A DNA stretch of 64,000 nucleotides from Pelecanus crispus (taxonomy: Eukaryota > Chordata > Aves > Pelecaniformes > Pelecanidae): NCBI RefSeq assembly GCF_030463565.1, contig NC_134646.1, positions 61,645,710-61,709,709 of the forward strand. Reading direction: 5' to 3'. Position numbers and translations under genes: made by a program. A model generated the notes under the pieces. That model saw only the letters and a program-made list of their open reading frames with translations, ran no database searches and was not told the origin of the DNA. Positions 1 to 64,000 of this stretch are shown piece by piece (the stretch's first letter is position 1; each line of letters opens with the position of its first letter).

Positions 1-514
1 GGCCTGATCAAGATTTGTGCTTTTTTCATCTATCTGTACCATTCCAGGCCTTTTATGCCAGTATCTAGAAACAAAGAATCCACATGCTCCTGTGTGTTCT
101 CTGACCCTGGCTCCCCCAGCAAACAGACCTGGATGCTGACTACATGAAGATCAAGTAAATGTTAGTTTAAAAAAAAAAAATCTGTGAAATGTAAATAAAT
201 ATATATATTTATAATTATCTCAAATCTTTAAAATAAACAATGTAGGCTCTATCCTGGCAAATGTTTATTAACCACAGCTGGAATTTTTCCAGATTAAGAA
301 GCATGCCACTGGGCAAACAGTAACCACATCTCTTGCAAACCTCCAGCAATTAATTAAGCTGCAAACTGGAGCGGGTTTTATGGCTCTTCAGTTTGTATCA
401 AGAAGCAGCAAGGATCAAGTTGCTCCTGAATAATGCTGCTTAGAGGTTTTTTTTAAAGGTTGTGGGGTTCTTTCTGTACATAAACCTTTTTTATTTTAAG
501 GCTGGCAACATGCT

Positions 515-665
515 GGTACAGGTTGCCCAGAGTCTCCATCCTTGTAGATATGCAAACTCTGACCGGACACGGCCCTGAGCAACCTGCTCTAGGTGACCCT
601 GCTTTGAACAGGGGGCTGAACTAGATGACCTCCAGAGGTCCCATCCTATCTCACCTCGGTGACTT
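515..665 (+). mobile_element. CR1 LINE 3' end fragment, diverged
   Basis: The stretch has the order typical of an avian CR1 3' terminus in plus orientation: GGTTGCCCAGAGTCTCCATC, then a GACACGGCCCTGAGCAACCTG block, then AACTAGATGACCTCCAGAGG and TCCCATCC. The octamer tail is degraded. It is antisense to TBC1D1 and carries no coding part. Confidence 0.7.
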
Positions 666-2749
666 AGATACCAGCATCTCCTATACCACCTATAGGTAAT
701 TGTGTCTACTAATCTGAACGTGCTAAGACAGTGGGGGAGGACTGTTGCACACAAGTATTTCTTCCTGCTGCACAAATTCTCTTTCCTAGCATACTTCCAT
801 TCTTAAGTGTTTTCTGAATTGTTTCTCAGTATAAATATGTAATTAGTGGATAAAGATCATTTCTGTAATCATAAAAACAACTGCTGATGATCTAAAATTA
901 TTTCCCTAAAACCACAAAACTAAGTACAACTAAGAACAACAGTGTAAGCAACGATGAAATGTTACTAAACACAGAACATTACCTCCTCATCACTCACTCT
1001 GGGCCAAACAGGACTGGTGAACAGAAGACACAACTGAAATGTATTAGGAAAAGTTTTTGCATTTAGAGTGTCTAAATTAGACACAGAAAAAGAAGATGTA
1101 TCTATAACCATTAAAACTAACACTGGACTGTTGTGGGTGGGGGTTTTTTTTGTTTGTTTTTTTAAGTACACCATGTTATTTCTGCTATGATGAGAATGTT
1201 TATGTTTATGTTGCACAGACAAAGCAGGGAACTGAAATGCTGAGTATTCTTGTGCCTTGGCTCTTCCATAACTAAGCAAAACACAAACCGACACCTGGAA
1301 CTTCCTAACGCATGTTAGTCTGTTACTAGACAAACAGCTATGGCTTTGACACCATGCACCAAATCATGAGAGAAGGCAATAATTTTTAAGCATGCACAGG
1401 TTTGCTGCATCTGAAGAACAAGGAACAGCACTTTCCCTTCACAGAAAGGGAACGTGCAGTTGCATTTTTTTCCCCATGCAACCAGAAGCCACCCTGTAAG
1501 TTTACATACAAGCATGCAGTAACATGTCAATGTCTTTAGCCTGTCAGTGGATTTGAGAAAGAGCAAGAAACTATTTTAATGAAAAAAGCCCAGTAACAGC
1601 TGAATGCAACAGCTGCCTTTTGATAACCAAGACAGACTAAAAAAACATCCCCAGTTTCTTTAATACACAATAGGTAGGAAAGCAAAGTGTGCCGCAGAAA
1701 AAGAACCGTTAACACATCAAACGGCCAGGACCTGGAGGTGGGGGGAGTGGGATGATTTCTGATTTTAGATGCTATGCACTGTTTATACCTACAATATAAA
1801 CCTACCAGTTTACACCTACCAGTCCCTTCCTAAGGCTTCATGTCAGTGAAGGGCTCAAGCACAGACTTAACTATTTCAAGGGAATAGGTGGTTTTGTTTA
1901 ATAGAAGACAGACCTGTGTTGTCAGGAACTGGTTTTACACAATAGACTCCATAAATTCTTGGAGACTGAAAACCATTTGGATAAGATCTTGAGTTGAACC
2001 TGAGAAGGTCTCATGCTACCCCAGCTGGAACAGAGCCTTAAAAATCTTTCGCAAAGCTCTTGAAACAAGTAGATGTTTTGATTAAGTGAGTTTTGCTGCT
2101 TAGTCAAGTATGAGAAGATGTCTGAATTATTTTTAAGTGTTTTTAGTTGCCTTTTCTCTGGCCATAGCAGGATCAATAAAATATGTCAAGAAGTCTAATA
2201 TACTGTTTGCTGTTAATACCTTTTCCTTCTCTATTTTACTAGAGAGTGCTGCTAAAGGAGAAATAGGGTCCACAGCTATATATCTTGGGAGAAGCCATCT
2301 AGTTGTATCAGGATAGATAGCGATATTTTTGTCACCCATAAGGCATTTACAAACACAGAATACTTTGTAAAAGTAGTAGAAGAAAGGAAAATAATTTTTG
2401 AGACATAAACAACATACATAAAAAGATGATACAGCAAAGTATTTATTTGCATTTTTAAAAGACTGCATAAAATCTTTGATTTTCATAGTTTGATATGTAC
2501 TAAAAAGCAGTTGGTCTGTTTTCAGCACACTTCTAGCAAAACAGGTCTGTAGTAATAAAACAGAGATCAACACTTCCCCTTGTTATCACTCCTTAAACCC
2601 ACACTAGTGGTCAACTAACTTTTTTGAACAGTTTTCTCCACCCAATGGATTTAAAGTTCTGCATTTTTAGATCTAAAGTATTTTAATTTATAGATGTCAG
2701 TGGTTTTTGTTTTGTTTTTTTTAATCGACATACTGCACAACTTCTCCTT

Positions 2750-2940
2750 TCAGAATCACATAATAATTTAATTTGGAAGCAACCTCTGACGGTGCGGCCC
2801 TCTACATAAAGCAAGGCAAACTTTCAAGTTAGATCCAGCTTCAAACTTAGATGAGACACTGGGGGTCACATCCAGCTGAGTTCCAAGCAACTCCAATGAT
2901 GGGGACCCCACAACTTCTTCTTTCCAACAGGAAACTTAGA
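2750..2940 (-). mobile_element. CR1 LINE 3' end fragment, old
   Basis: On the plus strand CAGAATCACATAATAATTTA followed by a GGAAGCAACCTCTGA block resembles the inverted CR1 tail (octamer, then GGTTGGAAGGGACCTCT). Further on, CTCCAATGATGGGGACCCC and ACAACTTCTT match the next CR1 block. It is much diverged, with approximate borders. Confidence 0.5.
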
Positions 2941-5900
2941 GATGCCAGAAATAAAAGGGCAAGACACAATCAGCTGAGATTTCTTTTGTGAGAAGTCTTG
3001 CCCACTGGTTTAATCAATGACTGAACTAAAAACTTCTAGCACAAAACCAGTCTTTAGTCTCTCACTGAAGTAAAAAAAAAAGTTTTAAAAGTGACAGAAT
3101 TTCCTTATTCTTCGCATTAGTAGAAATTCAATGTAGAAAAGAGTAACAAACTTTTCAAGTTAATTTCCATTTCAGTGAAAGACCTTTTATATTCAAGTCT
3201 TATCTCAAGTGTCTTCACAGGGTTTTTTCTTCTCTTATCCTGCTTGGAGACTGCTCTACAGCCTCCTACACCTCGCTGACTTTTTCCAGTCATTAACTTC
3301 AATTCTCGCTTTCCAAATTTTCACCCCTTGACTCCTAATCAACAGTTCTATGGAGTACTTTAGTTTTTAGCTTTCTTCCTTTGCTATTTGTTGACTTTTA
3401 TTCCTCCCATAAAGCCACTTTCAAACAAAGATTTAATTCAGAAAGAGAAGTAGAAAGTTTAGAGTTCCTCCAGTCCCTGGATATCAACCATTTGCAAGCT
3501 CCCATCAGTTTGCTGTGTTTTTCCATGCATAATGAATGCACCACAGGTAGAGCCAAAGTGAGATTCTTACCACCAGCTCTCAAAGTACTTAAGATTGGTG
3601 GGTGCACAGAGATACAGTTCACCTTTACTCCATGACTTCATGCTTCAACACATATGATACAAAACTTTGCTGCTGTATCCTCACTGCTCATAAAACAACT
3701 ATGAACAGTGCCACTCTCAGCAGCTTCACGATCTGCGCGTGTTGGTCTAGCTCATTTCTCTCTACAGTACCTAAAATGCACTAGGTGTCTCATTTAACCG
3801 GAGAACTTGTGGATATCTTTTGGGAAAGGAGAACAAGTCAGAGCAAAACCACAGGGCTGGGAGGGGTAACCAGGCTAGCAGCCAGCGGGGCTAACCACAC
3901 CGCAGGTGTGCTGCTCGGGAAGGACTGTGAAACCAGACCTGCAAAGGCAAGACAGAGATGTTGTTTCAACCTTGATAAGGGAAGCTCAATGGCTGAATAA
4001 TATCGCCACAGACCTATGAAAGGAAAAGCAATTGTACGTGTGTCTACTTGAGGGCGCAGTTTGCTTAGTTAGGTTTGAGTGGGCATTATACAGAGAATGG
4101 GATAAGTAAGGGTGATGGGGCTAAGACTCAAATTTTGCAGGGATGCAGGTAAGAAGCCAATGAACAAGAATGCACTAAAATCAAAGGATATTCTGTGTGG
4201 GGCAGAAGAGAGTCACCTGTTTAAATCCAGTTCTTTTTGACTTGGAGCACGGTGCATGAGTGACAGTAGTGTCCTCTGAGATGACTTTGACACAGTAAGC
4301 ACCGATAGTGGAGCTCCACGTAGCCAACACGTACTCCTACAGTGTACACATTATCATAAAAAGCCATAATGGTGACTAGACTTCCCACGTACGTTGAGTG
4401 CTGCCTCCAGAAGATTGCTAAATAATGCAGAGTGATGCCGCAAGTACCGTATGCCACTTTCATGGTATCACGTTCCCTCGAGTACCTTCCTCATGACTCC
4501 TTAGCTAGATGGAAGAGGTTACACTTTTTGCAAAGTCATATGAGTTGGAGAGCACTCCATACAATTTAAAGAGGCACAAAAAGGTTTTCTTTCCTTTCTG
4601 AAAAAACAGTATTTACAGAATCTGTTATAGATTATTGTAAACAAGGTCAGAAATAGAACATAATTGTACTCTGTTCTAGTGAAGTTGGACTGCTCTATTT
4701 TGTGGTGGTGCTTCCTCCCCAAGAGAGATGCATCATGTTGCTGATACATTTTAAGGTTTTCTTTCATATGCTCTCAAGACGTACCTTACTTGATGCCCAA
4801 AATACAACAAAACCTGGCTACTCTCCATACATAAACTGCTGTGTCCCAGATTGCTGCTTACTTTTGGACTTCTCCCCATGAAAATGCATGATCCAAAACC
4901 AAACTGCAGCTGATGGAAGGCGTCTATGGGCTTTTAGTGCTGCTCTAAATGCAGTGGCACCTGACTGGCTCTGAAGGGGGTATTCCTACAAAATGTACTT
5001 TTGGGAAGCCTATTAGTGTATTCTGCTCTATACCTGGAGGGCTTATCATACGGTGTTCATTAACTCATTTTTCCCTAGCCTGCTTCTGTCCTAGCAATAC
5101 AAACCATTTCTTTTTATCTTGTACTGCTTCATCAGCTCCTCCATTCAGTACCATAAACTTTTAAGCAACAAATGTGAAATAAAGCGAGTCAACAGATATT
5201 TCAAAAGCACATTAACATCTTCACAGTGTTATCTTCTCCATCTTTTGTCTCAAAGTTTTCTTTTTGCACAATTTCACAAATGAAAACAGCACTTGAAGAC
5301 ACAACAGTGGTCGCTGGTCATACCTGCAGGATTCCTGGCTCATATTTTACAAGGTGACTACCGAACAAGGAGGCAATAACTGTTGTAAAGAAATAGCTAG
5401 AAACATCATTATCAACAGGGATTAAATGCTTTTTATTAAATCCTTTTTTTTCGGGGGGAAGGGGAGTGGATTGCAAGCAGCTCCCTTCACAGGGTTGAGA
5501 CAAGCCTCGGGCCAAAGTGAAGACTAGGGGTGGGAAACATGAGGAATCCTATTCTCTAGGTAGTTATAAACGGAAAAAGACAGCAATGGTATTTGAAAGC
5601 TTTCAGGACAAGGGTTTTTTTCTTGGGGTTGGGAGCAGGGCGGGGGGAGTTGTTTGGTTTGGTTTTTTAACTGAAAGGCAATACAGGGATTTAAAACAGG
5701 AAATTAGTTACTAAGAACATTTTTGGGGAAAAAAAAATTATCAGATTAAATTCCAATTGTACAGTAGGTGACAGGCTCTCTCCTGGTCTCCTTCACTCTC
5801 AGGCTTCTGTCACAGTTATCAAAATTGGTACAACTGGCAAGATAGCAGCTAGCTAAACAGATCTGTCCTTTTTAGCAATATCCAACTCCAAACAAGAAAG

Positions 5901-8900
5901 GAGGAAAGCTCCAGCTGTGATGTGTGTCCCTGTTACAACTGAAGTTATTTCTGAATCAACCTTCTTAGACAATTGATCCAAACATGTATCAAAATTCCCC
6001 TCCCCCTAAATTTATTTTAAAGTTTTCACAGGGGGGAAATCATCCTGTGAAGGCTTTTGATCGACATGATGTGTAAGTTAGCTCTACCTGCAGCAGAGTA
6101 AAATGCTACCTCTCTTACTCTGACAACACAGTAAGACTTCCTGAAGGAAGGGGCAACCCCACAGTCCTTCTCCCTAGAACTCCTAGCGGGGGTTGGACAG
6201 ACGGACAACGTTTTTTGTGGCAAGAATCTTACTCAAGCATTAAACTCATAAAGGCCCCAAGGGAACCTGAGTGCAGAAGCTGATCAGCTTTTTCCAGCAT
6301 GCTTCCTGACTGGTATCAAATGCTGGTGGACCAATTTGCTCCTGGATGAGCACATATTTGCTGCTTTGTCATGTAGTAGTAGATTTCAGCTGTCTCAGGT
6401 CAACTCTCAGAAGAACAGGATGGGAAAGTAATGGTTAGACATCCCATGAAAACTACCCTGACTTCCACTTAAGAAAAGCAGTTAGAATTTAGTTCACTGG
6501 TTTTATTGCTTCTTGGATATAAAACAAATGGTTACTCATGCCTAGGGGCTTTTTGGCTTATGGTGGGTTTTTTGCAACATATGCCTTCTAGTGATGGCTT
6601 CTCATCAGAAGGTCTAATAGAATTATTCAAACTTGTCAATTAACCGCATACTTCTATGAAATCCACACCTGTGGTTGATACTAATTGTTCATATTTGGGT
6701 TTTTTCTAAAATACATTGTAATCCACCAAAAATGACACCGTATTTATTTATGAAAATTAACTTCCTTTGAACACAAGGTGTTTGCCACCTTTGATTCCTA
6801 CATGAATGGTCATCTTAGGATTATCTACACATTTTATAGTACTGACAAAGGTTAATTTAAGGTTTAATGCTACTGATTTTTATCAGGCATTCCTAATGTA
6901 CAGTGCATTCCATGTAATGGAAGAGAAGGAAGAACAATACAAAAAGTACACCTAAGTAGCCCTCAACTTCTAGCAAGACCCTTACTACATAAGAAGCATA
7001 TAGGGAAATTGTTAACAACCTACAGAATTAGACTGTATTTTGAAACGAACAATTCACAGAAAGCTTACTGGCCTCCCATGATTCACTAAGGACTATTTAC
7101 ATTAAAACATTTATCATGTAATTTGTTCAAAAACCAGTCAGCATTTTGTGAAGAAATATAGCTACAATAGGACAGGTCATGTTTTAACTCTCTTGCAAAT
7201 AGCTGTTATCAAGGACAGTCCAAAACACACTGCTTTCCTAAGGATGTTTTGCATTTACTGGAAGCTATCAGTGATGTTGTTTGGAGCAAAGGGAAGATCA
7301 AGCTGTTTACTCAAGATCTCCTCCATTAAGATACAGTCAGATCACATTAGGGAAGTTTGCCAGTTTTTCCTCTGAAGAGTCAAGGATCATTCTCCTAAAA
7401 AGTCAGTCCTTCCAATTCCTGTTGATGATAGATGAATTAGACCCTGCTTCCATCCTGTTAAAAGATAAAGCTGTCTTAAAATTTTACAGTAGGTGAAAAG
7501 TTCTACTTTTCTGTATTCTATTCTTCCTCTCAGATCCAGATTTGACAAAAATCTTGAAAGAAAAAAGAGCGAGCTTGGGAAAAGATGCTTTTGTAGAGTG
7601 TCATTCCATAGATCTTCACATCAAGTGCCTCTGAAAGTCACTGTAAGAGACCCAGTATGTCTACACTAACTACATAAGTGTGCTAGAAAAGCGAAGAGAG
7701 AAAGGAAAAAGGGATACTAGATATCTGAAAATGTTATTTAACAATGTATTCAGAGGAAGACCATCAGTGTGGAAAATGTGCCATTCCCTTACAGACTGCC
7801 TGCAAGACAGCATTTCACTGCAAATGCCACCATGGATGGCAGAAACACATCAGCTGCAGAGCAGGGCTATAGACTAACTATCCTGTGTCTGCCAGTCCTG
7901 CAATACCATCCTACACAGCACTACTTCACTTATTCATGCTTTTGGTCATCTTAACTAGATCTCATTTCTCCATTTAAATGTTGGCATCTTCATTGGCTGT
8001 CCTCTCCTCACTTTAGCTGCTACAGGGCAGCCAAGCATGCTCCTTGTGTCAACAGTGACTTTGCACGGCCCAACACAAAACCCAAGATGTCACTGTCCTT
8101 TCTAGATAAAGCTGCACATTCAGTCCGAAATGGAGGACAGTTGTCAAAACATAGATAAAAGGCACCATCAAGACAAATGGAGCTATGGGATCACTCCTGA
8201 AAACCACCCCAGAGCCTAGCCAAGCCAAGGTGCCACCCCAGAATTACCTAAGAACAAGAAGCCAGAGAAGAAGTTTTAGCAGTGCCTCCAGATTATGAAA
8301 ATGCTGTGATGGGTCTCCCTGCTGACAAAAATTCTGATGTTTATGTCCTGTACCAAATTCACTACAGACTTACAATGGCAGATCTCTAGATCTGCAGCCT
8401 GTGCCAACAACTTTATTTTGGTCATCTCAGTTCAGCACTATTACCTGGTCTATGCATGCACTGCTAATTGATCTCAGAAGCAGTGCTCATCTAGGAAAAG
8501 CCTAGTAACTAAAGAGTAACAGCTGAAATGCATCCTTCTGTTCCTTCCCCATTAGCCATACTACAGTATTATCAACAATTCTCTAAAGCTGCAGTCAGAT
8601 CATTTACCTGCATCATCTGGTTTATTTAAATAAATGCCATAATAACAGCAACCAGTATCCAAGTCCTACATGATGCCTGGCTGGAGTTTGGAAATACTAA
8701 TGATGCAACTGATGAACAACAAGGGAAGAAATTCAGGGAACTTCATTAATTTAAGTCTCAGTCTCAAAATTCTTCTTACTCCTATGTAAGAAAGCAATGC
8801 AGAAAAAAAAAAGAAAAAAATTAAAAATCACAGCATGGAAAAGACACAGTGCCAGACCGACTGAAAACGAAAGAGATTCTCAAGATATTTGCTGAGATAG

Positions 8901-10415
8901 TAATGATGCTCTTCCATCACTACAGTCAGAGCAAGCTAGCTGTAGCGATGGGAAACAAAAAATTAGAAATCAAACAGACCTAGCCTCAGTGCCTTTCCAA
9001 ACAAAGTGTCTGCATGACAGTACAATATATGGAGAACTGTAATCAATATAAAAAGATACCAGTAAGAATGTATACAAAGACTTTCAAGAATACATTTTGG
9101 CCCATGATCATGAGCATTTCTGGAGCTCCTACTATTTATCTGTATTACCACTTAATAAATATCAAATTTGATCCACATTGTACTTTATTCAGCTGCAAAT
9201 TACAACAATACACACACAAAAATTCAGACTCTGTTCTCTTTTCAGGGTTACAAAATTGCTATTTTAAGCCTACCCAGTCTCTTCCAACAGCAAATTTTCC
9301 GTTATTCCTTTTTGTTCTCCCACTCGCCCCCACAAGTTAAAGCTGGGTTTCTTTAGAAAAAGGTAAATCAGACGGACAACTACCAAACACTGACTTGCAA
9401 CTGAGCTGGACAGTTCATGCTGTCACACCCCTTTCAGAGTGACTGAATTCTGACCTTCACAATATTTCCAAAGTATTCTATATTTAAACACTTACTCGCT
9501 GAGGAAACCCAAAAGGGAGTGGTGAATATTCATCATTTCAAAAACACAGACGTCACAGACTTACAGGATCTCCACGAGAAGCTAGAGGGGGATACAAGGA
9601 TGATGCTCTATGGGACACACTAACAGACTAGCTGAAGGAAAGCAGCAAGAAGGGAAGGAAAAAAAGATTTCAAGGAAAGACTGTTTTTAATGCCAACTTC
9701 TTCCCCTCAAAAATTATGTCAGCACTAGGGACTACCGCTGTTTCAGCCACACCTAATATACACATGGACTGGGCCTTTTTGTATTTTTTTTTTTAAACAT
9801 ACCTGAAAGCATTACCGAATCTTTAGAAATACCAGAGCAAAAATGCTGCCTGAATTATAACAACCAACAATAAATAATTTTGTATATGATTCTGCACTTC
9901 ATAAACAAAACATAGCATCAGCTCCATGAACTGTGTTTGCATATAAAAGAACGTTTTTCTTAAGTCTACGAAAGCCAGCCTCTGATGACTGTATGTCAAA
10001 TGGAAATGTCAATCGCTTCCACGGAAAGCTAAATCCTACAGGTTATATTCCAGAGGGACTTACCCAAAATCTGAAATTCCAGCACGTATTTTTGGTTTAG
10101 GATCTGGGTAACTACCACCAAAGTTTTAAAGACAGGCCTCTTGTACATAATCGTCTAAAACTCCAAAGCACTACTACAAATCTCCTTTTCCATGGCTTGC
10201 ATTTGAGGAGATTGGAAGCTAAAAAAGGTCCAAAGAAACAAAACCAGCATGAAACATTTAGTGCTAACCATCCAAATTTCCATGACAACGGCCTCAGTGA
10301 GCTCACCTCATTGATACTATAGCAGCAGACCAACGGTCCAGTAACTGTAGAGGCAACTGTTGAGATCTAATAAAAGTAAGATATTTGGTTACAGAGCTCC
10401 TTGAAATAAACACAC

Positions 10416-10461
10416 AAAACCCCGAAAACGTTCAACTGAAAACCCCGAAAACGTTCGACTG
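10416..10461. repeat. 23-bp tandem duplication containing AAAACGTT
   Basis: Two adjacent 23-bp units (10416-10438 and 10439-10461) differ at one base (A/G in TTCAACTG versus TTCGACTG). Each contains CCCCGAAAACGTTC. It is probably a local slippage duplication. Confidence 0.85.
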
Positions 10462-12466
10462 AAAAAGAAAAGGACTGTTTAGTTTAGCTCAGCTTTGCCA
10501 TTTTCAGTAGCTGAGAGCACGCCTGTGTAACTATGCGCAAGCAGTCTCTTCTCCTCAAACCCGCAATTTCACAGGATATCTGTACCTGAAAATCCTGTTT
10601 GGTTACTGCATATCAAAGGTTCTCCCTGGAAAAAACATGTTTTTGACTCAGTGATGACGAAGTAAAGGCACAAGCAGAAGCATTCACATGTTCAAAGCAA
10701 GCAACTTCTGAGATGGGAAGAAGCTTCCAGATATTTCAGCCAAAACGAATTTTTGTTTTGGTGTGACCATCAACACATGTGCTTACATGCACACTGCCCT
10801 GAGAATGGAAGGCAATAAATGTTTTCACTCTCTTCACAGTGTTTCACTTAGGGATGGAGAGAAGTCTAGCTCACAGAAACTCTGGACAACCTCTTCAGGC
10901 CTGAAATTCTCACAAAGCAGTAGCCAAAAGGTCCACATCCCAATAAAACAAAAATTCTCTGATGGGCCCCCATTCCTTGCATCAGAGCTGTCTGCTGGAA
11001 AGCCGTGTGTATGCTGTTTGTCCAGGTTCTCTCACTGGGTTCTCAAGTATTACACAGGTGTGACTACTTCACTTTTCATTTGGACCAGGAACGTACTTGG
11101 GAGTGGATTCTCCCAATCCACTTCTTGTGCGACAGACTGCACTGGGGAGCTGTCTCAAAGTGCCTGAACTGACGCCCATTTAAATAGAGCTACACCTTCA
11201 TTTTGTGATGTATTTCACTGCAAACAGGCATCCGGTTCACAGCACCAAACTAGGGCTAGTCCAAAGTACAACCCACTTCCCTGAATCAGGTACACAACCT
11301 GTCCTCAGCACCAGCAGTTTCCCTTGAACAATCTGTTGCTGTATGCTATTTACTAACACAGATGGAACCTACAGGTGATTTCATCCAGGCTAATAACTGC
11401 AGCTTCCACACACCCGGCCAGCTGATCTGGGAATGCTGGCCTGGCCTTTCAGGAACTTGCAGACACAAGAGAAAAGAGGTAGCAAAAACCCAGCTGTTAC
11501 GCTCTAGTCCACCTTGACAGGGTAAAGGTGTCTGAACATCCTCCCTCTTACTTCTCAGTAAGCAAACCACATTTTTCAGAAAGATTTTACTTTGTATCTC
11601 TCCAATTACAATTTTATATTTATGCATTAATTCATTTCAGGATTTGTTATTGTAACTTGGTTAAAAAGTAAGAATAACCAAACACAATTCAGATACAACT
11701 CAGTACAAATAACTCAGTGATAAAACCAATACACAGTGGTTAATGTCATTCCTTGCCTTAGCTTCTGCTCTCCGAGTTCCAGCTGCTCTTCACAATTCTG
11801 CTGCCTTACTTCCCTGTACAAATTAGTAAGCAAGCTCCTATTTGGGCACGTCTCTTGACATATTTTGTATATCTTTACAGAGGCTGAGATTTTTTTTTTC
11901 CTCAGTCATTGCCATCCATGAGTATTTCAGCTTGAACAGTTAAGCTGTAAAAGCTTCTAATTAAAGAAAAAAAAATTTATAGCCAAGCTGTAGTTCAACT
12001 AAGTGTTTCTATTGAAGATTTACTTGCTAAGTCACTAGTCAACCTCTGTACACCACACACAACCTCAGCTCCTTCAACTTTAAGAAGTCTATTAAACCAT
12101 TTTATTTTAAAATCTTAAGTATTTATTAGTTGGCACAGTAAAAATGTTCCAACATCCCATAAAGCAGAGGCTTCTCAGAAATGCTGCAGCTTCTATATTC
12201 AGGATGATGAGAAATTACAAACTGGAATTGTCTTGCAGTTCTGTGAGCTGATCTCTGAAGAAAGAGGTGCTTTGCCTGACTTTTCCCTTAAAGTTATTTC
12301 TACTTGGGGAACCCAGAGCCAAACTGCTGCTTTTGTGTTCTCACGAACACCTCTAGTGCACATAAAAGATTGCTTTATTATAGGAGCCTTCCAAAAAAGC
12401 AGGCTATGATGTGAAACAGTATTTTAGATCATCAAATGTAAAGTAAACAGTTAAACTCGGTGCTCC

Positions 12467-12493
12467 ATATATTTATATATATATTTATATATG
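12467..12493. repeat. AT-rich TATATTTA repeat
   Basis: This is a simple alternating run of ATATATTTATATATAT type, flanked by ordinary intron sequence. It can form cruciform-like structures but has no other visible role. Confidence 0.7.
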
Positions 12494-15400
12494 GCAAAAA
12501 CCCCAAAAAACCCCTTAGTTGTACCATCCATCTCCGATGGGACCTGGAGTTTTCCCTGATCCTGCAGGATTTACTTATATTTTCGCTATTGGTTTGGCTC
12601 AAAACGTGTTAACCACATGAAAACAGCTAATAGCACCAACTTCCAGAGAGCCTTTGAGCAAAGGAAAGCAAACAGTTTTTGACTGGAGCCTAAAAATTCT
12701 GCTTTGAACTGCAGAGGGCGGGACCTGTACAAAACAGCAAACTCAGCTACCTCATTGGGCTTGGCTGCTTGTTAAATCTGAAGGTCGACATGAAGCTGAA
12801 AGTAGATACTCATAAGAAATTCATTCAGAAAGCCATAAATGATTCAAGAGAAAAAACTTGGTAAGCTGCAATCTACATGGCCAGGAATTTCACTATGGAA
12901 AGTCCTACTCCTTACCAAGGACTCGTAATGTACCTTTTAAATGCAGAGGACACTGCCCTACTCCATAAAAGCCATGTGAGCCAGACTGTATTCTGGCCCT
13001 CTCCCATCAAATTGGGGACATCTAAGCAGAGCGGGTGCAATTCAGGCCTGGGGTGCAGAAAAAGAAATAGAAGGACAAAGAATAAAAGTGAACAGCTCCA
13101 AAGGGAATGTAACTGCTGAGTAACAGGGGTTTCACCACAGGACTGACTTCATTTCAAATGCTGAGCGCATATTCCTCGGTCATTGCCCAGACCTCCGCGG
13201 GGGAAGGTGGGGAGTGACTGGCATACAGAAAACAAAGTGTCTCAACTGCTCGGCATTTTGTGATAATCTGCGCTTATCTGAAAGCTGTCAATTGGTAACA
13301 ACATTTTTTCCCCCGAAAAAAAACTGACCTGGAGAAACACACTGAGCAGCAACCTCGTGTTCTCTGACAGGGGCATTGTGTGAACTTGGGCACCAAAACC
13401 CAGCTCTGGCAGAAATCTGAACTTTCTCTTTGCTGTGTTGCCGGCATCCGTCCTGAGAGACAAGTGAGGGTCTGTCCCTCCAGCCCTACCCGCAGCCTCA
13501 GTGGCTTCGAGGAGATTCGTCTACAAGCAAAGCTGTGGCATTTGAGCCTTCCCTCCCCAGAGATCCCCAATTCTTCCCTGATGCTGGCTCTCTATTAACT
13601 CTCTGATTTTTGATACAGTATCCAAGTATTCAAATTCATTTATACAAGGGTTCCTGGGGATAAATGCACTAGCACAAACAAGGGTACACCACAGGATACC
13701 ACCACCGCTTATTCACCTCCCCAAATAATTTACCATGCTAGAAGGAAGATGGTCTTAAAAGTGAGACAGGCCTAATGCACTTCAAGGTTGATTGGGCTTT
13801 AGACAGTGTTAAAATGCGTGGTTATGAGGCCTCCTTAGGATACCAAATCCCAATTCATTTGGCTAAAGTGCAAGTCATTCACTGAGGGATTAAAGACACC
13901 CAAAGGTGCTTAACTTTGCTGGAAGCTGTGGGGAATAAAGGAAAGAGGCACAGCAGTACAGATGGACCAAAACATCCTCATAAATGAGTGTGATATACCC
14001 TAAAACAGACCAGGAAAAAAGCCAAGATCGCCCTTTCAGAACACTCTTAAAAAAGGGGAAAAAAAGGAGGGGGGGTTTCTTGGGCTTCCTGATTTTCAGT
14101 TTCTTGTTCCTTCTCATTCTCTTCCAGAAGGCAAATTAATTTCATTTGTAGCTTCTGACCCAAACTAAGAAGTAGATTGTTATTCCCATGCATTCTCCCC
14201 CAGAGGTCTACTAGGCACTCTATTATTTAGAAAAGAGCAGAAATAATGGCAAAACATCAGCAAGATCAATTTGAACACAGCATATGAGTTATATTAGGAT
14301 TCCAAGAAAAATAAGGGGCATTTCCAATGTTATTATAATTACTACTTCAGTAATATTTCACGGCACAAGCCAAGCAACCAAGCCTTGCTGCACTGAACAG
14401 TGTAAAACTTTCTTTTTTGATGCCTTGACAGCTTCCCAAACTGAAGAAAGCTCACAGGCAGTTCTGTCTCAGCAGTCTCTGGAAAACAAAAAAAACCAGC
14501 CTACTTCTTGCTTTGCTATTGGGAATTTCAGAGCATCTATTGCGAATACACCCAAAAATCTGATCTTCAGAACAGAAGAAATCCAATCAGCTTCCCAGTC
14601 CAAGGTCCAAGATTAGCCAAGCCAGCTGGGGACAGCTACATTGTAAATCCACCCTTTTCTGCCAGTGCTGGCGGCCCATTCTTGGAGGTTCCCCAGGCTG
14701 CAGCAAGAAACCCTGCTGCTCTCGGTTCCCCTCAGGAGGGAACTGGGAGCATCCACTTCGAAACTGCTGCCCCACAGGTTGGAGGCAGCTGATCAGGGTT
14801 GATTGATCCATACCAGCAAAATCATTATAGAAGAAACCTTGATTTAAATAATGTAACCTTGCTTTGCATTTTACCTTAGTTATTTTCTTTACCGGTTCCT
14901 TGTTTGTTTATAATCCTTTAGACAAAATAAGCTTAAGCTAACCACAGCTTTTATATTATATATGGTAGTTGTCTATGTAGCTAGAAAGACACACTATATA
15001 TAAATTGCTTAACTAGCTGAGAATCTGAGGACACATTTACTAAAATTTTCTATTTATACAATTTATTGCACTAAGAACTGTTTCTTATTTTCTATTTCTT
15101 CAGCAATGAATTCTTTAATTCTGGTTTCTGTCAAGCTGCTTCTGAATAGAAACCTGCATTATAAAATGAAGTCAGTTGTAGACAACTAACACTAAACTTG
15201 CGATTTTTTACATAAACTAATGCTGTATTAAATATGATGGAAACAGAAATAAAATTACTTGTAACAACTATCACTGTACTATCATCTCCTACTAATGAAT
15301 TAATGGTGTGCAATCAGTAAAAATCTGCATTTCTATTTTTTTTATTTGCAGACTGAAAGCTTTGATGTTTTTTGACTCCAAAATGATTTCTTTACTTTTA

Positions 15401-16009
15401 GTAACAGTTATTGCAGTGAACTAAACTGAACACAGATTAAAATATCTCTGTGTATCTACAAAAGTGACTGTATTGTCTACCCACAACAGCGCAAAGTTAG
15501 TTTACACTTTCAACAAACTACGTTTTAAAGTGCTTAGTCAAAGGTTTCCCTGAAGTCAGTTGTCTGACTGTATAAAACTGTGCAGGAAAAACAGGTATAA
15601 CTGTTCTTTTTTATTTAAGTAATTTTAGGAGACTAAAACAAGTCGGTACTTAAGAATTCATTATCCACCAAGTCATCATTCAAGTGGTTTAGCCAGCATC
15701 CACAGAGTCAATGTGGGCAACACCAACCCACGGAAGACTCAAGCAGGGCTTTATCCTCCAGCCCAGAATGGGCCCCACGACCTGGCCTGGCAGCACCACA
15801 AAACTCATCCCCAAGGAGCCCGTGTGTAGGTAGGAGACAAGCTGGGTAAAACAGCACGTAAAAACCTGTAATGAAGCCATATTAAAAGCTAATGTTTATA
15901 CAAACACTAGGGACTAGTTTTATAGCATATGGGAGTAAATTACTTCACTTGTCAGTATCTGTGTCCCTGGGGACTTGCATGGTGACACTAAGCATTCATG
16001 TTACTGGAT

Positions 16010-16022
16010 GGGGGGGGGGGGG
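16010..16022 (+). repeat. Poly-G tract of 13
   Basis: Thirteen consecutive G residues follow TTACTGGAT. Such runs are prone to length variation and to sequencing error, so the exact count is uncertain. Confidence 0.8.
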
Positions 16023-17886
16023 TGTTACTCATTTTTAAGTAACAGATGCAGGGGGACAGCTTTGTTTTGAGGAGGGCAGTTTCCTCCCTGCCACATCCTG
16101 CAGTCTTTCCCCATTCTGGAATGGGCCACCATCTTATAAAAACTGGAAAGGCTCGCATTTGCATTGAAAGCCTACAACATTAGTTCCTACATTTTTACTG
16201 ATCAGATTTTGGCAGGCAGGAAAGCTTTCTCCATTAACAAGCCTCGTTTTATATTTCTAAATACACTGCTTTGCTTTCCCTCCCAAATTAGCGCTGATGA
16301 TTAATGGCCATTAAAAGAATAAAACTAAACACTTGAGAGGAACCAGCATTGCAATAATTAGTTCTGAAAGCCCAGAAAGCACTCCTGAAAGCAGAGTTAG
16401 AAGTGTGTTTCTGCAAGAGCCTCTGTTACTCTCTCTAAAACCACCGCCAAGTCTGTGTGCTACAAGTTCTGCCTTGTACCTCCTCCAAGACTAACTCACC
16501 TCTGACTAGCTGCTTTGTCCAGCCGACGAGCGAACAACGAGGGGGGCGAAACAGTCCACCCTTTGGTGGCATCCCTGAAGTATTTACTCAACAGCATCAC
16601 TCATTTTTGACAGCAGCCACCTGCAGAGGAGACTGGCCCGTTCGTAAAAGTCAGCATGGAAATCAGCCAGTATCATTCCCTCAGATAACATGGCAAATCA
16701 GGCCTTACGTCACCCACAAGACAGAGCCACAGTGATGACAGGAAAGGGAACTACTTTAACAAGCACGCCACCTGGTAGCTCTTTAAACAGAGGAAAAAAT
16801 GCGAAGTGGGAAGAGGAAAGGATACATTTCTGTTTTTCAGGGCATGGCTAAAATCAATCAGGGTCCTTTTAAGACAGAAGAAAGCACACCCTTCTATCTG
16901 CAAATCTGAACAAAGGTACCACAGTCACACATCAAGCACTTCCCTCTTACTATCTTCCCGGGGCAGGTATTTCACCTGCTACATATTCAGGGAGAGGGAT
17001 GCATAACAGTGATTAAGCAACTGACCATTTACACTTGGCAAAACAGAAGGGAGAACCAGCTTTTATGTGGTCTGCCTAGTAGGCTAAGGCTGCCTGTTAA
17101 ACTTCAAGATAAACTAGTTTTTTCCCTGAGAATTCCTCCAAGGAACCCCCAATTCTTCTGTCATACAGCTGTTTCACCCACATGTCCTCTTCTACACTTT
17201 CTACTGTGCCTCACGACAGAATTTCATATACAGCTCATTTTAAATTCAGAATGACTGTTACTCTGGAAAAAAAAAATGTTTTTGAAACATCAGCTAAAAA
17301 CTATATTCTAGATTTCTTTAACCATCTCTACTGCTTTGCATCCATACGCAGTTTCACAGCTACAGTGGAAAATCCTGCTGAAGCCCGAGACACGCAGATG
17401 TAGAAGCCAGCACATGACACACGCATTGTCATACTTAAACAAGTAAGCATCCCATTAAAAGCTAACTTACTGCTCTTCATAAATTCCGAGTATGACAAAA
17501 ACCAGGAAAAGAGTCCAAAACAAACAGCTGGGGTGCTGTTACACATTCTCCAGAGCACCCACGAGGCGTTAAGGCTGGAGCAGGCAGCCAGACCACACCT
17601 TCTGTGCCGTTCTAACCCCAGCTCTCCCCTTGTGCAGACCCGCCGCGAGGCAGGACGGCCGGCCGCCACTGCAGCTTCGTCTGCAACCCCTCAACCCAAG
17701 CCATGAGTTTATCAGTTTGCTTTTACCGTTCACTGCGAGTGCTTCTTCTCCCTGCCTGAACAATACAGCAGGGCTCTGCTCCCTTCCCAGAGGTGGCCGA
17801 CTTGCCTCGAAACGCGAACATCTGCAAGCTCTCAGGCTGGACTTTACTCCCCGAGAGCGGAGGACGGCGGGCGCGGCGCCGCCTAC

Positions 17887-17916
17887 CTTAGCCACCCAGC
17901 TGAACAATGGTGACAT
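17887..17916 (-). CDS. TBC1D1: Candidate alternative first coding exon of TBC1D1 (10 codons, phase 0)
   Basis: Minus-strand ATG at 17916-17914 has A at -3 and follows an in-frame TGA at 18004-18006. It opens ten codons, MSPLFSWVAK, which run straight into the donor AAG|GTAGGC. The donor is in phase 0, identical to that of the normal first coding exon, so splicing to the next TBC1D1 exon would keep the frame. The product would swap the first 139 residues, including most of the PTB1 start, for ten new ones, and would avoid the two upstream ORFs of the normal leader. The peptide is too short for homology. The joined exon lies outside the window, so this is an inference from signals and phase. 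Confidence 0.4.
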
Positions 17917-18141
17917 CCTCCGGGCTCCGCCGCGGCGGCCGCCGGCGATCCCCGGCTCCGGCCGCTCCTCTCCGCCTCTCCCCGCTGCCTCCCGCCTGCC
18001 GCCTCATGCGCCGGGAGGGGAGCCAGCCCGCCCGGCCTCGCAAAGTTCCCCCGCGGCCGCCTCCGGGCGCCGGCCGGCGGGACCGTGAGCTCGCCGCGCC
18101 GGGGAGGCTCCCCGCGGCGGCGCCGGCTGCTGCTGCGCGGC

Positions 18142-18194
18142 GGGAAGGGAAGGGAAGGGAGGGGAGGGCCGGGCCGGGCCGGGCCGGGCCGGGG
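18142..18194 (+). repeat. G-rich (GGGAA)n / (GGGCC)n tract, G-quadruplex prone
   Basis: GGGAA units (from 18142) pass into GGGG and GGGCC units up to about 18194, giving more than eight G-runs of three or more with loops of one or two bases. Such spacing strongly favours intramolecular G-quadruplex on the plus strand. It lies in the middle of the intronic CpG island, upstream of the candidate ATG on the opposite strand. Confidence 0.8.
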
Positions 18195-18256
18195 CCGCGG
18201 CCGCGTCCCGCCTCCGCCGCGCTCCGCCTCCGCAGGGGCACCCCGCGCCGGGCTGC

Positions 18257-18286
18257 GGCCCCGGCCCCGGCCCCGGCCCCGGCCCC
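18257..18286. repeat. (GGCCCC)5 hexanucleotide repeat
   Basis: Five perfect GGCCCC units followed by GGC. On the minus strand, the strand of TBC1D1, this reads GGGGCC, the same unit as the human C9orf72 repeat. Open frames through it give Gly-Arg and Pro-Ala dipeptides, which is a property of the repeat and no sign of a gene. Confidence 0.9.
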
Positions 18287-19296
18287 GGCAGGGCGGGAGG
18301 GGAGCGGGCTCGCCCTCCGGCAGCTCGCCCGAAAACGCAGACAACCGCCGGCTACCTCACTGCATTGCCCTTTTACCTAATTCAGCGCAAAAGACAGGAT
18401 TCTCGGCTACTGTGTTGCTCACCTTCCAAAAAAAGATAGATTTAGCAATGTAGTAGGAACAATAACTACATTCATTTTTCAGGATGTTCAACTTTCTAAA
18501 AACAGAACCCCTGTATTTTTCTATTTTAAGTTTGGCTTGTGCAAATAACTGTCTCTCCAAAAATACTATATATCCATTTTGGGTAAATGGAAAAATTCCG
18601 GGCCAGGGAATGACATCTGTATTGCATAAACAGTAAGTAGCATTTGACACCACCTTATGCAAGTGTATGATCTTCTGAAAAACAAAACAAAACCCTCATT
18701 CCTATGAACTGTTCCATGTTATCATGGAAAATATTAGCAAGATATTTGTGGCTGTTTTTAAAATAGTAGCAATTAAAATACTTCAAAGCCACAACTTAAA
18801 GCTTACATTGTCAGAAAGATGATCAGTTTTACAGATGTCCTTCATAAATTTACACATACACAAATACCCCCATCATTTCTCCTCCAACAAAGCTCTCTGT
18901 ATTAAAAGAAACCATTTGGCGATAAGGAGAGAGATCTGAGATATAAAGAAATATTAAGAAAAATAGAGACTACAGTCAACCTTTTAACTCAAGAGAGAAG
19001 TATTTTCTGACTCTCCTCCAATTTCAGCTTTCTTCAGGTTTAATGGCTGTAAAGATTTTTGAGAGTCTTCACAGTATGTCACTGACAAATGAAGTCTCAC
19101 AAGAAGGCGCATTAAGAGTATAGCCCCAACTGTATTACCCAAGAACACTGTTGCTTTTGTGTTAACTCTGGTGGTGGTTTTACAGCAGACCCCATTCCCT
19201 GTGGAAGTTTTTTCCTCTGAATTGTATTTAAACATGTTTCGGCAGTTATTCTTCTCATGAATTATCCCCTCTGCCCACATTCACTGTTACAAGCTT

Positions 19297-21710
19297 CATA
19301 GAATCACAGAATCACAGAATGCTTTGGGTTGGAAGGGACCTTTAGAGGTCATCTAGCCCAACCCCCCTGCAGTGAGCAGGGACAGCTTTAACAGATCAGG
19401 TTGCTCAGAGCCGCAGCCAACCTGACCTTGAATGTTGCCATGGATGGGGCCTCCACTGCCCCTCTGGGCAACCTGTTCCAGTGCCTCACCACCCTCATTG
19501 TAAAAAATTTCTTCCTTATATCCAGTCTGAATCTATCCTCCTTTAGTTTAAAACCATTATTCCTTGTCCTGTCACAACAGTCCTTGCTAAAAAGATTCTC
19601 CCCATCCTTCCTGTAGGCCCCCTTTAAGTACTGAAAGGTCACAATAAGGTCCCCCTCCAGCCTTCTCTTCTCCAGGCTGAACAACCCCAACTATCTCAGC
19701 CTGTCCCCGTAGGAGAGGTGCTCCAGCCCTCGGATCATTTTGGTGGCCCTCCTCTGGACCCGCTCCAGCAGGTCCATGTGCTTCTTGTGCTGAGGGCCCC
19801 AGAGCTGAACACAGTACTCCAGGTGAGGTCTCACCAGAGCAGAGCAGAGGGGCAGAATCACCTCCCTCGACCTGCTGGCCACACTGCTTTTGATGCAGCC
19901 CAGGATTCGGTTGGCTTTCTGGGCTGCAAGTGCACATTGTTGACTCATGTCCAGCTTTTCATCCACCAGTACCCCCAAGTCCTTCTCCGCAGGGCTGCTC
20001 TCAATCTCTTCATCCCCCAACTTGTACTGATACCAGGGGTTGCCCCGTTTCAGGTGCAGGACCTTGCACTTGGCCTTGTTGAACCTCATGAGGTTCACAC
20101 AGGCCCACCTCTCCAGCTTGTCCAGGTCCCTCTGGATGACATCTTGTCCTTCTGGCATGTCAGCCGCACCACTCAACTTGGTGTCATCTGCAAACTTGCT
20201 GAGGGTGCACTCGATCCCACTGTCTGTGTCATTGATGAAGATGTTAAATAGCACCGGTCCCAGTACGGACCCCTGAGGGACCCCACTTGTCTCCGGTCTC
20301 CATTTGGACATCGAGCCACTGACCACAACCCTCTGGATGTGACCATCCAGCCAATTCTGTATCCACCGAACAGTCCACCCATCAAACCCATATCTCTGCA
20401 ATTTAGAGAGAAGGATGTTATGGGGGACTGTGTCGAACGCTTTACAGAAGCCCAAATAGATGACATCCATTGCTTTTCCCTTGTCCACTGATGCAGTCAC
20501 TCCTTCATAGAAAGCCACTAGGTTGGTCAGGCAGGACTTGCCCTTGGTGAAGCCGTGCTGGCTGTCTCGAATCACCTCCCTGTCCTCCATGTGCCTGAGC
20601 ATATCTTCTAGGAGGATCTGTTTCATGATCTTCCCAGGCACAGAGGTGAGGCTGACAGGTCGGTAGTTCCCAGGGTCCTCCTTTCTTCCCTATTTAAAAA
20701 TGGGCACAACGTTTCCCTTCTTCCAGTCAGCAGGGACTTCACCTGACTGCCATGACTTTTCAAACATTATGGAGAGGGGCTTGGCAACTATATCAGCCAA
20801 TTCCCTCAGGACTCTGGGATGCATCTTATCAGGTCCCCTAGACTTGTGTACATTGAGGTTCCTCAGGTGGTCTTGAACCTGATCTTCCCTTACAGTGGGA
20901 GGGGCTTTACCCCCCTGGTCTCCATCTTGTGGTCCATCAATTTGTGAGGGGTGAGAAGAGAGGTTGCCGTTGAAGACTGAGGCAAAAAAGTTGTTGAGTA
21001 CCTCAGCCTTCTCCTTGTCTGTTGATACTAGGTTGGCATTCTTGTTCATCGGGGGGGTACGCTTTCTTTAACCTTCCTTTTCTGGCTGACAGAGCTGTAG
21101 AAGCCCTTCTTGTTATTCTTTACGTCCCTTGCCAAATTCAGCTCCAGCCATGCCTTGGCCTTCCTGACCCCATCGCTGCACAACCAGGCAGCTTCCCTGT
21201 ACTCTTCCCAGGATACCTGTTCCTGCTTCCACTGCCTGTGCAGTTCCCTCTCGCTCTTTAGTTTGACCAGCATGTCTCGACTCAGCCATGCTGGTCTCTT
21301 CCCTTCCCTGCCTGATTTCTTATACCTGGGGACTGAGAGCTCTTGCACTCTATGGAAGGTGTCCTTAAAGATGTGCCAGCTGTGTTCCGTTCCCCTGTCC
21401 CTGAGGACTGTTTCCCAGGGGGTCTTTCTGACTAACTCCTTGAAGAGCTGGAAGTTTTCTCTCCTAAAATTTAGGGTCCAGACTATCCTCCTTGCTTTTC
21501 CCATGCCCCTAAGGAGTGTGAACTCCACCAATGTGTGATCACTGCAGCCCAGGCTGCCTCCAATCTTGACGTCACCAATGAGCTCACTTGCATTGGTGAC
21601 CATCAGGTCCAGTATTACATCCCCTTGGGTAGGGGTGTCTATTACCTGGCTTAGGAAGTTATCCTCAATGCATTTCAGGAATCTCCTGGATTGCCTACAG
21701 CTCACATTTC
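19297..21710 (-). mobile_element. CR1 LINE copy 1, 5'-truncated, ORF2 with three visible lesions
   Basis: A non-LTR retrotransposon on the strand of TBC1D1. Its 3' end is three octamers (CATAGAAT CACAGAAT CACAGAAT, 19297-19320). The ORF2 remnant starts inside the endonuclease domain (DVKIGGSLGCSDHTLVEF) and covers the reverse transcriptase with [19 protein letters not shown] and the catalytic FADDTKL motif, then the C-terminal part. Lesions: a frameshift at the seven-G run near 21050-21056, an in-frame TAG at 20690-20692 and another at 19691-19693. The frames on either side of the two TAGs agree. It lacks the 5' UTR, ORF1 and the start of ORF2, so it cannot move by itself. Confidence 0.93.
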
Positions 21711-22460
21711 TCTCTTTTCCCTGTACACAAGAAGGTCTTCATAAATTCAGTTGAAAAAATGCAAGAAAAGAATATGCCTGCCAGTAATTACCAGTATCCG
21801 TTATGTGTTCTTTGTTTAAAAACACCCACAAATTTTATCCTTTATTACTTAGTTTTCACTGTTCATTAGGATTTCCTTGAGTCTTGTCTCATCACTTCCC
21901 ATTCCAAGTAGCAGGCTAAATGGTTTCTCCTTTTTCAGAGGAAAAAGACAGAAAGTAACTAACTACTGTGAGAGTATTGTTTGTCCGGTGAATTCAAAAT
22001 GTAATAAAGTTTTGATTCTTACATACAGCTATATTAAAAGATACCAAAACAAAGGTGTCTATTTAAGGAAATCCCACACATCTATGGAACCTCCATATGA
22101 TGCAAGATGAGACAACTGATTCACCTGGATCCACTGAAGGAAAAGAGTAATGAAATCCTCTGGATTTCATCCTATCCAAAGACTCAATCAAGCCTGACTA
22201 GCTGGCTTCTGAAAAGATACTGTGGTGAAGAAAAGAATGAGCTTTGTTACATCTCTTGGCTAAATTACAAGCAAACTCCTTTTTTCTCAATGCAAAATAA
22301 AACAGAAGATTAATCACAAAACCAAACTACCTTACCAAACAAGTTCTGCATCAGCCCCCTGATGAGACACAACAGCAAGACCTGCCAGCTAACCACTGAC
22401 CGGCAGTGCCTGTCCCCTTAACGCAAAGTGCATAGGAGCTCACTGCCCTGAGCTGCACAT
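21711..22460. other. Unique sequence between two CR1 copies
   Basis: About 750 bp of AT-rich intron DNA separates the two CR1 insertions. No gene, repeat or regulatory signal was recognised. Because it is unrelated to CR1, the copies are two separate insertions and not one split element. Confidence 0.6.
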
Positions 22461-24935
22461 CACAGAATCATAGAAACATTTAGGTTGGAAAAGACCTTTA
22501 AGATCATCCAGTCCAACCATTAACCTAACATTACCAAGTCCACACGAAACCAATTAAGGGTAGACTAGACTAAACCATGTCACAAAGTGCCACATCTACC
22601 CGTTTTTTGAACACTTCCAGGGATGGTGACTCCGCCACCTCTCTGGGCAGCCTGTTCCAATGCTTGACTACTCTTTCCGTGAAGAAATTTTTCCTAATAT
22701 CCAACCTAAACTTCCCCTGGCGCAGCTTGAGCCCATTTCCTCTTGTCCTATCACTAGCTACTTGGGAGAAGAGACCAACAGCCACCTCACTACAACCTCC
22801 TTTCAGGTAGGTGTAGAGAGCGATAAGGTCTCCCCTCAGCCTCCTCTTCTCCAGGCTAAACAACCCCAGTTCCCTCAGCTGCTCCTCATAAGGCCTGTGC
22901 TCCAGACCCTTCACCAGCTTCGTTGCCCTTTTCTGGACACGCTGCAGCACCTCAATGTCCTTCTTGTATTGAGGGGCCCAAAACTGGACACAGTATTCCA
23001 GGTGCGGCCTCACCAGCACCGAGTACAGGGGGACAATCACCTCCCTGTTCCTGCTGGCCACACCATTCCTGATACAAGCCAGGATGCTGTTGGCCTTCTT
23101 GGCCACCTGGGTACATTGCTGGCTCATGTTCAGCTGGCTGTCAACCAACACCCCCAGGTCCTTTTCGGCCAGGCAGCTTTCCAGCCACTCTTCCCCAAGC
23201 CTGTAGCGTTGCATGGGGTTGTTGTGACCGAAGTGCAGGACCCGGCACTTGGCCTTATTGAACCTCACACAGTTGGCCCCAGCCTATCGGTCCAGCCTGT
23301 CCAGATCCCTCTGTAGAGCCTTCCTACCCTCGAGCAGATCAACACTCCCACCCAGTTTGGTGTCATCTGCAAACCTACTGAGGGCGCACTCAATCCCCTC
23401 ATCCAGATCATCGATAAGGATATTAAACAAGGCTGGCCCTAAAACAGAGCCCTGGGGAACACCGCTCGTGACCGGCCGCCAACTGGACTTAACTCCATTC
23501 ACCACTACTCTCTGGGCTTGGCCACCCAACCAGTTTTTTACCCAGAGAAGAGTACACCCATCCAAGCCATGAGCTGCCAGCTTCCCAAGGAGAATGCTAT
23601 AGGAGACAGTGTCAAAGGCTTTGCTGAAGTCCAGGTAGATGACGTCCACAGCCTTTCCTTCATCCACCAGGCAGGTCACCAGGTCATAGAATGAGATCAG
23701 GTTGGTCAAGCAGGACCTGCTTTTCATGAACCCATGCTGGCTGGGTCTGATCCCCTGGTTGATCTGCACTTGCTTCTTGAGTTCACTCAATATGAAACAC
23801 TCCATAATTTTTCCCGGCACAGAGGTCAGGCTGACAGGCCTGTAGTTCCCTGGGTCCTCCTTCTGGCCCTTCCTGTAGATGGGCATCACATTGGCAAGCC
23901 TCCAGTCATCAGGGACCTCCCCTGTTAACCAGGACTGCTGACAGATGACAGGAAGAGGCCTGGAGAGCTCCTCTGCCAGCTCCCTCAGTACTCTTGGGTG
24001 GATCCCATCTGGCCCCATAGACTTGTGAGTGTCCAGGTGGCATAGCAGGTCATTAACTGCTTCCTCCAGGACTATGAGGGCTCCATTCTGCTCCCTGTCC
24101 CTGTCTTCCAGCTCAGGGGGCTGAATACCCTGGGGATGACTGGTCTGGCTATTAAAGACTGAGGCAAAGAAGGCATTAAGTACCTCAGCCTTTTCCTTGT
24201 CCTCAGTGACAACGTTCCTCCCCACATCCAGCAAAGGATGGAGATTCTCCTTGGCTCTCCTTTTATTGCTGATGTACTTATAAAAGCATTTTTTATTATC
24301 TTTTACAACAGTGGCCAGATTGAGTTCTAGCTGGGCTTTTGCCTTTCTAATTTCCTCCCTGCATGACCTAACAAGATCCCTGTACTCTTCCTGAGTTGCC
24401 CGCCCATTCTTCCAAAGGCGGTTGACTCTTCTTTTTTCCCTGAGTCCCAGCAAAAGCTCCCTATTCAGCCAGGCCGGTCGTCTTACCCACCGGCTGGTCT
24501 TACGACACACAGGGACAGCCCGCTCCTGCGCCCTTAAGACTTCCTTCTTGAAGAAGGCCCAGCCTTGCTGGACCCCTTTGCCCTCAGGACTGCCTCCCAA
24601 GGGACTTTCCCAACCAGCGTCCTGAACAGGCCAAAGTCTGAAGCCCATGGTAACAGTTTTGCTGCCCCTCCTCTTTACATCGCCCAGAATCGAGAACTCT
24701 ATCATATCATGGTCACTAAGCCCAAGACAGACTCTGACCACATCTCCCACAAGCCCTTCTCTGTTTGTAAACAGCAGGTCAAGTGAGGCACCTCCCCTGG
24801 TAGGCTCACTTACCAGCTGCATCAGGAAGTTATCCTCCACACACTCTAGGAACTTCCTAGACTGTTGCCTCTCTGCTGTGTTGTATTTCCAGCAGATGTC
24901 CGGCAAGTAGAAGTCCCCCATGAGAACATACACAC
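22461..24935 (-). mobile_element. CR1 LINE copy 2, 5'-truncated, nearly intact ORF2 with one nonsense codon
   Basis: A second CR1 in the same orientation, from a different subfamily judged by its tail (CACAGAATCATAGAAACATT, then GGTTGGAAAAGACC). The reading frame runs from 24933 to 22570 in one phase and is broken only by TAG at 23284-23286. It contains the endonuclease C-terminal part ([21 protein letters not shown]), the RT motifs [24 protein letters not shown] and FADDTKLGG, and the terminal region ending CDMV. The TAG sits where copy 1 has Trp in ERWA, consistent with TGG to TAG. Loss of ORF1 and the ORF2 start makes it non-autonomous. The few lesions suggest a fairly recent insertion. 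Confidence 0.94.
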
Positions 24936-27900
24936 TAAAGATGAAATCCAGCTCTCACCAAAGAAAATGGGATGACTTTCTTAGTGGTTTCCAGATACTC
25001 AGTGGAAAAAGAAATGACTACGTTTTGGGTAATCTTCTTTGTACTGGTAGTGAGTTAAAAGTGTGGAGTAAAGCGTTTTGGCTATCTGCTAATGAGAAGC
25101 AAATACGAAAAATGCAAGACGTTGGGCTGGTGCCCAGAGATAATGTGCAATTCAGTTCCTGTGTGGCAGACAGAAGGAACAATTTCTCACCAGAGTGCTG
25201 GGCACTGACTCAGCAGTGGAGCCCTTTCCAACCTCTCCTGTAGGTTTCAGCTTTTATATGAATATCTTTTCAGCCACAAAATTTGTAACTGCTAAAATTC
25301 TTTGATTCAAGTGACATTAGCATTTCCTGCTCAGGAATGAAAAGCAGCGTTGGTGATGGGTTATCTGTCTTCCCTACCAGCAGTATCCACCCTCTCTCCA
25401 ACAGAGTGTCAGAGCATAAGAGGGTTACCACGTGCTGAGGTTCATTTGGGATCCTGGATCTCAGTGAGAGAACTGAGGGTAGGAGGGACCTGTGAAGTGA
25501 AGGGTGATCCTACACCAAGGGCCATGATGCTTAGCAGACAGTGGAATGAAGTCCTCCTTGGGCAAGTGCTGTCCTGCAGGCAAGGTTAGATCAACTAGAG
25601 TGAAGTCAGGAGAGTATTAAATGATAAAATGCATCATGAGGTTCAAGTAGCTTTCCCAGTTGCTACCATTATCTTAAGATTCTTCCCTATGGGTCTGTTT
25701 TGGACAAGAAGTGTTCAGATGTTCTTTTTTCCTTGGAAAAGGTCTATCTAGAGAAAACTAATTGTTTTCTTATGCCCTATTATAAGGCAGTTCTGGGTGA
25801 TAGCAGATGCTGAGCTGACCAGTCAGATATCTTGAAGGGAATGGATCACCTCCTAGCATTTGATTCAGAAAGTTGAGAGTAGAAAGGTTTTGGTGAAGTC
25901 CTTAATCAAACAAGGGACTGGAGAAAATACTACTCATGGAATGCGGAACCCATCATCCTGTAAGGGACCTCTCTTTGCATAAGGATGAATGTTACAGAGA
26001 ATCTAAAATCAGAGAAAAGTAGCTTTACCTTCAACACCTGAAGTTGGCTACAGGAGGAGAAGCTGGTAAGAGGACAGTTTTAGATGTACAGTATCTGACC
26101 AACAAACATGATGCGTGCCAAAGGTAGCCACAAAATCCAGGTACAGAGGGAAAGCAACATTACAGAGAAAGAAAGAGAGGTAACCAAGCTTTAGGGTCCT
26201 AGTGACCATCCATAAACATTAAGGCCATCTGACAGAAAACACTCATCTGGACTGAAATCATCCTGCCACTTCAAACACTTCCAAAAACACTGATGAGTAA
26301 ACTTTGGATTGGCAAGCTCTATGTAGGACTGAGTATGTTTTGTCTTCCCACAGACAGCAAAAAAAAAGCTTAAAGCCATCAGGAACTTTGCCATGGGTTC
26401 TGACTAATTCTTCTCAAGCATGATTGTATGTCTGTGTTTGACCAAGATCAAATGTGCACTGCTGAGTGATCCAGTTGTGATCAACTGATCAGATCTCTAT
26501 AAATGAGCAAAAACCCACAGCCTGAATCTGCAGGTAAGTCCAGGCAGACCTGTGAAGAGATCACTTTGATCTGAATAGCTGGATGCAAAAAACCCACAAG
26601 GACAACGTGGCAAATGAGCAACGGGAAAAACTCAGTGCATAGCGGGGAACTGCCACACAGAGACATCAGAGGTTCCACACATTTATTCTGTTTTGTGATG
26701 GAGGCTTTTCTGGCAGCTGTGAAACTGGAGCAGGAAGAGTGGAGCACAAGCAGAGCAAACTGGCAAACTGCAGAAGCAGATTACAGAGCTCAAAACAAAT
26801 GGGGATATTCCCAGTGTGCAGTAACAAAGACACAGGTCGAGCCCTTGAGATCATAAACTAGGTCTCCACTGTCATTGAAACAGTTGGAAACCTCATGTTT
26901 TTCTCCCTGCAAGGCAATATTTCTTGGTCTTCTCAGTGTCACCAAGCTCCAAAGGGACTTTCACCAGGACAACTATTTCAGCTCTCCAGGCTGCTGAGAC
27001 AGCACTGGAGGAGAGAGCAGCAGCTGCCACAGAGATGACACACACCTGCACACACACTCTGACACAACTGGATAAACTATAAAATATTAATGATGCAAGA
27101 CTGCTTATTTTAAAAATCCCCCTGACAATGGGACATGAAGGATGTGACAATTAAATGGGGATTAATGTCCACTGGCACTAGATATACAGCCATGGAAGGA
27201 CTTTGCACCATTTTCCTCCAGCCTCCCGCTGCTTCCTTGCAGCAAGCACTGAAAGGTCTCAGGAGAAAAAGTTTAAGAAGTACTTTCTGAAATGCAATTA
27301 ATTAAAGGTTATACTTAAAGCGTTCCTTGATCTTGAAACTTATATGGTTAACCCAAGTTACTCAGATGGGAAGAAAGACACTTCATTTGAAAATGTCTCA
27401 TTTTCTTTGTGGAGAAGCACTACCTCACACTGGAAAAAAAATTAAATACTAAGCACTTCTACTTCCAATAATGGATAAGTTACGTAGTGAAAAAAGTCTA
27501 GAAAGTGTTGAGGAAAATCAGACTGTGAACAGAAGATGACAACTCTCACTTGACTGGTTAAAATCAAAACATAATTATAAAATTTATCAATTCCCCATGT
27601 GCTGTGGGAGATACATATACTATGAATGCCTACTTCCATTACATGGGACTTCATGTTAGTTAAGATGTTCATATTCACTTTATCCTATTAGAACACTCTA
27701 GTAATGAATAATATAAAATAAGCAATTTTGTATGCATAATTTTACATAGTTATAGCCTAGCTCTTAATTAGCTAGCTAATATAGCCTAGCACATAACTAA
27801 CTACAAACACAGAGTCCCACCACCCTAAACATACTGTTTTGTGTCCTTCAGTTGCAACAGTAGGAGACTAGGAAAGTATAGAGTTACACAGTATGAAGAG

Positions 27901-30900
27901 CCATGAAAAGTAGCCAGTCTTCTCAGTTCTCCACAACTTACTTAATAAATACATTTCTAACAGCATTGATATATGTAAAAAGCACATTGATTTCTCATAA
28001 CTGAATTCAGCCGCAATCCCCATAGACAATACACCGATTCTACTCAGCTTTTACTGTAGTTCAGATACTCTAAAGCAATATCCATTCCAGTAAACTGGAA
28101 AAAAGCAACAAATAGAATAAGTGTTAACCATTCCACTCCCAACACATAATATTCTCAGTTTTGCTGGAAAGAGCTTAACAACAAAAACTATCAGTTCAGG
28201 TTTATCTCTCAGCAGGTACAGGGTCCAGAACTTACCTACAGTCAGTGGAGCTATATTGCAATTTACATACGATGAGCATGTGGGTGTAAAAGCTATTCAT
28301 TTGAGAAGGATCCAATCCTGCCCCCACTAAAATCACAGACCAAGTTGCTACTATATCCTTACACATCTTAAAGGTAGATAATAAAAAGAGGAAACAAATA
28401 CCATATTGTCCTGTTCTTTTCCAAAATCAAGCTGAAGAAATTTTAATTTCTGCCATGTTGCCCTCATATCATAAGCCTCCCTGCTCCAGTGCTCTTGGAT
28501 GAAACCCCGGTGGGAGAACTGCAGCAGCCTGCGGAGAACTCAGCAGCCCCTCGCAGCCGATTAAGAGATGCACTCAGCCACTCGCCCGGCCCTTGCTCTG
28601 CACCGCTTCTCATCACCAGCCTTTCATTTGATCACAAGCTGCAGCACAGTCCTTCCTTAGGTATTTCCTGTGCAATGTGGAATTGAGAGTACCACTGGAA
28701 CTTGCTAATATAATGATTTGCATGCATGGCAATTTTATATGGTGCATACAAATCTGCCTTTTTATTAAGTTATCTGCAATTTTTATTTTGCCATGTCGTG
28801 TTGTTGGTTATATTCCTTCTCAGCTGTCTTGATAGTGGAAAATTTTATCAGCAATGTTCCCTTGCACACACTTTTAACTTCCTGGTTTTTCTCTCTCTCC
28901 TTCCTACCCTCTTCTCAGGGCTTATTAACCCATCGAGTGTATCTTTGGCAATCATGCGGACTCTTTCGCTCTTGTGATTTTATATATTTTTGGCTAAGGC
29001 ATACTGTCTTTCAATTACAGCAAAAGCCACATAATGGCAATAATCCATATTTAAAACCAAGATTCAAACCTCAAACACTGTCTCTACCGATCTGAAAAAA
29101 CACCTTCCCCACAATTCAGTTAGCTTTCCATTCAGAAGTTTGCAGCTCCTGGTTTCATTACAACCAACACTCCACATTTAGTTATTTTAAGCCAATTCCG
29201 TTTGAATCCTAAAAACATGCTGGAAAACATTTGCGAAATGTAACACACAATACCGAGACTTTTAAAATATAGCAGTAGGATTTGTCCTTATGACTCTTTT
29301 GTGGTTTTGATAAAGCTGCATCGCTTCAAAGGGCTCAGGATATATTACTGTAAGACACCACTGCACATTTCAGCCACATGTGCTGACTGCGCTTCCGCTC
29401 CTCTGCCAGAACAATGAAAGCCTTCGTGCGCTGAGTCAGCTATCCCACAACCACGGATCCAGACAGACAGAACGCATTCGCTCCCTACAGGTTTCTTTAA
29501 CCACCTCTTATCACTGAGAATGCTAGATAGCTGCGTCATTTCACGTAAGACTCTCAGAGTAGGTAAAGTTTGGGAAACGTATACATATTTTCAGGAATAA
29601 AGCCCAAAATATTATTTGACTTGTGGTACACTACTGAAATAAATAAATAAATAAAGTTACAAAAAAATAATCAAGGGCCAGTTCTGCCATTTCCTCCCTC
29701 CTGGGTATTTCCATACCAACAGGGAATTCTGGCATTCCAGGATAAACCTGCAGACAGCTGGATGGATGGGCTGGACAGCTGAACTCTTCACTCAGACGAT
29801 CTGGTAAGTTCAGATACCACTGCAACTTGTGAGTCTGAGTTCACATATTTGAATGTGTTCACAGGCACTATGACCCAAATAAATAAGTGAAACTCAGAAG
29901 TTAGCTGAGCAGGGTCTTTTACCCCAGGATGTAATAAATTCTCAAGTCTCCTGTTGGTTTCAATCATAAGCAGAATGTAGGCCAACTTTAATTCATTTTC
30001 CCAGTTTGTTTCTAATGTGCAAAAAGCTGTAATATACAGCCAAACATCAAGAGATAAAAAAAAAAAAAAGAAAATAATCAAGTATTACAATTTCTCATTG
30101 TAGATCCATAATATGATCCCCATGCATGTGCTTTGATTTCACTCACAATCCATCTGGGACTGAAATCCAGTTGAGACTACCTTAGGACTAATTCAGGTGC
30201 AGTTCAGCTGTCTCAAGCTGGTATCAAGACTTTTAGAACAGACTGATATGCCTGTGCGTGTGTGTGTGTAAAAGTCAGGTCACTGAGGGTTACTGGGGTA
30301 AGGAAAATTTGTCACTTATGTAGTTTTTACTGGTTTGTTGGAATTGCACAGTTTCAAGTTGTGTGAAGGGATTTATCCCGAGACCTTGACAATTTGTATT
30401 CTGTAACTTTGACAAGAAATGTACCTACAAATCAGAAAGCTATGTTTTGTTTGTTTGAGGTTCCTGGCAACTTTTCTGACTCTTCCAATCCTTTCTTACA
30501 TATGGACAGTCTATTAAAACACAAAAACTGAAATGGGGCCGGGGTGGGGGGAAGACTTCCTTTTAAAGAAAAACTTGAAGCATGCCTTCTGCAGTACACA
30601 ACCTACCTGCAGAGTGCCCACTGAAAACCTCCTCCCAGCAAAAAGGAAGCCTGCACACAACCAATGCGTGCACTCTGAGGTTTATTGTCCTCTGGATGTA
30701 ACTAGTTCATTATGGAGTTAATAATATACATGTAAAGAATATTCTTAAGGTCTGCAAGTTTATAGAAGAGAAACGTTGGCCCTTATACAGATATAAGCAT
30801 ATTATATCAAGCTCAGAACATGACTTAAAGCTAATGTTTTCACATTTATCAGGTACTCTGCTGAGGGAAATGGAGACATCCCAGAACATCAGCTGATGCC

Positions 30901-33900
30901 AAACACTAACCCCAGTTAAGCATGTGTCTTGTTTTGTGAATCTTAATACCTAAGAATAAACTCCAGGAACACTAGTATTTCAGTTCTTAAGACAGCACCT
31001 TTACTTACTGTTGGTTCTTGTGCTAGCTCACCACATAGTAAAATATCAAGTCATTACAATACTTTTACAGGCATTTATTGCCACCCGCCCCCGCCCCTCC
31101 GAGGAGAACCCAAACAGAACTTCAAAAGGACAATTTGGAAAAAAGTAAAATGGGAATGACGGTACTGAAATTCTTATCAAAAGCCCACCAGCGTCTTTTT
31201 ATTGATTTCAACCAGCCTTAGCTTAAGCCTTCTGTATCTCTAAGGTAAAGTGAGGAATTCCCCTGCTGGTGGAAAGCAACAGCAGTAAAGGTGAAAACTG
31301 TCGCAGTATCTTACATTTGCTCTGGACAGCCACTAAGTGGCACTTAAACACCTCATCTTAAACCATGGTGAATCTGCAAACTGTTGTGAAGGGAGTGGGG
31401 GAAAAAAAGGAGTTACACACTGGGGACTAATCCCTTTTAAGAACAATGAAGTTCACTTCCTGCAACGAGAGAAACTTTCTAAGAGCCTGACCATGTATGA
31501 AAACGTTACTGGCAGAAATGCTGTACAGCGCTCTGTGGAAGCAGAAATACTGCACAGAGCTCTGCAGAAGCAACAGCTTCCTCTTCTAAATCCTGGTCTG
31601 CTTTGGGAATCAGAGTGCCTGGTTCCAGTAGATCATTACCAACTATTGTGCTATTTTGAAATACGCACTTAAAGCAGGAAAACGCAAGTGCCTCATGGCT
31701 GCAGGGCTGCAGGTCAAACTAAAGTGTCCCTAACATCTTAACATAACTTCTAGAAAGGCCTTTGAGTTCAGTTTCAATTAAAGAGCTCTGCAGGGACCAA
31801 TGCTATTTGATGCAAATTAGAACGGGGTTTTAGCAGTCAGCAGAGAATCAAGTGTGACGAATGGAGCTTTGCTCTTCTTAAGACTTTACTACGTTATTGC
31901 TTACTAGACTTATGCCATACTTTCATTTGCATTTTTAATCAAAGAAAGAAACCCAGTTTTCCTAATGGTGGTGTTGAATCAACTATGTTAATCATCCTGA
32001 ATATGTTAGTGCATTATAGTTACCATTTTTCTTTTTATCTGGTTCTAGAAGTGCTTCTGTTGCATTAAAAATCTTTCTAAATGAATTAACTACAGAAATT
32101 GGAAACCATTTTTTCCTATATGAACAACATAACTGTCATTGGAAAAAATCTGAAGATAAAACCAAACAGAATAACATACTAGGCATTTTAGGTGTTAACC
32201 AAGCAAGTATCTACAAGCACATTCAATGTCATTATTGCAAGTATTTCTGTTGTCTTCAATGGAACTAGCCTGAACTTAAAGTGCATACAGGTTTTCAGCA
32301 TCAAAGACTCAGAATGTACAATTTCCTTTTTAGACTCTCAAAGAAACACCTCCATTTCAGTTAGCCACAGGTAAAATACACCACCAGATATTAGCTGCAA
32401 GCTCTATTTTTCACCTTTGTGCTGAATGTGGCCTCCAGAAATCTCAAATTGAGAGTTACGAATTTCATCTTTTATTCTTTCTTCATGTGAAAGTTCACTA
32501 CATTATGATTAGAAGCACAGCATACAAGCAACTCAGCAAGCCACAGTACATCATGATTACTAAGAATAAAATTTTTAAGCACATTCTGCATGTGTGAAAC
32601 TAGTTTTGTGGGGTTTTTTTAAAGGCTGAAATGAGAACCTTGCAAATGAAAAGCATTCAACCAGTTATGTAGAAGGATCAAACTTAACCCAATGCAAGAG
32701 GAATCACTAGCAGCAAAGCTGTTTTTATGACCAGCAATGGATCTCAATCACTGTCACTCTGGGAAAAGTGGGGGGAGGGTGGGAAAGAAAGGAGAAGTCC
32801 ACATCAACCAGTAGTTTCATACAAAGGACAAACCAAGTATAAACTGGCATTATCCACTCAATCCTTGTATCAGATCCTCGATGATCAACCTTTAGGGCAG
32901 ACACACATATCCATTTAAGCCTGTGTTTGTCCAGTCACACAAATCATTCTTTAGGAAAATATTTCCCACAGCCCTTCCCATAACTTGATGTCCACAGAGA
33001 GGGTAAAAAAACAGAAATATAGAACAACCGTGTCTACACTGGGCAAGGGAAAGCACTGATTTTACAACAGTGATTTGTTACTGTTACTCACTTTGACATA
33101 TAACAGGATGGGAGATTGTGCTGCTAAAGTAAATACAGCGGTTATATATGCCTCCTCTGCTTTGGTTTTCTGCTCCCCCACAGCCACAGAGCCCACATCT
33201 GATGACCCTGAGGGCACATCATAAATGTCAGACCAATGCAGGCAAAACTCTAAATGAAAAGCCAATTGCATGGAAAAATAAGGAGCTATTTCAGGAAGGT
33301 GAGTTACTCAGTATCATCATTTATGAATTGGCATCTTCATATTTTAATGTGGATGGCTTGAATTTGTCCATTAGGAGCATTTTAGAATCGGAAAAAAAGA
33401 AAATACAATTGCCTGAACATGAATATTCATGTTTAAGTAGCTCCAAGTGAGCTAAAGCCCCAGCTTTTCAGAGAAACTTGTGAAGCAGAGAAAGTAGAAA
33501 GGTTTTGGTTTTATTAGTCTTGAGGAAAGATTGCTGATGTAGGGGCCCAGTCCTACAATCTGATTCATGCCAGAACTACCCTTAAGTCTGTCTGGAGAGA
33601 TTATACTAACCTACATTTACAGATAATGGACTTTGTTTATTCACATATTTGACAAAAGCTATCTTCCCACATGTTTAAAAAGAGGCTGTACATGCTTTGA
33701 ATGTTCTCTTTCACTAAACTGCACTGTCCTCAATATGTTGTTGTATTGTGTGCCACAATAACTAACACTGTATTAGGTAAGACTGATTTTTTATAAAAAC
33801 TGTTCTTCTTCAAAGCAGGGGGGGTTTGCCTCTAAAATATACTCTCTGGTTTTAAATTGCATACAACTATCACTGCACCATGTACCCACAAAATTAATTT

Positions 33901-35509
33901 AAAAACATCACAACTGTGCGTACTTTATATTCCTTAAGATCATTAATTAATTAAATGAAAAATAAAAACTATCTACTGAATCTAGATTAGACTTTCTGAC
34001 TTGTGTTTGGAGGTCAATAAGACAGCATTCTTCCAAACGTCTTCTAGTCTTAAATTAACTTCAGCAAGCCATAGCAGTGGGTAACTGCAGGAAATACATT
34101 GGAGTTCCTTTATCGTTAATTATTCCTCTTTGTTGTATTGTACATTCAGCTTGATATTCAACGTTGCTATAAATCAAACAGTGTTTTCTGAACTCTTATT
34201 TCTGTATATGCAACCTCAGTTTCTAGACTCATTCTCTTTCTCACTCAGAGTTTCCACAGGCACAACTCATACTATTTTTTTTTATTTGCCCAGAATGAGT
34301 TGGTTTGAAGCTGTAGGTCTGACTAGGCTGCAGGGCAATGAGAAGACCCATTCATTTACTTTGTGCGTATTGTATCCAACACCTTTGCAGAAGGCAGGCT
34401 TCACTACATTACAGTAAGGTGAGCTGAATAGCTTTGCTGTTACCTATTTCGTTATTGTTACCGCTTGTGAATCTGGGGAATTTAACATGTTTCGCGCTGA
34501 GGTAACACATGGATAAACATAGCCTCTCAACTGAAGACCTACATTGTACTTTGAGAACTGTGTGGATTCAAAAAATTCTCAAACTTCCACATTCATCTTC
34601 CACACTAAATTATCTTCAAGCTTTTAAATCAAATTTGAAGACTACAGCATCACCAAACTCTTGCAAAGTTTAGGAAGTTGGTCACAGAGGGTTAACTTAT
34701 TTCTTGGTGAGGGTATTGCTCAGCAAAGAAGAAAGAAATTATTCCAGCTGAGAAAATGAAATAAAGAACAGGATGACTACCAGAAAGTTAGTGCCCGAGT
34801 GAAGTTGAAGCCACAAAAATGAAGAAATTGTCACATGACAGTATTTCACAACACATTCAACCCCTCAGGGGCAGGTTCAGGAGTAATTTTAAGACAATTA
34901 GGGGTAAATCATGGAAATGTACTTAAAAGCCTTCTATTCCCATCACCATAACAGCGGCAGACACAAGTCCATAGAAGATATTTACCAGCATGCAGATTGT
35001 TCCCATGCTGTTTATGTCTTCTTAGCAAGGCTACTCCATCTTTGGACTCACTGGGCAGGTACGCAGTGATTTCTTCTCACCCAATGCTAGCAGCACAGAC
35101 TTCAAAGTCTGTGACACTTTGTCTAGGTGGCTCTGTGTACAGAGGCCAAGTACGCCTGCAAGTCTGCCGGTGCACCTCCACCCTCATAGTCTTACTTTTA
35201 GGATCTATGTCACCATACAAAGAAACAACATCAGGTTTCCTGCTGCGCAGCCCAATCCCTTTGGAGTACCTCTGGTGCCGCACTGCACTTCCACCATGTG
35301 CTTGTGAAAGTACTAGGAAAAATTTGTCCCAAATTACTTTTAAGTTCTCACTTGAGTTTCCAAATGTATGTCAACTTGAATTTGACAAAACACCTAAGGT
35401 GATCTAGCAAGGTACAATGAGTTAGTCTGGAGCAGAATGCAATTCAATTTTTTTACCTTAGCCCCTAAAGCAGCTCAGCATGGAGCTGGACAAACATCAA
35501 TGCCAGCAC
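24936..35509 (-). other. TBC1D1: TBC1D1 intron 2, middle part, no exon recognised
   Basis: Ordinary intronic sequence with short open frames of no known family. A short (GT)n run is near 30257-30269 and an A-tract near 30058. Parts near 28300 and 33540 (words such as GGGGCCCAGTCCTACAATCT) recall old interspersed amniote repeats, but too weakly to name. No tRNA or other RNA gene was seen here. Confidence 0.5.
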
Positions 35510-35648
35510 AGCCGGGTTAGCTCAGTTGGTTAGAGCATGGTGCTAGTAACGCCAAGTTCACAGGTTCAATCCCTGCTCACTGCAGGGGGGTTGGGCTCGA
35601 TGATCTCTCAAGGTCCCTTCCAACCCAAAGCATTCTAAGATTCTATGA
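35510..35648 (+). mobile_element. tRNA-Ile-derived SINE with a CR1 3' tail (TguSINE1-like)
   Basis: The 5' part is tRNA-like: A box TAGCTCAGTTGG (35518-35529), anticodon region GTGCTAGTAACGCC and B box GGTTCAATCCC (35563-35573), closest to tRNA-Ile(AAT) with AGT at the anticodon (35545-35547). The 3' part, from about 35571, is the CR1 tail ending in the octamer-like GATTCTATGATA. That tail matches the 3' end of CR1 copy 1 in this window at about 63 of 66 positions by eye, so this SINE probably used the enzyme of that CR1 subfamily. It is not a functional tRNA: the acceptor 3' half is replaced. The architecture is that of zebra finch TguSINE1 as I recall it. Confidence 0.88.
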
Positions 35649-38600
35649 TAATAACAAGGGAAAACACTGACAATGTACGTCAAGGGATGGATCAGAAGAG
35701 AAAAGAATAACAGAACTGCCTCTTTTGACAGAGGACAGCTATTAGATCTCCTCACTGTATCATCAGATATTACACTTGAACTAAAATTCCATGGCAGTTT
35801 AAGACTGACTGTCCAGCCTTCTCTCTGCTCTAGATAGCGTGGCCTTGCTTCTCCCCAACTCTCACAAAGGTGCTCATGAAACTGTTCTGTGATCAGGTTA
35901 GGATGCTAATTTAATTGAAACAGTACCACCTTTCCTTTCGGAATATTTAAATTGCTCTGAACTGCCTCACTGCACCAAGTGATACCACAGTGTAATATGA
36001 GACTAGGGGAAAAGGTGAGAATGTGCAAGCCGGCACACAAGGGAGTGCAAGGCCACCAAAAGTTGGACTCAGACTAGGTTAAGATGTTAAGAGTGAGCTT
36101 CTCTTTGGAGATACATAAGGAAGCTCTTCTCTGTGTGAAGAGGAAGTTTTTGAAGGAAACTCTAGCGTAACTCTGGAGGACGCTTAGATATTATGGCTCC
36201 AATTACCTGTACTGGAATTCATAGGCCACAAGCATCAGACCTTGTAAGGCAAAAGGAATGGTTAGCAGTCAGATGAGAAGCCATCACAAATCCACTAATT
36301 ATGTTTTAGCCTCAGTTCCACTGTCTTGTATTTCTGCTACAATCCCCAACAGAAAAAGTGAAGGAACAATAAATAATCTTGGCATGAACAATGGCTCTAA
36401 AATGAAGCGCACACAGCACAAGTAACACACAGCTACTTTCAATATTATTTAAGTTGAAAAATACACTAACAATGTCATCTGATACAGAATACTATACTGT
36501 TGAAGTCACAGTAAGAGTTCTTAGTCATTCTGTAGCAGAAATTTCTGTATGATTTAGGAGATTGAAGAAATCACAAGAAAATATCATTTTTTATGTTACT
36601 GCCACTGTAAAAGTGGGAATAGGCATCTCTTTTTACAAACCATGTGATTAATTTCATCTTCCTTGGTAAGACATTATCTCTGACTTTAAGTCAGGAAACG
36701 GCACTGGTATTGCACAAATTACTTCCTCCATGTGGCAATCACACACGAGGCTAAGGGAGATCACACAATATTTCTTACAAAATGAGAGTGAACACAGGAG
36801 CACTTAACTGAGCCAGGATGTCACAAAGTCACTCTAGGGTCTGACAAGAGCCCCATAAAGGCTTGGAATAATGCTGCTAGGGACAGGGTCACTGGCCACT
36901 AAAGCCCCCTGAAAGAAGAGTTCGCATACATGAATCCTTTGAAGAGATCCTAGGATAGAGCTGGTGTAGTCATGGTTATGCTCTAGGCTCAGGATGAGCG
37001 TAAAGCCTGATTAATTGTGAGATTGTCCAAAGCACAGCTGGCTGTTTGCATTACATAGGACACTCTATTAAGATTTACACAGCTAAACTTTGACCTACTT
37101 TATATACTGGACTATATATGCGCAAAAATATGTATTTGATTTTTCATTTGTCCTGTTAGATTTTTTCCTTCTGTTTTTTACATTAATTTCACCAGTTAGC
37201 ATTTGAGAGACAGGAGAGACTTCCTAAATCAAAAAGCAGTGCTAGCAGTTTGCAATTACGTAGATTCTATCAAAAAAACCCAAAGGTGCATATAAATAGG
37301 AGGCAGAAAACAGCCAAAACAAGCTCTCAGTTGCACTGAAATAAGTCCAGTTACCTCATTTGTTTCAGTGTTTTATGCTTTTTTGCAAAAGAAGAACCAC
37401 ATTTTAATTTCCCTAGACTCATCAAGCAGTAAAATACACTAGAAAAAGATCACCTCTATCCTTAAAATTATCTTGCCTGAATTCTTTTAAGAAAGCAAAA
37501 TGGTGCTGTTAAAAATGAGATATGTAGTGAGGCCATATCTTAGAGTCTAACGTAAAAACAAGTTGTGTAAGAATCCTCAGTCATGAAGCTAAGCCTCACA
37601 ACAACTGCTTTGGAGTTCACTGAGCCTCTGCCATTCCTTTTATAGATGAATAATGTGAAGTTCACTCACAACATCAGCTCTATGCAGCCTCACAGAGCGC
37701 TAAGTGTTGATTATGTGAAACCAGCTTCTCCAGCACATAATCAGATCACAAACAACATGTAACAGAGTACTGCATTCCAGGTAATACAGCATGATCTGCT
37801 TAAGTGCATAAGCTATTGTAACTCATAAAAGTAGGTGAAGGTTGTTTAAAAACACAGTAACTGTTAAAGCAATTGGTGCACCAAAAAGATGAAGGCCTCT
37901 GACAAAAGGAGAGATAACTGTTGTAACCAAACAGCTCAACAACAGGGCAAGTGCTACATTTTAAAAAATGCTTCAGTGTAAGGAGATGGGGCTTATTGGT
38001 GTCTGCTGCGGGGCAGATTTGGCACAAGCAAAGTCAATGAGCAGGCTCAGGTCTCGAGCAGGTGTCCCAGTCCACTGCAACCACACGGGCACTGCAACTC
38101 TCATGGCAACAAGTCTGCAGCTGCCAAAAGCCCAGTTCCTGGGCCAAAAGCTGTCCCTGATTTACAACACTACAGAACAAAGATTTAGAAGAAACAAGCA
38201 GACTCGTGCATGTCTTGTGCAGCTGTGATCCTGCTTAAATCACATGCAATATTCCTCTATAAAATAGAACAGAACAGTTCTATCCAGTGTTTTGCTGTTA
38301 TAGCATTAACAGCTCTGGTAAACACAAGCATATATTACAGGCTGTTTTGACAACTTGTGTCCAGACTCTTGGGGGAAAAAAAAAACCAAAAGAACTAAAC
38401 TTAACCCTTTCAAAATCTGAACTGAACTTTTTACATTTCTTCATACTGTAGTTCTGCATCGGTCATTGACAATGTCACAGAAATATTTCTCCTTACAAGA
38501 CATCAGGCTCAAGTTTCTAGGCTCTCCCTCAAATCCTCAAAACCTCCAGTTCGTATCACAGAAAGAAAAAAGGGGAAACTTTCAAACATTCTGAGCATCT

Positions 38601-38659
38601 GCTTCACTAAAAAAAAAGTGACAGTGCTGTCTGCTGACTTTTACTCTGCATACAGGAAT
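35649..38659 (-). other. TBC1D1: TBC1D1 intron 2 between SINE and CR1 copy 3
   Basis: No gene or clear repeat was recognised in this 3 kb. Open frames are short and scattered on both strands. Confidence 0.5.
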
Positions 38660-39520
38660 TTATTTTCCCCTGTGACCAGCAAGAACAGGTGGATGAGGCA
38701 CTCTACAGACAGCCAGAAGTAGCCTCACATTCACAGACCCTGGTCCTAATGGGGGACTTCAACCACCCAAGTATCTGCTGGAGGAACAACACAGCAGGGC
38801 ATAATCAATGCAGCAAGTTCCCAGAGAGCATCGATGACAACTTGCTGCCCCAAGTGACAGAGGAGGTGATGAGAAGAGGTGCTCTGCTGGACCTCATACT
38901 TACCAATATGGAAGGCCTTGTTGGGGACATGAAGGTCAAAGGCAGCCTTGGCTGCAGTGATCATGAGATGGTGGAGTTCAGGATCCTGAGAAGCAGGGCA
39001 AAAAGCAAGATCTCAACCCTGGACTTCAGAAGTGCGGACTTTGGCCTCTTCAGGGACCTACTTGAAAAAGTACCATGGAATAAAGGCCCTGGAGGGAAGA
39101 GGGCCCAAGAGGGAAGAGGGCCCAAGAAAGCTGGTTGTTATTCAAAGACCACCTCCTTCAAGCTCAAGGGCAGTCCATCCAAATGACCAAGAAGTCAGGT
39201 GAAAATGCCTGCATGGATGAACAAGGAGCTCCTGGCAAAACTCAAACATGAAACGGGAGAATACACAGTGGAAGCGGGGACAGGTAACCTGAGAGGAATA
39301 TACAGACACCGTCCGAGCACGCAGAGATGTAGTGAGGAAAGCGAAAGCCCACCTGGAGTTGAATCTGGCAAGGGATGTCAAAGTCAACAAGAAGGGCTTC
39401 TACAGCTACACAGGTGACAAAAGGAAGACTAGGGAAAATGTGAGCCTGCTGCTGAATGGCACACAGGACACGGAAAAGGCTGAGGTACTGAATGCCCTCT
39501 TTGACTCAGCCTTCTGTGAA
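38660..39520 (+). mobile_element. CR1 LINE copy 3, internal ORF2 fragment, antisense to TBC1D1
   Basis: Plus-strand fragment of ORF2 beginning in the endonuclease domain (LVLMGDFNHPSICW, GSLGCSDHEMVEFRIL) and reaching the linker before the RT ([26 protein letters not shown]). It lacks the RT, the 3' UTR and the octamer tail, so it is truncated at both ends. A perfect 17-bp tandem duplication (39092-39108 and 39109-39125) shifts the frame; after it the expected frame resumes with SWLLFKDHLLQAQ from 39129. A further shift lies between about 39240 and 39330. Confidence 0.9.
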
Positions 39521-42500
39521 ACCGTTAAGTTTAAAACTGTAATTCTTTATTTACAATAAATATAAAAGTATAATAAAGAACAGTACAACCTTAACTTGCC
39601 TTAAATCTAAACTAGCCCAGGGTGTTATCAGATAAACTAGTGACCAGTATTCCATTTGCCAGCCAAAACATCCATCAAGTAAGATTACACATACCTAAGT
39701 AAAACAAATATTTTGATACGCCAAAGAAAGATCAACATAAGGGCACATGGAATTACTTTTCCAAACTGAAAAAAAGAACAGAAATTACTCTTCCCCTGTA
39801 ATGTTTTGGCCACTTTGTATCTGCTGATGAGGGATATCCTGGGACAGTATGCCAGGATTAGCTTCTCATTATTTCTCTCTTTCATTCCTCAGAGTGAACA
39901 ATGCGCTAAAGCAAGGTGTCCTACAGAAGGAGAGAGGTGCTGTGTTTGTGGCGAGTGAGCTCATGAAGGAAACAGCACACCTCAGCTACAGTTCCAAACA
40001 CTTTCAAACTACTACATCTCAAATGTAGACAAAAATGCCAGTAATTTTTAATGTATATAGTTTTCAACAAGAACAATGATGCCAATAGCATCACATATCT
40101 GTAGAACATAAGCAAATGTCAGATCAGAGGCCGCTGGGAAGATACATAGGCTGGTAGCATGTATATTTTCATTTAAGCAATCACACTCCTGCAGTACCCA
40201 AGCACTCTGGCCAAGCTGTTCAACAAGGCTGCGTTCTTATGATGAAGGTACTATCCTGGAAGCACAGATTTACTGGAGAGTTATTTTTTTCCTCAGCTTC
40301 CACCACTATTACTCAACACAATATGCATAATCCCCATCTATGACCTACCAGGAGTATTCACATGCTCCCTGCAGGCATATAGTTGAATCCAGTTCCATTC
40401 CTGAGCACCTACAAAGAATATGCATTAATGCTTCAGCCCTACCCTCAGGCAGAAATTACTCAATCATGAGGCCACATCAGAACCTCCACAGAATGAGAGT
40501 TAAGGGATAGAAACTCCACTATCTGTAACCAGTGGAAACTTACTGAGGTTATACATGAAGAAGGAAGGAAGGAAGGCTCCAGATCCCATATCCGACAGGC
40601 CTGCTTAGAAAGGGAACTCTAATCCACAAGAGCAGCTCTCCCTAGGCAGTGTAAACCCATCCTTTTAGTACTGAGTAGAACTATCTCTATATGCACATGC
40701 TTGTTTTTAAGTAAAGTGTCAAGGAGCAGTTTGCCAGGAAAGCTTCTCTCATCCTTCCCTACTTACTGCTATACCAGCAGGGAAAGTAAGCCGTATACTG
40801 CCACAATGATGCAATGGAAATAATTGTACAAGATCCTACAGACAGAAGACAAAGACCACAATAGGGCACTGCCTTTTCTTTCACTTCTAAAGAGGAGCAG
40901 AACAAATAATTCTTTGCAAAGAATCCTGACTAATATTTAGACTAATTATTTAGTATTAATTACCTGTCTACTAATTTCTTCTCTAAAGTGGATATGTTGG
41001 CAATGGAGCAACAATGAACCTAATAGCCCTGTATTCATATCCAGGAAAAACACTGCATGTGTTCCCACACTCCCATCAATTCTAGATTTTAGCTAAATAT
41101 TACCCAGCAAAAAATCATCTCTCATTAACAAAATGCTTTTGTATTAAAGAGAAAATAATTCCTCACTAATCAAGTATATGTTCTCACTCTGTATATATAA
41201 AGGAGTACAACTACAGTTAATGGACTGCAGTCTATCTGCAATGCTGATGCTAAAAACCTGACCATTCCTGGTTTTCTGTACTTTCTACCACCTCCAGTGC
41301 TATTTCTCTGTTAGCATGAAGTTCAAGTTTCTTGTCTTCCTGTTCAAAGGCCTTCACATTTAGTCTTCCACTCACCTGCTTTCGTCTTAACATACTAATC
41401 TTCCTGGTCTACTCCTCCCACAGACACCCTTCTGGCCTCTTTTATTCTACTCATCCTAAAGTGGGGATATACTCAGAACTTATTTGCAAAGCCACAAAGT
41501 ACCCTCTACTTCAAATCCTCAGTCAGACCTGACCTAATCTGAGAACTCTCTGTCAAATATAGCCCTACTACAGATTTATCTATGCAGATACAAAGAACTG
41601 TGGCTCTTGCAGTTTACAATATTATAGTAACTAGTAACTGGTTGGTTTTTTCCAAATAAAAATAGATTAAGTGCAATTATCACAAAAGTTTGGATGTCCA
41701 AGATTGCTGGGTAAAGAGTTGTTAGGAACAAGTAAACTCTCTGACTAAACCTATCTGCAGTACTGTGTCTCTTTTACAGAGCTGAAGCAAATAGAAAAAA
41801 AGAGTCCTCAGGAGCAAGCGTGCCAGCACAGGAGTCCGCTGAGTCACACAGGCTGCAAAGGACCAATTTCTAAAATTTGTTTCTTCTGAAGCTGAACGTA
41901 AGCTGCAGCAACATAGCGCTAAATTCTTCATCCCAACTCACTCGCTTTTAACAAACAGCCCCCTCAATTTGTAACAAAGGTATACAATACGCTCCTACAC
42001 TTTCAAGATGGGTATCTGCAGAACAGGTGACATCAGTTCACCCCTCTTGATAAATACACAAACACCAATTAGCTAAAAGGCATTATATGACAATATTCAG
42101 GGCAGAGTAACACCACCCTATAAAGCATAAGGGACTTACTTAAAAGGTAGATTAATCAGAAATTCACTAAATACAAGTAAAACAGGCAGGGCTTCACTTT
42201 AGAAGATAAGAACACTTGACATTTTCATTATCCTTTTGTTAAAACATAGGTCCATAAATGCTGATTAGATGTCTACCTCCTAATTAGGAACCTAGCCTGC
42301 AAAAAAGTCAAGAGAAACAATGCTTGCAACCAAGGCAAGTTAAGAGACCAGGTGGAGGGTAGTTTTTGAAAGGACAGATAGCTGTATGAATCTGGGGCTA
42401 AGTAGTTAAAATAGGCATCCAAAAATTCTGGGTGTTGTCTCCAAGATCACCTAGACACACCTGCAAACTTAACTAGAGACTTATTTTGTTCCCTTTCATT

Positions 42501-43916
42501 TCAACCGTGTCTAGGAATTTGATTAAACATGAGGAAGAAGTACTTCAGTCTTTTGTTGCAAAAGAAAACGCAAAAGAAAACGTACTGGAGGTGATCACTG
42601 CTGTGTACTCACCATAATCTTGTAAAATCACAAGCAAAGATAAGTGCATAAGGAAACTGCAAAATGCATTTACCAACTTCTATTCAATGCCAAGTTCTGA
42701 AACATCTATTCCTTGTTTCTGCTCCCTTACATACATAAATTTTGTATTCTACATTTTAACTTGACAGGATTTCTCACTTGAATGCTCATGATTTACAACA
42801 TATTTGCCTTCTAATTTACCAGAACTGCCTTTTTATCTGGGGGGGATTTAACTAAAGCTGTTTCCATATGTTTTGAGCTCTAAGCTTGAGACCATGGATT
42901 TGGAACTGTACAATGTTTTGCTGTTGGGCCGGTTGGCATAAATCCCACATGCAGTGTATAGTCACATAATACCTCCAAGGTGCTTCAGCAGGACATCTCC
43001 TATGAGTCAAGCAAACAGCATGCAGCAAGGTGCTGTTTTCCAAGATTATAAGTAGAGTTTACACTCGAGAGGCGAAGGATATGTCACTGTTTTGTCCCCA
43101 GTAGATCACACCAGTTTTGTGCCAAATCCTACTAGCCCCACTCATTCACAAGAGTTGTCTCACATTACTCTCAAACAAAAGAAGAGATCAACTATTTCTA
43201 GTGCTTCCACCTTTTCAGCAAGGACGCAACTTGCTCCTAGGAAATGAGCCAAATCTCACCCACAGTGAGAGACACGCATACCCAACTCCTGCCTCACGCC
43301 ATGCAGCATCAATCCTGCACGTCACAGAGTCGCAGCACTGCTGTGTGGCCTCTTCCCCATTCTCCGACACCACCTGCCAGGCTCTGTGGACTACAGAGCT
43401 AGGAAGAGGTTTCCAGTGTCCTGTGGTTGGAGGTATGCTACATATGGAGGCTCTGCCCTACCCCCTCCTCCTCCCGAGAAGGAGGTATCTCTATTTCACA
43501 GTCACATAGGTCTCAACCCGGCAAAACAGAAATTTGAGCAGTCTGACCATAGGATTAGGTAAAGTTCACAGTGACTCAAGGGTGAAATCCTAGCCCTTGG
43601 TGACATCAACAGAAAAACTCTCACTGACTTGAGGGCCAAGATCTCAGCCCATATCCCAAACTAAAGTGTTTTTTAAGCCAATGAAATTCAGGCTCTGATC
43701 CTGTAGGAGATTTACACACCTTTCACTTCACATACTGAGCAGTTCAAATTCAACTGAACCATTAACATCAAGTGACGCTTCTTGATAAGTTTTAGTGAGA
43801 TTCAGTCTCTAATTGTAAATACAACCTTAAGACCTTGCACTGTAGTGAAAGGTTTCAAACAGCACAAAAGCAACTCCAGGGTTGCTTGCTTTGTTTTTTT
43901 TTTTCTTTTTACTTAC
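39521..43916 (-). other. TBC1D1: TBC1D1 intron 2, part next to the coding exon
   Basis: Starts at the GTAAGT donor (43911-43916), followed by an A-rich stretch on the minus strand. Contains an AAGG microsatellite (40561-40576) and, at about 43560-43740, words such as CTGATCCTGTAGGAG that resemble an old amniote interspersed repeat. The 130-codon plus-strand frame at 43117-43509 matches no family and is probably chance. Confidence 0.5.
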
Positions 43917-44333
43917 TTTTGTCTGATCATCAGCTTTAAATACATAGCAGATACTTCGCTGACTTGTGGCTCCATCCTTTATCAGACAAGCAAAGTAGCT
44001 TGGATCGTGGCTGTTGTGAATCAGTTTGTGGACGTGCTGTGGCTTGTATTCAAACAAACTCGAATAAATCAAAGGATCCCACTGCTGGGTTTTCCCTGTG
44101 TCTGGTTCACATCGCAAACTCGCTGGTGAAACATAAAGTCGGATTTGGCTGACGCTAGGTTCTTCTTTGGAAGACTTTGTACTGAGCATCCGGATCTCTG
44201 CCACAATCCAAGGCAGCATTGACATGGTGGTTAGGGAATGCACTGGCAGCGAACCAATGAGCTGGAGACTGAAACTTGCTGAGAAATCACTAGGTGTTTG
44301 ATACTTTTTAACTTTGAATGTTATTGCCTCCAT
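43917..44333 (-). CDS. TBC1D1: TBC1D1 first coding exon (start codon and N-terminal part of the first PTB domain)
   Basis: The exon encodes 139 residues from ATG (44333-44331) to the donor AAA|GTAAGT (exon ends 43917), in phase 0. The start has an excellent Kozak context (A at -3, G at +4). Diagnostic stretches are GSLPVHSLTTMSMLPW (residues 27-42), QQWDPLIYSS (83-92) and HNSHDPSYFACLIK (106-119). They match vertebrate TBC1D1 from memory, and the bird and human exons have equal length. TBC1D1 is a Rab GTPase-activating protein paralogous to TBC1D4/AS160. It controls GLUT4 vesicle traffic in muscle downstream of AMPK and Akt, and its two N-terminal PTB domains precede a C-terminal TBC domain. 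This exon covers the start of PTB1; the remaining exons lie beyond the left edge. TBC1D4 is the main alternative, but the PVHSLTTM stretch fits TBC1D1 better. Confidence 0.95.
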
Positions 44334-44432
44334 TTTACAGTCCTTTAGGGAACCTGGACTAATTCACCAATATTTCAGTTCCATGGAATGATGATATCTG
44401 GACGGTTCCTTTGATTAAGGAACATCAGAGTT
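44334..44432 (-). other. TBC1D1: 5' UTR part of TBC1D1 coding exon, with splice acceptor
   Basis: Upstream of the ATG the minus strand has a strong acceptor, a tract reading ATTCCTTTTCCTTTCAG with AG at 44433-44434, so the exon starts at 44432 and carries 99 nt of leader. This shows that the transcript has at least one upstream non-coding exon, consistent with a first exon in the CpG island about 7.6 kb upstream. Confidence 0.8.
44364..44425 (-). promoter_or_regulatory. TBC1D1: Two overlapping upstream ORFs in the TBC1D1 leader
   Basis: The leader holds two short reading frames before the main start. uORF1 runs from ATG at 44425 to TGA at 44377-44375 (16 codons plus stop). uORF2 runs from ATG at 44384 to TGA at 44366-44364 (6 codons plus stop). 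Both end before the main ATG at 44333, so reinitiation or leaky scanning would be needed. That they act on translation is inferred. Confidence 0.5.
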
Positions 44433-44989
44433 CTGAAAGGAAAAGGAATAGTTATGTAGGTGCTGGAACCCTATTAAAAACAAACTGTCAGTAAGACAAA
44501 TATTTAATAGCTTAACATCCGAAGAGACATACTGATCATCTACCATGACCTATCTAGCACATTTCCCCTACACGGGACCTTACTATTTCAGGTCCAACAA
44601 ACATAACAGTACTGAATACATTGCTTGGAAAAAATGTCAGACCTGATTTAAAAGTTGCTTTATGACCCCTGCTATACCATCTAATGAGTAACTAAGCTTT
44701 AGCCTGTGTCTGTTGCATGGGCAGGCACATGTGGATCACACTGGCATATTTCAATCCTATTATCACAGAAAGAACTCAGTTGAGCTATTCTGACCTTCAT
44801 GACAGTTGAAGTCAGTGCTTGTTGAGACACCTTCACATTTGAAAAAAAAAGCAAAAAAAGGAAAAAAAGGGTCATCTTTCTTGTTCATAGGTGTATGATT
44901 TTGAATCTGGCTACTAACATGGAGTTGTTTCCTTGGGTATAGTTTGCCAAGTGATCATGGGCTGTTACCAACCAGACTCTTTCATCACA

Positions 44990-45600
44990 TAACACCCCAG
45001 AAATCATTGTCATCTGAAAAAGCTAGCAGCAGTCAACTGACTGATCACTGATAAACCCGTCAGATAGCAGAGATGAGCAATGATCCTTACAGCAACCCAC
45101 TAAAAAACAGATGATGATTTACAATTCATGATTGCATTTTAAGGTCTGCCAGCCAGCCAGGGAACACTTAATGTTTGCCACATTGATATTGTATCATTTT
45201 CATTTCTTAAAATATCAAATGGAACCAAGTTACATAAAACCCTGTCATAACCCTGTTATACCCAGCTCTACTACCACTACTGTTATTACGTATTAGTAGT
45301 TTCAGTAACAAAATCCAATAATTGCATTTATCTATCAATTTCATTTTGCAAAATAGAATCTATGAAAACACACAGATTGGTATTTGTTATACTACCATGT
45401 TTTAACTCATCACTAATTGAACCTGGTTTCAGCTGTTACATTATTTTGTGTGAGACTGATGAGAAGCTGACAGGCCTATAATTGCTTATGTTTAAATACC
45501 ATGACACTAGTTTACCCTCAGCCTTCTGAGAGTTTCCCATTAAAAGACCTATTAAAAACAACATGAGCAATCCCAAGAACTCCTCACAAAACATTTTTAA
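44990..45600 (-). mobile_element. Degenerate ancient CR1/L3-like LINE fragment
   Basis: The plus-strand segment near 45458-45475 reads GCTGACAGGCCTATAATT, almost identical to the reverse-transcriptase stretch of the intact CR1 copies at about 20.65 and 23.83 kb in this window. Flanking parts follow the same order as CR1 read from its 3' side: a GTCATCTG block near 45009, then a block resembling the ACCCCACT region, then the GACAGGCCT block. All frames are broken, so this is a long-dead insertion, possibly of the L3/old CR1 class. The borders are approximate. Confidence 0.5.
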
Positions 45601-46162
45601 TTATATTTGAACAAGTATTTAATAAATGGTATCTGTTTACTGTGGCAACAGTATTTCTTGTCTTTGTTCATCCACAAACATGATCAAAAATAGCAGTATT
45701 TTTCTCATGAGTTTTCATTAAACTTTGTCCTTTATTTGCCCTTGTAAAAATATTTTCAAACTGAGCTTCTAACAGTGCTTCACCTTGTTGAAAATGACAG
45801 GAAATTTTAGGATAAAAAAAAATTTAAAAAAAATTCAAGATGGAAATTCATTTTGAACTAAACCAATGTTTAAAATGCAACCAATTTGCAAATGTCCAAG
45901 TGGGGAAAAGTGTTTCTGCAGTAACTAGCAAACTGTAAAAACAAGAGAACTGCAGAAACCATGTGTTTGGGTACATTTACTTTTTTGGAACTTTTGCATC
46001 TTTTGACAAATGAACCCTGTAGCAACATTACCAGTTCCAAGGATGCCAAATTTAGCAAGAGAATCCAACAGTACTACAGGTTTTAAAGACACTATTTGAA
46101 GAAATCATCATAAGTAGCATTCTAGATGTGTAGAACAATTTTTTAAAAAGACTTTTTATAAA

Positions 46163-46176
46163 TGTGTGTGTGTGTG
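46163..46176 (+). repeat. (TG)7 microsatellite
   Basis: Seven TG units followed by TCTGTGC. Simple repeat in intron 1. Confidence 0.85.
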
Positions 46177-49100
46177 TCTGTGCATGGGAGGTGTGGGGAA
46201 GAAGGGCCATGAAAATCCAGAATTTGTATGCCTCATTTCAATTATACTACAACTCTTTTCCAATTTTTTTTCTTTTGTTTCACAAACAAGCAAGAAAACA
46301 ACCATCTTTCAGATGAATATAAATGCATTGCATATTATGGGATAGCAGCTTCAGGAAGCATTTTTACACCTTATCAACACAGACTGCTAAACACAATTAT
46401 CATTATAGTTCTGCATCTGTCAAGAATCAAAATGGTCTCCTCTTCTTTGACAAACTCTTACAAATTTTTTCTCCTTAACCGTAACAATGAAAAATAGTTC
46501 AGCAGCTGCAGGGAAGATTGGATTCATTCATAAGTACCATAGTATGTAGTCCAAAACACATAAAAATTGAGGTTTTAGCTTTTAGTGTTCTCATCATTTA
46601 GTGGCACACATAATAATCGCAGGATAACAAAGCCTAAGAAAACTTCATTCTTAGTTGAAAACAGAAGAACTGAGCTACCACACGGATGATGACCTATTAG
46701 CCACATACTTTTTGTAACCATATTTCTCAATTGTGTTTTTCCAGAACTCTTTTAAAAAAAATGTAATTAAATAAAGTGCATGTAAAAATAAAACAAAGTC
46801 AGCCTCATTTAAATCAACTTTTCAAGGAAGAGAAGTTTCGTTTGGATTACTGCCATCTAACATGCTCTTTTACCCCAGACCTTCAAGGCACTGCAGCCTC
46901 AAATAGGAATAAATATCACAATATAAAACATTATTTTGCACGCTAACTCTAAAGACCGAACAGTATTTAAAAAAAAAAAAACAGGTGGGTACTCTGTCAT
47001 ACTTCAGCAAGCACTGTAGTGCTGGAATGTATTTAATACAAATGCAAAGCGTCTTGGCATTCATCTCTTTTTAACAAAATAAACACCTTGCAAAGTCAAC
47101 AGCATAAATACTCCAATGTCTGCATTTGTTATTTCTAAAGAGAAACAGTTAATACTAAATCAAAACAGTTAGCCAGAAGTCAGAATGCTAGTTTTTTTCC
47201 TAACATTAACAGGGTCTAAAAGTGCAGTTTCTCAGAGCACAAATTTAGCAGCATCAGAAGGTCCTTATCTAACGCGTATCGTTCTGTATTTTACCGTTCT
47301 GCATGTTTCATCTCCCTTTTCCAGACATTCTTTCTATGTTTCCTCTTCCTGTCATCCTTATCTTAATTTACATGCAAATCCCATCAGAAATTATACTAAT
47401 TTCATGCTGCTGGCATTAATGTCCTTTAAGTTTACACCAAGAACTAGGTTTTACTTCAAGACCATGAAGTATTTATGTACTTGCTTAATTTAGACCTAAA
47501 AATAGTTCTGTTCATCTCAACATGCCTATTCCCAGCCATAAAATCAAGCACACATTACGGCCAAAGAGTGTCTGTGCTCTGAGCCCATCCCTGTCTGCCC
47601 TGACTCCACCACTCAGAATTTTGGCACCTTCACGCATCTCTGGTTGCCACCACCCAGGCCATCCCCTCTAAAACTTGGCTCTGCAGGCACCATACCTGTT
47701 TACCATCCATATTAGTACAGTAGGCTCGAACAAGCTTCCTCTTCCTCCCAAGTGTCTCATTAACTCACAAACAGCTTCTTCAAAGCAAATGCTTATTTCA
47801 CCTTTAAGCCAAGAGAGAACAGAAAAGGTATAAAAATAAAGCCGCCCACTTGTTTCCTTCTACCTAAACTTTGATCTTCCCTTGACAGCTCTAAGTGCCA
47901 TTCGGCTCTGTTACTCTGGGCTGGGAGAAGACTGCCAGGCTTTGCTTCGCTCGCAGGCTGAATGTCGCTGGTTGTTCTCCAAGTGCTCACGGACATAACT
48001 GGGACAGCTCCTCTTTCTCCCCTCCATCGGCACCTTCTGAAGGATCTCCGTTGTCCTTGCACTCAGAGCTGAGAGGAGCTTGAGTGGCACTCCTCAGCTA
48101 ACAGCTTTGCTGCTGCCTGAGAAATGCGAATATTCTCCAAACCATATCTTAATGTTGCCAGTGTTTAACCTGCTTTGATTTAGCTGTATTTTCTCCATCA
48201 GCATAAAAACAGCCAGGCAAACTGTAGCACATATGATATTTACACAAACCACGCTAATAAATCTAACCCCGCCTTCTATACTAGGAGACACCAGACTCAC
48301 TAATGTGAAAGATACACATGGGAACATATGTGTGCTCTTTGTCCTCAACTTCTCTTTCGCTGTGATCAACCCAGCCACTTCTCACAAGCGGGGAGCCGAC
48401 TTAGAAAGCATGCAACACTACGCTGATAGTTCTGTTCTACCAAAATCTGATACTGTGTTTTAAAATATATATCAGGCTCTTCTTCTCCCAAATTAAGTTG
48501 TATTCTCATCTTTTTATGTCACCAGAAACTAAAAGGGATGCCTTCAGAGAGAAGTCAGGGTGATGGCAGGACAGCATGAAGGGGACAGCTACAAAATTAG
48601 TACTCCTGCCATTCTGGACCTCAGGCTCTCCCTGCACGAAGGTACAGCATTCCTCAAAACTCACCTTCTCTCAAGGGAGCAAAGACTTTATCATGAGGAC
48701 AAGGTACAGGCTCTGGGTGCCATTTGGTTACATAGGGCCAGGTCAGCTTTGAGGTTATGCATGAGAATCTTGTGGGGTACAGAGAACAGCCTGTGTTATT
48801 AACTTGAGAGTGTGGGGCACTGGAAATCAGGTTTTGGCAGCTGGGGGAAAACCAGGCAGATTTGGGATGGACTCAAACTAATACAGAAAAAAAGGCAAAG
48901 AAGGGAGAGAGATTGTTCTAAACCAAAAGAACACACACAAATAAAAAAAAAAAAAGCAGAAACTACAACAGTGGTAAAGAGTTATCTTCCTGTTGTTTCT
49001 TCTGGACTGGACTAAATTCAATACAGACATGCAGCCAAAAGTTTCAGACTCTTGTTCAGAACATATGTAACTATTAACCTAAGCAATCCTTCACCCTCCT

Positions 49101-49293
49101 CAAGCTCTTCCCCTGGTTTGGTAGCAGTTGGAATGCTGGGACCCACAGCAGAACTGGCAAGTTTAGAAAATGCATCAATCAAGGAAGCAGTCAGAGCTTC
49201 CACACATCCACGATTAAATGAGGAGTTTGATCTGTGAGTCGTTGAACAGAAAGACCCCAGCTTCCTCAACCCTTGCAGTTCACCTGAGAGACA

Positions 49294-49315
49294 ACTACGC
49301 AGTTACTACGCAGTT
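49294..49315. repeat. 11-bp tandem duplication (ACTACGCAGTT)
   Basis: Two perfect adjacent copies of ACTACGCAGTT followed by a partial third (ACTCCGCA). Local slippage repeat in intron 1. Confidence 0.8.
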
Positions 49316-51479
49316 ACTCCGCATCAGACTGCTGACATGACAGCAGTTTTTTTCTGTAAGTCGTTTTTCTTTCTCCCCTCCAAGCTAAGCAAAACTTCCA
49401 ATGATATAGCAAGATCTTGTGAAAAACAGCTGGTCCTGAAGAGCACAAATTTGTTCAGCTCTTCTCTGCATGACATTAGTGCTGAGCCTGCTGACAAATG
49501 GAACCAGAGGCACTGGTACTGACTGCACTTCACCACTGATTATTTTAGCAGAAATATCATACTACTTAAGGATTATGAGGAGCCCTGGCCTGCAGCCAGA
49601 GCTCCGGAACACAAGCCAGAACTAAATACCGCTCCTCTCCCTCTCTGTCTGATCCCTGACTGAGATATACATTGTCTTCACTCATGCTGACAGATTTCTC
49701 TATTCACCTAGCAGGATATATAGAAAAACACAAATGCGAATATGTATTAGGTATGTCATGAAATGGTCACTGCCGAGAAGAGGTCCTTTTATGTTTCCAT
49801 CAATATGCATGAAATGACTCTCTTCTCTGGTACCACAACACAGCATCCATTAGGTCATTCTACGGGGCAGCCAGTTGCAAGCTTTATCCTTCTTCTTGAG
49901 GCTTTAAACAACATTTTTGGCCTGTTTTCTATAGTTAAATAAGATTGTTTAGATATCATGCCACAGGTTGTTCTCAGTTTTCAAATAGTTCTAATTTAAC
50001 TCAAACTGGCACTTGGAATCATGATGTGCCCTTCTGTTGCAAGGATGTTCTTTTTATCTCATAACAACTTACTATCTGCTGTTTCCTTCCGGAGCTAAGG
50101 CTTGCTGTGGGCAACAGCATGTGCAAGTCCAGAAGTCAATTCACCTCAGAAATTATTTTTAATTTCCATTCTTTTTTCATATACATGCATTAAGTGCTGG
50201 CTTTTAAAAGATTATTTTCAATACCATCAGTAGCTTCAGACAGGGCCCTGAATAATGTTCCACCAAGTACTCTGAGCAAATCATTTGATTTTGTGGTAAT
50301 AAACACACCTAAAATATTTACCAATACAGCCAGCATTTATACCACTCCTTAAATAGGTTAAAAAAATTGAAGAGTATTAATAAAAAAAATTCCAGCACAA
50401 GGGTAATATGTTCCTGATTATAAACATAGAAGTTTATAATCAGCTATCAAATGAAGAAAATAGCTCACTGTTCCTGCCCTTGACACCTGTTGCTATTTCC
50501 TTAATAGAGTCCACAGAAATTAATATGCTGATGATTGAGGTGGTCCGAGTCGGACCTGAACAAAATATTGGGCTGTTCTACTACCCCAATGCACTAAAAA
50601 AAAAATCTTTCTAAAAGAAAGCTTGCTAGGTGAATTACGTTCTGAATGCCATTCCCTTTTATTCAATTGCATATCCACAGGCAAAATACTTGCATCCAAC
50701 TTTTCAGTCAGCCAAATTATAAAGCGAAAAAAGTGTCAAGTCATCCACGTATCATTGAACGTGTTTCACATTCCTTCCAGCCTGTCATTCTTCTCACCTG
50801 CAAGCATTTCTACATTTGCATATTACCTATGACTTTCAGCATTTCTATAAAACAAGCTGTGACAAATTTCTATTTCGTCACTTACAAGTGTTAAAAAGTA
50901 TAATCATATTCATCAGCTCAGAGGTATTTGCTATTCAGGAGATGTATACGTTTATTAATTTTGACCCGTGATGTTCCATTCAATCTCTGGGCTTAACGGC
51001 AGGCACAAATCCCACCATCTGCACTCTTAAAGGTTCCTACAGCAGACCTGCCACATCAGCCTCCCTCCCAAACACAACAGAGCATATAAAGGTCTCAATC
51101 TTTTCAACCTGCACTGTAAATAACTTCATTTGTTTCATACCTCTCATGAACGCGGTTTCAAGAGATCATTCCCTTGTTAAAAGTATGCGAATCTAAAGGG
51201 CCATAAAAATGCTGGGCCAGTGCGTGGGGATTTTAACCCTAAACTCCAAGCGTGCTGCTGTAGGAAAGGTTAGTTTTGCCCCCATGGGAAGAGTCGCTGT
51301 GTTGCTCCAAGAAGGAGCAGGTCCTGGGAAGAGTTACACCGAGCGGCCGTGCACGGATGGGTGAGGAAGGTGCAGGGAAGAGTGAGAAAAAGAACTAAAA
51401 GCAGACCGTAGCTCATCAGGTCAATCTGAGATTCAATTCAAGCAGGTCTTTCGGTTATTCCCACGAGAAGCCAGCTCTC

Positions 51480-52560
51480 CCAAGACCCGGCCAGCTGAGA
51501 AGCGCGGCCCCGCCGCCCCCGCTCGGCTCCCGCCCGGCCGCCCCGTCCCGTCCCGTCCCGTCCCGCCCCGCCCCGCAGAAATACTGTCCCCAGAGCAAGT
51601 GCGGCGACTTCACCAGGGGCTCCGTCACGACCGACGGCGCGATCCTGCCGCGACAGCCGGGCGGCCCGCCCTGCCCTGCCCTGCCCACGCCGCGGGCGCG
51701 GAGCGGGGCCGCGGGCCGGAGCCGCCTCACAGCCGTCTCCTCTGGGCCGGCCGGGGGCCGGTGCCGCCTCACAGCCCGGGTGCTGCGCGGCCACCAGCCC
51801 CGCCAGCCCGCAGCCGCCCCCCGCGCCGCGGTACCTAATTTCTCGCCCCAAGTCTTTCACTTCCTCAAAGCTACTGACCGCTCCTTCCTCCTTCCCTCCC
51901 TCCAGCAACGCGGCTCGGCCCCGCCAGCGCCGCTCCCCCGGGCCCGCCCGCAGCGGGGGCACGGCGGCCCCCACCGCCGCCCCCCGCCAGGCCTGGGGCC
52001 GGGGCCGGGGGCTGCCCGGCCCGCCGCTTACCGCCGCCGCAGGATGTGCTCGCTGCAAGGAAGCGCCCTCGGCGGGCAGCGGCCGCGGGCTGCCAGGCGC
52101 CGCCTGCCCAGCTCCCGCGGAGGGGAGAGGGGCAGGGAGCCGCCAAGGCGCGGCGGGCCGGGGGAGGAGAGGCCGCACCAGCGCCTCAGGGCGCCGGCGG
52201 CGCGGCCGGCCGGGCCGGGCGAGGGGGCTGCTCGCCGCCTCCTGTCGCTGTCCGCCCCGGGCAGGACGGGCCGCCCCTACCTGCCGGCGGCCCGGGCGGG
52301 AGGAGGCGGGGGAGGCCGGGCCGCCGCTCGCCGCCTCCCGCCGCAGCCGGCGCGGGCGAAAATAGCAACAGGCGGCGGGTCCCCGGCCCGGCGGGGGCGG
52401 GGAGGGACAGGCGCCCGCCAGAGGCGGCCGGCGGCGGGCAGCCGGCGGCGGGCGCCCGTGTCGCGACAGAGCGCGGCTGAGGCCCTCTCCCCCGGCCCGT
52501 TTCGTCCCTCTCGAGGAAGATTCTGGCGACGCTGTGTGCCTGTCACAACCCCTCATTTCC
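51480..52560 (-). promoter_or_regulatory. TBC1D1: CpG island: likely main TBC1D1 promoter and first non-coding exon
   Basis: About 1.1 kb of very GC- and CpG-rich DNA stands out sharply from the AT-rich flanks. It lies on the 5' side of the TBC1D1 coding exon, at the distance expected of a first intron. Minus-strand splice donors inside it could end exon 1: CAG|GTAGGG (exon end 52281), GCG|GTAAGC (exon end 52032) and TAG|GTACCG (exon end 51835). Sp1-like CCCCGCCCC boxes and a (CCCGT)4 run lie near 51542-51575. The long open frames on both strands here are a by-product of GC content. Which donor and start site are used cannot be read from the sequence. Confidence 0.75.
52032..52281 (-). other. 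TBC1D1: Interval bounded by candidate exon 1 donor sites of TBC1D1
   Basis: Two good donors face the TBC1D1 coding exon: exon end at 52281 (GGCAG|GTAGGG) and exon end at 52032 (GGCG|GTAAGC). Either could join the acceptor at 44432. Alternative first-exon ends are common in such islands. No transcript evidence is available here. Confidence 0.4.
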
Positions 52561-52570
52561 CGCAGGAAAC

Positions 52571-52640
52571 ATGCCGGCGTCGCCGTGCCGTGGCGAGGCC
52601 GGGTGGACGGCGGGGTTAGCCGAAGTTGCGAGCGCAGGAG
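52571..52640 (+). other. Possible divergent transcript exon with plus-strand splice donor
   Basis: At the outer edge of the main island, on the strand opposite TBC1D1, an ATG at 52571 is followed by an open frame into a consensus donor GGAG|GTAAGG (exon end 52640). CpG-island promoters often fire in both directions, so this could be the first exon of a short divergent non-coding RNA. There is no recognisable protein and no downstream exon was identified. Confidence 0.2.
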
Positions 52641-54684
52641 GTAAGGAGGGAACCATTTTCCAAGGGAAGTTTGCTGACAAAGCTGGAACCAGCCGGGCAC
52701 CTGCAGTCTGGAAGCAGGCAAGCTCCCCTCGGGTCTGGGCCCAGCCCTGGCCGTGGGGCAGCCTTCTGCAGGGTCACCTGCTCGCAATCACCTTCGTGCC
52801 TTCCTCCCACTTCTTCCACGCACGAGAAGCCACACCTGCGTATATATATATAGACAGAGATGTAAAATCGCCGTAAGAGTTGGCACTAGTTGGTCTTTCA
52901 GTTGCCAGCGAGGATAAGGAATGAATGGATCCGGAGACTTAATTATACTCCTCTGCAAGCGCTCTTTCCAGATGATCAAGGCACCCTACATTCCCCTTCT
53001 GCAAACCACTTCTGCACTCAATTAATTTCAAGTCTCCTTGGCAGCAAGACCACTGATTTACTTACTTTTAAGTCTGTGCATATTTGTAGAATCAGAGCTT
53101 TCTCAAGGAAATTTGCTCTGCCACTGCACCTGTGCTATGCTGTGAGGGAAACGGTGGAGTAAGCTGTCAAATGCAAGCACATGGTTGCCCCAGATTATGA
53201 AAAACAAGTCACATTTTGGTATGTAAGCACATCCCCTACTTGCAAAGTGTAAGTTGGTTGTATCTACATGGCTTTTGCTTGCTAGGCGTACTTTTATAGG
53301 ATCACTGACATGCGAATCAAAGTATGAAAGCAGCAGTTCCCTCAGAGCACTTGGTCCCAATCTGTACTCGGTTCACGGCTTGCTGCTTCTCCCTCAGACA
53401 TGGGAATAGGTATGAGTGCCTCGTGTTTTCAGTTACATCCTTTGCGTTCCTTGGGAGTAGGAACGCCACCTCTCTGCAAACTGTGTCTGACTTACATCTT
53501 TACACCATCGCTACTAAGGACGAGGCTCTCACTCCAGTTACCACCCACCAACCTCAGTACCTGAGACAAGTGTGTCCTGTTGCTTAAGCCTGCTGCCTGA
53601 GCATTGCATGCCTCTAGTAATCATGTCACAGAGGACAGTGAACTGCATCCCCACCCAGACAGCTCCAGCACTTCAGCAAAGGCTCATGCATTCCCAAATT
53701 ACCAACCAGTGTTCTTAGGAAGACTTTTTTTACTGCCTCACTGTTGCCTTTCAGAAGGTGATAATGAAACAGCTAAGAATCCTAGAAGACTATTTCTTGC
53801 TGCTTGGAAAATCCCTGAACAACAGAAGTCAATACTAGAGCATCACAAATACAAAACCTTTCTTCCTTCTCTTTGATAGCTGGGAAAGAAATTGGACTGT
53901 GCTTGAACTCATTCATGGGGCCCTCTATTATTTTTCCTGTTACCTCTGGCTTACATGTTTTAATTCTTTGCTTAGCAGAGTTTTTGTCAAATTACTCATG
54001 TTCTGATACAATATTTTATAAGCAAAGTGAAATGCCTTGGTTAAGAACTATGCTTATATTGGTTTAATAGTTCCATTCACTCTAATTTTGAAAAAAGTCC
54101 CTTTTTTTCATTCAAGTAGATATAAACTATTTCCTTACAGTTAATAGGAGACAAAACAAACCTGAAGTGTGTATAACTTGAATTCAACACCTTGAAAAAC
54201 TATTCAGAACAGTCACTCATTATCTGTTTAATCCAGCCAATCATCTATAATGCTTATTGGTAAGGTGTAGTAAAGATATAGTATCTGAATGCCTCCAAAA
54301 GAAAGGAAATTTTAATACAACATTTGCAATATTTTGTGATAATTTTATTTTAGAATATTTCACTTTTCTATTAAAACTAACTAAAAAATCCAAGTAATAA
54401 AAATACAAGATCTGTCAATGGTTTTAGAAGGTATTAGTCTGATGTCTGTTACCAGCACAACAACAGATGAAAATGTCATAATAAGAAGAACAACATACTA
54501 CTAATGAGATAGAGCGGAGAAACGCACAGGTCACAGTAAGCGTCTGGAGCTAACTCCACCATGTTCAGCAGCGTACGTATAAGTGACTGTTCATTTCAGT
54601 GCTGGTAATGCAGACTTAAAACACTGCTATAACAGAAATCAAATTGTTTGCAGAGAGGGTTTAGAAACAATGGACAAGAAGGAG

Positions 54685-54750
54685 TTTAAAGCCGTATCAG
54701 ATGAAACAAAAAGCATGCATTTAAAGCTATATCAGATGAAACAAAACACT
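54685..54750. repeat. 35-bp imperfect tandem duplication
   Basis: Unit one (54685-54719) and unit two (54720 to about 54750) share TTTAAAG, TATCAGATGAAACAAAA and similar ends, with a few differences. Local duplication in the intergenic region. Confidence 0.8.
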
Positions 54751-57395
54751 TAGATATGAACACACTTTGGTGTGACTGGTGGTAACAAGGGAAAAAAACC
54801 AACTCTCATGGGACAAAAAAGTGCTTCTGAATAGCCATGTGGTAAAGCTGCAACTGTTCTTTATGGTTTGTCCTTGTAGTAGAAGGGTATTTTAATGTTA
54901 TGTAGCTCATGAGCTACATAAGGTGATACAGAAACAGAAACGTAGATGGGATTGTGTGTACAGTCACTTTCTCTTTCTGGTTTTAGCACCTATCAGGTCT
55001 GCAAGATGTGGTTGCCCATTCTCATGATTCAACATCCACACTTTCCTGAAGATAGATAGGCATTTAGGTGCTTTATTTGAAGAACAAAAACGTTGCTCTG
55101 TCTTTTATGTCTGTTTATTCAGGATGCAGGTTTTTTTTTACTCAGCCTGAGGGTGTTCAGTCTGCCTCCCATCAAAGTTTCCTAATCCTTAGCCTCCAGC
55201 TACATTTCTCTCTGCTTCCTGATAAAACTGTTGCTTATGTAGGGGGAAAAGAAGTTTCATTTGTGAAAACAAGAAGAAAACCAGAATGGGGGTCATATGT
55301 TCCGGTCCCTAAAAAGTAAATGCTTCCATGTGTTCCAGGGACCCGAATCCCTGTATTCAGGTGAAAGCCCTGAGTGCCAGACTTCCTAATAACATTCGAT
55401 TTTCTGAAACAGTAAATCTCTGTTCTGTTTTTCTTCACAGGCTAGTTTTTCCTTACAGTAGCCTATTAACTAAAATATACTACCATCACACTAACTTCTT
55501 CAGACGGAGGAGGAAAATCAGCCCAGGCTTTCCACATCTGCAAACATGATCTATAAAAGAACATCCGTTTAAGGATTATTTCTTTGTCCAATCACACTTT
55601 AAAAAAACGCAAAGAAAACCCCAGCGCTGCCTTTTGTACAGAACCTGAACATACAGGCTTGTATGAGGCACGCTATGAGAACATGTAGGCAATGAAGCCT
55701 CTGTTGTAGGCTAAGGAGGAGAAGCATCTACTCATTTGATTCCAGTTGGGGTAGGATTGTAGATCAGTACAAATTTAGGCTGAATGTGCCTGGCCGTGGG
55801 TGAGGGCAGAATCTGGGGCTGCTGTCACTGTGAATTCACCCTTTGAAGTACCACAAGGCAAACGGGAAATCTTGTTTACACCCAAGATGCTTTCAGAGTT
55901 CAAGTCGCTGCATAGCTGGGCAGCAGTTGAGCAGTAACATTTTGGATTATGAATTTGAATGCGGGCACCTACATTGTGCTTCAGTTGCATTATAAGCTTC
56001 TGTGCTTTTCCCTCTGGATTGCCCATGGTGATGAATTTCTATTGCTATTATATAAAACAGTCTAAGTCTTTATTTGCGGTTTGTTTCATGTAATTTTTTT
56101 AGTACCTTATTAAGGGCATGATACTAACTGTTTTGCAGTCCTTTGACTTAAGTGAGCTCTGGATGAAGTGCTACATTCTTACCCAATGACACTGTATCTC
56201 CAGATGCTATTTATATATACTTCCAGACATTCCATAAACTAAAGCTGAATGATAACTGTTGTTATAGCACATTTGCTTATTTCATATGCTGTAAGAATGC
56301 ATGCCAGCGACATTAGTTAGTGATTATCTTCATAGACAAGAGGCTTTCTGTTATCACTGATCATGATTAGAGTCAAGAAAGAGTTGAGCTACCGTTACAG
56401 ATCCTGCCTGCTGCCTCTGTGTTTTTGCGCATTTCAGATGTCATGATTAATCCTCCCTCCCCTTGAAAAGCCTGAAAATTACTTACCAGTGATTGTGCGA
56501 GCATTTTAAGCTTTTTCTTTTGTTTGGAAGCTGCTGTTGCTATGCCATCATTTATATTACGTTTTATTTACGTGGGTGTTAGGATGTGACTGGACAGTTT
56601 AATAGGCTCATCCCATTATGCACAGTGTTCTGATGGTGCATGACCTCATTTCAGTTACCTGGCAATCGCTATACAAAAGAGAAATGTTGGCTCCCACTTG
56701 GAAGTTGAGCAGAAATACTACCCTTGATGAATCTGTGTGCTTACATAGTGCAAAGAAATATCGTGAACGAAAGCAATTCAGCTCAGATTAATTACATTTG
56801 ATTACTTTTGTACTTATGGGCAAAGAACAGTTTTGTTGGTCATTATTTTTATTTACAATTAATTTTTAGATTTTACTTATCTATGGCATCCAGGTGCCTT
56901 CAGCCATGGAATCCTAAAAGTCCCCAATCTTGTAAAGACTTATGCCAGTGCTTAGCTAACAAATGTTAATTTAATATAATATTAATGTTACTACTCACAG
57001 TGATATAAGGTTTGCTTATTGTTGGTGTGTCAAAATAAAACCCTCAACCCCTAGAACTTTGAAAAGGAATAGTAAGCAGGAAACTTCATATATAGAAACT
57101 TTGTTGGTGAATTAATTACAGATTTAAACACATACTTGTACAATATGAAATAACTGATTATCTATTAAATATTCTTTTATAGTGAATTCCAGTTATCCTT
57201 GTATAATTTGTTGTTATATAGCAAAAGCCTCAAATAAATCCTTCTGCAGCTCAAGTACAGTACTTGTATTGTTCGTAATATCTGTGGGCTAAGTTCACAG
57301 CCTGTTAAGGAAGATGAAATGTATTTATTTCCTTCCAGCCAAACCGTTTCATAAAGTTTACTGAAAAAAAAATTCAGGGGTGGATTTAAGTTGTG

Positions 57396-57433
57396 ACTAG
57401 TAACCAAACTAATAACTAGTAAACAAACTAATA
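57396..57433. repeat. 19-bp tandem duplication
   Basis: Two adjacent 19-bp units, ACTAGTAACCAAACTAATA and ACTAGTAAACAAACTAATA, differ at one base. Confidence 0.85.
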
Positions 57434-59189
57434 ACCTTAACGTGAAGTCCATCAGTCTAGTCTTAAATCATTACTATGCTTTTATTTTTTAGTACTGTGC
57501 TAATTTTTCCTCAGTCTAGAAGCATTTCCCCACTAGCCTGATAGGCATGATTCCCTGTAGGATCAAATATTTACAACTTTCATTGGAATTATGAGTATTC
57601 ATCTGTTATAAAAAACAGGCTCATTTTGCATGGTTTTGGTAACTTCAGGATGTGTCTTTCTCTAGGAGTACCCAGGGGTTCCCTTACCCTTGGGTTCAGT
57701 CTGGGCTGCAAGTATTCTTTGTTCTAGTCGTGGCAATTGGCATTTCTGGATAAAGTATTAGTGCCTGTGCTCCCAGTTCAAGGCTGGTTACTCACAAATT
57801 ACATTTGTCTGGGTTTTTTAATGTCCATCCTGGGATTAATCATCTCTAAATTGGCTTCATTATCTTACACAACACTTTGATGGAGGAATTAGACCAGCTG
57901 TGAAGAAGCTGTAGCTTAGCACCCATTCCAACTCGCAATACTAACTTCTCTCCAATTTGCAATACTGTTACTGCCTTTGTTTCAGTTCGTTATTTCAGTT
58001 CTAGATCCTCTTTCTCTGATGCAAGACAAGGTTAGTAAAGACTCTAGCAACAACAAGTGTCATCTTACAAGTCTGTAGTTTGTCATAATTTTTCAATCAG
58101 CTTGATAAACCAGTGTGGGTTTTTTTTTTTTTTTGTTCCCCCCACCCAAGGCTGTGAACTTCTCTTTGGAACAGAGCAGGGAATGGAGCAAGTAAATTCC
58201 TTGTCTGTGGGAAGGCAGAATGATAATTTGGCCGTCATCTTGACCATGTCTGTACTGTTTCTGAGGATACTCTAAAGCCACCTTAAGGATGTCTCAGTAT
58301 ATGTCAGCTCATTGCTGGCCCCACTGCCAGACTTCTGAAACACTTGCAGAGTTCTCCAAGTGCATCCATTCAGTGTACAGCATGCAATCTCTCGTAGGCC
58401 TTTGTGGGATGGCTATAAGGGCACTTCTGTCTTGCCTTACACCATATTCACCTGCTCCATAAGACCTGCTGTATAACCTAAAAAAGGGGTTCTCAGCCTG
58501 ATGACAATAAATCAGTCTCACCATACTGGTACCTGACAGAAGTAACCAGTTTAGGGGATCAGTTAGGTGGAAGATGAGAGAAGGATGAGAAGGTTCCCTC
58601 TAAAGGTGTAAACAAGGAGAATGGTGAAGACAGTGACAACAGGGGCAGCAATATCATCATGGCCCTACTATCAGCATGTTAGCGGAACCAGCCAAGCAGC
58701 CACCCATCCACCCTAGCACTACCAGGGACTGCCTGCTCCTAGGAGAGATGATGTCCCTAGGAGATCTCCAGGCAGGACAGAAGTAGCAATTAATGCATAT
58801 AGATGATCCACAAATAACGGCAACAGCTCAGCAAAACCCCAGCCTGTCACAGGAACCTGAGGGATAGACCAGGCCATCCAGTTCTCCTTAGCATACCTCA
58901 AGAGTGAAGCACCTTGACAGACTCTGGCCAAGGAACACAGATGGCTTTCCTAGAGAGAGGAAACATGAGCAAAATCCAGATCCAGGCTTGGTATGTAGAG
59001 GCAGATATAAAATAAACATGCCTCTCTAGCCTGTGGAGATGTTCAGATAAATACAGAAAACAATAAAAAAATTCAGGACCTGTAACCCTACTGTCTTCAG
59101 ACCTCCCCCATGAATTCAGTAAAGCATCCTTTACCACATTCTGTAACAAAAGAAATGCGAGATCTCCTACGCTACAAATGAAAATAAAA

Positions 59190-59748
59190 AGAATCATGGA
59201 ATAGTTTGGGTGGGAAGGGACCTTTTAAAAATCATCAAGTCCAACTCCCCTGCCGTGGCCTGGGACATCTTTAACTATATCAGGTTGCTCAAAGCCCCAT
59301 CCAAGTTGACCTTGAACACTTCCAGGGAGGGGGCAACCACAACTTCTCTGAGCAACCTGTTCCAGTGTCTCACCACCCTCATCATAAAAAATTTCTTCTT
59401 TATATCCAACCTAAATCTACCCTCTTTCAGTTTAAAACTGCTATCTCCTTGTCCTGTCACTCCAGGCTGTGGTAAAAAAGTGTCTTTCTTGGTCTTCTAA
59501 GGCCCCTTTAAATACTGAAAGGCCACAATAAGGTCTCCCTGAAGCCCTCTCTTCTCCAGGCTGAACAACCCCAACTCTCTCAGCCTTTCTTCACAGGAGA
59601 GGTGTTCCATCCCTCTGACCATTTTCATGGCCCTCCTCTGGACCTCCTTTATCAGGTCCATGTCTGTCTTGTGCTGGGGACCCCAGAGCTGGATGCAGTA
59701 CTCCAGGTGGAGTCTCACAACAGCAAAGGAGGGGAGTCACCTCCCTCA
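59190..59748 (-). mobile_element. CR1 LINE copy 4, 3' end fragment
   Basis: The 3' terminus on the minus strand starts at AGAATCATGGAAT (59190). The ORF2 C-terminal remnant has [28 protein letters not shown], then RLDIKKKFFMMRVVRHWNRL. A TAG at 59497-59499 and a degraded segment at about 59460-59500 break it. The 5' truncation point is about 59748, where similarity to copy 1 ends. It resembles copy 1 more than copy 2 but is older. Confidence 0.9.
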
Positions 59749-62700
59749 ATGAAGCCCAGGGCTGCAGGCTGGTACAGATCCACAAAGCTTCCCCTGCCCC
59801 GAGTATAGCACATCAGCACCCAAATTGAAGACACTGCCCCAGCCTGCCTCCTGTAGAACCATTCCTCTGTCTGTGCTCTCCAGCTTGGAACCCCGCACAC
59901 CTGGGGACCTCACCAGCTGAGTAACACAGCTGGCCTGGCCAGCTGCAGTGCACCCATTCACACTGCAGTTTAAGGTCAAATACAACCAGGACCACAGGTG
60001 GAGGTTGCACAGTCCACCCTATGTGCCATATGTTTGTAGAACTACTTGTTCTCTGCCTACTTAAGCTGATGAGGGAGTCTTCTACATTAATCATATGTGT
60101 ACTACAGCTCTTGTTTCAGCATTTTTCTTTCAAGAAGCTTTTGTCTGTAGCATGCTAGAAGATGATGCACACCCCAGCATGGTATTGCCCCCTACTGCTG
60201 TATCTTCTGGCAAAGGTGCTGCTGCTGGGTGGCCTGTCTTAATCTTGACCCTCAGCCCACAGCGATCACACAGAGGCTGGATACCATAAACAAGTCAGTC
60301 TCAGAAACACTGACCAATGTCATCTAACCAGGCAGCAAGCAGTCTGGGTTGAGAGCTTGTGAAAAGCCATTTGCTTTGAAGCTCAGGCTGCAATACAGTG
60401 CAGGAAACCAAGTCTTGCAAGGGTGGCCTGTGGTTAAGTCACAAGCCACGTGTTCAACTCTACCAAGAGTGAAATTCGGGTATAGGCCCAACATTTACCC
60501 TTCCACTTCTCACGTAGCCGGTACCTTGAAATAAGGCCCCTCTGTTCTAGGGACCATGAACCTGTGTCTCCCCCTCTTCTCCCCACCCTGACGCTGGGCT
60601 AGAGACAGGCATAGGCATCCAGTAGTGTATGTGTCAGGCCAGTAGTGACAGACTGGTACCAACTTGCAGCAGGTGACTAGCCAGCTGCCAAAAAGCCCAA
60701 TGCCACTAGATAAAAAATGCTACTCCTTGAAGAACCAATCGCATCTGCATACAGGGTGAAACAAGCCATAGCAGAACATGAATGGGACATCCATCCCTCC
60801 CATCATGATGCTGAGAAATTTCTTGAGCTTTCCAAGAGGTTCTTTCCCCATACCCAGCTGCACAACTGGTGCAATCTTCAAGTTGTGTTGAAAATAACAC
60901 TGATAGAGAACTTGACTTCTGGGAGTATAACAAAGCTTTAAAGTTTTGCATTTATAAAAAGTATGTAGCTATGGTTGTGAATGTACGTAAGTCATAATTT
61001 ACAGTTACCAAACCAGATGCCATTTCACTCTCAAGGTTCATCCTTCCACCTGTTCTGCCAGAACTGATGGTACAGCTGAATATGACACTCTACATCAACC
61101 GTTAACCCACACACCCAAAAGACAGTGTCCTTTCAAGGGAGGATGTTCCACATAGAAAGGCTCTTACTGGGAATGGCAAGGTGAACAAATTAGGGATAAA
61201 TTAGTAGAATCAGGTGTCCCAGTCTTCCCTTCTGCTTCTCATCCTCCTGCTCTTTTCTTTTAGTTAATGTGTAAAAGACAGAGCAGTAGCACATGGGAGC
61301 CATTTCCTTTCAGCTTTGTTCCCTACTTCTGTACAGGAGTACACAACCTCTACATGCCATCTCAATTTAATCTTCCCCCTTACATTCTTCTCTTCATGTC
61401 TCCCTGCTGCCTATTCATAAATGAAGGAAAGCAGGACCTCCTGTGCTGAGGGGCATGGAAAGACGAAAAAAGGAACCCTTGCAATAGCAGGGTTAGGGAG
61501 CAGTGAGTAAGGTTCATGCTTAATTTCTCTTCTCAGCTCTTGACACATTGAAACTTATCACAGAAACCTCAGAGACCTGAGTGTATGCTTTTTTCTGTGA
61601 TGTATCAGCACCATTTCATACTCTGGTCTCACAAACTTGTACCACACACCTATTATTCCAGGTCTCAGGCCTCTGGGGTCCCAGCATCACAGGTACTGAG
61701 GAAGCAGAGGAAAAGGAACAAGGGAACATCTACTACTTATAAGTACTTCAGATTTCGACTGTGGCAAAAACTAAACTTGTCATTGTCATTTTAATGCCTT
61801 AATAATAGATCCATGTTTTCACGCCCCCCTCTTATGGATGGTCTTGAAATCCCTCCCCATCTCAGTTCTCGATGATAAGGCATGCGTTAGACTTGGAACT
61901 CTCAACATACTTCCAGGGACAAAAATAAGATGACAAACCCCCAAATTTTAAGACTGGTAATTTTGCCTTCAGATTTCATGAACAAAAAGTTTCTTTAATG
62001 AGAACGAAAAAACAGATTAATAGACTTTTCTGCCACAAGGTCAGGTGGAAATGGACTGATGATCAATTCACCTATCAATGAGTGTCAGTGTCTTCAGAAG
62101 TTCTACTTTCCTTTTGAGAATCAGTTCAGATTTAGAACATGCCAAATGCAGTTTCAGCACGCTTAACATGCATGAAAAAAGTCTAAAATACTATATATGA
62201 TTTTAAGCCTTTAACTTGCCCTTAGGTTTTATTTTCAGAAGGAAAGGACAGTGGGAGTTGATATGTGCAGAAATTTCATGCGATGTGACAAAGCTGATTA
62301 CACTGAAGTCAATATTGAGATTCCCTTTACAGTTACTACTACATTCAGTAGCCCCTAGGGTCCTATTTAGGGGTATGGACTGCATTATTCAAAGCACCAG
62401 ATAAACAAGTATCAATAAAAACTTGTCTTATCTTCGGTTTAGTATAACAGAAATGGAAACAGAGAAGTAGAGGGTGTGAACAAGCACTTTCTGCACAAAC
62501 TAATAACCTGCCTTTTTAGCTTTCTACTCTAAAGGACTAGGATTTGATTAACAGCATACTCTGTTTCCTCAGTACCCTTCTTAATACTTTATTTTAAAGT
62601 TAATTTTCTATGCCACACAGATGGACCTCAGTATGAATGATTCAGATGCTGCCTTTGACTTTGCACAGCCAAGAAAAACTGACATGACAGCCACGGAATG

Positions 62701-63309
62701 CAGGGATTCCTCCTTTCCTTGTGTCCTCCAATGATAACTCTAAAGTCTGTAAGGTAAAAGCAGGCATTCAGTGTTCTTTGCTTACCATCTTAGCTAACAA
62801 GGTAAGCCAGTATTTACTGGGGATGGAATGGCAAGTTTGTTCCTTTCTGAATAATTTGCTAAATTTAATCTATGCTTGGTCTGGCAACTAGTCATTCTCC
62901 ATGGGATAACAGAAGTAGCCCTGGCAAAGAGGTTTCTTTACCCAAGAAGTACTGGGGCTGTTGGAGCTACACTGATATCCAAAACAAGTACTGAAAATGC
63001 AGAGAACCCTTGTATTGAAGTCACCTGGTAATGTCCAAATAACCCTCTTGGGCCCGGCAAGTGCAGACAACAACATGCAATAAAATGGAAACTTCTGCTC
63101 TGAATTAAGACATGCAGAGTTACGCATCGAGTCATGGCAGCATACAGTATGACAGACTCTGAGACTGGGGTGTGCATTGAACTAATTGTGCTTAGTTCAA
63201 TGAGGCAACAGAAAGGTGCTGTATGTAGATATATTATCTTAGTATGTTCATTGTATTAAAAGGCAGTTTAGTACACTTAATATCTCTAACCTGGAATATG
63301 CTGTATAGT
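59749..63309. other. Intergenic sequence downstream of PGM2
   Basis: No gene recognised. The part at 59750-60110 is moderately GC-rich and may be a repeat of unknown class, perhaps LTR-like, but I could not find terminal motifs or a partner copy. Part of the right end may belong to a longer PGM2 3' UTR, since another AATAAA (minus) is near 62.23 kb. Confidence 0.45.
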
Positions 63310-63841
63310 CTCCAGCAAATTCACTGTGACTTTTTTGTTTATTTGGGCCAAAATCCCCAAGAAAGATCACTATTTCTGAAACATTTGCCCCAAGTTTGTC
63401 AGTCTCATCACAGGCTTTCAGTACTTCTTGTTAACAGAAGAACTTGCTTTGCAAATCTAAACCTAGATAAAGTTGCATAGTATTATCACATTACACTCAC
63501 AGAAGAAATAAAAGTCCCCACAAAACAGGCTGCATTTCAGAAATCAGGATATTACTTATAATATTTAATTAAAACAAGATTTGATTGAAATACATGTGCA
63601 GTCAACTTTTAGTTCATAAGGCTTTTAGTTCAACTGATTGGGGTTTTTTGGTCCTTTAAGTGTAAAGGTACTTTCCTTCCCAAGTAAGATACTAGATCCA
63701 AGAGTACCCAGAATAACTCTTAATAAAAGCAGAAGTCTTTTTAGTCTGAGCTCTCAGACGTCTGGTCCTAAAAATCCTTACTTCTTAAATAATGCACTTC
63801 TAATGCTGCAAAAACCAATTAGAGGCAGTAATTTTGCTGCT
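63310..63841 (-). other. PGM2: Probable PGM2 3' untranslated region
   Basis: This is the sequence directly after the PGM2 stop on the minus strand, with no further coding signal. A canonical AATAAA (minus strand) lies at 63338-63343, which would put cleavage near 63310-63325 and give a 3' UTR of about 0.5 kb. An earlier ATTAAA variant is at 63564-63569, and a further AATAAA occurs near 62.23 kb, so shorter or longer 3' ends are possible. The end given here is inferred from the poly(A) signal only. Confidence 0.45.
63338..63343 (-). terminator. PGM2: Candidate poly(A) signal AATAAA for PGM2
   Basis: The plus strand reads TTTATT here, giving a canonical AATAAA on the minus strand about 500 nt after the PGM2 stop. 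It is the first perfect hexamer I found downstream of the stop. Hexamers also occur by chance in AT-rich sequence. Confidence 0.4.
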
Positions 63842-63944
63842 TTACTCAGTCTTTCGTTGGAGATTATTTTTTTCTGGTTGAAAGAAGTGTTTTTCAAGAG
63901 CGTTGACCAATTCATCTAGTTCTTTCTTCAGCTGCTCAACGTCA
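63842..63944 (-). CDS. PGM2: PGM2 last coding exon (C-terminus of phosphopentomutase / phosphoglucomutase 2)
   Basis: On the minus strand an acceptor (pyrimidine-rich tract ending TTTCTCAG, AG at 63945-63946) is followed by a 103-nt terminal exon: one base completing a split codon, 33 codons and TAA at 63842-63844. The peptide starts DVEQLKKELDELV and ends with EKHFFQPEKNN then LQRKTE. The motif L-x-E-L-V-x-A-x-E-x-HFFQP matches the C-terminus I recall for vertebrate PGM2, a cytosolic alpha-D-phosphohexomutase family enzyme that interconverts ribose-1-phosphate and ribose-5-phosphate and also acts on glucose phosphates. The catalytic serine and metal-binding domains are in upstream exons outside the window. 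The recognition is supported by synteny: the next gene downstream on the same strand is TBC1D1, as in mammals. The exon is short, so identity rests on the motif plus gene order. Confidence 0.87.
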
Positions 63945-64000
63945 CTGAGAAACAAAATCCACACAAATACAGAAAGCAGTGTCACAGTGGAGAAGCTAAA

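What the first reader, a model, noticed from the sequence alone, without database searches (positions are those of the whole stretch)
17887..18360. Intronic CpG island with a phase-matched alternative first exon for TBC1D1
Seen: a minus-strand ATG (17916) after an in-frame stop (18004-18006), ten codons, then the donor AAG|GTAGGC in phase 0, inside a CpG island deep in the TBC1D1 intron. The normal first coding exon also ends in phase 0. Inferred: an alternative promoter giving a TBC1D1 without its first 139 residues and thus with an altered PTB1 domain. A phase match occurs one time in three by chance, so it is suggestive only.
Basis: partly seen in the sequence, partly recalled or inferred. 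Interest (0 to 1): 0.75.

Follow-up and report, generated by a model that had tools for sequence, protein, structure and literature searches.

The report
Possible second TBC1D1 promoter (bird-like genome)
A promoter-like CpG island lies deep inside the metabolic gene TBC1D1 of what appears to be a bird and could start a shorter protein lacking its first docking domain, but sequence alone does not show that it is used.

Summary
The island (17481-18460, GC 0.68, CpG o/e 0.89; intron about 0.2) is one of four strict CpG islands in 264 kb; the other three lie where the promoters of TBC1D1, PGM2 and RELL1 are expected. Outside the window I found the next TBC1D1 coding exon, 20.5 kb away, with a phase-0 acceptor, so splicing would give MSPLFSWVAK|VPEIISSIRQ... 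That protein lacks 139 of 161 PTB1 residues but keeps PTB2 and the Ser237 site. A second promoter is plausible. The peptide is weakly supported: simulated islands give such an arrangement in 8-11% per strand, and given this donor an in-phase ATG arises in 37.5%. GC boxes are few (2, against 14, 17 and 11). No RNA, methylation or second-species data could be reached. Alternative promoters in intragenic islands are a known kind; TBC1D16 has a published one. Ordinary in kind, interesting because of the gene, unproven.

The parts
17481..18460 (.). CpG island in the intron after the first coding exon of TBC1D1; candidate alternative promoter
   Evidence: GC 0.68, o/e 0.89; one of four strict islands in 264 kb; full-length match only at this place in the genome
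17887..18060 (-). candidate alternative first exon; 3' end fixed by the donor, 5' end (TSS) unknown, placed only roughly by the change of GC skew near 18060
   Evidence: donor AAG|GTAGGC scores 8.62, inside the range of TBC1D1's own donors; skew bins
17887..17916 (-). ten-codon open frame MSPLFSWVAK ending in phase 0
   Evidence: ATG context CGGAGGATGT (A at -3)
18004..18006 (-). in-frame TGA upstream of the ATG
17888..18007 (-). overlapping upstream ORF (39 codons, context CGGCGCATGA) ending one base before the exon end; would damp translation if the TSS lies upstream of it
43917..44333 (-). normal first coding exon of TBC1D1 (residues 1-139), skipped by the alternative transcript
   Evidence: 68% identity to recalled human TBC1D1, E 7e-62; donor AAA|GTAAGT
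51321..52760 (-). CpG island upstream of the first coding exon, taken as the main TBC1D1 promoter by position (no 5' untranslated exon was mapped)
18423..18674 (-). possible internal exon or pseudo-exon at the island's upstream edge: polypyrimidine 3' splice site, strong donor AAG|GTGAGC, 84 open codons, phase 0-0
   Evidence: no Pfam match

Best explanation
The island is a second, internal promoter of TBC1D1. Transcription runs on the minus strand from within the island, about 26 kb after the normal first coding exon. The short first exon ends at 17887 and is spliced over 20.5 kb to the next coding exon (window coordinate -2621). Translation starts at ATG 17916 and makes MSPLFSWVAK joined to Val140 onward. 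The product lacks the PTB1 domain except its final stretch but keeps PTB2, the Ser237-equivalent AMPK site and, if all downstream exons follow, the Rab-GAP domain. Expected effect, from the literature: weaker docking to AMPK-alpha1 and perhaps to other PTB partners, hence a Rab-GAP less tightly tied to energy signals. Shown here: island, exon map, splice signals, phases, open joined frame. Inferred: transcription, splicing, use of this ATG, stability and function. My estimates: island is a promoter in some tissue 0.7; a minus-strand first exon splices to TBC1D1 exon 2, 0.55; this ATG is used 0.4.
For: Four islands pass strict criteria in 264 kb; the other three lie where promoters of TBC1D1, PGM2 and RELL1 are expected by order and strand, and PGM2's first coding exon was found inside its island. 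High CpG o/e in a CpG-poor intron implies an unmethylated germline state (general knowledge); predicted islands in chicken match measured non-methylated islands well (PMC3583005, passages). Three donors scoring at least 7.5 lie inside the island, 3 of 3 on TBC1D1's strand; one plus-strand donor lies 39 bases outside it. The donor outranks 10 of 17 best donors near TBC1D1 exon ends. Acceptor phase 0. Without this ATG the first in-frame ATG of exon 2 is codon 314, after eight out-of-frame ATGs. The same search rule recovers PGM2's first coding exon, MAARSSAGDAALRRAAEQWLLWDK|. GC skew goes from -0.39 to +0.43 on the minus strand between 18180 and 17941.
Against: No transcript, CAGE, methylation or cross-species data. 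The full arrangement arises by chance in 8-11% of simulated islands per strand, and given the donor in 37.5%. The same rule also yields a 92-codon candidate in TBC1D1's main island that is probably not coding, and none on either strand of the RELL1 island. GC boxes: 2, against 14, 17 and 11 in the other islands. In 17700-18480 simple patterns for TATA, NRF1, ETS, YY1, CCAAT, SP1 (7-mer), CRE, CACGTG, E2F, MEF2 and TCT found nothing; only GATA, CAGCTG and ACTACA matched once each. Donor strand bias is no safe guide: 3 to 1 at PGM2, but 4 to 3 at TBC1D1's main island and none at RELL1's. Nor is poly(A)-signal asymmetry: as expected here (0 to 2) and at PGM2 (0 to 1), but reversed at TBC1D1's main island (3 to 0) and at RELL1, a plus-strand gene (0 minus, 2 plus). 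GC skew is also mildly positive further upstream, 18360-18181. An overlapping upstream ORF may suppress the ATG.
Confidence: 0.4

Rival explanations
1. The island is a real alternative promoter with a real donor, but the ATG is incidental: the transcript is untranslated or regulatory, or its translation ends in the overlapping upstream ORF.
For: Given the donor, an in-phase ATG arises by chance in 0.375 of simulations; the overlapping ORF from 18007 covers the start site; the main island shows a similar candidate that is probably not coding.
Against: The ATG has A at -3, lies close to the exon end, and is the only one of three upstream ATGs open in phase.
Confidence: 0.25
2. An orphan CpG island: an unmethylated enhancer or Polycomb-type element of TBC1D1, PGM2 or KLF3 that makes no stable TBC1D1 mRNA.
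For: Few GC boxes. Chromatin loops link a site upstream of KLF3 with TBC1D1 and PGM2 in chicken (PMC13116375, passages), so the locus has long-range regulation.
Against: 3 of 3 in-island donors of at least 7.5 are on the gene's strand (weak, see controls); the other three strict islands of the region lie at expected gene starts.
Confidence: 0.25
3. First exon of a different minus-strand or divergent plus-strand transcript, such as a non-coding RNA inside the intron.
For: The 20.5 kb between donor and acceptor was not exhaustively tested for other exons; CpG-island promoters are often bidirectional (general knowledge).
Against: The coding exons I identified downstream on this strand are TBC1D1's (searched with TBC1D1 alone; KLF3 and PGM2 probes gave nothing there); no plus-strand donor of at least 7.5 lies inside the island.
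Confidence: 0.07
4. A chance GC-rich stretch without regulatory role.
For: Contains simple GGGCC and CGGCCC tandem repeats.
Against: CpG o/e 0.89 over 980 bases is not expected to persist in a methylated intron whose background is about 0.2 (reasoning from general knowledge).
Confidence: 0.03

Closest known systems
TBC1D16-47kD (intron-5 transcript of another TBC Rab-GAP; Vizoso et al. 2015, seen only through passages of PMC6927937)
   Same: Intronic alternative start site of a TBC Rab-GAP giving a smaller protein; linked there to loss of methylation
   Different: Other gene, with transcript and protein evidence as reported there; here nothing beyond sequence, and the loss is the PTB1 domain
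Non-methylated islands of vertebrates (Long et al. 2013, PMC3583005, passages)
   Same: CpG and GC content of an unmethylated island, here away from the main gene start
   Different: Methylation not measured here
PGM2 first coding exon in its own CpG island, 82903-82832 in window coordinates
   Same: Short CpG-island first coding exon ending in AAG|GT, phase 0, same strand
   Different: It is the gene's normal first exon and agrees with recalled human PGM2; for MSPLFSWVAK I found no counterpart
TBC1D1 R125W, the obesity-linked PTB1 variant (PMC6156765, passages)
   Same: Lies in the exon that the alternative form would lack; reduces AMPK-alpha1 binding and Ser237 phosphorylation
   Different: Point mutation in human, not an isoform; the bird residue aligned there is Gln (human numbering from the recalled sequence)

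Membership tests
Intragenic CpG-island alternative promoter | CpG-island composition away from the main start | tested here: met
Intragenic CpG-island alternative promoter | Same-strand donor compatible with a downstream exon of the host gene | tested here: met
   donor 8.62, phase-0 acceptor
Intragenic CpG-island alternative promoter | Unmethylated, H3K4me3-marked, with transcription starts | not testable with these tools
   no RNA or chromatin data held
Intragenic CpG-island alternative promoter | GC-box content like neighbouring promoters (supporting, not a strict requirement) | tested here: not met
   2 GC boxes against 14, 17, 11
Intragenic CpG-island alternative promoter | Conserved first exon in relatives | not testable with these tools
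   the genome has no relatives in the collection (stated)
PTB1-less TBC1D1 isoform | Alternative protein lacks PTB1 and keeps PTB2 and Ser237 | tested here: met
   By conceptual splicing only: PF00640 hit (E 9e-4, 19.7 bits, below the 20.9 cut-off) spans residues 110-157 of the normal form and is absent from the alternative; RKSFSQPG retained
PTB1-less TBC1D1 isoform | Protein exists | not testable with these tools
   no proteomics or ribosome profiling

The most novel reading that the evidence does not exclude
TBC1D1 in this lineage has a methylation-controlled internal promoter that makes a Rab-GAP without PTB1, with a new hydrophobic ten-residue N-terminus. It would uncouple the protein from AMPK-alpha1 and IRAP docking and let tissues switch between energy-gated and less gated control of glucose-transporter traffic, at a locus repeatedly linked to growth in chickens.
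Probability: 0.3. Interest if true: 0.55.

Novelty: new member of a known kind. Interest (0 to 1): 0.35.

Why it matters
TBC1D1 lies in a major growth QTL between broiler and layer chickens (as stated in PMC9731970, passages), and a PTB1 variant is linked to human obesity (PMC6156765, passages). An internal promoter that removes PTB1 would be a regulatory target that coding-variant studies could miss. It could be checked directly in bird RNA data.

Tried and rejected
A second copy or paralogous exon: the peptide-degenerate pattern with donor, up to 2 mismatches, occurs once in the genome, at this place (the tool warns that its DNA search skips simple repeats). TBC1D4, the paralogue (named by recall from the weaker hits), was located (exon 2 at C1:180195859; exon 1 at C1:180120958), but its intron could not be read. 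DNA search with the island found, besides itself, three weak matches: two on C15 and one to the island's own opposite strand. The island is not the 5' end of the neighbouring CR1 elements: these run on the minus strand and end near 19300, some 840 bases upstream of it (CR1 named from recall). Membrane-binding helix idea: 18-residue windows over the alternative N-terminus have hydrophobic moments of 0.34-0.53, the highest in the normal helix alone, so not pursued. Pfam gave no meaningful match for the alternative form (one viral family, E 0.12, 10.9 bits against a cut-off of 24.6) and none for 18423-18674 or the frame 17888-18376. PDB sequence search of the normal N-terminus gave two weak matches to ANKS1B chains (E 0.019 and 0.03; that these are its PTB domain is recalled) and one unrelated chain (E 0.93).

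Papers. Eight searches bore on TBC1D1 or the peptide: TBC1D1 plus 'alternative promoter' (24 papers, 20 listed), 'chicken, isoform' (10: 95, 20 listed), 'first exon' (19: 10 of 10), 'promoter, chicken, transcription start site' (20: 4 of 4), 'CpG island' (45: 18, 15 listed), 'transcript variants, exon, isoforms' (48: 14 of 14), 'alternative transcription start' (52: 9, 8 listed), and the peptide (53: 0). Two more concerned TBC1D4 (31) and orphan islands (34). Of 12 papers opened I saw passages (for PMC6927937 also abstract and outline). None of these passages reports this promoter. PMC6927937 concerns TBC1D16 and PMC7388224 TBC1D14. PMC11653684 names Tbc1d1 among genes with developmentally changing exon use in muscle, without detail in the passage. 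PMC4348661 reports no obvious methylation variation in the TBC1D1 promoter region between chicken breeds in muscle, without saying which promoter.

Full report
What was checked. The minus strand reads ATG at 17916, an in-frame TGA at 18006-18004, ten codons MSPLFSWVAK, and AAG|GTAGGC with last exonic base 17887. That the genome is a bird's is an inference from CR1-like elements (named from recall), genome size and chromosome sizes; no call names the species.

Gene context. With recalled human TBC1D1 as probe, I mapped TBC1D1 on the minus strand over the window and 140 kb beyond it. The normal first coding exon is 44333-43917, 139 codons, ending AAA|GTAAGT in phase 0. The next coding exon starts at window coordinate -2621, after CCCCTCCCGTAG, in phase 0. 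The candidate exon thus lies 26 kb after one and 20.5 kb before the other. PGM2 (63.8-78.4 kb, minus strand) and RELL1 (an exon at 122 kb, plus strand) lie upstream.

The island. 17481-18460 has GC 0.68 and CpG o/e 0.89; flanking intron has o/e 0.22 and 0.19. With strict criteria (500-base windows, GC at least 0.55, o/e at least 0.65) there are four islands in 264 kb: this one and those at about 51-53, 82-84 and 110-112 kb. I assign the other three to TBC1D1, PGM2 and RELL1. For PGM2 the first coding exon was found inside the island; for TBC1D1 and RELL1 the assignment rests on order and strand only, as no 5' untranslated exon of TBC1D1 and no first exon of RELL1 was mapped. With looser criteria two more short islands of 340 and 300 bases appear, the second next to the RELL1 island. 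The island matches nothing else at full length in the genome. In chicken, predicted islands agree well with measured non-methylated ones (PMC3583005, passages). This is the best evidence that the element is a promoter or promoter-like.

Splice signals. With a textbook donor matrix (recalled) the donor scores 8.62. Of the 17 best-scoring GT sites near TBC1D1 exon ends, 7 score higher and 10 lower; some of those 17 may not be the true donors. Sites this good occur 0.44 times per kb per strand in the region. Within the island three donors reach 7.5, 3 of 3 on the minus strand (17599, 17887, 18423); the one plus-strand donor listed, 17442, is 39 bases outside it. The same count, islands with 300 bases on each side, gives 3 minus to 1 plus at PGM2, 4 to 3 at TBC1D1's main island and none at RELL1's, so this bias is weak evidence.

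Chance. First-order Markov copies of the island's minus strand give at least one phase-0 ATG-to-donor candidate behind a stop in 8.0% of 2000 runs; block-wise copies of 17481-18660 give 10.7% of 4000. In any phase the figures are 16.1% and 21.4%. Given the donor, a usable in-phase ATG arises in 37.5%. So the peptide adds little to the case. As a control, the same rule applied to both strands of four islands gave phase-0 candidates on three of eight strands: this island's minus strand, PGM2's minus strand (its first coding exon, by agreement with recalled human PGM2), and TBC1D1's main island, minus strand (92 codons, donor CAG|GTAGGG, probably not coding); none for the RELL1 island.

Promoter features. 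On the minus strand GC skew goes from -0.39 (18180-18121) through -0.06 and +0.12 to +0.43 (18000-17941), which would fit a start near 18060; but it is also mildly positive from 18360 to 18181. In 17700-18480 simple patterns for TATA, NRF1, ETS, YY1, CCAAT and several others found nothing; GATA, CAGCTG and ACTACA matched once each. GC boxes number 2, against 14 (TBC1D1), 17 (PGM2) and 11 (RELL1). In 2 kb from the island's middle, poly(A) signals number 0 in the minus and 2 in the plus direction, as would fit a minus-strand promoter. PGM2 agrees (0 and 1), but TBC1D1's main island (3 and 0) and RELL1's, for a plus-strand gene (0 and 2), show the reverse, so this tells nothing. Three ATGs lie on the minus strand between the island edge and the donor; only 17916 is open and in phase. 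The one at 18007 opens a 39-codon frame that overlaps it and ends at 17888.

What it would make. Joining exon and acceptor gives MSPLFSWVAKVPEIISSIRQAGKIARQ.... PTB1 has been defined as residues 1-161 and PTB2 as 162-381 (PMC6156765, passages), so 139 of 161 residues are replaced by ten. The PF00640 match of the normal form (residues 110-157, 19.7 bits, just below Pfam's cut-off of 20.9) is absent from the alternative form. The Ser237-equivalent motif RKSFSQPG (bird residue 256) stays. In mammals PTB2 alone binds AMPK less well than PTB1+2, that residual binding needs Ser237, and R125W in PTB1 lowers binding and phosphorylation. The PTB domains also bind IRAP, APPL2 and VPS13 proteins (PMC7578007, passages). 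A PTB1-less form should therefore be less well gated by AMPK; this is inference. If ATG 17916 were not used, the first in-frame ATG of exon 2 is codon 314, behind eight out-of-frame ATGs, and the product would lose Ser237.

Comparison with what is known. Alternative promoters in intragenic CpG islands are common (general knowledge). TBC1D16, another TBC Rab-GAP, has a published short isoform from an intronic start site that is thought to be switched on by loss of methylation (passages of PMC6927937; the original paper was not read). I found no report of this promoter for TBC1D1 in eight paper searches, judged mostly from listings, some of them capped. NCBI or Ensembl bird annotation could not be consulted and may already hold this transcript. 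I therefore call it a new member of a known kind, unproven.

Verdict. Observation confirmed. Interpretation plausible and partly supported: the island is very likely functional and promoter use is the leading reading; the peptide and its isoform remain a guess somewhat better than chance.

Noticed in passing
18423-18674, minus strand: A 252-base stretch with a polypyrimidine acceptor, a strong donor AAG|GTGAGC and 84 open codons, phase 0-0, at the upstream edge of the island; it would fit in frame between TBC1D1's first two coding exons. It was the only such candidate on the minus strand of the intron, against two on the plus strand, so it may be a pseudo-exon.
   Followed up: partly
19388-24954, minus strand: Two stretches of broken reverse-transcriptase frames typical of CR1 LINEs (named from recall), the nearer ending about 840 bases upstream of the island.
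   Followed up: no
38638-39186, plus strand: A further open frame of 182 codons resembling a CR1 endonuclease fragment (named from recall).
   Followed up: no
52281-52556, minus strand: A 92-codon open frame with donor CAG|GTAGGG in TBC1D1's main island; perhaps a 5' untranslated exon's donor with an incidental frame.
   Followed up: partly
82832-82903 in window coordinates (outside the window, C4, minus strand): PGM2's first coding exon MAARSSAGDAALRRAAEQWLLWDK in its CpG island.
   Followed up: yes
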